A stretch of DNA of 52,212 nt, taken from contig JAJYVV010000003.1 of assembly GCA_021791815.1 (NCBI GenBank), forward strand, positions 1 through 52,212. The letters run 5' to 3'. Shown one piece after another: positions 1-52,212 of the stretch. Source of the DNA: Bacillota bacterium. Its GTDB lineage: Bacteria; Bacillota; Sulfobacillia; RBS10-35; JAJYVN01. Within the stretch, counting starts at the first letter, position 1; every line of letters starts with the position of its first letter. The notes below the pieces were generated by a model. It saw only the letters and a program-made list of their open reading frames with translations, was not told the origin of the DNA and ran no database searches. The position numbers and the translations under genes are program-made.

Positions 1-1058
1 TCCGCCGAGGCGTGGGCGCAGATGCAGGGGGCGGTGAACTCGAGCGAGCGGTCGAGGTCGATGCCCGCCGGCGCGCCGTCGCGCACGGCCGCCAGGAACT
101 GCGCGAGGGCGAGATGATCGCGGGAGGGGTGACCGCCGGCGGCCCAGGGCGCCGCCGGGCCGTGGGGGCGGGGCAGGTCGCTTCCGAGGGGTATGCGCAT
201 CAGGCCGCGGGCGTGCGGCACGGCCTCGAGGTAGGCACGGCAGGATTCGGGGTGGCCCGCCTCGACCTCGCGCTCGGTCTCCACGAAGCCCCGGGTGCCG
301 TAGACGGAGTAGTAGCAGGACTTCGGCTCGCGGGCGACCGCGAAGCCGCAGAGCACCTTCAGGACGCCCCCGCCGGCCAACTGGAACAGACCCACCTCGA
401 TGTCCGGCACCGGGGCCGCCGGGTCGATCCGCGGGCCCGTCCCCAGCGCCGTGGCGCGCACGCAGCGGTCCCCGAACACGTGGAGCAAGGGGCCGAGGGC
501 GTGCGTACCATACTGCATCGGCGGGAACGCGCCGCGCCACGCCCGCGTCCCGTCCGGGGCCGTGAACTGCCACCGCAGGTCGTGGACATACTCCCCTTCG
601 CCGTACACGGGGGAGCCGAGGAGGCCGCCGTCCACCATGGCCCGCCATGACTCGATGAAGGCGAAGTAGCGGTAGTTCTCCAGCATGCTGTACACGCGGC
701 CGGAGGCCCGCGCGGCCTGCGCCAACGCCGCGCACTCCTCCAGCGTGCAGGCCGCCGGGACCTCGCAGCCGACATGCTTGCCCGCCCGCAGCGCGGCGAT
801 GGCGTGGCGGGCGTGGAGCGGCGCGGGCGTGGCCACGACCACCGCGTCGACCGGCGCCTCGAGGAAGTCGTCCAGGGCGGTGAAGGCGCGGGGCACATCG
901 AATTCCCGGCGCGCGCGTTCGAGCGCCGCGGCGTCGAGGTCGCAGATGGCCTCCACCCGCGTCTCGGGGAACGCCCGCAGCTGGCGCAGCAGGCTGGTGC
1001 CCCGGCGCGAACTGGAGGCATCGGGGCGTCCCACGCCGAGGATGCCGACGCGCACCAC
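1..1058 (-). CDS. Gfo/Idh/MocA family oxidoreductase, 3' end beyond window
   Basis: Probable NAD(P)-dependent dehydrogenase of a sugar or cyclitol. The frame is absent from the ORF track because it runs off the left edge. Reading the minus strand from GTG 1058 gives a Rossmann start (VRVGILGVG), a strand ending EAICDLD, then the family signature region and a substrate-domain segment (GEGEYVHDLRW). A purine-rich stretch, GGGGGGTGG, lies just upstream; GTG 1055 is an equal alternative start. The motif that is normally EKP reads CEVPAA, so the usual lysine is a valine. I recall a subfamily with EVP, so this need not mean loss of activity. The C-terminus is missing from the window. The family is certain; the substrate is unknown. 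Confidence 0.85.
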   Translation of the reverse strand, partial: MVRVGILGVGRPDASSSRRGTSLLRQLRAFPETRVEAICDLDAAALERARREFDVPRAFTALDDFLEAPVDAVVVATPAPLHARHAIAALRAGKHVGCEVPAACTLEECAALAQAARASGRVYSMLENYRYFAFIESWRAMVDGGLLGSPVYGEGEYVHDLRWQFTAPDGTRAWRGAFPPMQYGTHALGPLLHVFGDRCVRATALGTGPRIDPAAPVPDIEVGLFQLAGGGVLKVLCGFAVAREPKSCYYSVYGTRGFVETEREVEAGHPESCRAYLEAVPHARGLMRIPLGSDLPRPHGPAAPWAAGGHPSRDHLALAQFLAAVRDGAPAGIDLDRSLEFTAPCICAHASA

Positions 1059-1261
1059 CGGTACCACCCCCCGGGCGAGCCCGAGCGCCGCGGGCCAGGG
1101 TGCGGCGGTGCCGGCTTCTGGATCCCGCCGCCGCTGCCCTGCGGGCGCACGCCCGGGGCTTCGGGCGCCGCGCGGGCGGCGATTCCGACCGCCGCCAACC
1201 GCCGCCGGGCGGGCCGGGTGTACGGGGGGCGGACCTTCGCCCGCCGAGGAGGGATGTCCCC

Positions 1262-2215
1262 GTGCACCCGGCCGGCCGGCCCGCCCCCGCCGCGCCGAGC
1301 TTTGCCGCCGTCCTGGACCCCCTGCTGCCTCGGGCCCTGCGGGCGGCGCGCGCCTTCCTCGGCCCCGGCCCGGCGGGCGGCATGGCCGAGGACGCGGTCC
1401 AGGAGGCGTTGCTGCGGGCGTTCCGCGCCTGGCCCGCGCTCCCGGACAAGGAACGCGACGTATGGCCTTGGCTCTGCACGATCGTGCTCCGCGAATGCCG
1501 GCGCCTGGCCGGGCGCGAGCGCGAGCGGACCGAGCGGCTCGTTCCGCTCCCGCCCGGCGACGGGCTGGACGACGGCCGTCCGGGGGCGCCCGCCGGCCCC
1601 CTCGAAGCCGTCATCGCCGGCGAGGACCGCGCGGAGGCCGTCCGCGCGCTCGGGGCGCTCCGGGGCGGCCTCCGGACGGCCGCCGAGCTGCGGTATGTCC
1701 ACGGCCTCTCGTGCGCGGACGCGGCGGCGGTGCTCGGCGTCCCGGTCGGCACGCTGAAGTGGAGGATGCATGCAGCGCACGCGCGCCTGCGGGCCGCCCT
1801 CGTGCCGGGTGAGGAGGCCGGCCGCTTCCGCCCGGGATGGGAGGCCCCTCCCGAAGCCGCCCTTCCGCCGGCCGCGCCCCTGCCGCCGGTCCTGCGCGTG
1901 GCCGTGCCTGGGGCCTCCCCCGGCTGCTTCTCGGGGCAGGCCGGCGGCTGGCCGCCGGGCGCCCTTGAGGTCCCCGCCGCCGACGGGCCGGTCCACTTCG
2001 CCGCGCCGTCGCGGGTGGCCGGCCGCCACCCCGGGGCATGGGTGGCGGCCGAGCGGGCCCACCATCTCTGGTGGGAGGCCGCGGGCCGGGTCTGGCGGGC
2101 CTGCGGGCCGTCCGTCGGCGCCGTGCGGGCGGCGGCCGAGGGGCGCGCCGCGGAGGTAGGCCCTGCATGGGCGACGTCGCCGGCCCCGCACCGGGGGGGC
2201 GACGCCCGTGGATGA
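1262..2215 (+). CDS. ECF-type RNA polymerase sigma factor with long C-terminal tail
   Basis: Predicted to direct RNA polymerase to a small promoter set. I chose GTG 1262 because GAGGAGGG lies 7 bases upstream; the ORF-track start at 1100 has no such support. The 317-residue product has a region 2-like segment (MAEDAVQEALLRAFRAWPAL, WPWLCTIVLRECRRL) and a region 4 helix-turn-helix (ELRYVHGLSCADAAAVLGVPVGTLKWRMHAAHARLRAAL). After region 4 comes a tail of roughly 130 residues, rich in Pro, Ala and Trp, that I do not recognise. The stop overlaps the start of the next gene by 8 bases, so the two are translationally coupled. There is no adjacent anti-sigma gene, so the tail or the downstream protein may supply control (inference). 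Confidence 0.85.
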   Translation: MHPAGRPAPAAPSFAAVLDPLLPRALRAARAFLGPGPAGGMAEDAVQEALLRAFRAWPALPDKERDVWPWLCTIVLRECRRLAGRERERTERLVPLPPGDGLDDGRPGAPAGPLEAVIAGEDRAEAVRALGALRGGLRTAAELRYVHGLSCADAAAVLGVPVGTLKWRMHAAHARLRAALVPGEEAGRFRPGWEAPPEAALPPAAPLPPVLRVAVPGASPGCFSGQAGGWPPGALEVPAADGPVHFAAPSRVAGRHPGAWVAAERAHHLWWEAAGRVWRACGPSVGAVRAAAEGRAAEVGPAWATSPAPHRGGDARG

Positions 2216-4421
2216 GGCGCACCCCGCCTCCCGTCTCCTGGCCCGCCTGGCGGACGTCCGCGTCCTGGCCGGCCAGCACCGTATCGCCCTGTCGCCCGAC
2301 GGCGCCGCCGTCGCCTACGCGGTGCGCCGCGCCCACGGCGATCCGGAGCCGGAGAGCGGCTTCTACCCGAGCGGCGCGCCGCTCCTCGCCCGCGGCTGCA
2401 CGCTGCTCGTGACCGACAGCGCGTCGGCCGAAACCGCCTGCCCCCTGCCGGACCCGAGCGCCCGCTCCTGGCGACCCTCCTGGGCCCCGGACAGCCGCCG
2501 CCTGGCGTTCTACGCGGATGCGGGCGGAAGGGTGCGGCTGCACGTGTGGGACCGCGCCGGCGACGGCCCGCCCCGAGCCTACCCCGAGCCCGCCGTCCGC
2601 TGCCGCGGGCATGCGGCCGACCGGCCCCGCTGGAGCCCCGACGGCGCCGCCCTCTACCTGCCGCTTTGCCCGCCCGGCCTGGAGGGCGCCTTCGCGGGCG
2701 GGACCGCGGGCCCCGAGCCGCAGCCCATCGTGCTGCGCGCCGGCGCGGCGGCGGAACCCGCCCTGGAGGAGGGCCGGCGGCGGTGGGGCGCCGACGTGGG
2801 CCGGGTGGATGCCGCCACCGGCGCCGTGGAGCGCCTGACGTCGGGCCTGCCGGTGGCCGAGCCCCACCTGTCGCCCAACGGGCGCTGGCTCGCCTTCTAC
2901 ACCCTTTCGCGCGCGGAGCCGGCCGCCGGCGACGGGGCCGAGGCGTGCGACCTGTATGTCCTGCGGGCAGCCGGGGGGGAGCCCCTGCCGCTCGCGGTGG
3001 GCCTGCCCGGGTCGAGCCACCGCCGGCACCGGCCGGCGTGGGGGCCGGATGGGTCCCGCCTGGCGTTTTTGCGCGAAGGGCGTCCGTTCGTGGCCGACCT
3101 CCACGCGGCCCCTGGCCGGCCGGAGCCGTGGGGCGACCCGCCGGAAGCGGCCGACGAGCGGTATCTGGCGTGGACCCCGGACGCCGCCGCCCTGCTTGTG
3201 CGCGGGCGGAGCGGGGCGCTGTGGCGGGTTCCCGCGGCCGGGAAGCCCGTCCGGATCGCCGTTCCGGACGGGTGGGTCCCCTCGCGTCCGCTCCAGCCCG
3301 AGGCCGGGGACGCCGCGGCCTCGTGGCGCGGAGGGTTGCTGGTCCCGGCCCGGGCCGCCGACGGGGCGACGGCGCGCCTGTTCGGGCTGCCGGCTGTCGG
3401 GGCGGCGCGCGTGCTGTGGGAGGACGCGGCGGAGATCACGGCGCAGCCGTTCCATGAGACCTGGCACTGGTTCGCGGACGTGACCGCGGAAGGCGATGTC
3501 GCGGTGCACGCCCGGGAGACGGCCGCGGAGCCGGCGGACCTGTGGTGCTGGCGCTCGGGGGACGGGCGGGATGCCGGCCCGACCCCCGCGCGGCGCCTAA
3601 CGGAGCTCAACCCCGGCCTGTCGGCGCCGGGGCGGCGGGAGGTCGTGCGCTTTCGGACCCCGGGGCCGGGGGGCGAGTCCCGCGGCCTGCTGTGGCTGCC
3701 CTGTTCCGGGGAGCCGCCGTTCCCGGCCGTGGTGATCCTCCACCCGGATCTGGCGCCCTCGGCGGCGCCCTGCCGCTTCGAACCGGAGGCCGCCGCCGGT
3801 TTCGCCGCGGCGCACCTGGTCGCGCGCGGGTTGGCGGTGTGGATGCCCGACTTCTCCTGGCCGTCGGGCGACCGGGACCGCGGCGAGGCCGTGGCCTGGG
3901 ATGCGGCCGCCGCGGCGGACGCGGCGGTCGCGGCCGGGTGGCTCGACCCCGCGCGCCTGACCGTGGCCGGCTACGGTCTGGGCGGCTTCGCCGCCCTCAG
4001 CCTGCTCCTGCGCACCGACCGCTTCCGGGCCGCCGCCGTCACGGCCGCGATCGTGGACTGGAGCGCGTACTTCGGGGACCTGCAGGTGTGGCAGGGCGCG
4101 CCCGATACGTTCGCGGCCGGGCAGTGCGAGGCGGTGCTCGGGGCCGCCGGCGGTCCGTGGGCGGACCCATGGCGCTATGTGCGCGCATCGCCGCTCTACG
4201 CGTTGGACCGCCTGCGGACGCCGGTGCTGGTGATCGCCGGAGGCGAGCCGGCGCCGGGCGGCGCCGGGGCCCTGTTCGCCGGACTGCACCGCCTGGGCCG
4301 CGAGGCGGTGCTCCTGCGCTACCCGCGGGAGGTGGGGGAGGCCCCGTTCCACTGGCGCCCCGAGGCCTTCCGAGACGTGGCGCGCCGGATCGCGGAGTGG
4401 CTGGTCGCGGCGGTGGGCTGA
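2208..4421 (+). CDS. Prolyl-oligopeptidase (S9)-like protein with degenerate catalytic triad
   Basis: The 737-residue product starts at GTG 2208 inside the end of the sigma gene. Residues 1 to about 430 contain TolB/WD40-like propeller blades (IALSPDGAAVAYAV, WRPSWAPDSRRLAFYAD, WSPDGAALYL, LSPNGRWLAFY). Residues from about 465 form an alpha/beta-hydrolase domain typical of acylaminoacyl peptidases. The nucleophile elbow reads VAGYGLGGF, so the serine of GxSxGG is Gly590 (codon GGT). The acid loop, usually GEDDxRVP, reads GGEPAPGG, and the usual GHGF histidine site reads GEAPFHW. All three catalytic positions therefore look lost. It has no signal peptide, so it is probably cytoplasmic. It is likely a non-catalytic binding or regulatory protein coupled to the sigma factor (inference). 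Confidence 0.85.
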   Translation: MDEAHPASRLLARLADVRVLAGQHRIALSPDGAAVAYAVRRAHGDPEPESGFYPSGAPLLARGCTLLVTDSASAETACPLPDPSARSWRPSWAPDSRRLAFYADAGGRVRLHVWDRAGDGPPRAYPEPAVRCRGHAADRPRWSPDGAALYLPLCPPGLEGAFAGGTAGPEPQPIVLRAGAAAEPALEEGRRRWGADVGRVDAATGAVERLTSGLPVAEPHLSPNGRWLAFYTLSRAEPAAGDGAEACDLYVLRAAGGEPLPLAVGLPGSSHRRHRPAWGPDGSRLAFLREGRPFVADLHAAPGRPEPWGDPPEAADERYLAWTPDAAALLVRGRSGALWRVPAAGKPVRIAVPDGWVPSRPLQPEAGDAAASWRGGLLVPARAADGATARLFGLPAVGAARVLWEDAAEITAQPFHETWHWFADVTAEGDVAVHARETAAEPADLWCWRSGDGRDAGPTPARRLTELNPGLSAPGRREVVRFRTPGPGGESRGLLWLPCSGEPPFPAVVILHPDLAPSAAPCRFEPEAAAGFAAAHLVARGLAVWMPDFSWPSGDRDRGEAVAWDAAAAADAAVAAGWLDPARLTVAGYGLGGFAALSLLLRTDRFRAAAVTAAIVDWSAYFGDLQVWQGAPDTFAAGQCEAVLGAAGGPWADPWRYVRASPLYALDRLRTPVLVIAGGEPAPGGAGALFAGLHRLGREAVLLRYPREVGEAPFHWRPEAFRDVARRIAEWLVAAVG

Positions 4422-4428
4422 GGGCCGC

Positions 4429-4445
4429 CGGCGGCTGCTCCGCCG
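4429..4445. terminator. Small GC hairpin after the S9-like gene
   Basis: The arms CGGCGG and CCGCCG flank the loop CTGCT, 7 bases after the stop codon, between convergent genes. There is no T-run, so its role as a terminator is weakly supported. The rest of the 275-base gap up to 4696 shows nothing I recognise. Confidence 0.3.
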
Positions 4446-4696
4446 CGGATGGGCACCCGCCCCCCGCCGCGCGGCCTCCCGTCCGCGACGGCCCGCCTGC
4501 CGGCTGCCTTCGCCACGGATCTCGTCCCGCGCGCGGGACTCCATCACGACGGGGGCGCCTGGGAGCCCTACGCTTGCCGCGGCCGGCGGAGGACTGGACG
4601 CGGCTGGAGACCCGCGCCGGGCTTGCCCGGGACCCGCATCGCGGTGGGCTCCGCCCCGTTCGCCTCCGCCCGGGCCCGCGGCCGACAGCCCCGCCC

Positions 4697-7600
4697 TCAG
4701 AACGCCGCCCGCCGCCACCGCAGCGAGGTCGGGCCCCGGCGGAAGCCGGCCGCCGTCAGCGCCTCGAGCACGGCGGCCGGGGCGTCCAGGACGGGGGCGC
4801 CGTCCCATTCCGCGACCTCCACCCGCCCGCGTGGGCCGGGCAGTTGGTGCAGGGCCGCCGCCACCTCCGCCAGGGCCGCCGCCGGGAGTTCCCGCAGCGG
4901 CTTGCAGAGACGACCGTGGGCCGAGCACTGCAGGGCCGGACGGCCCGCCTGCACGACGACGAAGCTGCCCGGGCGCCGCGGCGCCTCGCGCCACACGCAG
5001 GCGGGGTCGCAGCCCCCGATCACGCGCGTGCCGCCGGGTGCGGCGCCCCCCACCTCGCGGAGGCCGTCGACGTCGGCCGGCCGCGCGAACTGCAGGCCGC
5101 CCAAGCCCCGGACGAAATGGCCGCGCAGCGCCCCGGCGCGCTCCAGCGCCGGCACACCGGCGCTCCAGGGCACGGGCGGGCCAGCGAGTTCCCATACCTC
5201 GCGCGAAACCACGCCATACCGTCCGAGCATCTGCGCGGCCCAGGCCTCCGCCTGCGGCGCAGCCGGCGGCAGGGGCCACCACCGCCCGCCCTGCGCCGGC
5301 TGCCCGGGGCTCGGTTTCGCGCGCAGGGGCTCCAGCGCGTCGTTGGAGATCGCTCCGGCGCGGGCCAGTTCCGCCAGCCGCCCGGCCAGGGCGCCGGCCT
5401 CCATGCCCGTCCGCGCCCGCAGGTCCGCGAACCATGGCGCGGAGCCCGGCGCCAGCGCGGCGGCCAGCTCGGGAGGCCCGCCGATGGCGGCCGGCGCGGC
5501 CGCGAGCGCCGGGTAGTCCTCGCGGGCGAAGAAGGCAACGGCATCGCCGCGCGCCGCCCAGAGGAACTCCCCGCGGGCGAGCAGGCGGTCGAGGTCGGCG
5601 GCGCGGAAGCCCGGGATCTTGGCCGGCAGCACCTGCTCGAGCCACACCTCCACGGGCAGGAAGCAGCCCTGCAGGCGCCCGAGGCACGCGGCCGCGTCCC
5701 CGCCGGCCTGCCGCCGCCAGACGAACTCGGCGAAGGCGTCGCGGGAGACCGGCGCGATCTCGGCGCGGGCCAGCGCGAGCGCGCGCCGCCGCACCATCCG
5801 CCGCACCGCGGGGTGGCCGTACCGCCCGCCCCCGAGGGGCACGAGACCCAGGGCCCCCAGGTCGGGGGGCTCCCAGCCGAAGCGCCGCCGGACCTCTTCG
5901 GGCGTCAGGCCGGGGACGGCCGAGGCCCAGCGGAGGACCCACGCGGTCCGGGCCTCCGGGAGGCCGGCCGCGGCGGCCGCCCAGGCCGCCACGTCCTCGG
6001 CGGCCACCAGGCGGCCGTCCGCCTCCACCACGCGCCCGGCCGCGCGCAGCTCGGCGAGCAGGCCGCGCTCGTCTTCCGCGACCTCTGCGGGCAGCACCGG
6101 GCCCACCCGCAGGAAGCGGTCGTGCAGTTCATCCGCGGACCGCGGGCGCCCCCACAGGCGCCGGCGCAGGGCGGCTTCGGCCTTCTCCAGGTATGCGCCG
6201 GCCGCCGCCTCCGCCCCGTCCTCCTCCGCCAGCCCGGCGGCGAGGTCCGCGGCGCCCGCCTCCGCGCGCGGCGCGTCCCCCGCATACAGGCCCTCGGCCT
6301 TGAAGCGGAACTCCAGCTCGGACGCGAGCGGGCTCGGCCCCGGCCTCTCCCGCACGGCGACCGCGATGCGCCGCGCGGCCACCGCTTCGAGGACCGCCCG
6401 CCAGGCCGGCACGTCGAAGGCGTCCTCCAGGCATTCGCGCAGCGTCTCCTGGACCAGCGGGAAGTCCGGATAGCGCCGCACCGCCGCCAGGAGGTCGGCG
6501 GCCCGCAGCCGCTGCAGCCAGAGCGGCGCCCGCCGCCGGCCGTCCCCCCGTTCCAGCAGGAGAGCCCGTCCCGCCACCTCCCGGAAGCGGGCGGCGAACA
6601 GGGCCGTGCGCGGCAGGTCCGCTACGAGGGCGTCCTCCAGGGCCCGCGGGCTCCAGCGCACGAGGAGGTCGGCGGGCGACCCGCCGGCCGAGCGGCCGCT
6701 CCCGTCGGGCCGCGCCGGCAGCCTCAGGAGGAACCCGTTGTCCGAGACGGCGGCGTCGGCGGCCACCCCGGCCTCCCTCAGCAGCATGGCGCGGAGGGCC
6801 AGGCTCCACGGCCGCGTCACCGCGCGTCCCAGGGGCGCGTGGAGGCACACGCGCAGATCGCCCAGCGGGTCGCGGTACCACTCGAGCACCAGCTGCTCGG
6901 GGGAGGGCAGGCACCCCGCCGCCGCCTGTTCCGCCACGAAGGAGCGCAGCGCGCGGGCCGCGCCGGCCTCCAGCCGGCAGTCCTCCGCCACGTCCGCCCA
7001 CCAGCTCCCGTCCCGGTCCGAGCCGCCCAGATGGCGCTGGGCGTCCCCCCAGAAGCGCAGGAGGGCCTCCCCGAGTTCGGCCGGGCGCCCCGGCCCGTCC
7101 CCGTGCCAGAACGGGACGCGGGGCAGGGCGCCGGCCCCGGGGGTGACCAGCACGCGGTCGTGGGTGATGGCGGCGATGCGCCAGACGGTGGTGCCCAGCA
7201 CGAACGAGTCGCCCCGGCGGCTCTCGTGGACGAACTCCTCGTCGAGCTCGCCCAGGCGTCCCCCGTCCGGCCCGTACACCCCGAACGCGCCGCGGTCGGG
7301 GATGGTCCCGACCCCCCGGATCGCGGCCCGGGACGATCCCGGCCGCGCGCGGACCGTGCGAGCCTCCCGGTCCCAGGTCGCCAGGGGCCGCGTCCCGTAC
7401 CGGCCCGACACCAGTTCCAGGACGGCCTGGAGGTCGTCCGCGCCGAGGTCGCGGTAGGGGTGGGCGCGGCGGACGAGGTCGAGAAGGGCCGCCGGCGTCC
7501 AGTCCTCCACGGCGGCCATGGACACCACATGCTGGGCCAGGACGTCCAGGGCCCCCCGGGGCACGCGCGTGGCCTCGATGCGTCCGAGCCGCATCTCCCG

Positions 7601-8824
7601 CGCGACGATCGCGGCTTCCGCGAGGTCCGGGGCCGTCCGGCAGACGATGCGTCCCGCGCTGGTGCCGCCCACCTGGTGGCCCGCGCGCCCCACCCGCTGC
7701 AGGCCGCGCGACACCGCGCCCGGGGAGCCGACGAGGATCGCGAGGTCGATGGCGCCCACGTCGATGCCCAGCTCCAGCGTCGCCGTGGCGCAGAGGGCCC
7801 GCAGTTGCCCGCCCTTGAGCGCCGCCTCCACCTGCTCCCGTGCCTCGCGGGACACCGAACCGTGGTGGGCGCGGCAGATCTCCTCGCCCGCGAGGTCGTT
7901 CAGGCGGCGGGTGAGCGACTCGGCGCGGCCGCGGTTCGGGACGAAGATCAGCGTCGTGCGGTGGGCCCGCACGTCCTCCAGGACCAGCGGCGCGATCGCG
8001 TCCCAGACGGAGTCGCCGGGGATGTCCCGGAAGTCCGGGACGGGGACCGTGACGCGCAGGTCCAGCCGCGGGGCCGAGGAGCCGGATGGCCCGGGGGCCG
8101 TGCGGTCGACGACGGTCACGTCGTGGCGGCCGCCGAGGAAGGCGGCGATGGTCTCGAGGGGCCGCTGGGTCGCCGACAGGCCCACCCGCTGGGGCGCCCC
8201 ACCGGCCGCGAGCCGCTCGAGGCGCTCCAGGGACAGGGCCAGGTGGGTGCCGCGCTTCGTTCCGGCCATGGCGTGGATCTCGTCGACGATGACCGTCTCC
8301 ACGCGGGCGAGCGCGGGCAGCGCCCGGGGCGAGGTGAGGAGGAGGAAGAGCGACTCCGGGGTGGTGATCAGGATGTCGGGCGGGGTCCGGACCTGGCGGG
8401 CGCGCGCGGAGGCGGGCGTGTCGCCCGTGCGCACGGCCACGGTGGGCATGCGCAGCGTCTCGCCGCGCCGGGCGGCCTCGGCGGCGATGCCCGCGATCGG
8501 CGCCTGCAGGTTGCGGTGCACGTCGTTGTCCAGGGCCTTCAGCGGCGAGATGTAGAGGACGCGGACGCCGGACCCGGAAGCCGGTCCGCGCGGGGCGGCC
8601 GGACGCGCCAGCCGGTCGATGGCCGTCAGGAAGGCGGCGAGGGTCTTGCCGCTCCCGGTGGGAGCGGCGAGCAGCACGTGCTCGCCCCGCGCGAGCAGGG
8701 GCCACGTGGCGGCCTGCGCGGCCGTGGGCTCGCCCAGCGCGCGGCAAAACCACCCGGCGACCGCCGGGTGGAAGCCCGCCAAGGGATCGGCCGGAGGGGC
8801 CGGCGGCGTGCTGCCACGGCGCAT
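4697..8824 (-). CDS. lhr: Lhr-type superfamily 2 DNA helicase
   Basis: ATP-dependent 3'-5' helicase of the Lhr family, implicated in DNA repair in other bacteria. The ORF track extends to 10375, but homology begins at ATG 8824 (MRRGSTPPAPP); the upstream part is a shadow of the PLP-enzyme gene. The product has 1375 residues. Visible motifs in order: Q-motif-like region around residues 18-45, Walker A APTGSGKT (54-61), TTPESL (154-159), DEIH (181-184), SAT (217-219), a second RecA domain with TATLELGIDVG, and motif VI QRVGRAGH (376-383). A winged-helix segment and a long C-terminal extension follow, as in long Lhr proteins. It has no operon partner and faces the S9-like gene. All core ATPase motifs are intact. 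Confidence 0.93.
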   Translation of the reverse strand: MRRGSTPPAPPADPLAGFHPAVAGWFCRALGEPTAAQAATWPLLARGEHVLLAAPTGSGKTLAAFLTAIDRLARPAAPRGPASGSGVRVLYISPLKALDNDVHRNLQAPIAGIAAEAARRGETLRMPTVAVRTGDTPASARARQVRTPPDILITTPESLFLLLTSPRALPALARVETVIVDEIHAMAGTKRGTHLALSLERLERLAAGGAPQRVGLSATQRPLETIAAFLGGRHDVTVVDRTAPGPSGSSAPRLDLRVTVPVPDFRDIPGDSVWDAIAPLVLEDVRAHRTTLIFVPNRGRAESLTRRLNDLAGEEICRAHHGSVSREAREQVEAALKGGQLRALCATATLELGIDVGAIDLAILVGSPGAVSRGLQRVGRAGHQVGGTSAGRIVCRTAPDLAEAAIVAREMRLGRIEATRVPRGALDVLAQHVVSMAAVEDWTPAALLDLVRRAHPYRDLGADDLQAVLELVSGRYGTRPLATWDREARTVRARPGSSRAAIRGVGTIPDRGAFGVYGPDGGRLGELDEEFVHESRRGDSFVLGTTVWRIAAITHDRVLVTPGAGALPRVPFWHGDGPGRPAELGEALLRFWGDAQRHLGGSDRDGSWWADVAEDCRLEAGAARALRSFVAEQAAAGCLPSPEQLVLEWYRDPLGDLRVCLHAPLGRAVTRPWSLALRAMLLREAGVAADAAVSDNGFLLRLPARPDGSGRSAGGSPADLLVRWSPRALEDALVADLPRTALFAARFREVAGRALLLERGDGRRRAPLWLQRLRAADLLAAVRRYPDFPLVQETLRECLEDAFDVPAWRAVLEAVAARRIAVAVRERPGPSPLASELEFRFKAEGLYAGDAPRAEAGAADLAAGLAEEDGAEAAAGAYLEKAEAALRRRLWGRPRSADELHDRFLRVGPVLPAEVAEDERGLLAELRAAGRVVEADGRLVAAEDVAAWAAAAAGLPEARTAWVLRWASAVPGLTPEEVRRRFGWEPPDLGALGLVPLGGGRYGHPAVRRMVRRRALALARAEIAPVSRDAFAEFVWRRQAGGDAAACLGRLQGCFLPVEVWLEQVLPAKIPGFRAADLDRLLARGEFLWAARGDAVAFFAREDYPALAAAPAAIGGPPELAAALAPGSAPWFADLRARTGMEAGALAGRLAELARAGAISNDALEPLRAKPSPGQPAQGGRWWPLPPAAPQAEAWAAQMLGRYGVVSREVWELAGPPVPWSAGVPALERAGALRGHFVRGLGGLQFARPADVDGLREVGGAAPGGTRVIGGCDPACVWREAPRRPGSFVVVQAGRPALQCSAHGRLCKPLRELPAAALAEVAAALHQLPGPRGRVEVAEWDGAPVLDAPAAVLEALTAAGFRRGPTSLRWRRAAF

Positions 8825-9289
8825 GGGGGCCAGTTCGCGGCGCAGACGGCGATCCCCGTTCCCAAAGGGCCCCCCGCCTTGCAGCCGGAGCGCGGCGCGT
8901 GGGTGGGCCGCCGGGGCCGCGGGCGTAGCCACGGGGTATGGGCGCGTTCCGGTGGCGCCGGCGGTCCTCGAACGGTCCGCCCCTCGCGGCTGGGGCACGT
9001 GGGCGGTGAGAGGCGCGTCCGGCGCCGCGGACAGGCGATCGGCGGTGTCCCCGGCCGCCCGCCGTCTGGGAGCGGGGCGCCGATCGGACAGGGGTGGGCG
9101 CTCCGGGCCCTCCCGGAGACGCCGGACGGCCCCGACCGGTTGCCGCGCCGGCCATCCGCTGGCCGTGCGAGGGGGACCCTCCCGGACCCGGGTCGAAGCA
9201 CCCCCGCCGCCGGGGCGGGCTCGCCGGCCCCTTCCGAGCCCGCCCGACCTCCTGGCCCGCCCCGGCCGTATCCCCTGGGAGGTGCCGCC
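8825..9289. other. Divergent intergenic region between helicase and PLP-enzyme genes
   Basis: This 465-base stretch must hold the promoters for both flanking genes. I find no convincing ORF or RNA. The one clear structure is the inverted repeat listed at 9213-9245. Confidence 0.5.
9213..9245. promoter_or_regulatory. 11-bp perfect inverted repeat upstream of the PLP-enzyme gene
   Basis: GGGCGGGCTCG and CGAGCCCGCCC are separated by 11 bases and end 44 bases before the GTG start at 9290. It could be a regulator site or a leader hairpin; the sequence does not decide between them. Confidence 0.4.
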
Positions 9290-10354
9290 GTGCCCCGCGC
9301 GACCGCGGACCTTCTGACCCCGGCGCTTCTCGTGGACGTCGACCGCGCCCGCCGCAACCTCGCCCGCATGCAGGAATACTGCACCGGGCACCGTCTCGCG
9401 CTGCGGCCCCACGTCAAGACGCACAAGCTGCCGCTCTTCGCGCGCGAGCAACTCGCGCGGGGCGCGGCGGGCATCACCTGCCAGAAGCTCGGCGAGGCCG
9501 AGGTCATGGTGGACGCCGGCTGCGACGACATCCTCCTGTCCTACGAGGTGGTGGGGGAGCGCAACCTCCTGCGGCTGGGCGCGCTGGCCCGCCGCTGCCG
9601 GTTGGCGACGATCGCCGACAGCCGCGCGGTGGTGGACGGCCTCGCCTGGGCCGCCGCCCGCGCCGGCGTGGACCTGCCGGTGCTGGTGGACGGGGACGCG
9701 GGCTATGGCCGCACCGGCATCGCGGCCCCACACGACGCGGTGGCCCTGGCCGAGGCCGTCGCCTCCACGCCGGGCCTGCGCTTCGCGGGGCTCTTCACCT
9801 ACCCGACGCTGTCCGGGACGCGGGACTGGCTCCGCCAAGCCTTGCAGGGCCTCGCCCGTTCTGGCCTCGCCGCCCCGGTGGTCAGCTCCGGCGGCACGCC
9901 CGGCGCGCTCGCGACCCACGAGGTGCCCGAGATCACGGAACTCCGCGTCGGCACGTACATCTACAACGACCGAACCATGGTGCGCCGCGGGGCCGCCGCG
10001 CCCGAGGACTGCGCGCTCTCGGTTCTCGCCACCGTGATCAGCGCCCATGCCGCCGACCGCGTCATCCTCGACGCCGGGAGCAAGGCCCTGACCAGCGACC
10101 TCGTCCAGCACGAGGCGGCGCTCGGCCACGGCGACGTCCTCGGATATCCGGGGGCCCTGGTGGGCCGGCTCTATGAGGAGCACGCCGTCTGCGACATGCG
10201 GGCCTGCGCCGCCCTGCCCCGGGTCGGCGACCGGGTGCGCGTCGTGCCCAACCACGCGTGCGCGGCGGTGAACCTGTACGATGAGGTGGCGCTGGTGCGC
10301 GGCGACGAGGTGCTGGACATCCTGCCCGTCGCGGCGCGGGGCCGCAGCCGGTGA
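9290..10354 (+). CDS. D-threonine aldolase / D-serine dehydratase-like PLP enzyme (alanine racemase fold)
   Basis: Predicted to act on D-amino acids with PLP and a divalent metal, either cleaving D-threonine to glycine and acetaldehyde or dehydrating D-serine. GTG 9290 is chosen for GGGAGG about 8 bases upstream; the ORF-track start is far too early. The 354-residue product has the PLP-lysine motif RPHVKTHK (residues 39-46) near the start of the barrel. It also has a C-terminal metal motif, PNHAC, with His322 and Cys324 as in D-serine dehydratases. The intervening region has VDGDAGYGRTG and SSGGTPG, the latter a likely phosphate-binding loop. A RidA gene follows after 36 bases. RidA removes the 2-aminoacrylate-type intermediates made by dehydratases, so I lean towards dehydratase activity (inference). 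Confidence 0.85.
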   Translation: MPRATADLLTPALLVDVDRARRNLARMQEYCTGHRLALRPHVKTHKLPLFAREQLARGAAGITCQKLGEAEVMVDAGCDDILLSYEVVGERNLLRLGALARRCRLATIADSRAVVDGLAWAAARAGVDLPVLVDGDAGYGRTGIAAPHDAVALAEAVASTPGLRFAGLFTYPTLSGTRDWLRQALQGLARSGLAAPVVSSGGTPGALATHEVPEITELRVGTYIYNDRTMVRRGAAAPEDCALSVLATVISAHAADRVILDAGSKALTSDLVQHEAALGHGDVLGYPGALVGRLYEEHAVCDMRACAALPRVGDRVRVVPNHACAAVNLYDEVALVRGDEVLDILPVAARGRSR

Positions 10355-10390
10355 ACCGCGCCGGCCGGCGCACATGGGAGGTCATGCGCG

Positions 10391-10780
10391 GTGGGCGAGC
10401 CCAGGCGCGAGATCCGGACCCCCGACGCGCCGCTGCCCGGAGGCGGCTACTCGCAGGCGATTCGGCGCGGCAACATCGTCTACACCGCGGGGCTCGGTCC
10501 GCACGACCCCGCGACGCGGCAGGTCGTCGGCGACGACATCGCGGCGCAGACCCGCCAGACGCTGCGCAACCTCGAGGCGGTGCTGGCGGCGGCCGGCGCG
10601 GGCCTTGGCGACGTGGTCAAGGTGACGGTCCACCTGCAGCACCTGGGGCGCGACTTCGCCGCCTTCGACCGCGCGTACCGCGAGGTGATGCCGGAGCCGC
10701 GCCCCGCGCGAACCACGGTGGGGTCGCAGCTCGCCGCGATCCTCGTCGAGATCGACATGATGGCCGTGTTGCCTGGATAG
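10391..10780 (+). CDS. ridA: RidA (YjgF/UK114) family enamine/imine deaminase
   Basis: RidA proteins hydrolyse reactive enamines and imines, such as 2-aminoacrylate released by PLP dehydratases, to the keto acid and ammonia. The 129-residue length is typical. It starts at GTG 10391 with GGGAGG about 10 bases upstream. The conserved N-terminal segment (GGGYSQAIRRGNIVYTAG) is present, as is the carboxylate-binding arginine in PARTTVG (Arg107), followed by LVEIDMMA. It lies 36 bases after the PLP-enzyme gene on the same strand, so the two are probably one transcript. A strong hairpin follows the stop. Confidence 0.93.
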   Translation: MGEPRREIRTPDAPLPGGGYSQAIRRGNIVYTAGLGPHDPATRQVVGDDIAAQTRQTLRNLEAVLAAAGAGLGDVVKVTVHLQHLGRDFAAFDRAYREVMPEPRPARTTVGSQLAAILVEIDMMAVLPG

Positions 10781-10783
10781 GTC

Positions 10784-10816
10784 GCATGGGCGGCGCCCGC
10801 CGGGCGCCGCCCATGC
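10784..10816. terminator. Bidirectional hairpin terminator
   Basis: A perfect 15-bp stem (GCATGGGCGGCGCCC with its complement) with a 3-base loop begins 3 bases after the ridA stop and lies between two convergent genes. There is no T-run, but position and stability favour termination in both directions. Confidence 0.75.
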
Positions 10817-10849
10817 GCAATCCGGACAGCGGGCGGAAGGGCGCGGCCC

Positions 10850-12205
10850 TCAGCATCGGATGCTCGACAGCGGCGCCGACTTCACGGTAGGGCTGCCCTG
10901 CTGGTCCTCCTGAATCCAGACGAGGCGGCCGCCGACGGGCTCCACGCTGCCCGCGCTCGTGGCCACCCCGGCCAGGGTGACGCCGGGCACGCTGCACCAG
11001 GACGTCGCGCCGGCCGGGAGCAGGTCGAGCGACTGGCCGGAGGATTCTCCGCCGATGACCGCGAGCAGGGCGCCGTCGGGCAGCACCTGCACGCCCTGCG
11101 GGGCCGGGCTCTGGCCGCCCGGCAGCGGCGGGAGCGTCACCGGCGTCCAGGTCGCGCCACCGTCCGTGGTCACGCGCACCGAGGGCATCGCGGTTCCCGC
11201 GCCGCGGCCCACGAGGAGCGCCTCCTGTGGGCCGACCGCCGCGATCTCGTTGAGATCGCAGCCGTTCGCCAGGTCCGCCGCGTTGCGGTCGTAGGCCTCG
11301 GTCCACGTGGCGCCACCGTCCGCGGAGCGCTCGATGGGCTGCGGGTGGTCGTTCATCGCGCACGAGCCGGTGGCGGTGGGCGCCGGGCCCCAGCGCAGGC
11401 AGGGCCCGCCGCTCGGGCAGGCCAGGGCGGCCGCCTGCCACGACGCGCCCCCCGCGGTGGCCTGCGTGAGCGCGAACGCGGGGGACCTGGAACTCGGCCC
11501 GCTGCCCGCCGCCGCAACCGGTCCGTAGATCGCCTGCACGGCGCCGCCGGACGTGACCGAGAAGCCGCCGAACCCGCCGGGGTCGAAACCCGTGGGCGGC
11601 GGCACCGCGTTCCATGTCTTCCCGCCGTCGGTCGTGTACGCGGCGGCGTGGTAGACCGGCGGCGCGCCGTACTGGACCTGGCCGACCTCCCACTCGGCGT
11701 ACACGGTGCCGGCGGCCGACGGATCGGGCACGGCGCTCTCGCAGGGCGGCGTCGGCGACGCCGTGCCCGTGACCGCGTACCCGACCTTGGTGAGGGCGGC
11801 GGGCACGCCGCTCGTGGATACGGAGGTCCAGGTCTGGCCGCCGTTCCGCGACACATCGACCGCGCCGGTGGCGCAGGCCGCGAGAACGCCCGGTTGGGCC
11901 GGGTCGGCGGCCGGGCCGACGATGTTGCGCTCGACCCAGAGCTGCGCCGTGGTGGGCAGCGCGCTCCAGGAAAGCGGCGCGGCGGCCGACGAGGAGGCGC
12001 TCCCCACCCCTGCGGTGGACGAGCCGGCGGCGGAGGATGAGCCGCCAGTGGGCGGCGCGGCGGTGCCGGTGGATCGGCCGCCGGCGGGCGCCGCCGGGGC
12101 CTGGCCGCACGCGGCCGCCAGGAGCGCGGCGGCGCAAAGGCCGGCGAGCGCGGCCGTGGCGGCCCTGGTGCGGCGGGGCGCGGTTGCTCGGGCGGTCGAC
12201 GTCAC
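10850..12205 (-). CDS. Asp-box (BNR) repeat lipoprotein
   Basis: Probable membrane-anchored extracytoplasmic beta-propeller of unknown ligand. GTG 12205 is chosen for CAGGAGGG about 7 bases upstream; the 861-residue ORF-track frame only continues upstream as an antisense shadow of the MFS gene. The 451-residue product has a basic N-terminus, a hydrophobic stretch and a cysteine (LLAAACGQ), so it is probably lipidated, although the -3 residue is Ala rather than Leu. A Gly/Ser/Thr-rich linker follows (residues about 40-75). At least five Asp-box-like repeats follow: SRNGGQTW, TTDGGKTW, TAGGASW, SADGGATW, TTDGGATW. No sialidase catalytic residues are evident. A larger relative lies at 32581-34938. 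Confidence 0.85.
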   Translation of the reverse strand: MTSTARATAPRRTRAATAALAGLCAAALLAAACGQAPAAPAGGRSTGTAAPPTGGSSSAAGSSTAGVGSASSSAAAPLSWSALPTTAQLWVERNIVGPAADPAQPGVLAACATGAVDVSRNGGQTWTSVSTSGVPAALTKVGYAVTGTASPTPPCESAVPDPSAAGTVYAEWEVGQVQYGAPPVYHAAAYTTDGGKTWNAVPPPTGFDPGGFGGFSVTSGGAVQAIYGPVAAAGSGPSSRSPAFALTQATAGGASWQAAALACPSGGPCLRWGPAPTATGSCAMNDHPQPIERSADGGATWTEAYDRNAADLANGCDLNEIAAVGPQEALLVGRGAGTAMPSVRVTTDGGATWTPVTLPPLPGGQSPAPQGVQVLPDGALLAVIGGESSGQSLDLLPAGATSWCSVPGVTLAGVATSAGSVEPVGGRLVWIQEDQQGSPTVKSAPLSSIRC

Positions 12206-12327
12206 GATGGACCCTCCTGTTCCGGTCGGGGGGCGCCGTGCGTCGCCGCCCGGGGTTGTCAGACGGCCGCCCGCCTGTGGCGGTTCCCGGGGGCTGCTGG
12301 CAGGGCGCCTGCGCGTCCCCGGGAGCG

Positions 12328-13719
12328 CTACACCGCCGGCGCATCCCGCCCGGCGCGCAGCCCGGCCGCCATGGCGAGCCCCGCGGCGCCGACGGCGGCG
12401 ACCAGCGCGATCACGTCGTGGAAGCCTCCTGCCGCCGGTCCGCCCGACCGCTCCCGTACCTCGAAGAGGGTCATGACCAAAGCGATGCCGACCGCGCCGG
12501 CGGCGCGGTCGACGATGTTGAACAGCGTGTTGCCGTCGGGGACGCGCTCCGGTGGGAGCTCCCCGATCAGGCGGCCCAGCATGGGCTGGATCACCAGGCC
12601 GATGGCGAAGCCGCGGCCGGCGAGGAGCAGACCGAGGACCGACACAGCCGTCGACGTCGTGACCCAAAGCATGCCGCACGTGGCCGCCGTGAGGATCGCC
12701 ATGCCCAGGACCGCGGTGCGGCGGACGCCCCACCTCCGCGGAAGGGTGTTCCCGAGGATGCTGCCCACACCCGTCGTGATGCCCTGGGGAAACAGCGCGA
12801 GGCCGGCGGTGAGCGCCGTCCGGCCCTGGAACTCCTGCATGAAGGCCGGAGTGACGACGATCAGCGCGAAGGTCACCACGGACACGGTGGCGACCAGTCC
12901 CATGGCCAGGGCGCCCTGGGCGGTGCGCACCAGGGCCGTGTCCACGATCGGATGGGCGGTTCGCCCGGCCCATCCGGCGTAGGCCAGGAGCCCGCCGGCT
13001 CCGCCCGCCCAGAACGGCCATACGGACGGCGCCAGCCAGCCCCGGGCCAGGCCCGCCGAGGCGCCGTACGTGACGAGCGCGAGGCCGCCGCCGAGGAGGG
13101 CGAATCCCGGGAGGTCGAACGCGCCGCGGGCGCCGGGGCGCACGGGCTCGACGGCGGCCGGGAGCCGCGCCGCGCCCAAGACGGCGACCGCGCCGACGGG
13201 GACGTTGACCAGGAACACGGCCGGCCACCCCGCCGCATGCAGGAGGACGCCGCCGAGCGCCGGGGCGACGGCGGGCGCCAGGAACAGGACCATGCCGGCG
13301 ACGGCCGGCAGGCGCGCCGAGCCGCGGCCCGTGCCGAACAGCATGTTCATCGCCAGCGGCACCAGCGGCGCCCCGAAGGCGCCCTGCGCGACGCGCGCGG
13401 CGCAGAGGGCGCCGAGGGTGCGTGAGGCCGCGCACAGGGCGGACGAGACCGTGAACGCGGCCAGGCTATAGACGTAGAGGCGCCGGGTGCCGAAGCGCTT
13501 GGCGAGGTCCGCGGAGGCGGCGAGGGCGATGGCCAGGGCGAGCAGGTAGGCGCTGACCACCCACTGGGCCGCGCCGAGCGGCCCGTGCAGCGACCGGGCG
13601 ATGCTCGGCAGCGCGACGTTGACGATGCTGCTGTCGATCATGCTCATGAACGGTCCGGCCAGGAGCCCGACCTGCAGCAGGAAGCCCAGGCGCTCGGACG
13701 CCGGGTCGCCCGCGGGCAC
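12328..13719 (-). CDS. DHA2-type MFS multidrug efflux transporter
   Basis: Predicted proton-coupled drug exporter of the EmrB/QacA (14-helix) group in the cytoplasmic membrane. GTG 13719 is preferred because AGGAGG lies 7 bases upstream; ATG 13725 and TTG 13791 are in-frame alternatives. The product of about 463 residues has the helix-1 motif DSSIVNVALP, the loop 2-3 motif ADLAKRFGTRRLY, the antiporter-type helix 5 region (APAVAPALGGVLL) and hydrophobic segments throughout. A TetR-type regulator gene lies just upstream on the same strand (gap about 180 bases), a common arrangement for regulated drug export. The frame is intact, unlike the related transporter at the right edge of the window. 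Confidence 0.9.
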   Translation of the reverse strand: MPAGDPASERLGFLLQVGLLAGPFMSMIDSSIVNVALPSIARSLHGPLGAAQWVVSAYLLALAIALAASADLAKRFGTRRLYVYSLAAFTVSSALCAASRTLGALCAARVAQGAFGAPLVPLAMNMLFGTGRGSARLPAVAGMVLFLAPAVAPALGGVLLHAAGWPAVFLVNVPVGAVAVLGAARLPAAVEPVRPGARGAFDLPGFALLGGGLALVTYGASAGLARGWLAPSVWPFWAGGAGGLLAYAGWAGRTAHPIVDTALVRTAQGALAMGLVATVSVVTFALIVVTPAFMQEFQGRTALTAGLALFPQGITTGVGSILGNTLPRRWGVRRTAVLGMAILTAATCGMLWVTTSTAVSVLGLLLAGRGFAIGLVIQPMLGRLIGELPPERVPDGNTLFNIVDRAAGAVGIALVMTLFEVRERSGGPAAGGFHDVIALVAAVGAAGLAMAAGLRAGRDAPAV

Positions 13720-13896
13720 GGCCATCCCTCCTGTGCGGCTGCGCGGGTCCGGGGCGGGCTGCGCCGGAACGTTGGGTAGCCGATCAGTCAACGCATGGGG
13801 TCACGGTTCCGGCTCGGTCGATAGCCGGCCGGCCCACCGCCGGGTCGATACCTCGGGAGGGCAAGCCGCGCGGGGGCACCGCCTTGACCCACGGCC

Positions 13897-14595
13897 TCAG
13901 GCGGGAGGGGCCGGCTCGCCGGACCCGGGGCCCCGTGGGGGATCATCGGGAGGTCCCGGCGCCGGGGGCCGCAGGAACAGGGCGATCACGCTCTCGGCGG
14001 TCGGCACCGCCGACCACAGCGAGGGGCTGGCGGCGGCGACGGCGATCCCCTGCATGCACATCGCGAGCAGGATCACCAGATGCCGCGGGGCCCCGGAGAC
14101 GAGGTCCCCCCCCTCTGCGCCCTGGGCGACGAGCGCGGTGAGGAGCCGTTCCGAGTCGGCCACGAGGGCCGCGGCCTGGCGGCGGGCCTCTTCGGGCACC
14201 GCGTCGCTCATCAGGGCCTGAAGGACGACCATGAACGTGTGCGGGCTCGACGCCAGCCCGGCGGTCTGCTGCTCGATGAGCCACCGCAGGCGGCCGGAGG
14301 GCGGGCCGGGCCGGTCGATCGCCGCGCGGAGGAGCGCGACGGCGCCGCGGGCCGCCCCGTCCACCAGGGTGGCGAAGACGGCCTCCTTGCTGGGGAAGTA
14401 GTGGTAGAGCAGCCCCTTGCTCATCCCGGCCGCCTCAGCGAGGTCCTCGATGCGCGTGCCCACGTATCCGTTGCGCGCAAACACCCGCGCCGCGGCCTGC
14501 AGAATGGCGGATCGGCGTTCGGCGCGGATCGCCTCGTTGGCCGCCTCGTTGCGCGGCGCGGACGCCACCTCCTTGACCGACCGTATGGTCAACAT
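13897..14595 (-). CDS. TetR family transcriptional regulator
   Basis: Probable repressor of the adjacent exporter. The 232-residue product has the classic N-terminal helix-turn-helix (RIEDLAEAAGMSKGLLYHYFPSKEAVFATLV, about residues 48-78) and a helical ligand domain, ending in a Pro-rich tail. The start is uncertain. ATG 14595 has no clear ribosome site, and an inverted repeat covers codons 2-8. GTG 14568 would place that repeat in the leader, but its AAGGAG touches the start. A leaderless ATG is possible. The MFS gene follows on the same strand, and a divergent zinc-ribbon gene starts at 14754. Confidence 0.9.
   Translation of the reverse strand: MLTIRSVKEVASAPRNEAANEAIRAERRSAILQAAARVFARNGYVGTRIEDLAEAAGMSKGLLYHYFPSKEAVFATLVDGAARGAVALLRAAIDRPGPPSGRLRWLIEQQTAGLASSPHTFMVVLQALMSDAVPEEARRQAAALVADSERLLTALVAQGAEGGDLVSGAPRHLVILLAMCMQGIAVAAASPSLWSAVPTAESVIALFLRPPAPGPPDDPPRGPGSGEPAPPA
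14573..14592. promoter_or_regulatory. Candidate TetR operator (6-8-6 inverted repeat)
   Basis: TTGACC and GGTCAA flank the 8-base spacer GACCGTAT at the 5' end of the tetR gene. Size and position fit autoregulation by a dimeric TetR protein. TTGACC could also be a -35 element for the divergent gene at 14754. Confidence 0.5.
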
Positions 14596-14753
14596 ACGTG
14601 CCGGGCCGCGGGGACGTCAAGGCGCGTGCCGCCGCCCGGGCAGCGGCTTCTGGGCCGTTGGCATGGCGTGGCGCAGGGCCCCCTGTCGCAGGGCGCGAAC
14701 TTCCTGTCGCGGCAGCCGGCCGGCTCGTTGGGGGTCCAGGGGAGGAGGCCGCG

Positions 14754-15254
14754 GTGGGCGTCTTCGATCGGATGCGCGGCCTGGCCCGCGAGGTCCGACA
14801 GCTTCAGGGCGGCGTGGACAAGGCGCTGAAGCGTTCCGCCTTGCGGGCCCAGGTGGGCGAACAGGAGGCCGCGGTCCGCGAGGCGCTCGTCCAGATCGGG
14901 GAGATCTCCTGGCGCGCGTACGAGGCCGGAGCGCCCGTTCCCGAGGGTGCGGAGGTCCCCATGCGTGCCCTGGATGCGGCCCGCGCGGAGCTCTCCCGCC
15001 TCGAAGACGAGATCCGCGCCCTGGAGGCATCCGAACCGGGCCCGGGGGCCGCCTGCCCGCACTGCGGCGCGTCCACGACGGCGGGCCAACGGTTCTGCAT
15101 GCGGTGCGGCTGGTCTTTGGGGGACGCATCCGCCACCGTCGCTCCCGCGCCGCGGCACTGCGGGTCGTGCGGCGCGTCCCTCACGCCGCAGGATGCCTTC
15201 TGCGGGTCCTGCGGCGCGGCCGCGGCTCTCCGGGCGGGCCAGGGCGGGGGCTGA
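14754..15254 (+). CDS. Double zinc-ribbon protein with N-terminal coiled coil
   Basis: Protein of unknown function, 166 residues. GTG 14754 is chosen for GGAGGAGG upstream. Residues 1-95 are charged and helical (GVFDRMRGLAREVRQLQGG, ARAELSRLEDEIRALEASE) and probably form a coiled coil. Two zinc ribbons follow: CPHC paired with CMRC, and CGSC paired with CGSC. It has no signal peptide or membrane segment. The next gene encodes a membrane protease that also begins with a zinc ribbon, 53 bases downstream on the same strand, so the two may be co-transcribed and act together (inference). Confidence 0.8.
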   Translation: MGVFDRMRGLAREVRQLQGGVDKALKRSALRAQVGEQEAAVREALVQIGEISWRAYEAGAPVPEGAEVPMRALDAARAELSRLEDEIRALEASEPGPGAACPHCGASTTAGQRFCMRCGWSLGDASATVAPAPRHCGSCGASLTPQDAFCGSCGAAAALRAGQGGG

Positions 15255-15307
15255 AGCTCGCGAGGCCCGCGGCCCCCAGGGCTCCCGCACGGGGAGGCGT
15301 GCAGGCA

Positions 15308-16213
15308 GTGTCGGCCGCGGGCGGTGGGATGCGCGAGTGTGCGCGATGCGGCACGGGCATGCCCCGGAACGCCGCCTTCTGCCCATCCTGCGGCTGGCGC
15401 AACGCGCCGACCCGCCTTGGCATCCTCGATGCCCGCTGGTGGCGCATCCTCGGCGGCGGTTACATCCTCTTCGTCATCGTCAGCCACGTCGTCCGTTGGA
15501 CCGGCATCCTGAACCTGGTCCCGACCGAACTGCTCCTCGGGAGCTTCCTCGTGCCCGTGTCCTTCGTTTACTTCCTGTATGAGAATGGCACGTTCGCCCA
15601 GATGCCGGCCACGGCGGTGGCGGGCGCCTTCGTCCTGGGCGGCGTCCTGGGGGTCTCGGCGGCCGGCATCCTCGAGGCCGGTTTCGGGCAAGTCGTGCTG
15701 GTGGGCTTCATCGAAGAAGCCGCCAAGATCCTCGGCGTCATCTGGTGGCTCGGAAGCGCCGAACTGCGGGGCGAAGGCGGGGGCATCGTGCTCGGCGCGG
15801 CCGCGGGGATGGGCTTTTCCGCGTTGGAGACGATGGGCTACGGCCTATCGTCCCTGCTGACGCCGAACGGGTTCGATCCGTCCTCCATGGTCTCCGAACT
15901 CATGGCCCGCGGCGTCCTGAGCCCCCTCGGCCACGGAACCTGGACGGCGATCCTGGCGGGAACGATGTGGCGCGAGAAGGCGGCCGGACGCTCGCCCTTC
16001 GGCCGCCCCGTGCTCAAGGCCTACGTCACCGTGGCCGTGCTCCATGGCCTGTGGGACCTGGCGGACTCGTCCCCGGCCCTCTCCCGGCTCAGCATCCATC
16101 TGCCGTTCGTGCAGTTGCCGGTCAGTTCGCTGCTCATCGGGGGCGTGGGCCTGTATATCCTCCGGGGCATGGTGCTCCGCAGCCGCCGCGGGCCGGATCC
16201 CGTCGCGGCGTGA
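15308..16213 (+). CDS. PrsW-family intramembrane protease with N-terminal zinc ribbon
   Basis: Predicted glutamic-type intramembrane protease. PrsW of Bacillus cleaves the anti-sigma factor RsiW; the substrate here is unknown. The product of about 301 residues opens with a zinc ribbon (CARC, CPSC), then about eight hydrophobic segments. Family motifs are present: FIEEAAK (Glu136/Glu137), SALETMGYG, HGTWTAILAG and HGLWDL. GTG 15308 is supported by GGGGAGG 10 bases upstream; GTG 15299 and ATG 15329 are in-frame alternatives. The ORF-track start (14417) is far too early. It follows the zinc-ribbon gene on the same strand. ECF sigma/anti-sigma genes exist in the window but at a distance, so a link to them is only speculative. 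Confidence 0.88.
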   Translation: MSAAGGGMRECARCGTGMPRNAAFCPSCGWRNAPTRLGILDARWWRILGGGYILFVIVSHVVRWTGILNLVPTELLLGSFLVPVSFVYFLYENGTFAQMPATAVAGAFVLGGVLGVSAAGILEAGFGQVVLVGFIEEAAKILGVIWWLGSAELRGEGGGIVLGAAAGMGFSALETMGYGLSSLLTPNGFDPSSMVSELMARGVLSPLGHGTWTAILAGTMWREKAAGRSPFGRPVLKAYVTVAVLHGLWDLADSSPALSRLSIHLPFVQLPVSSLLIGGVGLYILRGMVLRSRRGPDPVAA

Positions 16214-16399
16214 CCTCCTGGGGCCCGCGGGGTCGCTGGGCGGGCAGCACGAGCGGTTCGCCGAGCCGGTGGACCCAGGGCGGGCTGTCGGGTCCGGGTG
16301 CGGCCCGCAGGGCGGCGTCCGCAGTCCAGTACGCCGCAGGAACGCGGCGTCGTACAGGGTGGGCAGGCGCCCCCGGTCGGCGACGGCCGATGCCCGGTC

Positions 16400-17112
16400 C
16401 ACGGAGTCCTCATCCGTCACGAACAGGAGGGGTAGCTTCCGAAAGTTCCGCCACGCCTCCGCCGCTTCATCCTCCGTTCGCAGGCCCTCGCGGGCGCGGC
16501 GCCGGATCGCCGGCCCGATCTCCGCCCAAGCGAAGGCCGGCAGGACGTTCGCGAGGTGCGTATCCGGCTCGGGGACGGCGAGTTTGCTCAGGACGCTACC
16601 GTCGATGCACGGCGTGCGATCGTGGGCGCCGACGGCGTGGCGCACGGCCCCCGGGGTCCGGGAGCGCCAGCAGCCTTCGCGGTTGGATGCGGAGAGCAGG
16701 CGGGCGACGAAGCGCCCCTCGCCGTCCGTCAGGAAGTCGGCGTGCGGCGGGGAGAAGCGCGGGTGGACCAGGGTGAAGACGAACCGCCCCCCCGGCCGGA
16801 GCACGCGCCGCACGGCGCCGTAGGTGGCCGTAAGGTCCGGAATGCCCATGGGCGCCAGGTTGCTGTAGACCGCGTCGAAGCTCTCTTCGCCGCAGATGCG
16901 CAGGTCCGGCGGGTCGCCCTCGGCGTACTCCACCCCGATGGCCAGCAACTCGACCCGCAACCGAGGTGGAGGATCCGCCGGCCCCGCACTTCACCCATCG
17001 CTCCGAGCCGGTACCGCGTCACAAGCCCGTGCACTGTGGCGGCGCTTCCGTCGTCGGCGCCCAGGCACGCCGCGTACCGGAGCGCGAAGGAGTCGTAGAC
17101 GGCGGTGGACAT
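16400..17112 (-). pseudogene. Class I SAM-dependent methyltransferase, deleted in motif I and frameshifted
   Basis: The N-terminal part from ATG 17112 reads MSTAVYDSFALRYAAC... and reaches motif I (ILHLGCG). The frame then changes abruptly: the downstream frame reads ELLAIGVEYAEGDPPDL, ESFDAVYSNLAPMGI and RVLRPGGRFVFTLVHP. The residues expected between LGCG and ELLAIG, including the acidic strand 2 that binds the SAM ribose, are missing, and the junction shifts the frame. The C-terminal frame has no stop near the expected end and runs on antisense over the protease gene, so the left boundary is approximate. It cannot give a working methyltransferase as it stands. The gap 16214-16400 shows no other gene. 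Confidence 0.75.
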
Positions 17113-17386
17113 GCCCGCGATGGACGGTTCGGGGCCGGCCGGGGTACCCCCTTGCGGGTCCGGGGCACCCGCCCCGCGGGCGCCCCGGCGGCGCCGGCCG
17201 TCCGGCAGTCCATACAACCCCGTTGGGGCCCCCCTCGGCGACCCGTCCGGCGCGCCGCGCGACGATGCGGTCGGCCGCCCGCTTGGGGGAAAGGCGGGGG
17301 CAGATCAGCGTCCTCCCCCGCCACCCGCGCAAGCCGCGCCTCCGGTGGACGACGACCGCCGCACCCGCCGTCACGGCCGAACCCCG

Positions 17387-18514
17387 CTATCCCCCTTGTC
17401 CAGCACGGGGCCCGGCTCCCGCCTCCGGGGTCCCGCCCGGTTCCGCGCCCGACCCCTCCTCCCCGCCGTAGTGGGCCGCGACGGCGCGGAACGCCTCCTT
17501 CGGTTCCCAGGGCATGTCGGGGTACGTCGTGCCGTGCCCCCGCGCAAAGGTCTTGACGAGGCCCATCCCGGACATGTCCAGGTCGTACAGCGGGTCTTCG
17601 CTGTATTTCGAGGACCACCCATCCACGAAGCTCGAGACGAACGCGCCGTCGATCCCGGCGCCGTCCAGGATCCGCAGCGTCTCCACCAGTTCGCGCGCCT
17701 GTAAGCCCTCGTCGCGGATGTATGCGCCCTTGAGGCGTACCCGGAAAAGGCGGCCGATCAGGCGGAGGTGGTGCAGGACCACCGTGCGTTGCTCCAGCAC
17801 GCCGAAGCCCAGCGCCCCCGAACTGTCCGCGCCCCGATAGGTGCGCATCCCGAACTCGGTCACGGCGACCGGCTTGCCGGTGGCGAGGAGGGGCTGCAGC
17901 ATCTGCACGTACCGGTCCTTGATACGCGCATCTCGGTAGTGGTCGATGCCCACGATGTCGAAGGGCGCCCAGTCGACGGCCTCGAAGGCAAGGGACGCAT
18001 GGGTCAGGGGACCGCCGAAGACCGCGCGGGCGGCGGCGGCCGCCCGGCCAAGGAAGGCGTTCAAGGGCCCGTTGTGCGTGCCGGCCTTCAGCCGCTCGCG
18101 GGCGGTCGGGGTCCCGAAGCGTTCCTCGATGCTGCGGCCGGGTACGATGCCCCGCATGAACAGGGTCAGCTCCGTGCCCAGGATGAACGTCACCCTGTCG
18201 GGGTGCCGGCGGCGCAGGGTCTCGGCGGCGGCCGCCGCCGAGAGAAGGGCCTGAAGCGTCTGCTCCGCCGGCCGCTCCCAGATGGTGGGGGAGTACCACA
18301 CCTCCAGGCCGAGGCCCAAGCCGATCTCCGCCACGGCCGCCAGCCGGTCGAGGTGGGAGCCCGTCACCCGGACGGCGTTGCAGTGCAGGTCGTCGCGGAT
18401 GATCTGCAGCTCCCGGTGGGCCACGGCCAGGTCGAGCCTCGGCCTCGAGTCGACGTGCCACAGCAGCCCGGACAAGACGGTCCCCGAATCATAGACCACG
18501 CCGCGCCGCTGCAC
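17387..18514 (-). CDS. TIM-barrel glycoside-hydrolase-like protein
   Basis: Probable cytoplasmic protein with a (beta/alpha)8 fold like clan GH-A glycosidases. I recall similar actinobacterial proteins sometimes labelled abortive infection protein, without strong basis. GTG 18514 (VQRRGVVYDSGT) is chosen because the conserved sequence begins there and a purine-rich GGGGCGAGG precedes it; ATG 18625 is the track start. Within 375 residues, segments resembling active-site strands are ILGTELTLF and VAVTEFGMRTYRG, offering two candidate glutamates. Others are IIRDDLHCNAVRV near the N-terminus and DIVGIDHYRD. The C-terminal 30 residues are low complexity. It lies downstream of a sialidase-like gene on the same strand, so both may act on glycans. 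The substrate is unknown. Confidence 0.75.
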   Translation of the reverse strand: MQRRGVVYDSGTVLSGLLWHVDSRPRLDLAVAHRELQIIRDDLHCNAVRVTGSHLDRLAAVAEIGLGLGLEVWYSPTIWERPAEQTLQALLSAAAAAETLRRRHPDRVTFILGTELTLFMRGIVPGRSIEERFGTPTARERLKAGTHNGPLNAFLGRAAAAARAVFGGPLTHASLAFEAVDWAPFDIVGIDHYRDARIKDRYVQMLQPLLATGKPVAVTEFGMRTYRGADSSGALGFGVLEQRTVVLHHLRLIGRLFRVRLKGAYIRDEGLQARELVETLRILDGAGIDGAFVSSFVDGWSSKYSEDPLYDLDMSGMGLVKTFARGHGTTYPDMPWEPKEAFRAVAAHYGGEEGSGAEPGGTPEAGAGPRAGQGG

Positions 18515-18736
18515 CGGCCTCGCCCCTTCCGCGAAGGGGGCGGCGGCGGCGGCATCCCGCCCCCGGCCCATGCCGTCCCGGCCGAACCCAGCACCACAGG
18601 ATCGGGCGCGCGGCGCCACGGGCATCGCCGCCGCAGCGGCTTGGACGGCCGGATGGCCAACCGGAACCGTCCCGCCCGACCCGGGCGGAAGAAGCAGGCG
18701 AGGCCTTGCGGTGCGCCCAGGGTCGAACCATGATCG

Positions 18737-19723
18737 TCAGAGCTCCGCCGGATCCAGGGTGACATGCTCGATGCGGGTCCTCCGATGCGAATAGGCAAGG
18801 TGCACACGGCCGTCCCCGCCCTCGATGATCGCCGGATACGAGAACTCGCCGTCCCCCGCGGCGAGAACGATGGGCGGCCCCCAGTTCCGGCCGCGATCCT
18901 CGGACACACGCAGCGCCAGCGGCGAGCGGGCGCTCTCGGTGGGGTTGTGCGCGAGGAGCAGGCGCCCGTCGGACAGGACCTGGGCATCGATCCCCGTGTC
19001 GGGATTGGGCAGGTCGGTGGGTTCGGCCTCGCTCCACGTACGGCCTCCGTCCGCAGAGCACGAGCGCCAGATGCGGCGGTCGCCGGTGCGCAGATACATC
19101 TGCATTTCCCCATCAGGCCAGGCGGCCAGCGCCGGCTGAATCGCGCCGCTGCACCCTTGTGGCACGGCGATGGCCTGTCCATAGCGCCAGGTCCCGCCGC
19201 CCGCGGGGCGTGTTCCCAGCCAACTCCGGCGCTCCAGGTCGCTGTATGCGCCGATCGCCAACTCGCCGTTCGGCCGCACGAGGGGCTTGTTCTTGACCAG
19301 GAAGCTGCGCTGGTCGCGCAGGGATTGCTCCTGGCTCCAGGTCCAGCCGCCGTCCCGGGACTGGACGATGTAGCTGAAGCTGTCGTGCCCGCGCGCCCTG
19401 CCCTCGAAGTTGCCCTCCGGCCGCTCGACGCGCGTGAAGAAGAGCTCGATCCGTTCCTCGCCGTCGGGTCCGGTATGCGCGCAGAGGGCCGCGTTGCCGT
19501 ACGCGCGCGGGTCGTTCATGCCCGCGACGGCGCGCACGTCCTGCCATTGCGCCGCCCCGGCGGGCCGCCGCGCGAAGAGGATCACGCCGTTGCCGCCCTT
19601 GTGGTCCGCCCCGGCGAACCACGCGCAGATCAGCTCGCCGTTGCCGCGCTCGGCGATGGTCGCGCCGTGCGCGGACGAGTAGCCGGGCAGCCGGTCGAAG
19701 ATGAAGCAGCGGTCGACGGGCAC
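18737..19723 (-). CDS. Sialidase-like (BNR repeat) beta-propeller protein
   Basis: Six-bladed propeller of the BNR/exo-alpha-sialidase-like superfamily, 328 residues. GTG 19723 is chosen for the preceding GGGGTGAGGG; the track start (GTG 19741) is 6 codons earlier. Asp boxes are visible as SRDGGWTWS, SADGGRTWS and a weaker SEDRGRNWG. The N-terminal blade reads AHGATIAERGNGELICAWFAG, lacking the RIP motif of true sialidases, and I cannot place a full arginine triad. No signal peptide is apparent, so it may be intracellular. It precedes the TIM-barrel gene by about 220 bases on the same strand. It is probably a carbohydrate-active or binding protein; sialidase activity is not shown. Confidence 0.8.
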   Translation of the reverse strand: MPVDRCFIFDRLPGYSSAHGATIAERGNGELICAWFAGADHKGGNGVILFARRPAGAAQWQDVRAVAGMNDPRAYGNAALCAHTGPDGEERIELFFTRVERPEGNFEGRARGHDSFSYIVQSRDGGWTWSQEQSLRDQRSFLVKNKPLVRPNGELAIGAYSDLERRSWLGTRPAGGGTWRYGQAIAVPQGCSGAIQPALAAWPDGEMQMYLRTGDRRIWRSCSADGGRTWSEAEPTDLPNPDTGIDAQVLSDGRLLLAHNPTESARSPLALRVSEDRGRNWGPPIVLAAGDGEFSYPAIIEGGDGRVHLAYSHRRTRIEHVTLDPAEL

Positions 19724-20023
19724 GCCCTCACCCCGTCCCACCTATACCACCAGTCCCGCGGCGCGCACAGCCGCCCGCATCCCCCCCGGCAGGCGCCCAT
19801 CCGGGGACCGTTCCGGCGCCGGGGGGCATCTCGCCGCCGTCGATGCGCAGGGCGGCCACGAAGGGCGGCAGAGCCGGAGTCTGCGGGGCGGGGGGCGTCG
19901 GGCCGGAACCTCCCGGTGGGCCACGGGCCGAGGGTTGCGCCGCGCGCGCGGCGGGCGGTGGCGCGGTGCAACGATCGGCCCGGGACCGGCCTCGGGGTCG
20001 CCATTGTCGCGGTCATCGCCACC
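19724..20023. other. Intergenic stretch before the small membrane-protein gene
   Basis: These 300 bases are flanked by the start of the sialidase-like gene and the start of a small membrane protein. They should hold both promoters, but I see no clear elements or coding signal. Confidence 0.4.
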
Positions 20024-20374
20024 GTGTATGGAATCTTCCGTCTTTTGCTCACGCTCCTGGGACTGGCCGGGATGGCCCTCGCCTCCGCCGGGATGCCCAT
20101 CCAGCACAGGACGGGTACGCTCCTCTGTGCGACGGCGTCGGACCTCATTCTGAACATCGGATTCCTGGCCTTCGGCATGGGCGCTTTGCCGCTCAAGGGC
20201 TGGTCCTGGGTCGCCGGCATGGTGGCCCTGGCGCTGGAAGTGGCCGGCGAACTCGTTGCGTTCGTGCCGCACGGCTCCCACGCCCACCTCCTCACCATGC
20301 AGGTCCTCGCCGTCGTGATCTTCTGGTACCTCGTCCGCCTGGATGTTCGCTCCGCCTTCGGGAAGCCCGCGTAG
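20024..20374 (+). CDS. Small multi-pass membrane protein of unknown function
   Basis: Hypothetical protein of 116 residues with about four hydrophobic segments (FRLLLTLLGLAGMALASA, SDLILNIGFLAFGMGAL, WVAGMVALALEVAGELVAFV, LLTMQVLAVVIFWYLV). GTG 20024 is the first start codon that keeps the hydrophobic reading. The in-frame sequence just upstream (GVAIVAVIATV) is also hydrophobic but has no start codon near it, so the 5' end may be truncated or a start has been lost. It has no recognisable family and no operon partner. An insertion sequence begins 124 bases downstream. Confidence 0.45.
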   Translation: MYGIFRLLLTLLGLAGMALASAGMPIQHRTGTLLCATASDLILNIGFLAFGMGALPLKGWSWVAGMVALALEVAGELVAFVPHGSHAHLLTMQVLAVVIFWYLVRLDVRSAFGKPA

Positions 20375-20497
20375 CGCCGTCCCAGTTCCGCCGCGGCTCA
20401 TGCGGCCGGCTCCCGCCATGCGGGCCAGCCCCCTTCGGCCAGATGGACGGCGCAACGGCCGCCGCCTCCACGCCCGCTGCCGTTGGCCGCCCTCCGA

Positions 20498-20516
20498 GCG
20501 GGAGTTTAAGCGTGGG
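20498..20516 (+). repeat. Left terminal inverted repeat of the IS
   Basis: GCGGGAGTTTAAGCGTGGG pairs with the reverse complement of the right end at 17 of 19 positions; the first 13 are identical. Confidence 0.85.
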
Positions 20517-20530
20517 TGGGGGACGACGGG

Positions 20531-20563
20531 GTCCCAAGGCTTGAGGCAGAGGCGTTTTGGGAC
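20531..20563 (-). terminator. Hairpin just past the transposase stop
   Basis: GTCCCAA and TTGGGAC are separated by 19 bases, immediately downstream of the transposase gene and inside the IS end. It may end transposase transcription or limit read-through. No T-run is present. Confidence 0.35.
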
Positions 20564-20565
20564 AG

Positions 20566-22308
20566 TCACGGTGTAGTACCTGCGGAGGTGGCCGGGTGGG
20601 GGTCTGGGTGGAAGCGCTGCAAGCCGAGCAGGGTGAACAATCGCTGCTGCTCGGCGTCGCGGCGGGTGAGACGGATGCCGACCGGAACGGCGCGCGGGCG
20701 CTTTCCGGGTTGGGGTTGGGGGAGATCGGCGACGGCTCGTATCTGGGCCAGGGTCTCGATGAGGGCGGCGAACCCAGGGGCGCGTGCGGGGTCGGCCCGC
20801 CGGACCTCGCGGTACAGAAGGGCGCTCAACAGGAGGGCGAAGACGCAGTATGCCGCGTGGACGCGGACCTTTTGGTCGGTCCAGTGGAACAAAGGACGCC
20901 AGCTGACGAAGTGCGGGTCCTTCCATTGCTTGAAGGCATCTTCGATCTCGGCCTGGCTGCGGTAGGCGGCGATGATCTCCTCATCCGTCCACTTGGACTG
21001 GTCGGTGAACAACAGCGTCTTGCCGAAGTAGAGATCGACCATCTCTTGGAGACCCCGGTCGTCCCACTCGTAGGTGAGATGAACGCGCCCACCTTCGTCC
21101 GCGGTGACCGTGTAGCGGAGGTACGGTCCAGGCTCTCGACCCCGCAGCAGGCGGGCGATGAGGCGCTTGGTCCCGTCCGGGGTGGGCCTTTTGCCACGAG
21201 GCAAGGGTGATTGGGTCCAGCGGTGCAGCTTGGCCTGCAGGGCCTGCAAGCCCGCTTCGATCTGGCGACGCTGCCGCTGCAGGCCCTGCATCTGGCCCGC
21301 CAGCAGGTGGGGGTTGAAGGTGGCGACGACGGTCCGTTCGACACCATAAACCTGCCGGGTGACCCGGTGAGCGAGAAGTCCCGGCCAGCGATCGGGGTTC
21401 ACCTCGTGATAGGCGACCTGCGGGATGGCCAGCACGTCCTTGTGTTGTCCGGGCACCAACGAACCGACGAAGCGCAGGCGATCGCGCGCGACGCGGTCCA
21501 GATTGGCCTGACTGTTGTTACCCTTATCGAAGACCAAGGTCACCTCGGCCTCCGGCCCGGCCACCGCGCGGCAGCGGGCGACGAGGCGGGCGTATACATG
21601 CTCAAACGCCTTGCTGTCGGGGACGTTGCCGGGGTAGGTCTCGTGCAGCAGGGGGACATGGCCGTCGGCGGTGGCCAAAAGGCCGAGCCCGATCTGACGC
21701 AGATCGTTGCGCTTTTGTTTGTTGTGACCACGTTGGGGGAGTTCGGCATCGGTTCTGGTGTTGATGTATGTGAAGAAGTTCGTGGCGTCGTAGATGAGCC
21801 CCCGCACCTGGACGCCGAATTCCGCGACCGCCGCCCGGGCCAGATCCAACTCGATGGCCTCGATGGCGGCCGCGTCGACGCGGTCCATCGCTTGCCAGAA
21901 GCGTTGACTGGTGAAGTGTTGTGCCGATAGGCCCCAGAGCCGGCGTAGCATGGTGCGCTCGTACCAACCGCCAATCTGGGCCTTGCTCTTGGCCGCGACG
22001 ACCCGATTGATGGCCGCGAGCAACAGGTAGCGGCCGACGCCGACCTCCTGCTGTCCCTGGGGCACGTGGCGGTCGACGATGCTCTCCAAGCCGAGACGCT
22101 CCGCGATAGCCAGCACGGCGGCGACCGCGCCGAAGTCGTAGACGACGACGTCGTACGCGCCGGGTCCCTGCAGGCAGCGGGCCACGACGTCCTCCATCTT
22201 GCCGAGGTACCGCTGCCAGACGATGCGAGGCTTGCCGTTGACGCGCTTGGACTCGACGGCGTACCAGTACTCGTGCCCGCGGACGGTCTTGCGCATGAGG
22301 CGCGGCAA
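20566..22308 (-). CDS. IS1634-family DDE transposase
   Basis: Catalyses excision and integration of the surrounding element. It starts at TTG 22308 with GGAGGG 6 bases upstream; ATG 22296 is an internal alternative. The 580-residue product shows the DDE core: first Asp in LIYDATNFFTYI (Asp174), second in LVFDKGNNS (Asp261), and Glu in the C-terminal YRSQAEIEDAF signature. The long insertion between the second Asp and the Glu is typical of IS4-superfamily enzymes. The frame is uninterrupted. The C-terminal codons contain one copy of the 10-bp subterminal repeat described separately. Confidence 0.95.
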   Translation of the reverse strand: MPRLMRKTVRGHEYWYAVESKRVNGKPRIVWQRYLGKMEDVVARCLQGPGAYDVVVYDFGAVAAVLAIAERLGLESIVDRHVPQGQQEVGVGRYLLLAAINRVVAAKSKAQIGGWYERTMLRRLWGLSAQHFTSQRFWQAMDRVDAAAIEAIELDLARAAVAEFGVQVRGLIYDATNFFTYINTRTDAELPQRGHNKQKRNDLRQIGLGLLATADGHVPLLHETYPGNVPDSKAFEHVYARLVARCRAVAGPEAEVTLVFDKGNNSQANLDRVARDRLRFVGSLVPGQHKDVLAIPQVAYHEVNPDRWPGLLAHRVTRQVYGVERTVVATFNPHLLAGQMQGLQRQRRQIEAGLQALQAKLHRWTQSPLPRGKRPTPDGTKRLIARLLRGREPGPYLRYTVTADEGGRVHLTYEWDDRGLQEMVDLYFGKTLLFTDQSKWTDEEIIAAYRSQAEIEDAFKQWKDPHFVSWRPLFHWTDQKVRVHAAYCVFALLLSALLYREVRRADPARAPGFAALIETLAQIRAVADLPQPQPGKRPRAVPVGIRLTRRDAEQQRLFTLLGLQRFHPDPHPATSAGTTP

Positions 22309-22337
22309 GCGAGACCCTCCCCGGTGATGGCCGCCGT

Positions 22338-22545
22338 CAGGTGCTACCCATGGTCGACCTATTCTCCAGTTGGGTTCTGGTTCCTGCGTTTATCCGCTCC
22401 TTCCCGGGAGACTATCAGGTGCTACGTTCCCGGGAGCCGCCTCCGGTCTGCCCGTTCGCTCGCGCTCGCCTGAAACATCAAGCGGGACAAGGGTTTCCCC
22501 TCGCCCCGCCCTCCGCGCTGTGCTCGACCCGGCTGCAGGTGCTAC
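22338..22545 (+). repeat. Three direct CAGGTGCTAC repeats in the IS leader region
   Basis: CAGGTGCTAC occurs at 22338-22347, 22416-22425 and 22536-22545, between the transposase start and the right end. A near copy in inverted orientation (CAGGTACTAC on the minus strand) lies at 20573-20582 near the left end. Two copies of TTCCCGGGAG (22402-22411 and 22428-22437) flank the middle repeat. They probably are subterminal transposase-binding sites (inference). Confidence 0.65.
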
Positions 22546-22546
22546 G

Positions 22547-22565
22547 CCCGCTCTTAAACTCCCGC
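22547..22565 (-). repeat. Right terminal inverted repeat of the IS
   Basis: CCCGCTCTTAAACTCCCGC is the reverse complement of GCGGGAGTTTAAGAGCGGG and matches the left end at 17 of 19 bases. Confidence 0.85.
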
Positions 22566-22898
22566 GAGGCATCCGCGTCGAGGGTCGTCCATCATCGATA
22601 CGCCGCCCACCCCGTGATGGCCCATCCGATGCTCGTCCGCCAGAAGGCGCCACGAGCGTCGCTGGATCGGCGGCGGCGCCGCCTCTGGTGACGCAAGGAC
22701 CGTTGGGCGCCGGTCGCGTCAAGCCGCAGGGCCTTCGCCCGATGGGCTCCGCCCGTCGGCCGCCCGCGGAGCCTCCAGGCGACCCGGGGGATCAGGGGCG
22801 GCGGCATCGGCGCAGGCGGGCGGCCGGACCTCACCGAAGGTTCGCGCCGGCCGAGCCGTCGCGGTGCCGGCCCAGGTCCACGGGAAAGAGGTGTTCCG
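22566..22898. other. Non-coding stretch right of the IS
   Basis: This 333-base stretch separates the IS from the next gene. I see no gene, RNA or clear repeat. It ends with the ribosome site GGGAAAGAGG of the following gene. Confidence 0.4.
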
Positions 22899-23351
22899 AT
22901 GACAAGGCAGGAGTCCGTGCGCACGTCCCGATTTCTGCACCGGGCGCTTCATCCCGACATGCGCGCGCTGCGCACCGCCATCGGCGAGGCCAATGGGATC
23001 AACGCCAAGCTGGCTGTGTTCGTCACCAATCTGGTTGGGACGATGTGGTGCGCCTACCTCTTCACCTGCATCGCGCTGCTCGGGCTGCCCACCGCGCTGC
23101 GGCCGGGCGGCGAAGGGATCGTGGCCTGGATCGCGCAGACGTTTCTCCAGCTCGTGCTCCTGTCCGTGATCATGGTCGGGCAGAACGTGCAGAGCCTGGC
23201 CGCAGACGCCCGCTCGGAGAACACCTTTCGCGACACGGAACAGATTCTCGACCGGCTCGACATCCACACGGAAGGCGGGCTCAAGGCGATTCTGGACCGC
23301 CTGGACGACATCGAGCGCCGGCTTCCCGCGCGGAGCGATGCGGCGTCGTAG
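22899..23351 (+). CDS. Conserved two-helix membrane protein of unknown function
   Basis: The 150-residue product starts at ATG 22899 with GGGAAAGAGG about 8 bases upstream. Two hydrophobic helices are clear: NLVGTMWCAYLFTCIALLGLP and IAQTFLQLVLLSVIMVGQNV. A charged C-terminal helix follows (SENTFRDTEQILDRLDIHTEGG, DRLDDIERRL), probably cytoplasmic. The combination MWCAY, WIAQTFLQLVLLS and VGQNVQ matches hypothetical membrane proteins I recall from mycobacteria and other GC-rich bacteria; no function is known. It is followed at about 100 bases by the kinase-fold gene on the same strand. Confidence 0.75.
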   Translation: MTRQESVRTSRFLHRALHPDMRALRTAIGEANGINAKLAVFVTNLVGTMWCAYLFTCIALLGLPTALRPGGEGIVAWIAQTFLQLVLLSVIMVGQNVQSLAADARSENTFRDTEQILDRLDIHTEGGLKAILDRLDDIERRLPARSDAAS

Positions 23352-23452
23352 CGGGCCAGGGCGCGCCGCTCCGTCATGGATCCCGCCGAGCGGCCCACGG
23401 GCCGGGCGGCGCTCGGGGCCGCGGGCGCCCGTTTGCGGAAGGGGCGGAAGCG

Positions 23453-24340
23453 GTGGACGAGACGGCGCTGCTGCAGCCCCTCTTCGACGATCCGCTCCGC
23501 GAGGTCGTCCACGTCCGGCCGGGCTACGCGAGCCATGCGTCGGACGTCTGGCTCGTCCGCACGGATGCCGAAGAGGCCGTGGTGCGGGCGTCCCGGCTGG
23601 GGCCGGAGGCGCGGGGGCCCTTCCATGAGGGGTGCCGCGCCCTCTTCGGCTCGGATCCGAGCCGGGTCTGGGACCTGGAGGCGATCAACGGCCACCTCGG
23701 CGCCTGCGGCGCCCTGCGGGTGCCGCGCGTCCTGCGGCGGGGATGGGTGGGATCCCGCCCCTGCGTCGTCGTGGAGCGCCTGCCGGGGACGTCGATCGAG
23801 ACGTTCGCCGGCGCGTCCCCGCGCGTGCTGGCCGACCTGGGCCGGGGTCTGGCGAAAATGCACAGGCGCACGGGCGACTGGTTCGGCACGCTGACCCCCC
23901 GCCACCGGGTGCCGCTGGATCGCTTTCCGACCCGGTTGGCCGAGAGCATCGCCGCGCTGATCCCCGCGTATCGCCCGGACCTGGGGGAGCGGGCGGACGG
24001 CGCGGTCGCGGCCGCCAGGCGGCTACCCGTGCCGCCCGCCGCGTGCCCGATCATGCCGGACCTGGATCCGACCCAATTCCTGGTCCACGGCGACCGGCTC
24101 AGCGGGCTCGTGGACACGGAGTACTGCTGCGCCGGGCCCCGGGAACTGGACTTCGTGGCCCTGGAGTACGTGCTGGACCGGGCCGGGGCGCGGATCTTCG
24201 CCGAGGCGTACGCGCGGGTGCTGGGGCTTCCGGTCCTGGGCGGCGTCCGGCCCCTCTACCGCCTTCTGTATCTGCTGCTGGAGGTCCAGGGGCGCGGGCC
24301 GTTCGACGGGTGGATGGCCCAACCGGCCCTGTTCGATTGA
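23453..24340 (+). CDS. Aminoglycoside-phosphotransferase-fold protein with divergent catalytic loop
   Basis: Kinase-fold protein of the APH/choline-kinase superfamily, 295 residues, substrate unknown. GTG 23453 is chosen for AAGGGGCGGAAG just upstream; the 656-residue track ORF reads through the IS flank. The N-lobe has VWLVRTDAEEAVVRAS and the hinge region reads CVVVERLPGTSIETF. The catalytic loop, normally HGDxxPxN, reads MPDLDPTQF, keeping the Asp but replacing His with Met and Asn with Gln. The metal-binding Asp is probably in LVDTEYCCAGPRELDF. Residual catalysis on a small molecule is possible. It ends 4 bases from the convergent oxidoreductase gene. Confidence 0.78.
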   Translation: MDETALLQPLFDDPLREVVHVRPGYASHASDVWLVRTDAEEAVVRASRLGPEARGPFHEGCRALFGSDPSRVWDLEAINGHLGACGALRVPRVLRRGWVGSRPCVVVERLPGTSIETFAGASPRVLADLGRGLAKMHRRTGDWFGTLTPRHRVPLDRFPTRLAESIAALIPAYRPDLGERADGAVAAARRLPVPPAACPIMPDLDPTQFLVHGDRLSGLVDTEYCCAGPRELDFVALEYVLDRAGARIFAEAYARVLGLPVLGGVRPLYRLLYLLLEVQGRGPFDGWMAQPALFD

Positions 24341-24344
24341 GGGG

Positions 24345-25445
24345 CTACCGGCCGCCCATGCCGGCGGCCCTTTCCGCCAGCATCTGCTCCAGCGGGTTGG
24401 CGGGGTTCGGCAGCGGCAGCGCCACAAGACGCCCCAGCCGCGCCGACTCATACACCGCCATCAGGATTTCCAGGGTCGCCCGCGCGCTGCGGCCATCGAG
24501 CGGATGCCGGTGGCCATCCTCCAGCGCGTCCAGGAGTTCCGCCTGCGGCGACAGGCCCCGGTGCCATGGGCCGGGGGCCGGGTCGACCACCTCGGGCCCG
24601 TTCCGCGCGACCACACGGAGCAGGGGCCCCTGGCCGTCGGGGGCGTCGCCCGCCACCTCGATGCGGCCGTCGGTCCCGTGCAACACGATGCGGTTGTAGT
24701 TGGGACCCGAGACCCGCGCTCCGAGGCCCTCCCGCTCGGGGGTCGCCCCGGCCCCCCCCGTGGTGAGCCACGCCCGCACGCCGCCCTCGAACTTGACGTG
24801 CGCCATGGCCGCGTCCTCCAGCGTGTGGCCCCAGCCGGTGCGCCGGCTCCGCGCGTCCACCTGCCCCAGGACCCACTCGGCCGGGGCGTCCCCGGCGTAG
24901 AAGCGCACCAGATCCACCGTGTGGGTGCCGTCCACCATGAGGGACGACCCGGGATGGCCCGCCGCCTGGATGTGCTCCAGGCGGCCGATGGCGCCGCCGC
25001 GCAGCAGCTCCCGCGCCTGCGCGTACTGGGCCATGTACCGCCGCTGGTGCCCCACCACCAGGGTTACGCCGTATCGGGCGCAGGCCTCGATCATGGCGTC
25101 GGCCTCGCCCAGGTTCATGGCCATCGGCTTCTCGCACAGGATCGCCCGGGGGCGGTACGCGGCCGCGGCGATGGTCAGCGGCGCGTGCAGGGTTTCGTTG
25201 GTGCAGACGAGCACCACATCCGGCCGCACCGCGGCCTGCATCGTCCCGTGGTCGGTGAAGCGCAGGGCGCGCGGTACATGGAACCGCTGACCGAAGCTCT
25301 CCAGGGCGTCCGCCTTCACGTCGCAGATGGCCGCGATCTCCGCCCTTCCCGTGGCGAGGAACGCCTCCGCGTGGTAATTGGCGATCCCCAGCCCGCCCAC
25401 GCCGATGATCCCGACCCGCGCCGCGCGGTCCGTATGCTCCGCCAT
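24345..25445 (-). CDS. Gfo/Idh/MocA family oxidoreductase
   Basis: Predicted NAD(P)-dependent sugar or cyclitol dehydrogenase, 366 residues. ATG 25445 is preceded by GGGGGGAGC; the upstream part of the track ORF is antisense to the next gene. The Rossmann motif is VGIIGVGGLGIANYHAEAF, the family lysine motif is CEKPMAMNL, and GHQRRYMAQYAQARELL is followed by DGTHTVDLVRF, containing candidate catalytic residues. It is divergent from a paralogous gene at 25581 with 135 bases between the starts, and the central domains are clearly related. It probably belongs to the same catabolic regulon as the rightward operon. Confidence 0.92.
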   Translation of the reverse strand: MAEHTDRAARVGIIGVGGLGIANYHAEAFLATGRAEIAAICDVKADALESFGQRFHVPRALRFTDHGTMQAAVRPDVVLVCTNETLHAPLTIAAAAYRPRAILCEKPMAMNLGEADAMIEACARYGVTLVVGHQRRYMAQYAQARELLRGGAIGRLEHIQAAGHPGSSLMVDGTHTVDLVRFYAGDAPAEWVLGQVDARSRRTGWGHTLEDAAMAHVKFEGGVRAWLTTGGAGATPEREGLGARVSGPNYNRIVLHGTDGRIEVAGDAPDGQGPLLRVVARNGPEVVDPAPGPWHRGLSPQAELLDALEDGHRHPLDGRSARATLEILMAVYESARLGRLVALPLPNPANPLEQMLAERAAGMGGR

Positions 25446-25518
25446 GCCGCTCCCCCCGCGGCGGCCCCGTACCGCGCCGGGGCGCCCTTCCCTTCCCGCG
25501 GGCGTACGGAGCGGAGCA

Positions 25519-25528
25519 GGACGCGTCC
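25519..25528. promoter_or_regulatory. 10-bp palindrome in the divergent promoter region
   Basis: GGACGCGTCC is a perfect palindrome between the two divergent oxidoreductase genes, and so a possible operator for a shared regulator. Short GC palindromes are frequent in such DNA, so this is weak. Confidence 0.25.
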
Positions 25529-25580
25529 GGGGGTCATGGAAGGCCGGCTGCCGGCCCACCCGGGGAAGCGGGGGATGTGC

Positions 25581-26714
25581 ATGGCCGAGGCCCGAGCCCT
25601 GCGCGTCGCCGTCGTCGGCTGCGGCAAGATCGCCGCGGCGCACGCCGGCGCCTACGTCCGCGACGGCCGCGCCCGGCTGGCGGCCGCGGTCGACCCCGCG
25701 GCGGAAGCGGCGGCGGACTTCGCGCGCCGCTTCGGCGTGCCGCGCACCTACCCCGACCACCGCGCGATGCTCGATGCGGAGCGCCCGGACGTGGTGTCCG
25801 TCTGCACATGGCCGCCCGACCACCCGGCTCCGGTCGTGGACGCGGCGGCGGCCGGCGCACGCGGGATTCTCTGCGAGAAGCCCCTGGCCGTGACCCTGCC
25901 GGAGGCCGACCGGATGCTGGCGGCGGCGGAGCGCGCCGGGGCGGTCTTCATGGTCGGGCACCAGCGGCGCCTGGAGGCGAGGTACCGCCTGGCGCGCGAC
26001 CTGATCGCCTCGGGCGCCCTGGGTGAGGTGGTGGACGTCCACGGCACCTGCGGGGGCGACCTCCTCACCGACGGCACGCACCTGTTCGACCTGGCCCGGT
26101 TCCTCCTCGGGGACCCCCCGGCCGCCCATGTCTTCGCCGGCATCGACGTCACCCTGCCGGAGCGGATGGCGCCGACGGGCTTCGGCACCCTCCACTACAA
26201 CGCGACGCACCGCCGGTACGGGCACCGCATCGAGGGGGGCGCCGCGGGCCACGTGCAGTTCGCGCCGCCGGACGGCGCGCGGGCGGGTCCGCGCTTCCGC
26301 TTCGAGACGGGCAGCATGGCCCGCCCCTTCGGCTACCAGCACTTCCGGGTGGAGGGCACGCAGGGGCGGCTCGCGGTGAGCGGGGACCCGGCGGACGGCG
26401 AGCGGGCCTGGCTACGGGTCCAGCGTCGCGGCGGCGGTCCCGGAGGGGCGTGGGAGGACGTGCCCCTGCCGCCCTGCGACCCCCTCGCGGCCGAGGTGGG
26501 GGCCCTGATCGACTCCGTGCTCGCCGGCGCCCCCACGCCCGATGCGGCGCTGCTCGCGGCGGGCTCGGCGCGCGCCGACCTCGAACTGGTCCTCGCCGCC
26601 CTCGACTCCGCCGTGCGGCGCCGGCTCATCGGGCTGCCCGCCTCCCTGACCGACCACCCGCTCGAGCGGTTGGATGCCGGCGAGACCCGCAGTCAAGGGG
26701 GGACCGCCCCGTGA
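25581..26714 (+). CDS. Gfo/Idh/MocA family oxidoreductase
   Basis: First gene of a four-gene operon, 377 residues. ATG 25581 lies 6 bases after a GGGGG tract; ATG 25575 is an alternative. The Rossmann motif is VAVVGCGKIAAAHAGAY, the lysine motif is CEKPLAVTL, and GHQRRLEARYRLARDL and DGTHLFDLARFLLGD follow, closely matching the divergent neighbour. The C-terminal domain contains GYQHFRVEGTQGRLAVSG. The end overlaps the next start by 4 bases (GTGA), implying coupled translation with the TIM-barrel isomerase. Probable role: oxidation or reduction of a sugar, inositol or related polyol. Confidence 0.92.
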   Translation: MAEARALRVAVVGCGKIAAAHAGAYVRDGRARLAAAVDPAAEAAADFARRFGVPRTYPDHRAMLDAERPDVVSVCTWPPDHPAPVVDAAAAGARGILCEKPLAVTLPEADRMLAAAERAGAVFMVGHQRRLEARYRLARDLIASGALGEVVDVHGTCGGDLLTDGTHLFDLARFLLGDPPAAHVFAGIDVTLPERMAPTGFGTLHYNATHRRYGHRIEGGAAGHVQFAPPDGARAGPRFRFETGSMARPFGYQHFRVEGTQGRLAVSGDPADGERAWLRVQRRGGGPGGAWEDVPLPPCDPLAAEVGALIDSVLAGAPTPDAALLAAGSARADLELVLAALDSAVRRRLIGLPASLTDHPLERLDAGETRSQGGTAP

Positions 26715-27526
26715 ACCTCGGCGTCGTGCAGCACTCGCTCGCCTGCGGGGAGGATCCCCTCCTTGCCCTCGACCGCGCGCACGAACTGGGCGTGCAGGTC
26801 GTGAGCATCTCTGCCGCCCCGCTGCTGCGGGATCCGGCGCTCCTGTCCCACGTCGCCGACCGGGCCGCCGCCTACGGCATCGGCGTGGAGACCGGATGGG
26901 GCGACCGGTTCCTCGACAACGGCGCCGGCCAGCCGGTCGAGCCCTTCCGCGCCTTCGTGCGCGGCCTCTGCCGGCCGCTGGGCGTCCGCGTCGTCGGCAC
27001 CGCCGGCGGGAGCGACCGCTGGGACCGCCGGATGCCCCTGGCGGAGCAGTTGGCGCGCCTGACGGCCGCGCTGCGCCCGCTCGCCGCCGTGGCGGCCGAG
27101 GAGGGCGTGGTCCTGGCCCTCGAGAACCACGCCGACTATCGCGGACCCGAGGTCGCGGCCGTCGTGGCCGCGGTCGGCTCGCCCGGCCTCGGCGTCCGAT
27201 TCGACACCGCAAACCCATACGCGGTCATCGAGGAGCCCCTCGCCGCCGCCGAGGCGCTGGCGCCCCTGACGGTCGCGACGCACATCAAGGATCTGAGGGT
27301 GCGCCCCAAGCAGCAGGGGCTCCTGGCCCTCGTGGGTTGCGCGCTGGGGGAGGGCGACGTCGACCTCGGGGCCATCGTGCCCATGCTCGCCGCGCGCGCC
27401 CCCGACCCGGCGCGCCTGACCCTCACGGTGGAGGTCGAGCCGCCGCCGGGCACGGACGTCTGGGCGGCGGCCCGCCGCAGCGTGGCGTGGATGCGCGAGG
27501 CGTTCGCGGACCTGCTGGGGCGGTGA
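26711..27526 (+). CDS. Sugar phosphate isomerase/epimerase-like TIM-barrel protein
   Basis: Xylose-isomerase-like TIM barrel, 271 residues, starting at GTG 26711 within the previous stop. Barrel-strand motifs include NLGVVQHSLACGEDPL, VVLALENHADY (a typical metal/substrate glutamate and histidine), GVRFDTANPYAV (metal Asp), ATHIKDLRVR and LTLTVEVEPP. These are the usual metal-binding positions (Glu, Asp, His, Glu) of the IolE/IolI-type family. Flanked by Gfo/Idh/MocA genes, it most likely epimerises, isomerises or dehydrates the keto intermediate they produce (inference). The next gene starts 56 bases downstream. Confidence 0.88.
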   Translation: MNLGVVQHSLACGEDPLLALDRAHELGVQVVSISAAPLLRDPALLSHVADRAAAYGIGVETGWGDRFLDNGAGQPVEPFRAFVRGLCRPLGVRVVGTAGGSDRWDRRMPLAEQLARLTAALRPLAAVAAEEGVVLALENHADYRGPEVAAVVAAVGSPGLGVRFDTANPYAVIEEPLAAAEALAPLTVATHIKDLRVRPKQQGLLALVGCALGEGDVDLGAIVPMLAARAPDPARLTLTVEVEPPPGTDVWAAARRSVAWMREAFADLLGR

Positions 27527-27582
27527 CGGGCGCGCCCAGCGGTGGAAGCGGGGCCCGGGCGGAGACCGGAGGAGGTGTCCCC

Positions 27583-28593
27583 TTGCCGGCGGCCCCCATG
27601 CGCGTCGCCCTCGTCGGCCTCGACAGCTTCTACTTCGCGCAGACCCTGGCGGCCCGTCTCCGTTCGATGCCCGAGGTGGTGCCCGCCGGCTGCTGCACGG
27701 CCGGCGCGTCCGACGCGGACATCGCGGCGAACTGCGGGGAGACGCCCGAGGCGTTCGCCTCCCGACACGGGCTGGCCCTCCACCGCGACCTCGACGCCCT
27801 GCTCGCCGCGGAGAGTCCGCGCGCGGCCGTCGTCGCCACGCGCCCCTCGCGCGCGGGGCCCATCGCCGCGGCCCTGGCCGCGCGCGGCGTCCATGTGTAC
27901 CTCGTCAAGCCCGCGGTCCTCGAACCGGCCGACGCCGCCGCGCTCCGGGCGGCGGCCCTGGGGGCCGGGGCCTGCGTCGCCGCCGGCCTGACCGCCCGCC
28001 TGCAGCCTTGCGTCGCGGCCGCGGCCCGCCGCGTCCACGCCGGCGAGATCGGGAGACCCGTGGCCCTGCGCATCGCGCACCAGCACGGCCATCTCAGTTC
28101 GTGGGCGCCGGGGTGCTGGTACCGCGACCCGGCGGAGGGCGGCCCGGCCGTCTTCCTCGGCTGGTATGTCGTCGATCTCGCCCGGTGGCTGACCGGCTCT
28201 CCCCTGGAGGAGCTGCGCGGCGCCGCCGCGCGCCTGGTCGACCTCGGCTCCCCGTTCCCCGACTTCTACAAGGCCGTGGGCCGCACGGCCTCGGGAGCGC
28301 TGGTCGCGCTCGAGCTGCACTTCGGCGTGCGCTACCCGTGGCCGTCGTTCGAGATCGAGGTCATCGGCGAGACCGGTGCCGTCACGGCGAGCGACCAGGC
28401 GTGGGCGGGCCGCTTCTCGGCGGCGGGCGCCATGCATCCCCTGGCGCCGCCCGGGCCCGACCTGGAGACCGCCGAACTGCGCGATTGGCTGGCGGCCTGC
28501 GCCGAGCCCGGCCGGCGGCCGCTTTTCGGGGTGGACGACCTCGTGGCGACCGTCCGTGGCTGCCGGATGCTGCGTGAGGCGACGGGGGGATGA
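27583..28593 (+). CDS. Gfo/Idh/MocA-like oxidoreductase with altered EKP motif
   Basis: The 336-residue product starts at TTG 27583, supported by AGGAGG 7 bases upstream; ATG 27598 would be 22 bases away. The N-terminus reads MRVALVGLDSFYFAQTLAARL, a Rossmann-like strand without the usual GxGxxG. Where relatives have EKP, it reads VYLVKPAVLEPAD, so Lys is kept but Glu is Val. The C-terminal domain has HQHGHLSSWAPGCWYRD and LGWYVVDLARWL, the usual substrate-pocket positions. Cofactor binding may differ from the two operon paralogues. It overlaps the MOSC gene by 4 bases (ATGA). Confidence 0.85.
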   Translation: MPAAPMRVALVGLDSFYFAQTLAARLRSMPEVVPAGCCTAGASDADIAANCGETPEAFASRHGLALHRDLDALLAAESPRAAVVATRPSRAGPIAAALAARGVHVYLVKPAVLEPADAAALRAAALGAGACVAAGLTARLQPCVAAAARRVHAGEIGRPVALRIAHQHGHLSSWAPGCWYRDPAEGGPAVFLGWYVVDLARWLTGSPLEELRGAAARLVDLGSPFPDFYKAVGRTASGALVALELHFGVRYPWPSFEIEVIGETGAVTASDQAWAGRFSAAGAMHPLAPPGPDLETAELRDWLAACAEPGRRPLFGVDDLVATVRGCRMLREATGG

Positions 28594-29144
28594 GTGGGGT
28601 GTCGGCCGCGGCGGTCCAGTCCGTCCAGGTCAATCCGGCCCATACCATGGCCAAACGGCCGGTTCAGGCGATCGAGCTCGTCGAAGGCCTCGGCGTGCTG
28701 GGCGATGCGCATTACGGTGCCACGGTCCAGCACCGGTCGCGCGTCCGCCAGGACCCGGCCGGGCCCAACCTGCGCCAGGTGCATCTCATCCAGGGAGAAC
28801 TCCTCGACGAACTCGCCGGCCGCGGCTTCCGGCTGCGTCCGGGGCAGATGGGCGAGAACATCACCACGCGGGGAGTGGACCTCCTCGCGCTCCCGAAGCA
28901 CACCATCATGACCATCGGCCCGGAGGCCATGGTGCTCGTCACCGGATTGCGCAATCCGTGCACCCAGCTGGACGGCGTCCAAAACGGCCTCATGGCGGCG
29001 GTGCTGGAACGGAGCGCGGGCGGCGCACTGATCCGCAAGGCCGGGATCATGGCCATCGTCATCCAGTCCGGCCGCGTCCGGGCCGGAGACGCCATCCGCC
29101 TGCACGCGCCGCCGGAGCCCCGCCGCCCCCTGGACAAGGTTTGA
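28590..29144 (+). CDS. MOSC domain protein
   Basis: MOSC domains bind or transfer sulfur, or act on molybdenum-cofactor-dependent substrates, through a conserved cysteine. The 184-residue product starts at ATG 28590, overlapping the previous stop by 4 bases. It contains IQGELLDEL, GQMGENITTRGVDLL and the cysteine motif GLRNPCTQL (Cys124), followed by RKAGIMAIVIQSGRVRAGDAI, a complete single MOSC domain. Its place as the last gene of a sugar-oxidoreductase operon is unusual, and no molybdoenzyme is nearby. A strong hairpin follows the stop. Confidence 0.9.
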   Translation: MSGVSAAAVQSVQVNPAHTMAKRPVQAIELVEGLGVLGDAHYGATVQHRSRVRQDPAGPNLRQVHLIQGELLDELAGRGFRLRPGQMGENITTRGVDLLALPKHTIMTIGPEAMVLVTGLRNPCTQLDGVQNGLMAAVLERSAGGALIRKAGIMAIVIQSGRVRAGDAIRLHAPPEPRRPLDKV

Positions 29145-29145
29145 G

Positions 29146-29190
29146 CGCCCAGGCGGGGCGGCGGTGCCGCCCACCCTCCCCGCCTGGGCG
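29146..29190. terminator. Bidirectional terminator hairpin
   Basis: CGCCCAGGCGGGG and CCCCGCCTGGGCG form a perfect 13-bp stem between convergent stops, and the loop contains a nested GGCGG/CCGCC stem. Its position between the MOSC and serine hydrolase genes supports termination on both strands. Confidence 0.7.
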
Positions 29191-29191
29191 T

Positions 29192-30592
29192 TCACGCGCC
29201 GCGCAGGCGGTGACCGTTCGCATGCTCCCCGACGTTGCCCCGGTACTCCACGTCCACCCCCGCGCCGTCCGCGCGGATGCGCAGCGTCCGGCCGAACGGC
29301 GTGCGCACCCAGTACCAGTCGAGGCGCAGCGTGCCGTCCGGCTCCCAGGCGGCGTGCCCCGCGCACGGCTCCGCCCCCGGGTCGCCCTGCTCCCATCGCC
29401 CCCAGCCGCAGGCAATCCGCCGCTCGGCGCCGCCTTCGACCATGCGCACCCCGCACGAGGGACCGCCGAAGTCCAGCGTCAGGGTCTCCAGTCGGGCGGC
29501 GTTCGGCTCGAAGGTCCAGGTCCCGCCCGCGGCAAACGCGGCGCCCGGTGCGTCGCCACCCGCCGGCGCGAGCGACAGGGCACCCAGCCGCCCGGCCAGA
29601 GCCGCATCGTCCGCCGCGGAGCCTGCTCCGGCCCCGAGCGCCGGGAGCACGTGTTCCCATACGCAGTCGAGCACACCCTGGAGGTTGCCGGTCCCGCCCG
29701 TCATGGCCAGCACCGCGTCCTGCTCGGGCAGGACGACGCAGTACTGGCCCCAGGCGCCGTCGCCGCGATAGGCGCCGTGCCGGCAGCGCCAGAACTGGTA
29801 GCCGTAGCCCTGGGCCCAATCGGGATTCGGCCCGCCGCCGTTGTGGATCTGAACCGACGTCGCCTCGCGGATCCAGTCCCGGGGGACCAGTTGCCGGTCG
29901 CCCCAGCGTCCTTCCTGCAGGAGGAGCTGGCCGAAGCACGCGATGTCCTCGGTGCGCAGCGACAGGCCCCACCCGCCGGTGTGGATGCCCTCCGGAGAGG
30001 ATTCCCACGTCGCGCCCCGGATGCCCAGGGGCTCGAGGAGCCGCGGGGCGAGGTAGTCGAGCAGTGTCCGGCCCGTGACACGCTGCACGATCGCGGAGAG
30101 CATGTAGGTCGCGGCGCTGTTGTAGACGAACTTCGACCCCGGCTCATGCTCGACGTCCAGGCTGAGGAACCGGCGGACCCATGCCGTGTTGCCTCCCTCC
30201 CGCACGCGCGGCGTCGCGTCCTGGTCGTGGCCGGTGCCCATCGACAGCAGGTGGCGCACGCGCATGGCCGCGAGGTTGGGTCCGATCCGCGGCGGCAGGT
30301 CGTCGGGGAAGAAGGAGACGACCGCGTCGTCCGGGGACAGGCGGCCTTCGTGAACCGCGAGGCCCACCGCCGTCGACGTGAAGCTCTTGCTGAGCGAGTA
30401 CAGGGCGTGCGGCGTCTCCGCGGCGTACGGCCGCCACCAGCCCTCCGCCACGACCCGGCCGTGGCGCAGCAGCATCAGGCTGTGCATCTGCAGGTTCCGC
30501 GCCGCCAGCGCGTCCAGGAGCGCGGCGATGCGTCCCGCCGCCACGCCCTCGGACGCGGGGGCGCTGCGGGGCAGGCGCCGGGCCGTCTCCAC
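29192..30592 (-). CDS. Beta-lactamase-fold serine hydrolase (class C/esterase type)
   Basis: Predicted serine hydrolase of the class C beta-lactamase/D-aminopeptidase/esterase superfamily, 466 residues. It starts at GTG 30592 with GGGAGGG 7 bases upstream. The SxxK motif is in YSLSKSFTS (Ser66, Lys69), and the second motif is VYNSAATYMLS. The region IHTGGWGLSLRTEDIACFGQLLLQEGRW is typical of the esterase branch. A beta-rich C-terminal domain of about 110 residues follows. There is no signal peptide, so it is likely cytoplasmic. The 3D-domain gene lies upstream on the same strand, separated by 117 bases containing a hairpin. The substrate is unknown. Confidence 0.9.
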   Translation of the reverse strand: METARRLPRSAPASEGVAAGRIAALLDALAARNLQMHSLMLLRHGRVVAEGWWRPYAAETPHALYSLSKSFTSTAVGLAVHEGRLSPDDAVVSFFPDDLPPRIGPNLAAMRVRHLLSMGTGHDQDATPRVREGGNTAWVRRFLSLDVEHEPGSKFVYNSAATYMLSAIVQRVTGRTLLDYLAPRLLEPLGIRGATWESSPEGIHTGGWGLSLRTEDIACFGQLLLQEGRWGDRQLVPRDWIREATSVQIHNGGGPNPDWAQGYGYQFWRCRHGAYRGDGAWGQYCVVLPEQDAVLAMTGGTGNLQGVLDCVWEHVLPALGAGAGSAADDAALAGRLGALSLAPAGGDAPGAAFAAGGTWTFEPNAARLETLTLDFGGPSCGVRMVEGGAERRIACGWGRWEQGDPGAEPCAGHAAWEPDGTLRLDWYWVRTPFGRTLRIRADGAGVDVEYRGNVGEHANGHRLRGA

Positions 30593-30606
30593 GAGCGGTC
30601 CCTCCC

Positions 30607-30642
30607 GCGCCGGTCCGGGGCAGGCGCCCCGGGGCCCGGCGC
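30607..30642 (-). terminator. Hairpin between the 3D-domain gene and the hydrolase gene
   Basis: GCGCCGG and CCGGCGC enclose a nested GGGGC/GCCCC pair. It could attenuate read-through from the riboswitch-controlled gene into the hydrolase gene. It lacks a T-run. Confidence 0.35.
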
Positions 30643-30709
30643 GGGCGCCTACGGCGCGCGGCGGCGCCCCACCTGCCGCATTCCGGCCGGGGGACGCCGC
30701 CGCCCTTCG

Positions 30710-31219
30710 TCAGTTCAGGATGTACGCGGTGACCCGCTGCACGCCGAAGTTGGAGACCTGGCGCGGGTTTCCGTCGATGAACATGTCGATCCGGTTGCCC
30801 TGGATCGCGCCGCCCTCGTCGCGGGCCCAGGCGTACTCGCCGCCCGCCGGAAGCGAAGGGGACCGGTAGCCCTGCACATACAGGTGCGTACCCAGCGGAA
30901 TGACGCCCGGGTCGACCGCCACGTCGCCCGGCACCAGCGGCTTGCCGAAGAAGTCGACCGCCGGGTAGGGGTAGTTGTCGGCGAGGCTCGGGCCGTACGC
31001 CGTCGCCGTCAGGTGCACCACCCCGGTGATCGCGTGGCCGCCGATGGTGGCGCCGACCCCGAGGCCCGCCGGGACCTGCCCGGCGGACGTTCCGGCCAGC
31101 TTGGCCCAGGAAGCGGGCGCCGTCCCTCCGCTCGCCGCAAGGGCCGGCGCCGAGGCCGTCAGGGCCAGCACGACGCCGGCCGTTCCGGCCAGCGCCGCGA
31201 GTCTCCGACGCAGAGACAT
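30710..31219 (-). CDS. Secreted 3D-domain cell-wall protein
   Basis: The 169-residue product starts at ATG 31219. It has an N-terminal signal peptide (basic SLRRRL, hydrophobic ALAGTAGVVLALTASAPALA, cleavage after ALA) and a C-terminal 3D domain named for three aspartates. These are seen in AVDPGVIPLGTHLYV, ARDEGGAIQGNRID and the final IDMFI segment. 3D domains occur in MltA-type lytic transglycosylases and in Rpf/YocH/Sps-type wall hydrolases of Gram-positive bacteria. No separate LysM or G5 domain is present. The gene lies directly behind a c-di-AMP riboswitch, a well-known regulatory pairing for wall hydrolases. Confidence 0.92.
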   Translation of the reverse strand: MSLRRRLAALAGTAGVVLALTASAPALAASGGTAPASWAKLAGTSAGQVPAGLGVGATIGGHAITGVVHLTATAYGPSLADNYPYPAVDFFGKPLVPGDVAVDPGVIPLGTHLYVQGYRSPSLPAGGEYAWARDEGGAIQGNRIDMFIDGNPRQVSNFGVQRVTAYILN

Positions 31220-31234
31220 CTTGCACGCACCCCC

Positions 31235-31412
31235 TGCACGCCTGCGGGGTTAGCTCACGGTTCGCGTCCGGCGCTTGCCCCTTCCGGCCCGCCGGCGCGC
31301 CGCGGGTTGGGAGGAAAGAGTGTCCCCTTCCCCGGCAGGTCCGCGCGACCTCCGGGGATTCACCCTGCGGTGTTCCCCCGCGCCCTGGCTGTTCCAGGGC
31401 TTCGGCGATGTG
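31235..31412 (-). ncRNA. Cyclic-di-AMP (ydaO/yuaA) riboswitch
   Basis: On the minus strand the leader of the 3D-domain gene contains the ydaO hallmarks in order: CGGGGGAACACC, GGGTGAATCC, a CTTTCCTCCCAACCC block, and GAACCGTGAGCTAACC followed by CGCAGGCG. The ends ATCGCC and GGCG can pair as P1. In known cases c-di-AMP binding turns expression off. Only about 15 bases separate the aptamer from the ATG, and these contain the ribosome site AGGGGGTG. Translational control therefore looks more likely than a terminator (inference). Boundaries are approximate. Confidence 0.9.
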
Positions 31413-31695
31413 CCCGCCACGCTAACACCGGCAAGGTGCGATGGTCAGGCGGCCGCGCAGGCCGCCTCCGGGCGGCGCGCCGGCCATTCGCGCCGCATCC
31501 GCCGTAGGGCGTCCCGCGCTCCGGCGCTGCGCCGCGCATCCACGTGCCGGCCGGCCTGCCGGAAACCGCCTTGGCTGGAGGTCCGCGCCGGCGGCGGCGC
31601 GGCGGTTGCGCGACATGCGGCCGGCCGGGGGCCCGGCGCGCCCGCCGGGCCCCCGGCGCCGCCCGACCCTGGCTGGAGTGGAAGATCTTTTCCCG

Positions 31696-32163
31696 TCAGA
31701 CGGGGCCGGCGCCGTCCCGCGGAGCGGCATGGCCCGCGGCCGACCACCAGTCCGGAAGGTGGATGCCACTGCGCTGGAAATCGCGGGTGTTCCGCGTGAA
31801 GACGCGTCGCGGGCCGCGCACCGCCGCCGCGGCGGCGAGGTAGGCGTCCACGAAGTCCGCGCCCCCGTCCGCGTGAATGGCGAGGGCTTCGACGACCACG
31901 TCCCACTCGGGGCAGACGATCCCCGGCAGCGACAGGAACGATTGGAGCGTGGCGGCCACCTCGGCCGGCCGATGCCCAAACGCCTTGGACTCCAAGACCC
32001 AGACGCATTCCGCCACCACGAGGGCGGGCACGACGAGGAGCATGTGCTCCCCGGCGCGCTCCACCAGCGCGCGTGCCCCCGCCGCCAACTCCGCGGGAAC
32101 GCCCGCAATGAAGTACACGACGACGTTGGTGTCGAGCAGTCCATGCTCGTGCGCTTCATGCAC
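31696..32163 (-). CDS. PIN-domain toxin (VapC-like ribonuclease)
   Basis: Predicted metal-dependent RNase toxin of a type II module, 155 residues. GTG 32163 overlaps the end of the antitoxin gene by 8 bases. The PIN acidic residues are present: Asp11 in LLDTNVVVYF, Glu52 in VVAECVWV, and Asp103/Asp106 in GADFVDAYLA. TRNTRDF (Asn125, Asp128) follows. The C-terminus is slightly extended. It is co-translated with the AbrB-type antitoxin, which should neutralise it. Downstream, 31413-31695 shows nothing I recognise between this gene and the riboswitch. Confidence 0.9.
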   Translation of the reverse strand: MHEAHEHGLLDTNVVVYFIAGVPAELAAGARALVERAGEHMLLVVPALVVAECVWVLESKAFGHRPAEVAATLQSFLSLPGIVCPEWDVVVEALAIHADGGADFVDAYLAAAAAVRGPRRVFTRNTRDFQRSGIHLPDWWSAAGHAAPRDGAGPV

Positions 32164-32434
32164 GGGATGGGTCCTCGTCCGCTCGATCCCGCGCGGCGAG
32201 CGCCGTGCGGGCCTCTTCATACTCGCGGCGGGCCGCGGCGAGCGACCAGCCGGGATCTCGCGGAGGCAGCGACCCGAAGAGGTCGCCTGCGGCCGCCACG
32301 CGCAAGGCCGTGAGGGTCGCCTGCCCGGGCCCCGTGACGCGGACGACGACGGTCCCGCCCTCCGTGAGGCCGATCGCGTCGCGCACCTCCTTCGGGATCG
32401 TGATCTGACCGTTCCGCAACACTTTGGCGGTCAT
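32156..32434 (-). CDS. AbrB/SpoVT-type antitoxin
   Basis: The 92-residue product starts at ATG 32434; the track start at 32545 is upstream of the likely promoter. It has an N-terminal swapped-hairpin AbrB DNA-binding domain (AKVLRNGQITIPKEVRDAIGL, VVVRV) and a C-terminal tail (DPGWSLAAARREYEEARTAL) that should wrap the PIN toxin. An 8-8-8 inverted repeat sits 15 bases upstream of the start and is the likely autoregulatory operator. The end overlaps the toxin start. Confidence 0.9.
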   Translation of the reverse strand: MTAKVLRNGQITIPKEVRDAIGLTEGGTVVVRVTGPGQATLTALRVAAAGDLFGSLPPRDPGWSLAAARREYEEARTALAARDRADEDPSRA

Positions 32435-32448
32435 GGGCTGTAGTTCCC

Positions 32449-32472
32449 CCCTCCGGTAGCATATCCGGAGGG
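32449..32472. promoter_or_regulatory. Toxin-antitoxin operator: perfect 8-8-8 inverted repeat
   Basis: CCCTCCGG and CCGGAGGG flank the A/T-rich spacer TAGCATAT, which on the minus strand contains TATGCT, a plausible -10 element. It lies just upstream of the antitoxin start, so binding by the AbrB-type protein would block the promoter. Confidence 0.65.
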
Positions 32473-32580
32473 TCAGATTGGGGCCAGGGTCCTCGTCCCG
32501 CGGCGCGCGTGCCGCCGCGCGTGATCCCCGGAACCGCGATGCCATCCGCGGCGTCCATCCCGGCGGCGGAGGTGGTCGGG

Positions 32581-34938
32581 GTGCACCGTCCCGGGCGGTG
32601 GGCGCTGGCCCGCCGGGTCGCGGCGGTGCCGTTCGCCCTGGCGGTCGCGGGGTGCGCGGCCGCTCCGGCGTCCCAGAGGGCGCATTCGCCGCGGCCGCCC
32701 ATCGGCACCCCGGGCTCCCGCTCCCCGGGCTCCGCTCCCGCGCCCACCTCCTCCAGCACCGCCACGCCCACCGCCGCGGCGTCGTCCTCTTCGATCGCGC
32801 CGCCCCCCGCGGCGTCGGCGATGCCCGCCCTGCCGGTGACCCTGGGGCCGGCGGCGAGCATGACGCCGCCTCCCGCCTACATCCCGACCCTGCGGTTCAC
32901 CGACGCGGCGTTCCCATCGGCCGCCGACGGCTGGGCTTCGGGGGTGGCCACGCCCGGCTGCGGCGGCATGGGCAGCACGCGCACGGCCACGGGCGGCGTG
33001 ATCGAGGCCACGACCGACGGCGGCGCCACGTGGACCGTGCAGTACCAGGGTCCGGACGCCGTGCTGGCACTGGCATTCGCCGATCCGCTGCACGGGTGGG
33101 CCATCGCGGTGCCGGCGGCCTCCATCTCCGCGTGCAGCGCGCTTCCATCGCCGGGCCAGCTGGCGGGCCAGGTCCTGCTCGCGACGACGGACGGCGGGCA
33201 CACCTGGGCCGCGGTCGACACCGACGCCGCCGGCATCGACGCCCTCTCCTTCTCGGGAGCCGAGCACGGCTTCGCCGGCCGGACGGGATGTCCGGGCTCG
33301 ACGCCGCCGGGGGCCGCCGGATGCGGCGGCGGCCTGCTGCGCACGACGGATGGGGGGCGCACCTGGCAGGCCGTTCCTTCGGCGGATCCGCCGGTGGGCG
33401 GCGCCGGCCTCCCGCTTCCGGTCCTGGCGGTGACCGCCGCCGGAGCCAACCTGTGGGCCCTGGAGGCGGGGCCCACCGGCGGGACAAGTCCCGCCGGGCC
33501 GGCCGGCGTCGCGCGCGTGATGGCCAGTGCCGACGGCGGCGCTTCGTGGTCGCCGGGGGGCACGCTGCCCCTGGCGGACCCGGGGGAGGGCGCCGGGGCC
33601 GTCGGCGCACTGGCGTTCAGCTCTGCTGCCGTGGGCTATGCGAGCGTCTACGCCCTGGGGTCGTGCGCAATGGCGGGGTGCGGCGTCAACGCCGTGTTCC
33701 GCACCGCCGACGGCGGCGCCTCGTGGAGCGTGGTCACCGCGGGCCAGCCTCGCTGTAACGTCGCGCGCCCCGCGCTGGCGGCCACGTCGGCGGAGGCGCT
33801 CGTGGCGCGCGGCGTCAACCTGGCGGCGTGCGCGGGTCCGCAGACCACGCTGGTGCGGTCCACGAACGGCGGGGCGACGTGGAACGCCGCAACGACATGG
33901 TCCGAGCTCGGGCCCGTGCGCCTGCTTGCGCCGCCGGGCGGCGCCGCGACGTTCTGGGCCGTGTCCGGCCCGGCGCTGCTGCGCTCGGCCGACGGCGGCG
34001 CCACCTGGGCGCAGGTGCTGCCCGCGCCCGCGCCCACGGCCGCCGTGGAGTTCCTCTCGCCCACGGTGGGCTGGGGCGTCGGCACGGTCTCGGACCCGGG
34101 CGCCGTCCTCCGCACGTCCGATGGCGGGCGCACCTGGTCCGTCGCCGCCTCGTTCGCGGGCGCCGAGCTGTCCGGGGTCAGCTTCGCGAGCGCCCGCGAC
34201 GGCTGGGTCGTGGGCGCGACGCCGGCATGGGACCCGCAGTCCGGCACCGGCCTGCTGGGGCACACGGCCGACGGGGGCCGCACGTGGGGTCTCGCCGCGC
34301 CGGCGGGCTCCGGCGCGGCGGCCCCGCCGGCGAGTCCCATCCCCAACGCGGCGGCCGTCCGGTTCCTGTCCGCCCGGGACGGCGTCCTCATCGGCCTCGG
34401 CGCGAGCTCGGCCTGCTCGTCGGGCTGCCCGCCGCCCGACCTCTTCACCAGCGGCGACGCCGGCGCGACGTGGCGGTCCTCCGGCGCGGTGCCCAGCCCC
34501 GGGGGCCTTGCCGCCGCGGACATCACCAGCACCGGCGCGGTGTGGGGCGTCTGGGGAGGCGGGGCGGGCTGCGGCCCCGTCCTCCGCGAGGGGGCCGGCG
34601 CGCCGGCCCGCTGGACGGCGCTCGGCTGCCTCTCCGGGCTGTCCTTCGCCGGCAGCCCGCAGGTGCAGTTCGCATCGCCGGCGCAGGGCTACGCGGTCCT
34701 GCTGCAGGTCCTGCGCCCCGTCGATCCGGGGAAGCGCGCCGCGGTCACGCGCCCGCTCCTGCTGTCCACCGCGGACGGGGGCCGCACATGGACCGCCGCG
34801 CCGCTGCCCCTGGCGGCCGACGACTGGTTCGGCAACAGCCTGTTCTTCCTCGATCCGGGCCACGGCTGGCTGCTCAGCGGCGGCGCCGTCTGGGAGACCA
34901 CCGACGGCGGTGCGCACTGGACGGGTCTGGCGTTCTGA
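32581..34938 (+). CDS. Large Asp-box (BNR) repeat lipoprotein
   Basis: Probable extracytoplasmic beta-propeller, 785 residues. GTG 32581 follows CGGAGG by 8 bases and gives a compact lipoprotein signal (VHRPGRWALARRVAAVPFA, then LAVAGC); GTG 32572 and the track ATG are alternatives. A Ser/Thr/Pro-rich linker spans about residues 30-90. About twelve Asp-box repeats follow, including TTDGGATW, TTDGGHTW, TTDGGRTW, SADGGASW, TADGGASW, STNGGATW, SADGGATW, TSDGGRTW, TADGGRTW and TTDGGAHW. This is enough for two propellers. No catalytic domain is attached. It resembles the smaller lipoprotein at 10850 and Ycf48-like propellers. The ligand is unknown. Confidence 0.88.
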   Translation: MHRPGRWALARRVAAVPFALAVAGCAAAPASQRAHSPRPPIGTPGSRSPGSAPAPTSSSTATPTAAASSSSIAPPPAASAMPALPVTLGPAASMTPPPAYIPTLRFTDAAFPSAADGWASGVATPGCGGMGSTRTATGGVIEATTDGGATWTVQYQGPDAVLALAFADPLHGWAIAVPAASISACSALPSPGQLAGQVLLATTDGGHTWAAVDTDAAGIDALSFSGAEHGFAGRTGCPGSTPPGAAGCGGGLLRTTDGGRTWQAVPSADPPVGGAGLPLPVLAVTAAGANLWALEAGPTGGTSPAGPAGVARVMASADGGASWSPGGTLPLADPGEGAGAVGALAFSSAAVGYASVYALGSCAMAGCGVNAVFRTADGGASWSVVTAGQPRCNVARPALAATSAEALVARGVNLAACAGPQTTLVRSTNGGATWNAATTWSELGPVRLLAPPGGAATFWAVSGPALLRSADGGATWAQVLPAPAPTAAVEFLSPTVGWGVGTVSDPGAVLRTSDGGRTWSVAASFAGAELSGVSFASARDGWVVGATPAWDPQSGTGLLGHTADGGRTWGLAAPAGSGAAAPPASPIPNAAAVRFLSARDGVLIGLGASSACSSGCPPPDLFTSGDAGATWRSSGAVPSPGGLAAADITSTGAVWGVWGGGAGCGPVLREGAGAPARWTALGCLSGLSFAGSPQVQFASPAQGYAVLLQVLRPVDPGKRAAVTRPLLLSTADGGRTWTAAPLPLAADDWFGNSLFFLDPGHGWLLSGGAVWETTDGGAHWTGLAF

Positions 34939-35024
34939 CCCGTGGTCCGGGGCTGGAGGAGGGGCACGGCCGGCGACCGGGGGCCCCCGGCGACGGGCGG
35001 CCCCGGTGCCCGGGTGCGTCCCCC

Positions 35025-36050
35025 TCAAGGCCGGGCGGCCAGTTGCGCCAGGGCCGCGCGCGCCCGAAGAGCCGCCCCGATGTCGCCGGCTTCCCAGGTC
35101 TTCGAGCCCAGTGCCTCCCACCACAGGGCGAGCAGCGGGGGCTCGTGCCCGTCCAGCCAGGCGGCCAGGGCTCCGGGTTCCGCGGCGACGCCGAGGAGCG
35201 GCGCCACGTTGCGGAGCACCGTGATGCGGACCAGCTCCCGGCTCACGAGGCCCCACTGGCCCCAGGCGACCTCCCGGCGCCAGGCCGCCCCGGCCCTTTC
35301 CGCCTCCTCCACCGTCTCCGCGCTGAGGCCGAAGCGGAGCGCCTGGGCCGCGGCCGCACCGGATCCGGGCCCCGCCGCCTCGCTGGCGACTCCGCGTGCC
35401 CACCGCAGCAGGGCCATGGCCGCGTCGTGGCGCGACGCGGCGTCCTCGCGCCCGCGGGGCAGCGCCCCGCCATCCGCCAGGGCCCGGGCGGCGTCGGGCC
35501 CGACCGCGGCACGCAGCCGGCCCAGGAGGTGGTGCCCCGACGGCGGGACGCCCCTCGCCAGCAGGGCGGCGTGTGCGGCCGAGACCACCGCCTGCCTGCA
35601 GCCGTCGATGGCGGCCGGGCCGGCGGTGCCCTCCGCCGGGGGCTCCGGGCCCATCGCGGCCGCGGCGCGTGCGGCCCGCGCCCCCGGGTCCCGCCAAGGG
35701 AGCCGGGCGTCCACCCCGAGTCGCCCGAGTCGTCCATCGTCCAGCAGGATGACGCCGCAGGCGAGCCGCGGTAGCCACCAACCCCCCGCAAGGCCTCGCG
35801 CGAAGGCGGCCCAGCTCGCGCGCACCACGTCGTCCCCCACGCCGTCGCGGTCGGAGAGCAGCATCACGTCGCCGTCGCTGGCCGGGCCGGCGTCGCCCCA
35901 GGCGGCCGACCCGTACAGCAGGGCTGCGTCGAAGCGCTCGGCGTCGCGCCATGCGGGGATGGCGGCGGCGGCCGCCGCCCGGATGCGCGCGCTCTCCGGT
36001 GTCGGCCGGGCCTCGCAGGGCGCCACAGGGGCGTCCACGGGTTCCACCAT
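35025..36050 (-). CDS. Nucleotidyltransferase-fold protein (aminoglycoside adenylyltransferase-like)
   Basis: The N-terminal domain has the pol-beta nucleotidyltransferase signature LLYGSAAWGDAGPASDGDVMLL, with GS and DxD metal ligands, around residues 45-66. A long Ala-rich helical C-terminal domain follows, as in ANT-type and related enzymes. ATG 36050 is used; GTG 36047 and the upstream ATG 36164 are alternatives, and none has a strong ribosome site. The length is 341 residues. It may transfer a nucleotide to a small molecule or protein, but resistance is not implied by sequence alone. It is convergent with the Asp-box lipoprotein gene. Confidence 0.75.
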   Translation of the reverse strand: MVEPVDAPVAPCEARPTPESARIRAAAAAAIPAWRDAERFDAALLYGSAAWGDAGPASDGDVMLLSDRDGVGDDVVRASWAAFARGLAGGWWLPRLACGVILLDDGRLGRLGVDARLPWRDPGARAARAAAAMGPEPPAEGTAGPAAIDGCRQAVVSAAHAALLARGVPPSGHHLLGRLRAAVGPDAARALADGGALPRGREDAASRHDAAMALLRWARGVASEAAGPGSGAAAAQALRFGLSAETVEEAERAGAAWRREVAWGQWGLVSRELVRITVLRNVAPLLGVAAEPGALAAWLDGHEPPLLALWWEALGSKTWEAGDIGAALRARAALAQLAARP

Positions 36051-36419
36051 CCCTTCGTCTCGCCCGCCGTCCAGCTGCCGGCAGGCGGCCGGACGGGCCC
36101 GGTCTCCCACCCGCGGCCCGGCCGTGTCCGGGGCGGACCCCGGGCCCTCGTGGGGGCGGGTCATGTCGTGGATACCCTGCAGGGGCTGAACCCCCTCTGC
36201 AGCGACACGCCCGCACGCCGCAAAGAACCGCACGGTCCCGGGTTGTCCGCGACCACCCACGGCGCGCGTCGCCTCCGCCGGGGCGCGGGATGGGGGGCGA
36301 CGACGGGCGAGGCCGTTTCGGCCGCCCGGAGAGGTCCCGCCGGCCACCGGGATGAATCGCCGGCCAGACGTGATGGCGCATGCCGGCGCCGCGGGCCAGC
36401 GGGCGGCGCCAGGTCCTCG
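36051..36419. other. Stretch without an intact gene
   Basis: About 370 bases lie between the nucleotidyltransferase start and the solute-binding relic. This is where the signal peptide and first lobe of the binding protein would be expected, but I find no convincing remnant in any frame. Confidence 0.4.
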
Positions 36420-37526
36420 GGGGCGCGGCCGCGGCTGGTCCTGGACCAGCTCGCGCCCTGGCCCCCGAGGGGAACGCCGTGGCTCGTGGCATACGGCCAC
36501 ACCGGCGACATCCTCGGCATCAGTCCGGGCATGGTCCACAACGACGCCCACCCCAACTTCCCGGACCTGCGGCCGCTGCTGTCGGCGCCCAACCGCTCCC
36601 CGGCGGCCCTGCTGCCCGGGGCCGTGGCGGACCACCAGGACGGGAGCGTCCTGCGCGGCCTGCCGCTCGTCGTGGGCGAGTGGCAGTTCTACGCGAACCC
36701 GCCGTTGCTCGGGGAACTCGGCGTCGCCTCGCCCCCACGGTGGACCTGGCAGGCCTTCGTGGATGCGCTCGCCCGGGCTGTCGGCCGGGGGAGCGCCCCT
36801 TCCTCCGTGCTGGTGGCGGGGACCGGCTGGGGGGATGCCAACCTCTGAGGGGCCCTGGTTCCGGGCCTGGGCGGGAGCCTGACGGCCGGAGGTGCCCTGG
36901 ACCTGAGCGGAGCCGTGGCCGCGACGACGCGGCTCGTGTCCGTGGCGCGCGGCTGCGGGTGGCACCCGGATCCGGAGAGCAACTGCAACAACCCGCACTG
37001 GAGCGACTTCTACACCGGGGGCTTCTTGCGGAGCGCCGGGGATGCGCTGTTCGCGTTCCTCCAGCCGATGCGCATCTATCCGGGCCGCGTGCCGCCCGCG
37101 CTGCGGAGCCTGCCGACCGCGGCGTTTCCGCGGATGCCGGCCCGAGACGTCGTGCCCGCGTACTCCGGCCTGGGCCTGTCCCCGTACGCGACCGATCCCG
37201 AGCTGGCCACGCAGGTCCTGCTGTGGCTGTATGAGCCTCGGCAGCAGCGGCTGCTCGCCGCCCATGGCTGGCTCCCGGTGGTGGAGGCCGTGGCCCAGCA
37301 GGTCTGGCCGACCCTGCGGGGCGCCATGCCCCCCTTCTGGGCGAAGTTCGATGCCCCGGGGTACACCGACGTTCAGGAGCAGATCACGGCGGGCCGGCCG
37401 ACGAACCCCATCGCGCTGAGCATTGCGGTGGAGGACGCCTGCCAGGCCCTGTATGGCGGCGCGGACGTCGCGCAGGAGTTGGCCACCCTGCAGAAGCGAC
37501 TGGAGGCGTTGATCGGGGCGGGCTGA
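36420..37526 (+). pseudogene. ABC-type extracellular solute-binding protein, N-terminally truncated and split by TGA
   Basis: The reading frame shows a sugar-type binding protein: LVLDQLAPWPP, GLPLVVGEWQFYANPPLLGELGVASPPRWTWQAFVDAL, then after the stop NPHWSDFYTGGFLRSAGDALFAFL and a typical C-terminal half. Both halves are in the same frame and are separated only by TGA at 36846-36848. The sequence right after the stop stays plausible (GALVPGLGGSLTAGG). A TGG-to-TGA change is the simplest explanation. No signal peptide or first beta-strand is present, so the 5' part is also lost. No permease or ATPase genes are nearby. TGA is a normal stop throughout this window. Confidence 0.75.
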
Positions 37527-37603
37527 GAGCGCCGATGCGGGGCCCGGGCGCGCCGGCCCCGGCGGGGCGTGAGGCGGCGAGCCCCGGGACCGCGCGGTCG
37601 CCG

Positions 37604-38656
37604 TCAGGCCTCCCCGTACACGGGCCACGGGAAGGAGGAGCGCACCGGGACATACCGCGCGGTGCGGGCGGCATCCAGGGCCGCGAGCATCACCTCGAGG
37701 ACGTGGTAGGCGTGCGGACCGGTCATCGCCGGCCGCGTCCCGGAGGCCAGGCACTCCGCGACGTACGAGGCGCCGCACGACCAGTGGTAGCCCTCCTGAT
37801 CGGTGGCGCGCGTTTCCCAGCCGGTGGCGCCCGCGCGGCTGACCTCGATCCCGCGGGGCGCGAAGTCGTGGCCCAGCCAGCTGACCGCGCCCCCGGTGCC
37901 CAGGAGTTCGATCGTGGCCCGGCGGTCGTGCTCCGGCGGATACACGAAGCCCGTCATGATGCTCCCGAAGCGGGCGTCGCCGAAGTCGAGCAGGAGCATG
38001 GTGTTGTCATCGGCCTCGACCGTGATCTCGGCTCCCGCGACCGTGCGGCGGGGCCGGGCCACGCCGGACAGGGCCACGACGCCGCGGGCCGGTCCGAGGA
38101 GGCCCGTCAGGGTGGTGACGTTGTACACGCCGAGGTCGAAGAGCGCGCCGCCGCCCGCCTTGTAGAACCACTCCGCATGCGGGCCGCCGTGCCCGTACTT
38201 CGCCCGGGCCGCGCAGACCTTGCCGATCTCGCCCCCGCCGACGACCTTGGCCGCCGCCCGGAAGGTCGGGCTGAGGACGCAGTTGGGCGCGCCATACAGC
38301 CCGAGACCTCGCCGTTCCGCTTCCTCCAGCAGAGCGGCGCCGTCCGCCAGGGACGTCGCGATCGGTTTCTCGCACCAGACGTGGCGGCCGGCCCGCAGAC
38401 CCTTCCGGTTGATCGGCGCGTGCAGGGGCATCGGGGTCAGGTTGACCAGCAACTCGAAATCGGCCCGGGCGAGCATGGCGTCGACGTCCGTGAACGCGCG
38501 GGCCACGCCGTGGCGCTGCGCCGCGCGGCGCGCGCGTTCCGGGTCGACGTCGCACACCGCCTCGACCTGCACCGCTGCGCTCGCCGCAAGGTTGGGCAGA
38601 TACGCGCCCTCGCTCACCCCGCCGCAACCGACCACGCCCACGCGCGTGCGCGCCAC
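37604..38656 (-). CDS. Gfo/Idh/MocA family oxidoreductase
   Basis: Predicted NAD(P)-dependent dehydrogenase, 350 residues. GTG 38656 is preceded by GGAGG at 8 bases; the longer track frame is upstream noise. The Rossmann motif is VGVVGCGGVSEGAYLPNL, the lysine motif is WCEKPIATSL, and GGGALFDLGVYNVTTLTGLLG carries the candidate catalytic Asp. The family is clear and all core motifs are intact. It is divergent from the dienelactone-hydrolase-like gene. The substrate is probably a sugar derivative. Confidence 0.92.
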   Translation of the reverse strand: MARTRVGVVGCGGVSEGAYLPNLAASAAVQVEAVCDVDPERARRAAQRHGVARAFTDVDAMLARADFELLVNLTPMPLHAPINRKGLRAGRHVWCEKPIATSLADGAALLEEAERRGLGLYGAPNCVLSPTFRAAAKVVGGGEIGKVCAARAKYGHGGPHAEWFYKAGGGALFDLGVYNVTTLTGLLGPARGVVALSGVARPRRTVAGAEITVEADDNTMLLLDFGDARFGSIMTGFVYPPEHDRRATIELLGTGGAVSWLGHDFAPRGIEVSRAGATGWETRATDQEGYHWSCGASYVAECLASGTRPAMTGPHAYHVLEVMLAALDAARTARYVPVRSSFPWPVYGEA

Positions 38657-38984
38657 GCACGACCCCTCCAGCACCCGCCGGCGATGCGCTTGCCGCGGCA
38701 GACCACGGATTCGCCAGGGGCGCGCCCGTTCCCGTCCGACGCGGAGGCGCGGGCGTTCCCCGGGTGCCCCATGACCCCGAGGGGTCGGGGCCACGATACG
38801 CGGGGCCCCACGGCGAGTGGTCGGCCAGGAGTCGCCACCATGACCACCGAAGTTGCGGCTGGTCCGGATGCGGACCCCGCGCCGCAAGGCGCCCGCGGGC
38901 CGCCGCTCGGCCCCAGCCCGGCGGCTCGCCCTCCGCGGGCAGGCGGCGGCCACGACGCTCGTTGCTGAGGGGAGTGGGCGGCCC
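38657..38984. other. Divergent intergenic region
   Basis: This 328-base region should contain promoters for the oxidoreductase and the hydrolase. It holds a perfect palindrome, listed separately, and no convincing ORF. Confidence 0.45.
38773..38786. promoter_or_regulatory. Palindrome in the divergent promoter region
   Basis: GACCCCGAGGGGTC has 6-bp arms around GA. Its central position between divergent starts makes it a candidate operator. Confidence 0.35.
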
Positions 38985-39752
38985 GTGTGGAACTCGTTCC
39001 GCACCGACGCGCAGGTCTCCATCGAGACCGAGATCATCCGGTACCCGGGCGGCGGCGGAGACCAGATTCACGCGTACATCGCGCGCCCCCGCGGGGCGGG
39101 CCGACATCCGGGGGTGGTCCTCGTGCACCACATGCCCGGCTGGGACGAGTTCTACCAGGAATTCGCCGAACGGCTGGCGCGCCACGGGTACCTGGTCATT
39201 TGCCCAGACCTGTATTGCCGCTTCGGCCATGGGACGTCGGATGACGTCACGGCGAAGGTGCGGAGCCAGGGCGGCGTCCACGACGACAGCGTGGTGGCGG
39301 ACTGCGGGGCCGCGCTCGCCTGGCTCAAGGCGCAGCCCGACTGCAGCGGCAAGGTGGCCATCATGGGCACCTGTTCCGGCGGGCGCCACGCCCTGCTGGC
39401 GGCCTCCAGGGTGCCGGGCTTCGCCGCCGTCGTCGACCTGTGGGGCGGCGGAGTGGTGGCGTCGCCCGATCAGCTGAGCCCGGCCCGTCCGGTCGCCCCG
39501 ATCGACTACACGAAGGATCTCCAGGTGCCCCTGCTCGGCCTGTTCGGCAATGATGACCGGTCCCCGAGCCCGGACCAGGTCGACCTGCACGAGGCCGAGC
39601 TGCGCAAGTACGGTAAGGACTATGAGTTCCACCGATACGATGGAGCCGGCCACGGCTTCTTCTATTACCACACCCCGAACTACCGCCCGGCGCAGACGAT
39701 GGATGCCTGGGGCAAGATATTCGCGTTCTTTCAGAAGCACCTGAGCGACTGA
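38985..39752 (+). CDS. Dienelactone-hydrolase family protein
   Basis: Alpha/beta hydrolase, 255 residues, starting at GTG 38985 behind GAGGGGAG; the track start includes about 44 extra codons with no support. The nucleophile is cysteine, as in dienelactone hydrolase (GTCSGG, Cys130). The acid is in GNDDRS (Asp190 or Asp191) and the base in GAGHGF (His223). Other family segments are VVLVHHMPGWDEFYQEFAERLARHGYLVICPDLYCR. It probably hydrolyses a lactone or small ester in the cytoplasm. It is followed after 23 bases by a small conserved gene on the same strand. Confidence 0.9.
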   Translation: MWNSFRTDAQVSIETEIIRYPGGGGDQIHAYIARPRGAGRHPGVVLVHHMPGWDEFYQEFAERLARHGYLVICPDLYCRFGHGTSDDVTAKVRSQGGVHDDSVVADCGAALAWLKAQPDCSGKVAIMGTCSGGRHALLAASRVPGFAAVVDLWGGGVVASPDQLSPARPVAPIDYTKDLQVPLLGLFGNDDRSPSPDQVDLHEAELRKYGKDYEFHRYDGAGHGFFYYHTPNYRPAQTMDAWGKIFAFFQKHLSD

Positions 39753-39775
39753 TCCAAGCGGGGGGATGGGACGTC

Positions 39776-40060
39776 ATGTGCACCATGATTTCGAATACGG
39801 TCCGCATGCGGGGAGCGGCCAAGGGTCGGCCCGGGTGGTTCGGCATCACCCAGGCCACCGTCGCCTTCGACCACCCGGTCAACGGCGGCCTGGAGCACGC
39901 GGTGCTGCTCGACTTCTCGAATTACGCCCTCGAGCCCGGAGCGCGCGTCGCCGTGGAGTTGGACCTGGCCTCCGCCCGTGCCTTGGTGGACAAGCTGACG
40001 GCGGCGCTGGATGCGGCCGAAGCCGGCGGCTTCGCGCCGGATGCGGAAACGTGGCGGTGA
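39776..40060 (+). CDS. Small conserved protein (possibly DUF6295 family)
   Basis: The 94-residue cytoplasmic protein starts at ATG 39776 with a GGGGGGATGGG stretch upstream. Characteristic segments are MCTMISNTVRMRGAAKGRPGWFGITQATVAFDHPV, EHAVLLDFSNYALEPGARVAVELDLASARALVDKLTAALD. I recall this pattern from a small uncharacterised family, probably DUF6295. It lies 23 bases after the dienelactone-hydrolase gene, so the two are probably one transcript. Confidence 0.75.
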   Translation: MCTMISNTVRMRGAAKGRPGWFGITQATVAFDHPVNGGLEHAVLLDFSNYALEPGARVAVELDLASARALVDKLTAALDAAEAGGFAPDAETWR

Positions 40061-40228
40061 CCGGAGGCGGGGACGGACCCTCACCGGCTCCGCCCACGGC
40101 GGGCTCCACCGCGCCTCGCGTGGGGACTCTCCGGGGCCGCCCCACTGCGTTCCGGCGCACAGAGATGCGCGGCCAAGGGCCTTCCGTTCCCCGGCGTTGG
40201 GAGCTCCTCGACCCGCCGGACGTGAACC

Positions 40229-40351
40229 ATGGGCCTGCTGCGGTGGCGCCAGTCGCCCCCGCGCCGCGACGCGGGGGAGGCGTGGAGACCCCGGACCAAG
40301 CCCCGGATGTTCGACGGGGCCACCGTGCGCGCGTCCACGAAGCCCCCGTGA
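40229..40351 (+). CDS. Possible small ORF of 40 residues
   Basis: Basic peptide (MGLLRWRQSPPRRDAGEAW...) from ATG 40229. Its stop overlaps the start of a second small ORF in a GTGA arrangement, suggestive of coupling. No ribosome site or homology is evident, so it may be chance. Confidence 0.2.
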   Translation: MGLLRWRQSPPRRDAGEAWRPRTKPRMFDGATVRASTKPP

Positions 40352-40482
40352 TCCTGATCCGCCTCGCCCCGGTCCTGGAGAAGCGGCGGGAGCGGCGCCG
40401 ATCGCCGGCGGCCGAGGTCCCCGCGCCCGGGGCCGCGGAGATCCCGACGCCGCTGCCCCGCGGTCCGTTTCGCCCCGAGTAG
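40348..40482 (+). CDS. Possible small ORF of 44 residues
   Basis: From GTG 40348 the peptide reads VILIRLAPVLEKRRERRRSP and ends with tag two bases before a very strong hairpin. Position before the hairpin and overlap with the previous small ORF are the only support. The frame is also open further upstream. Confidence 0.2.
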   Translation: MILIRLAPVLEKRRERRRSPAAEVPAPGAAEIPTPLPRGPFRPE

Positions 40483-40484
40483 AG

Positions 40485-40529
40485 GGGGGATGGGGCGGGG
40501 CCAGCGCCTCTGGCCCCGCCCCATCCCCC
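40485..40529. terminator. Perfect 19-bp hairpin
   Basis: GGGGGATGGGGCGGGGCCA and its exact complement are separated by GCGCCTC. It lies after the small-ORF region and immediately before the DinB relic. It is the strongest hairpin in the window; there is no T-run. Confidence 0.65.
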
Positions 40530-40530
40530 G

Positions 40531-40893
40531 TTGGGTGCCTGCGATCGCGAGACGGCCAACACGCGCCGCATCCGGGAGAGGGTTCCGGACGACCGGTGCG
40601 GGTGGCAGCCGCACCCGAAGTCGATGACGATGGGCCGCCTCGCGCGCCACGTCGCGGAACTCTTGGCCCGGGCCCCGACGGTCCTCGCGACGGACGGCGC
40701 CGACCACCAGCGGTCGCGCGCGACCTGGACGGCCCGCCGCGGGGAGCAGATCCTCCTTTCCATGCCGCGGCGGGCCCAGCTGCCCATGCAGCTGGCCCAC
40801 GCCATCCACCACCGGGGCCAGCGGAGCGTCTCCCTTCGCCTCAACGAGATCCCCGTGCCCGGCATGGATGGGCCGTCCGTCGACGGGGCCTGA
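40531..40893 (+). pseudogene. DinB-family protein, truncated and internally deleted
   Basis: The reading frame matches DinB/YfiT-type four-helix metalloproteins: RIRERVPDDRCGWQPHPKSMTMGRLARHVAEL at the start and AHAIHHRGQRSVSLRLNEIPVPGMDGPS at the end. The metal histidines (RHVAEL, HHRGQ) survive. Compared with the usual 150-170 residues, about 25 N-terminal residues and roughly 30 residues between LATDGADHQ and TWTARRGEQ are missing, although the frame is kept. The only start is a TTG directly behind the hairpin, with no ribosome site. It is probably a decaying gene; a shortened functional protein is less likely. Confidence 0.65.
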
Positions 40894-40994
40894 GGCCCGC
40901 GCGTCGTCGGCGGACGGCCCTCGTGGGCGCGGACGGACGGGCCGCCCCCCCACGGGGCGGATCGCGGGTTCACGGGGCGGCGTCCCTGCGGCCG

Positions 40995-41897
40995 TCAGCC
41001 CGCCGGCGCCGCGGCCGTCCCTGGGGCCACCCGCAGATACATCGCCAGCCCGGCCAGGGTCGCAAGGCCTCCGACCGCTTCGGCGAGCGTGGGCGCTTGG
41101 TGCAGCCAGACGAACCCGATCGCCGCCGCCCCAAGGGGCTCAAGGAGGTAGGCGAGGCTGACGGAGGCGGGGGGGATCTGCGCCAGGCTGTAGTTGGCGA
41201 GGGCGTGCCCGAGCAGGGTGGGCAGCAGGGCGAGGGCCCCGAGCAGGATCCAGACGCGGGTCGGGAACCCGCCAAGCGGCGCGCCGGAAGCCATGGCGAG
41301 CCCCGTCAGGGCGGTCGCCGCGACCGTGAACACGCAGAGGTTGTATGGGACGGCGCCGAGCGACGGGCGCACGGCCCGGCCGGCGAGCAGGTATGCCGCG
41401 GAGGCGACCGCCCCACCCAGCGCAAGCGCGTCCCCGAGCCCCGCCGTGCCGCGCAGCGACCAGTCGCCGCCCCCCAGGAGCACCATGCCGCCGAGGCTCA
41501 CCGCCACCCCTACCCACTGCCCCGGGCTGGGCCGGCGCCCGAACAGGATGGCCTCCAGGGCGAGCAGGGGCAGCGGGGCCGCGTTCACGAGCGTGACGGC
41601 GGGCGCGATCGTGGTCAGGCGCAGGGCGCCGATCCAGAGGTAGAAGTGGGCCGCCAGCGCCATCCCCGCACCGACCGTCCAGAGCCGGCCCGGCCAGCGG
41701 CCCAGGGTCGGGGAACGCGCGGCCGCGCCGAGGCCGAAGGGCGCCAGGGCGGCAGCCGCGAGCCAGAGCCGCCAGGCGGCCACGGCCGCGGGCGGGGTGG
41801 GGGCCGTGGCGGTGATCATGGGCCCGGAGGTGAAACTGGTCAGCACGGCCACGGCGAGCGCGAGGGCCGCCGTCCGGGGGCCCGCGGGTATGCGCAC
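40995..41897 (-). CDS. EamA (DMT) family transporter
   Basis: Drug/metabolite-transporter-type permease with ten predicted helices in two EamA repeats, 300 residues. GTG 41897 is used; the upstream frame is antisense noise and the ribosome site is weak (GGCGG). Hydrophobic segments include LALAVAVLTSFTSGPMITA, LRLTTIAPAVTLVNAAPLPLLALEAILFG, WVGVAVSLGGMVLLGG, VYGLL-like helix regions and ANYSLAQIPPASVSLAYLLEPLGAAAIGFVWL. The last of these, with VSLAYLLEPLGA, is the typical second-repeat signature. It probably exports a metabolite. It is divergent from the SLC13-type gene, sharing about 110 bases of promoter region. Confidence 0.88.
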   Translation of the reverse strand: MRIPAGPRTAALALAVAVLTSFTSGPMITATAPTPPAAVAAWRLWLAAAALAPFGLGAAARSPTLGRWPGRLWTVGAGMALAAHFYLWIGALRLTTIAPAVTLVNAAPLPLLALEAILFGRRPSPGQWVGVAVSLGGMVLLGGGDWSLRGTAGLGDALALGGAVASAAYLLAGRAVRPSLGAVPYNLCVFTVAATALTGLAMASGAPLGGFPTRVWILLGALALLPTLLGHALANYSLAQIPPASVSLAYLLEPLGAAAIGFVWLHQAPTLAEAVGGLATLAGLAMYLRVAPGTAAAPAG

Positions 41898-42006
41898 GGC
41901 CGCCAGGGATTCGCCCTTGGCCGGGCCGCGCCTCCCCCGATCCGGGGCGGGGCTCCGGGGGGGCGGCAGACAGGGGCCGCAGCCCCGGGAGCCGAAGTGC
42001 CACCGC

Positions 42007-43827
42007 GTGGGTTGGAGCGCGGCCGCGGTGGCGACCCTCGTCCTCCTGGCGGCCGTGGTGGCGGCGGCGGTCAGCCACCGCGTCCCGTCCGCGGTGGTCG
42101 GCGGCGCCTTGGTGTGCCTGCTGGCAGGCCTGCGCATCCTCCCGGTGGCGAGGGCCTTTGCGGGGTTCGGGAGCGAACTCGTGTTGCTGGTCGGCGGCAT
42201 GATGGTCGTGGCGGCCGGTCTGACCCGCACGGGCGCCGCGGACCGGCTCGTGGCGGGCGTCGAGGTGGCCGCGGGCCGGCCGGACGGGGTGCTCGCGGAA
42301 CGGCGGCTGCTGGGCGGCCTGGTCCTGGCCGGGGCGGCGACCGCGGCCCTGCTCGGCGACGTTCCGGCCATGGCGGTCTGGCTGCCGGCCGTCTCCCGCA
42401 TCGCCCGTCGCCATGGGACGACGCCCGGCCGGCTGCTCCTGCCCATCCTCTTCGGGGTGCTGGCCGGGTCCGAGGTCACGCTGATCGGTACGGCCGGCAA
42501 CATCCTGGCGAGCGGCATCCTGACGGCGGTTCCCGGGCAGGTGGGCTTCGGCGTGTTCACCCAGGCCCCGGTCGGGCTGGTGGCCGTCGCGGCCGTATTC
42601 GCGCTCGCGGTGACCGTGGGGCCGGCGCTGCTGCCGGCGAAGCATCCGGGGGAGCCCGCCGACGTTGACTTCGCCAACCTGAAGATGTACCAGGGTGAGG
42701 TGGCGGTGGCCGCGCATTCGGCCCTCGACGGGCGCCGGTTGCGCGAGGCCGCCGTGCTTCGGGAACTGGGCCTGCGCGTGACCGCGATTTTTCCCGGTGC
42801 CGACGCGCCGGGGCGCCGGGGCCTGCCCCTGCCCGGGAGCTCCCCGCCCGCCACCGCGGGCCCCGACAGCGTGGTCCGGGCCGGGGACAGGCTCCTGGTG
42901 CAGGGCAGCGCCGAAGACCTGCTCGAGGCGCAGAACTCCGGGCTGTTCGAGCTGCGGGGCCCGGCCGAGGCGGCGACGGTGACGGCCGAAGCCCTGGTCG
43001 TACCCGAATCGGGCCTGGTCGGTCGCACCCTGACCGAGCTCGGGTTCCGCCAGCGCTACGGGCTGGACGTGCTCGCGGTGTGGCGGCACCGCGGCCAGCC
43101 CCTGACGCGGTTGCAGCACCTCCGCCTCCGGCCGGGCGACATCCTCCTGCTGTCGGGTTCGCGCCTCGCGGCCCTCCGCCTGCATGAGCGCCTCGACGCC
43201 CTGCTGCTCGGCGAGCGCGACGCCGCGCCCCCGCGGCGGGACCGGGCCGCGGTGGCCCTGGGGCTGCTTGCCGCCTTCGTCGCGGTGGCCGCCACGCGGC
43301 TCATGGATCCGGCGGCGGCCGCCGTCGGCGCGGCGGCCGGCATGGTCCTCACCGGCTGCCTGCGGCCGGAGGAGGCGCTGGCAGCCCTGGATCTGCCGAT
43401 CCTCCTGTTGCTGGCCGGCATCGTCCCTCTCGGCACGGCCCTGCAGGCCACGCCCGTGCCGGCCCTGGTCGCCGCGGGCCTGGCGCCCCTGGCCCGCGCC
43501 GACGGGCCGCTCGCCGTGTGGGCGGTCCTCTTCCTGGTGGCGGCGCTCACCACCCAGCTCCTGTCCGACGTCGCCACGGTGCTGCTCTGGGTGCCGGTCG
43601 CCCTGCGGTCCGCCGCCCTGCTCCACGCCGACGCGCGGCCGCTGGCCCTGGCCGTGATGCTGGGCGCCCAAGCGCCGGTGGTCGCCCTCGGCCACAAGGT
43701 GGCCCTGCTGGTGCCCTCCGCGGGGCGCTACAGCAACCGGGATTTCCTGCGCTACGGCCTGCCCGCCGCAGCGCTGCTCCTTGGCGCCGGCCTGTGGGCC
43801 GCCCCGCGGGTCTTCCCCTTTCGTTGA
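42007..43827 (+). CDS. SLC13/DASS-type permease with central TrkA-C domains
   Basis: Ion-transporter-superfamily membrane protein of about 606 residues, likely sodium-coupled uptake of sulfate, dicarboxylate or a similar anion. GTG 42007 is used; GTG 42028 is an alternative and the ribosome site is poor for both. The N-terminal half has GSEVTLIGTAGNILASGIL, the characteristic hairpin motif. Two RCK_C (TrkA-C)-like domains occupy about residues 220-400 (ALDGRRLREAAVLRELGLRVTAIF, GLVGRTLTELGFRQRYGLDVLAVWR). The C-terminal half has the second hairpin (TTQLLSDVATVLLWVPVAL) and [23 protein letters not shown]. This architecture is standard for bacterial members of the group. Confidence 0.9.
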   Translation: MGWSAAAVATLVLLAAVVAAAVSHRVPSAVVGGALVCLLAGLRILPVARAFAGFGSELVLLVGGMMVVAAGLTRTGAADRLVAGVEVAAGRPDGVLAERRLLGGLVLAGAATAALLGDVPAMAVWLPAVSRIARRHGTTPGRLLLPILFGVLAGSEVTLIGTAGNILASGILTAVPGQVGFGVFTQAPVGLVAVAAVFALAVTVGPALLPAKHPGEPADVDFANLKMYQGEVAVAAHSALDGRRLREAAVLRELGLRVTAIFPGADAPGRRGLPLPGSSPPATAGPDSVVRAGDRLLVQGSAEDLLEAQNSGLFELRGPAEAATVTAEALVVPESGLVGRTLTELGFRQRYGLDVLAVWRHRGQPLTRLQHLRLRPGDILLLSGSRLAALRLHERLDALLLGERDAAPPRRDRAAVALGLLAAFVAVAATRLMDPAAAAVGAAAGMVLTGCLRPEEALAALDLPILLLLAGIVPLGTALQATPVPALVAAGLAPLARADGPLAVWAVLFLVAALTTQLLSDVATVLLWVPVALRSAALLHADARPLALAVMLGAQAPVVALGHKVALLVPSAGRYSNRDFLRYGLPAAALLLGAGLWAAPRVFPFR

Positions 43828-44819
43828 CCCGCACAGGGCGCGCCGGGCCACGGCGTCCCGCGGGGCGGTGCGGAGGCCGCGCCGAACCCGGGCGGGTGGG
43901 CGGCCTGTGGGCCTCGGTCCAAGAGTTCCTCGATCATGAACCGTGTCTTGGGCAACAGGCGGGAGGACGGGTCAACCCGCAGGGCGGCATCCACGGCGTC
44001 GGCCGCCCTGCGCAGTCCGAGCCGGCCGGCGAGGGTCAGGATGTCGGCGCGATCCTCCACGCGCGAGGCCAGGCACTTCCTCGCGAAGATAGAGGCGGGC
44101 TCGGGTACCCAGACCAGCAGGCCCGGCAGGGCATCCAGGACCTCCCGCTCGCGCGCAGGGATCGGGCTGCGGAATTCCTGCACGCCGTCGTGCAGCCAGT
44201 CCGGCACGAGGTCCATCGCTCGCGCGATCCGCCGCGCCTCCTGGGCCACGACGGCCTCCGGCTCGAACACCCCGTCGACGTCCCGGGTCGCGGCGCGCGC
44301 ATCGTGGGCAAGGCGCGTGGCGGCGCCGCCAACGTGCACGCCGCGCTCGTGAAGCCCTTTGGCCAGCGCGCAGCGCCCGCTCGATCGCGTCCTTGCGTGT
44401 GACGAGCCGACAGCCGGTCCGGCTCGGCCCCCCCACACCCGGTCGAATTCGGGCTCCCCGATGAACACCAGGCGCCGGCGGAAGGCCGGGGGAGTCTCCA
44501 CATGTGCAAGGGGCCAGAACCCCTCGCGCGGCTCGTGGAACCAGGAGCGCTCCAGGAAGCGCCCTGGACCCTCCGCCCATCCGGGCGCCGGAAATCCATC
44601 CCCCTGGGCGAAGTGCTCGGCCATCGCAGCCAGGTACGCGTCGAAGCGTGGGTCGCCCGTGGGCGCCGGCTCCTCGGCCAGCAGTCCTGGCCGCCCTGCG
44701 CGCCCCGGACGCCGGTAGTCGTCGACGAAGTCCCGGATCGCGAACGGGTCGGCCGATTCGCGCAGCGCGCGGGCCACGAGGCTGCCCGTGACGGCGACGG
44801 TCCGCGGGCGATCGGTCAC
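43752..44819 (-). CDS. Fused regulator-like domain plus DUF6036 nucleotidyltransferase (frameshift fusion)
   Basis: From GTG 44819 the frame is open for 355 residues. Residues 1 to about 128 ([70 protein letters not shown]) match small proteins I recall being encoded just upstream of DUF6036 nucleotidyltransferases. Residues from about 150 ([56 protein letters not shown]) are that nucleotidyltransferase, with GG and DVD motifs. Its expected N-terminus, [14 protein letters not shown], lies in a different frame (about 44364-44405). A one-base loss near 44363-44372 therefore joined the two frames. The C-terminus overruns the convergent transporter end by 76 bases. It may be a decayed toxin-antitoxin-like pair or a novel fusion. 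Confidence 0.65.
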
Positions 44820-44842
44820 GCCTCGGCCACGCCCCGCAAGGA

Positions 44843-44848
44843 AGTATA
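44843..44848 (-). promoter_or_regulatory. Candidate -10 element for the fused gene
   Basis: TATACT on the minus strand, in otherwise GC-rich DNA, lies 24 bases upstream of GTG 44819. No clear -35 is seen. Confidence 0.35.
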
Positions 44849-44950
44849 GCGCGGCGCTCCGCGGCCCATGGCCGCCGCGAAGAGGAGCGAAGGCCTCGGC
44901 CGCGTATCGGCCCACGCGAAGGTTGGAACCGTCAAGGGGCGGCAAAGGAC

Positions 44951-45868
44951 ATGGCGCAGGCCCGCGACCCGGTCGATGCCGCGGTCTCCAGGGCCGAACT
45001 GCGCGGCCTGCTCGGCGAACTCCCGGCGGCGTCCGGACCCGTGCCCGCGACGCTCCTCTCGACCGAAAAGCGCGAGCCATACGTCCTGGAGCACCTCCTC
45101 CTCGACCTCAACGGCGTGGAGCGGGTGCCCGCGATCTACACCCGGCCGCGGGGCGTCTCCGGCCGGCTGCCGGTGGTCCTGTTCAACCACTCGCACGCCG
45201 ACTTCGGAAAGACCGAGATGCTCCAGGCCGGACCGTACATGCCCCCGCAGGGCTGGGCCGAGGTCCTCGCGCGCCGGGGAGTGGCCGCCCTCGCGATCGA
45301 CGCCTGGAACTTCGGGGAGCGGCGCGGGCGGACGGAATCCGAGCTGTTCAAGGAGATGCTCTGGAGGGGTCAGGTCCTCTGGGGCATGATGGTCTTCGAT
45401 TCCCTGCGCGCGCTGGACTACCTCGCGGGGCGTCCGGACGTCGACCCGGGGCGGATCGGCACGCTCGGCATGTCCATGGGCAGCACCATGGCTTGGTGGG
45501 TCGCGGCGCTCGATCCCCGCGTGCGGGTGTGCGTGGACATCTGCTGCCTGACGGATTTTGAGACGCTGATCCGCGTGAGGGGCTTGGACGGCCACGGCAT
45601 CTATTATTACGTGCCGCGGCTGCTGCGCCACTTCTCGACAGCCGGGATCAACGCCCTGATCGCGCCCCGTCCCCATCTCGCCCTGGCCGGCGACTTCGAT
45701 CGGCTCACCCCGCCCGAGGGGCTGGAGGCCGTGGACCGGGAGTTGCGCGCCGTCTACGCCGCGCGCGGCGCAGCGGACGCGTGGCGGCTCTCGCGGTATG
45801 CCGTCGGCCACGTGGAGACGCTGGGGATGCGCACCGAGGCGCTGGCGTTCCTGGAGCGCTGGCTGTGA
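44951..45868 (+). CDS. Alpha/beta hydrolase (acetyl-xylan-esterase/dienelactone-hydrolase-like)
   Basis: Cytoplasmic serine hydrolase, 305 residues, from ATG 44951. The nucleophile elbow is LGMSMGSTM (GxSxG), the acid is in [13 protein letters not shown], and the base is in GHVETLGMR at the C-terminus. The N-terminal region ([35 protein letters not shown]) and [15 protein letters not shown] are typical of esterases acting on acylated sugars or polymers. The triad is complete. It is divergent from the fused nucleotidyltransferase gene and ends in a strong hairpin. Confidence 0.88.
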
Positions 45869-45909
45869 GCGGCGGGGCGGCGTTCTCCGGCCGGAACGCC
45901 GCCCGCCGC
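45869..45909 (+). terminator. Terminator hairpin after the hydrolase gene
   Basis: GCGGCGGGGCGGCGTTC and GAACGCCGCCCGCCGC pair with one bulged G around an 8-base loop, starting at the base after the stop codon. Confidence 0.65.
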
Positions 45910-45934
45910 TTCCAGGTCGCGACGGCGGTGCGGC

Positions 45935-46166
45935 GCTTCGCGATAAGCCCGTGCGGATCGAGGACGAACTTCCGCGCCACGCCGCGGCCGAAATCGCGGT
46001 AGCCGCGGGCGCCTCGTCCAGTGGGAGGACGTTGGCGTTGAAGGCCTTGGCGCCCTGGGCCCGGCCGCGGAGGGCGTCCACGCCCCCGCGATCCGCCGTC
46101 CCATACAGGCCCGGTATGCCCAGCCGGTGTCCGGGTGATGTCCATGATGGCGTTGAGCACCGTGGT
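45935..46166 (-). pseudogene. Remnant of glutathione-independent formaldehyde dehydrogenase (zinc ADH family)
   Basis: Three reading frames together spell a C-terminal end I recognise. The first is TVLNAIMDITRTPAG. The second is GIPGLYGTADRGGVDALRGRAQGAKAFNANVLPLDEAP. The third is GYRDFGRGVARKFVLDPHGLI. Intact enzymes have about 45 more residues between GVDA and the LPLDEAP segment, including the KSHSFHTGQ region, so there is an internal deletion plus two frameshifts. No N-terminal or zinc-binding part remains. It is a dead gene relic. Confidence 0.65.
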
Positions 46167-46216
46167 GGTCGTCGGCCGGGGTTGGGTTGGGCAGCAGACC
46201 GGGCACCACAGCCGGC

Positions 46217-46744
46217 TCAGGGCGGCTCCCCGGAGGCCCGTTCCTGCTCTGGCTGGAGCGCATGGCGGAACCGTATCTCCGTCCCGTTGCGCCGCACGGC
46301 GCCGTCGGGGCGCCACCCGGTGGACCCGTAGAAGGACGCTGCGCGTTCGTAGCCGCGCCGCGTCCACAGGACGGCCGCGCGGTAGCGGTCCTGGCGGAAG
46401 GCGGCCAGCGCCACCGCCATCAGGGCGCGGCCCGCGCCCTGCCTCCACGCCTCCGGATGAACGGCGATGGTGTCGAGTTCGCCGAGGCTCGCGGCGTCCG
46501 CATCCCCGCACGGCCGGATCCCCGTGAATCCCACGATGGAGCGTTCCGCCTCGACCACCCACCACCGGTGGGGCGCCGGGCGGCAGATGTCCCGTTCCCA
46601 TCGGGCGATTTGTCCGGCATCGAGGCTCCGTGGCGGCAGCAAGCCCACGAAGCCCGCGTTCCACGAGGCGATGTAGATCGCGGCCACGCGCGGCGCGTCG
46701 GGGGCCTTTGCCGGCCGCACGGTCAGGGTCGGGAGGACGGACAT
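46217..46744 (-). CDS. GNAT family N-acetyltransferase
   Basis: Acetyl-CoA-dependent acetyltransferase, 175 residues, substrate unknown. ATG 46744 has an AAGGG about 9 bases upstream; the track ORF adds an unsupported 76-residue extension. The N-terminus reads VRPAKAPDAPRVAAIYIASWNAGFVGLLP. The acetyl-CoA-binding motif A is LDTIAVHPEAWRQGAGRALMAVALAAF (Q/RxxGxG/A present), followed by AVLWTRRGYERAASFYGSTGWRPDG, a typical motif B. A single complete GNAT domain, no partner gene. Confidence 0.92.
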   Translation of the reverse strand: MSVLPTLTVRPAKAPDAPRVAAIYIASWNAGFVGLLPPRSLDAGQIARWERDICRPAPHRWWVVEAERSIVGFTGIRPCGDADAASLGELDTIAVHPEAWRQGAGRALMAVALAAFRQDRYRAAVLWTRRGYERAASFYGSTGWRPDGAVRRNGTEIRFRHALQPEQERASGEPP

Positions 46745-47217
46745 CGCCGCCACCCTTCGGAGGCCGGTGGGGGGCACTCGACACGTGGCCGGGGCGTCGT
46801 CGCCGGACGATCCCACGACGGCTTCCGGACCACCGGGGGGCGAGCGCCCGCTTCGCCATGGGGCGCAGCGCTCCTCCGCTCGATTCCGGCAGGGGGACCG
46901 GCCCGCTGGCCCGGGTCCGCGCGGATCGGTGGCCGCGGACGCGTGGCTGGGCGGCGCACCTCGCGCTGCCACCGGAGGAGGGTAGGCGCGCCGGTTGCGG
47001 CGTTCGCGCCCGTGGTGCCGCCGTCAGCGGACGGGTGGAGATCGATCCCGTCCCGTCTTGAACATCCCGCCCACGGCCGCGGTGGCGACGGCGCCGGATT
47101 TGGGCGATCCCAAGGCGGCCCGCGGCCCGCCCGCGCCGCGGCGCCGCCCCATGCGCCCTCCGGCCGGAGGGAAGTTGGACCAGCGGCGCGAACGCCGTCG
47201 TCCGAGAGGGGACGGGC
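46745..47217. other. Divergent intergenic region
   Basis: These 473 bases lie between the GNAT gene and the PDZ-retropepsin gene. I see no convincing ORF or known RNA. A small inverted repeat TTGGG/CCCAA (47099-47112) and the ribosome site GAGAGGGGA near the right end are the only features noted. Confidence 0.4.
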
Positions 47218-48747
47218 GTGCCCATCGGTGGCGGCGACGGGGACCGGCGGCGAGCGGCGGATTCGCCCGCGCCGGAGCGGGTGCGCTTGGCCCAAGACCC
47301 GGCGGCCGCCGCGCTGCCGGCGCGCGCGGCGCGGAGGGCGCGGGCGCACACCGCCCCGGTCAACGTGCCGCTGGTCCTGGCGGGGCTCGCTGGAGCGGCC
47401 GGCCTCCTCGTCACGGGCATGCTGCTCGGAGGCATCGTGCGGCCCGCGGGTGGGTCGGCAGCCGCGGGCGCCGGCGCGCCAGGCGCCGCCAGTGCCCCCG
47501 CCGGCCCTGGCGGCAGCGCTGCGGCGGCCCGGGCGCAGGCCGATGCCTCGACCGCCGAGTCGCAGGCCGCGCAGGCGGAGGCGGTCACGGCCCAGGCCGA
47601 GGCGCTGCTGCAGGCGGCCCAGTCCGCCTCGGCCCAGGTGGGCCGCCTGGCGACGGCCAGCCTGGCCCGCAATCCCGCGGCGACGAGCCCGTCCGCGGCG
47701 CTGCAGCCCCTCGAAGCCGACGACACCCAGCTGGTGGCCCTGGTGGCTCAGGCGCAGCAGGCGTCGGCCGCCGCGTCTGCGGCCGCAAGCGCCGCCGCCG
47801 CGGCGGACCCCGGCGCGGACGCCGCCGTCAGCGGCGCCGACGCCGCGGGGAGCCGCGCCCAGGCCGCCGTCCAGCAGGCGCAGGCGGCCGGCGCCCAGGT
47901 CGGGACGCTGGTCGCGCAGGCGGAGGCCGAGGTCCAGGCCTGGGCCTCCGTGCACGCGGCGGCGCCCGGCTACTTTGGCGCGACCGTGGAGGACGTGCCG
48001 GCGTCGTTCGGGGTCCCGGGATGCGAGGTGGACGCCGCCGCGCCCGGCAGCCCGGCCGCCGCGGTGGGACTGGTGGGCCGGACGCAGCGCACCGACCCCG
48101 TCGGCGACGTGGTCACCTCCGTCACGGACGGCACGGACGGAGGGGCCGTGTGGCCGGTGGCCGACTGCGCCGCCTTCGTCGCGGCCATGGCGCAGACGCG
48201 GGCCGGTGACCAGGTCACCGTGGCCTACTACCACCGCCAGGTGATCTGGTACGAGCTGTCTGGCCGGTGGGTGCTGGAGTCGGGGACCGCGACCCTCACC
48301 GCCGCGCCGGGGAGCAACTGCCCGGCGCCGATCGCCGGCACCATCAGCCCTGCGCTGACCGGCAACCGCATCAACCTGACGATCGCGCTCGTCGGGCCGC
48401 AGGGGAGCCGTGCGGGGTTGGGCGTGATGCTCGACACCGGCGGCGTCCAGTCGTACTTCCCCGACGCGCTCCTGCGGAGCCTGGGATACCGCCCGTTCCT
48501 GGCGACGCTCGCCGGCGGCATCGTCCCCGGGGCGATGGGGGCCGCCAACCTCTACCGCATCCCGGGGGCGGCGCTCACCGCCCTGGACGGTGGACGCTAC
48601 GTCCCGCTGGCCACGGGCACCCTGACGGTGATGGGCGTGGTCAACGGGACGCTCTCCGGCCTGGGCCCGGACATCCTCAAGCAGGGCGCCCGGCTGACGA
48701 CGGCGGGCGGCCGCTGGACCTTGACCCCGCCATGCCAGGCCGGGTAG
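47218..48747 (+). CDS. Membrane-anchored protein with PDZ-like and retropepsin-like domains
   Basis: The 509-residue product starts at GTG 47218 behind GAGAGGGGA. Residues 1-48 are cytoplasmic and basic. A single membrane helix spans about 49-72 (VPLVLAGLAGAAGLLVTGMLLG). Residues 80-245 are an Ala/Gln-rich helical stalk. Residues 251-340 resemble a PDZ domain (GYFGATVEDV, AAPGSPAAAVGL, GDVVTSVTDG, RAGDQVTVAYYHR). Residues 385-505 look like an aspartic-protease (retropepsin-like) fold: LGVMLDTGGVQSYFPDALLRSLGYRPF, with DTGG where DTGA/S is usual, later GTLSGLGPDILKQG. It is probably an exported substrate-binding or protease-like envelope protein; activity is unproven. Confidence 0.75.
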   Translation: MPIGGGDGDRRRAADSPAPERVRLAQDPAAAALPARAARRARAHTAPVNVPLVLAGLAGAAGLLVTGMLLGGIVRPAGGSAAAGAGAPGAASAPAGPGGSAAAARAQADASTAESQAAQAEAVTAQAEALLQAAQSASAQVGRLATASLARNPAATSPSAALQPLEADDTQLVALVAQAQQASAAASAAASAAAAADPGADAAVSGADAAGSRAQAAVQQAQAAGAQVGTLVAQAEAEVQAWASVHAAAPGYFGATVEDVPASFGVPGCEVDAAAPGSPAAAVGLVGRTQRTDPVGDVVTSVTDGTDGGAVWPVADCAAFVAAMAQTRAGDQVTVAYYHRQVIWYELSGRWVLESGTATLTAAPGSNCPAPIAGTISPALTGNRINLTIALVGPQGSRAGLGVMLDTGGVQSYFPDALLRSLGYRPFLATLAGGIVPGAMGAANLYRIPGAALTALDGGRYVPLATGTLTVMGVVNGTLSGLGPDILKQGARLTTAGGRWTLTPPCQAG

Positions 48748-48860
48748 GCCGCCCCCCGCGATCCCCTGTCCGTGGCCCCCGCACGATTCTTCGGCGCACC
48801 CCGCATCCACCCCGAAGCGTTCGGGCCGCATCGGCGTTTCTGCAGGGCGGAGGGGATGGG

Positions 48861-49538
48861 GTGGCCACCGCTGCCGGTGCCCGGTCGGGCCGCGCGGCCT
48901 CGTTCCGGGACCTCCCCACGCCCCTGCCCGAGGCGCCGGCCGCGGCTTCAGGGGCTCCCCGTCGGCCGCCGGCCGCGCGGCCCGCGCCCCGGCCCCTGCC
49001 CGACGAAGACCTGATGTCCGCCTTCGCCACGGGCGACCTGGAGGCGTTCGGGGAGTTGGTCGCCCGCCACCGCGCCGCCGTGATCGGCTTCTGCCGGCGG
49101 CTCCTCGGGGATCCCCACGAGGCCGAGGACGCCGCGCAGGACGCCTTCGTCGCCCTGTACCGCTGCGGTCCCCGCTACGTCCCCTCCGCCCCGTTCCGCG
49201 CCCTGCTCTACCGCCTGGCCCGCAACGCCTGCGCCGACGCCCGCCGGCGACCGGCCCCGCTGCCCGGCCCAGACCTTCCCGAGACACAGGACCCGGACCC
49301 GGGCGCGCCGGAGGCGGCCGAGCGGCGGCTGCGGGCGGCGGAGCTCCGCCGGGCCGTGGCGCGCCTGACCCCTCTGCAGCGGGAGGCGGTGGTCCTTACG
49401 CACTTCGAGGGCCTGACGTACACCGAGGCGGCCGCCGTGCTGCGGGTGCCGGTGGGGACCGTGTGCTCTCGGGCGGCGGCGGCCTTGGCGGCCCTGCGCC
49501 GCCTGCTGCCGGTGCCGGGGGAGGAGGGCGGCAGGTGA
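48861..49538 (+). CDS. ECF-type RNA polymerase sigma factor
   Basis: The 225-residue product starts at GTG 48861 with GGAGGGG at about 6 bases. After a Pro/Ala-rich leader of about 45 residues comes region 2 (LMSAFATGDLEAFGELVARHRAAVIGFCRRLLGDPHEAEDAAQDAFVALYR, FRALLYRLARNACADARR). Region 4 follows (LRRAVARLTPLQREAVVLTHFEGLTYTEAAAVLRVPVGTVCSRAAAALAALRRLL). Its stop overlaps the next start (GTGA), the classic arrangement of sigma with cognate anti-sigma factor. Confidence 0.93.
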   Translation: MATAAGARSGRAASFRDLPTPLPEAPAAASGAPRRPPAARPAPRPLPDEDLMSAFATGDLEAFGELVARHRAAVIGFCRRLLGDPHEAEDAAQDAFVALYRCGPRYVPSAPFRALLYRLARNACADARRRPAPLPGPDLPETQDPDPGAPEAAERRLRAAELRRAVARLTPLQREAVVLTHFEGLTYTEAAAVLRVPVGTVCSRAAAALAALRRLLPVPGEEGGR

Positions 49539-50008
49539 CGCAGCCGTGCGCGGACGCCATGGACGCGATCGCGGCGGTGGCCCGCGGCCGGGCGCCGGAC
49601 GTCGGGCCGGGGGTCCGCGCCCACCTTGCGGGATGTCCGAGGTGCCGGGGGGCCTACGCCCACGCCGCCGCGTGTGCGCCGTGGCTCGCGGCCGGCATCG
49701 TGGACGACGCCGGCGGCGCGGCCCACCGGGAGGCCTCCTCCGCCTGGGAGCGGCGGCTGTTCCTCCGCCTCCTGGCCGAGGAGAGGGCGTCGGGCACGCC
49801 CGGGCCCCGCCCGGGCCCCGACGCCCGGGGCCGCCGCGCGGTGGGGCCCGCGCGCCACGGGCCGGCTCGCGGCGATTCCGGCCCGAGACCGCGCAGCCCG
49901 GCATGGGCGCGCCTGGCCGCGTGGCTCGGCGGCTGGGAGACTGGACCCGAGGAAGGGGAGTGGCGGCGGTGGCGGCGGCGGCCGGAGGCGGACGCAAGCC
50001 CACGATGA
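49535..50008 (+). CDS. Zinc-type (ZAS) anti-sigma factor, apparently soluble
   Basis: Predicted to sequester the upstream sigma factor, 157 residues. GTG 49535 overlaps the sigma stop by 4 bases and has GGAGGAGGG upstream. The anti-sigma zinc motif HxxxCxxC is present as HLAGCPRC (His30, Cys34, Cys37). A helix (REASSAWERRLFLRLLAEERA) and a low-complexity Pro/Gly/Arg linker follow. No membrane helix is visible, so it probably senses a cytoplasmic signal, possibly redox through the zinc cysteines (inference). It overlaps the next gene by 4 bases (ATGA). Confidence 0.85.
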   Translation: MTQPCADAMDAIAAVARGRAPDVGPGVRAHLAGCPRCRGAYAHAAACAPWLAAGIVDDAGGAAHREASSAWERRLFLRLLAEERASGTPGPRPGPDARGRRAVGPARHGPARGDSGPRPRSPAWARLAAWLGGWETGPEEGEWRRWRRRPEADASPR

Positions 50009-50691
50009 CGGTCACCGTGGCGTCGGGTGAACGCCTGGGGGAGGTGCGCCTGCGAGAGGACCCTTGCGTCTTCGCGCGGTTCGAGAAGGGCGCGTCGACG
50101 GGGTGGCTCCAGTACGTCGCGGGCGCGCTGTTCCAGGTGCACCGCACGTACTATGTCGCGGAGGTCGACTGGGACGGCCGGACGCTCCACGAGATCGAGG
50201 TCGAGTACTACGAGCCGGAGTTCCCGGACGCGCGGCTCTGGATGCAGTGGTATGTGGAACAGACGGACGAGGCTTGGCGGCTCGTGTGGTGGGGCCAGCG
50301 CTACCCGAACGCCACCGCGGAGCTCCGGCCCCAGGGACGGCTCATGCCGCGAGTACTCCGGCCCGGCGCGGCGTCGGGCGACCACGCCGTCGACGCCGAC
50401 ACCTACATCCTGGATAACGGCGGCGGCAAAAGGGTCCCCTGCCTCCGCCTCTGGGAGGGCCGCGGCGACGGCTTCCGGGAGTACTTCATCGATGGCCAGG
50501 GCGACTGCCTCTACGGCCGGTACTGGACGGCGTCCGGTGCGGCGCCCCCGGCCGGTCCCCAAGCGGACCAGGCCATGGAGCGCGAGGGCCGGCGCCACGT
50601 CCTGGCGTGGGAACAGATCCCCCACAGGATGATGTGGGCGGTGTGGGCGCGCGACCCGGAGACGGCCCGCAACGGCGACCCCGGGCGGTGA
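50005..50691 (+). CDS. Unrecognised protein, third gene of the sigma/anti-sigma operon
   Basis: The 228-residue product starts at ATG 50005 inside the anti-sigma stop, so all three genes are coupled. I do not recognise the family. It appears soluble and rich in aromatic and charged residues in alternating beta-like runs (TGWLQYVAGALFQVHRTYYVAEVDWDGRTLHEIEVEYYEPEF, LWMQWYVEQTDEAWRLVWWGQRY, GFREYFIDGQGDCLYGRYW). It has one cysteine in each of ILDNGGGKRVPCLRLW and DGQGDCLYG. It has no signal peptide or membrane helix. By position it should be a regulator or sensor of, or an effector for, the sigma system. Confidence 0.85.
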   Translation: MTVTVASGERLGEVRLREDPCVFARFEKGASTGWLQYVAGALFQVHRTYYVAEVDWDGRTLHEIEVEYYEPEFPDARLWMQWYVEQTDEAWRLVWWGQRYPNATAELRPQGRLMPRVLRPGAASGDHAVDADTYILDNGGGKRVPCLRLWEGRGDGFREYFIDGQGDCLYGRYWTASGAAPPAGPQADQAMEREGRRHVLAWEQIPHRMMWAVWARDPETARNGDPGR

Positions 50692-50697
50692 GACCCC

Positions 50698-50726
50698 GGG
50701 GGGAGGGCGCCGGGCGCCCTCCCCCC
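50698..50726. terminator. Operon terminator hairpin
   Basis: GGGGGGAGGGCGCC and GGCGCCCTCCCCCC are inverted around a single G, beginning 6 bases after the operon end. In RNA a shorter stem with a larger loop would form. Confidence 0.65.
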
Positions 50727-50807
50727 ACCCCCGCCCGAACATCATCCCGCGCAGCGGCCGTCGCCCCGGCGTCGGTCCCGCGCGGCGAACCCGACCGCGC
50801 CGAGTAG

Positions 50808-52212
50808 GTGCCTGCCACGGACACCGCCGCGGGCACCCGGCGCTGGTGGGCCCTGGGCGCGGTGATGCTCGCGGTCCTCGCCGCCCCCCTCGACGCCACG
50901 GTGCTGAGCGTGGCCCTGCCGACCCTCGCCACGGCGCTGCTCGCCACGGAGGCCCAGTTGCAGTGGTTTTCCTCCGGCTACCTGCTCGTCGTCACCGCCG
51001 CTGTCTCCTCGGCGACCGCTCGGGGCGGAAGGCGGTGCTGCAGGGCGCCTTGGCGCTGTTCGGCGCCGGTTCGGCGGCCTGGGCGCTTGCGCCGACGCCG
51101 GGGGCGTTGCTGGCCGCCCGGCTCGTGCTGGGTCTCGCGGGGGCCGGCGTCATCGCGATGGCCGTGTTCGCCCTCGCGGTGCTGTTCCCGCCGGACGAGC
51201 GGCCCAAGGCCGTCGGCGTCTGGGCCGCGGCCAACTTCGTCGCCGTGCCCGTCGGCCCCGTCCTCCGCGCTGGATCCTCATCCACCACCGGTGGGGCTGG
51301 GCCTTCCTGATCAACGTCCCGGTCGCGGTGCTCGGTCTCCTGGCCGTGCCGCTGCTGGTGCCCGAATCGCGGGCTCCCGTGCGGCCGGCCCTCGACGGCG
51401 CCGGGATCGCCGCCTCCACGGCCGGCCTGACGCGCGTCACCTACGGCCTGGTCGAGGCCGGTGTGGCCGGTTGGGGCTCGCCGCGCGCCGTCCTGGCGGT
51501 CCTGTTCCTGTTCTGCGTCTGGGAGCGCACGCTCAGCCGCCGACCGGGGGGCAACCCCTGGTCCCCCGGTCCTGTTCCGGTCCCGCTCGTTCACGTGGGG
51601 CGTCGTCCTCATGTCCGTGGCGGTGCTCGCCATGTTCGGCGCCCGGTTGATCCTGCCGCAATACTTCCAGGGGGTCCTCGACGAGGATGCCGCGGGCTCG
51701 GGCCTGCGGCTGCTGCCGATGGTCGGCGGGCTCATCGCCGGCGCGTTGCCGGCCAATCGCGTCGCCCGCGCCGCGGGCCGGGGAACGGCGGTGGCCGCCG
51801 GATGCGCCGTCCTCGCGGCGGGCGTCGCGCTGGGCGTCGGCCCCGGCCCGGCGACCGGGCCGGGGTTCGCCGCCGCGTCGGCGGCCCTGGCTGCGGTGCC
51901 GGAGGAGCGCGCGGGGGTGGCCTCGGCCGTCCTGCAGGCGTGCAAGAACCCGGGCGGGCCGTTTGGCAGCGCCATCCTCGGGAGCGTGCGGAACGCCGCC
52001 TACCGGGCGGGCCTCCCGGTGGCCGGCGGGCCGCCGCGGCCGCGGCCCGCGGGCGCGTCTTCGCCGCCGTGGCGACGGCGCGGCGCCTCGGGTCTCCAGC
52101 CCTGCGGGGCGGGGCCCACGTCGCCTTCGTGGTGGGACTCGACCGAGTCCTCTGGGCCAGGGCCGGAGTGGCGGCCGTGTTCCTATCCGGGCGGTCGCGC
52201 CGGCGGACCGGG
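50808..52212 (+). pseudogene. DHA2-type MFS transporter broken by several frameshifts, continues past window
   Basis: GTG 50808 starts a typical transporter N-terminus (LDATVLSVALPTL, WFSSGYLLVVTAAV). After that the sense moves between frames: LLGDRSGRKAVLQGALALFGAGSAA; then WAFLINVPVAVLGLLAVPLLVPESRAP; then LMSVAVLAMFGARLILPQYFQGVLDEDAAGSGLRLLPM and AVLQACKNPGGPFGSAILGSV; then RVFAAVATARRLGSPALRGGAHVAFVVGLDRV. At least four frame changes and a short loss in the loop 2-3 region are visible. The order of segments is normal, so this is a decayed relative of the intact exporter at 12328. Multiple assembly errors are the alternative explanation. Confidence 0.8.

Follow-up and report, generated by a model that had tools for sequence, protein, structure and literature searches.

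A prolyl-oligopeptidase-like protein with a lost catalytic site, encoded in overlap with an extended ECF sigma factor in a lineage of Sulfobacillia

The cognate anti-sigma gene is commonly, though not universally, adjacent to the gene for its ECF sigma factor. In sigma/anti-sigma operons of this kind the regulator lies directly downstream and the gene ends overlap. Class I anti-sigma factors are marked by an anti-sigma domain, a transmembrane segment or both. Control can also be built into the sigma factor itself, as C-terminal extensions can regulate ECF sigma factors in cis, an example being ECF41 (PMC3426412; reviewed in PMC8103513). In the extended groups ECF41, ECF42, ECF56 and ECF238, regions 2 and 4 are followed by a conserved extension with a possible cis-regulating role.

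The S9 peptidases of the acylaminoacyl-peptidase/prolyl-oligopeptidase type combine a beta-propeller (PD40) with an alpha/beta-hydrolase domain (PF00326), and 8wt1 is a solved example. Inactive S9B proteins are found in animals as DPP6 and DPP10. In DPP10, a membrane protein and Kv4 channel subunit, the nucleophile serine is replaced by Gly651 (motif GKGYGG), and the pseudo-peptidase works as a binding subunit (PMC4350108). A literature search that covered sources other than the group list of the main ECF classification turned up no ECF sigma factor whose described partner is a prolyl oligopeptidase-like protein.

Such a pair lies near the start of a 52,212-nt stretch of DNA, here called the window, from a Bacillota bacterium (GTDB lineage Bacteria; Bacillota; Sulfobacillia; RBS10-35; JAJYVN01; assembly GCA_021791815.1, contig JAJYVV010000003.1, positions 1 to 52,212, forward strand). 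The source genome (G000) is a draft, 87% complete, and among the genomes searched is the only one with an intact copy of the pair. The two genes and the parts of their products are as follows.

1247..1253, plus strand: AGGAGGG, likely ribosome-binding site for the sigma gene, read directly from the sequence
1262..2215, plus strand: ECF sigma factor gene (P0001, 317 aa), GTG start at 1262, TGA stop at 2213-2215; identified by Pfam and TIGR02937
1322..1519, plus strand: sigma region 2, residues 21-86 (Pfam PF04542)
1637..1783, plus strand: sigma region 4, residues 126-174 (Pfam PF08281)
1811..2212, plus strand: C-terminal extension of the sigma factor, residues 184-317 (about 134 residues), with the motif HHLWW....VWRACG; no Pfam family
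2208..2215, plus strand: 8-nt overlap of the sigma and S9 reading frames, from the ORF coordinates
2208..4421, plus strand: dead S9 (prolyl-oligopeptidase-like) gene (P0002, 737 aa), GTG start at 2208, stop at 4419-4421; identified by Pfam and hhalign
2208..3587, plus strand: beta-propeller part, about residues 1-460, from PD40 and alignment; boundary approximate
3588..4418, plus strand: alpha/beta-hydrolase part, about residues 461-737, from the Peptidase_S9 match and alignment

The reading frames and Pfam matches bear out an initial annotation made from the sequence, which had described an 8-base overlap between the sigma gene and a 737-residue propeller/hydrolase protein. Upstream of the pair a Gfo/Idh/MocA oxidoreductase gene points away from it (3-1067, minus strand), and downstream an Lhr-type helicase gene points towards it (4697-9055, minus strand). 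Most likely the sigma and S9 genes form a two-gene operon standing alone between these neighbours, with translation of the S9 gene coupled to that of the sigma gene. Scans for sigma-70 promoters and terminators gave no match.

The sigma factor matches Sigma70_r2 (38.6 bits) and Sigma70_r4_2 (26.9 bits), both over the cut-off, as well as the ECF superfamily model TIGR02937 (43.9 bits against a cut-off of 42.9). Hydropathy indicates neither a signal peptide nor a transmembrane stretch. In the S9 protein, PD40 is matched at 52.8 bits and Peptidase_S9 (PF00326) at 45.3 bits over residues 553-699 (cut-off 22.6). When P0002 and its paralogue were compared by hhalign, as a profile, against 12 intact S9 proteins, the match ran end to end over 615 columns (probability 100, E 2.8e-53). 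P0002 likewise lacks a signal peptide or transmembrane segment, with a maximum 19-residue hydropathy of 1.38 and an N-terminal value of 0.79, and is predicted to be cytoplasmic. Single-sequence structure predictions were unusable for both proteins (pLDDT 45 for the sigma factor and 33 for P0002).

The S9 fold is thus shared with the acylaminoacyl-peptidase/prolyl-oligopeptidase type, and it is at the catalytic site that P0002 differs, where neither any residue of the Ser-Asp-His triad nor HGGP survives. P0002 was aligned with 28 relatives, of which one is a paralogue encoded in its own genome and the other 27 are S9 proteins encoded by genomes of the class. These 27 are invariant at the nucleophile Ser, at the catalytic Asp and His, and in the HGG of the HGGP motif. 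The corresponding positions in P0002 are these.

3741..3752, plus strand: HPDL (residues 512-515) instead of HGGP (alignment; HGG in 27/27)
3975..3977, plus strand: Gly590 instead of the nucleophile Ser, elbow AGYGLGG (alignment; Ser in 27/27)
4248..4250, plus strand: Pro681 instead of the catalytic Asp, in the shortened loop AGGEPAPGG (alignment; Asp in 27/27)
4335..4337, plus strand: Gly710 instead of the catalytic His, site RYPREVGEAPF (alignment; His in 27/27)

The loss of all three catalytic residues reported by the initial annotation therefore stands against the 27 intact relatives and extends to the HGGP motif; the GHGF site it had named corresponds to an S[HF]H[EG]-like histidine site in the relatives, which P0002 has lost. 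With nucleophile, acid, base and HGGP gone, serine peptidase activity is excluded for P0002. Conceivably the active site was rebuilt for a non-serine chemistry that uses one or more of His512, Asp514, Glu680 and His715, which in the sequence are close to the former site. This is very improbable, because the elbow offers no nucleophile, the Tyr that follows the nucleophile is replaced by Leu (position 591), the NPRGS loop has been lost too, and no family with such a chemistry matches P0002.

Compared with DPP10, P0002 has the same propeller/hydrolase fold and the same replacement of the nucleophile by Gly. His and Asp are still present in DPP10, a membrane protein (PMC4350108), whereas P0002 has lost the whole triad and is predicted to be cytoplasmic. 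The likeness is one of analogy and not of close kinship.

The nearest relative of P0002 is a paralogue in its own genome, P0004 (G000:C257:45325-47517), which is 41% identical over the full length. In P0004 the Ser (GQSYGG) and His of the triad are present and so, probably, is the Asp, for which an Asp aligned with the acid column beside an insertion is the candidate; the His of HGGP has been lost. Loss of the triad thus appears specific to the window copy and to have followed the split of the two copies. On these residues P0004 is likely an active peptidase. It is not beside a sigma gene. It lies directly upstream of genes for a proline dehydrogenase and an aldehyde dehydrogenase, likely a P5C dehydrogenase (G000:C257, L033:3-4587, minus strand), an arrangement that suggests a cluster for prolyl-peptide utilisation and hints at prolyl peptides as the ancestral substrates. 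No homologue in the sigma-S9 arrangement keeps an intact triad beside the sigma gene.

Among other genomes, a second copy of the pair was found in another genus of the same family (genome G002, contig C346), with the same gene order and a 14-nt overlap. There the sigma gene has lost region 2 through an internal deletion, and what is left of the S9 gene encodes residues 10-47 and 192-318, each in its own frame, and then runs into unrelated sequence, with no hydrolase domain. As read from their sequences, both genes of this relic are pseudogenes. No other close relatives were found in 154 genomes of the class or 399 of the phylum, by tblastn of plasmids, or in two pattern scans of the GTDB contig collection (84,980 species), which see only close relatives. 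In the material searched, the pair is confined to one small family and is already broken in the one other genus. Conservation of the gene pair, which had been put forward as a check, therefore holds to a minimal degree: order and overlap recur once, in a copy where both genes are pseudogenes and the catalytic domain is missing. The joint decay of the two genes at one locus fits a joint function, weakly, as it is a single event. Since the only other copy is a pseudogene pair, the system is dispensable. Elsewhere in G002 (C64, L035:4272-5519, minus strand) there is a propeller-only relative of P0002 of about 415 aa that lacks the hydrolase domain and is either truncated or propeller-only by nature.

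The wrecked copy in the sister genus raises the question of whether the window's S9 gene is itself drifting, its peptidase function lost and its open frame that of a recent pseudogene that has yet to collect stops. Stops accumulate slowly in G+C-rich DNA, and antisense ORFs of 600-780 aa are present in this G+C-rich stretch, so a 737-codon open frame is by itself weak evidence. The frame is nonetheless truly coding, given the G+C content by codon position (0.81/0.63/0.93) and the end-to-end alignment with intact S9 peptidases. Several further features speak against drift. The codon-position signature is intact and nearly equal in propeller and hydrolase; three separate catalytic replacements have occurred with no frame-breaking indel; and divergence from the paralogue is no greater in the hydrolase than in the propeller (40% and 42% identity, respectively). 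Of 69 conserved columns in the hydrolase part P0002 retains 41, an approximate count since part of 538-546 is misaligned.

Selection could be estimated between the window and the G002 relic over the segments left in the relic, that is, the S9 propeller and the region 4 and extension of the sigma factor, with the hydrolase domain outside this comparison. The dN/dS values were 0.26 for the S9 propeller segments (95% 0.15-0.38), 0.20 for sigma region 4 (95% 0.07-0.40) and 0.30 for the sigma extension (95% 0.15-0.52), which indicates purifying selection on all three. Such selection lasted for most of the time since the two genera parted, and the G002 copy died later. For the hydrolase domain after the loss of its triad, the one indication of selection is the even divergence from the paralogue, a comparison in which synonymous sites are near saturation. 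Taken together, a retained fold rather than plain decay is supported for P0002 at the level of sequence, and a drifting gene is improbable. The initial annotation's reading of selection rather than decay is upheld by the kept fold, the 41 columns, the even identity to the paralogue and the low propeller dN/dS.

The C-terminal extension of the sigma factor bears on how the pair may work. Like ECF41, ECF42, ECF56 and ECF238, P0001 carries a conserved extension behind regions 2 and 4. Unlike theirs, its extension matches no Pfam family, with no hit for residues 184-317 to the SnoaL_2 domain of ECF41/ECF56-type extended ECFs, and its partner gene encodes a dead peptidase. A second ECF sigma factor in G002 (C99, L050:2810-3871) has a 190-residue extension with a motif (G.W......H.LWW....WR..G) similar to that of the window sigma. 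It stands alone, with neither an S9 partner nor an adjoining regulator gene, which suggests that an extension of this kind may regulate by itself. DUF4367 was considered as an identity for the extension owing to its C-terminal pattern and because one neighbouring anti-sigma protein has a tail that resembles DUF4367. For the window and relic sequences together the hhalign comparison was not significant (E 0.47); the C99 sigma alone shows a weak resemblance (E 0.018).

These observations leave room for a binding or scaffold role in which the S9 protein serves the response governed by the sigma factor and never touches the sigma factor, which would be regulated by its own extension or through its transcription. 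The conservation of the extension, the capacity of ECF extensions to act in cis (PMC3426412, PMC8103513) and the solitary C99 sigma all fit this reading. The overlap of the two frames and their joint decay in G002 suggest, weakly and from one event, something more than co-transcription. We regard such a role as somewhat unlikely.

We tentatively favour, at a little short of an even chance, a lineage-restricted and catalytically dead S9 binding protein that is coupled to the ECF sigma factor and that, on binding a ligand, holds or releases either the sigma factor or a protein under the sigma factor's control. In this scheme the first gene would encode a cytoplasmic ECF sigma factor that is intact and bears a C-terminal extension peculiar to its lineage, and the second, translationally coupled gene a cytoplasmic propeller/hydrolase protein that is no serine peptidase. 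This second protein would act by binding, and its synthesis would keep pace with that of the sigma factor. Its ligand may be a peptide or a small molecule, possibly proline-related given that the nearest paralogue heads a proline-degradation cluster. Some such ligand-dependent role appears likeliest because the S9 gene occupies the directly downstream slot usual for an anti-sigma gene.

From this gene order we infer that the S9 protein may regulate the sigma factor; the new type of sigma partner, sensing peptides or a ligand, that the initial annotation suggested is possible. The layout is that of ECF sigma/anti-sigma operons, a regulator directly downstream with overlapping ends. The features of class I anti-sigma factors are absent from P0002, in which Pfam finds no anti-sigma or zinc-binding domain and hydropathy no transmembrane segment. 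A narrower form of the idea, in which the dead S9 protein is a direct, non-proteolytic regulator that replaces the anti-sigma factor and responds to a ligand inside the cell, for instance a prolyl peptide, seems to us rather unlikely.

Elsewhere in the class, some ECF sigma genes are directly followed by a putative anti-sigma gene. In the window itself, the second ECF sigma gene (49014-49538) shares 4 nt with the next gene, which encodes a CxxC (anti-sigma-like) protein; the arrangement of this pair (49014-50008) is conventional. In G054 (C21, L053:5326-6628, minus strand) an ECF sigma gene is followed by one for an M23 (LytM-type) peptidase-domain protein in the anti-sigma place. A general association between ECF sigma factors and S9 proteins was considered and, judged from the neighbours of S9 genes, rejected, as a sigma-like ORF was present at only one other S9 locus and was divergent from an intact S9 gene. 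At that locus (G000:C199, L036) the genes for the ECF sigma factor P0006 (1263-2345, minus strand) and the S9 protein (2832-5087, plus strand) are about 490 bp apart. P0006 has a long C-terminal extension that differs from that of P0001 and belongs to no Pfam family.

The reach of the finding is limited, as the pair occurs in a single family and one of the two genera that had it has lost it. The change of function should be traceable, since intact S9 genes abound in the class and the genome itself contains a paralogue that is likely active. Should control of the sigma factor by the dead S9 protein prove real, ECF regulators would gain a new class and DPP6 and DPP10 a counterpart in bacteria, and it would mean that the S9 fold can turn from cutting to sensing.
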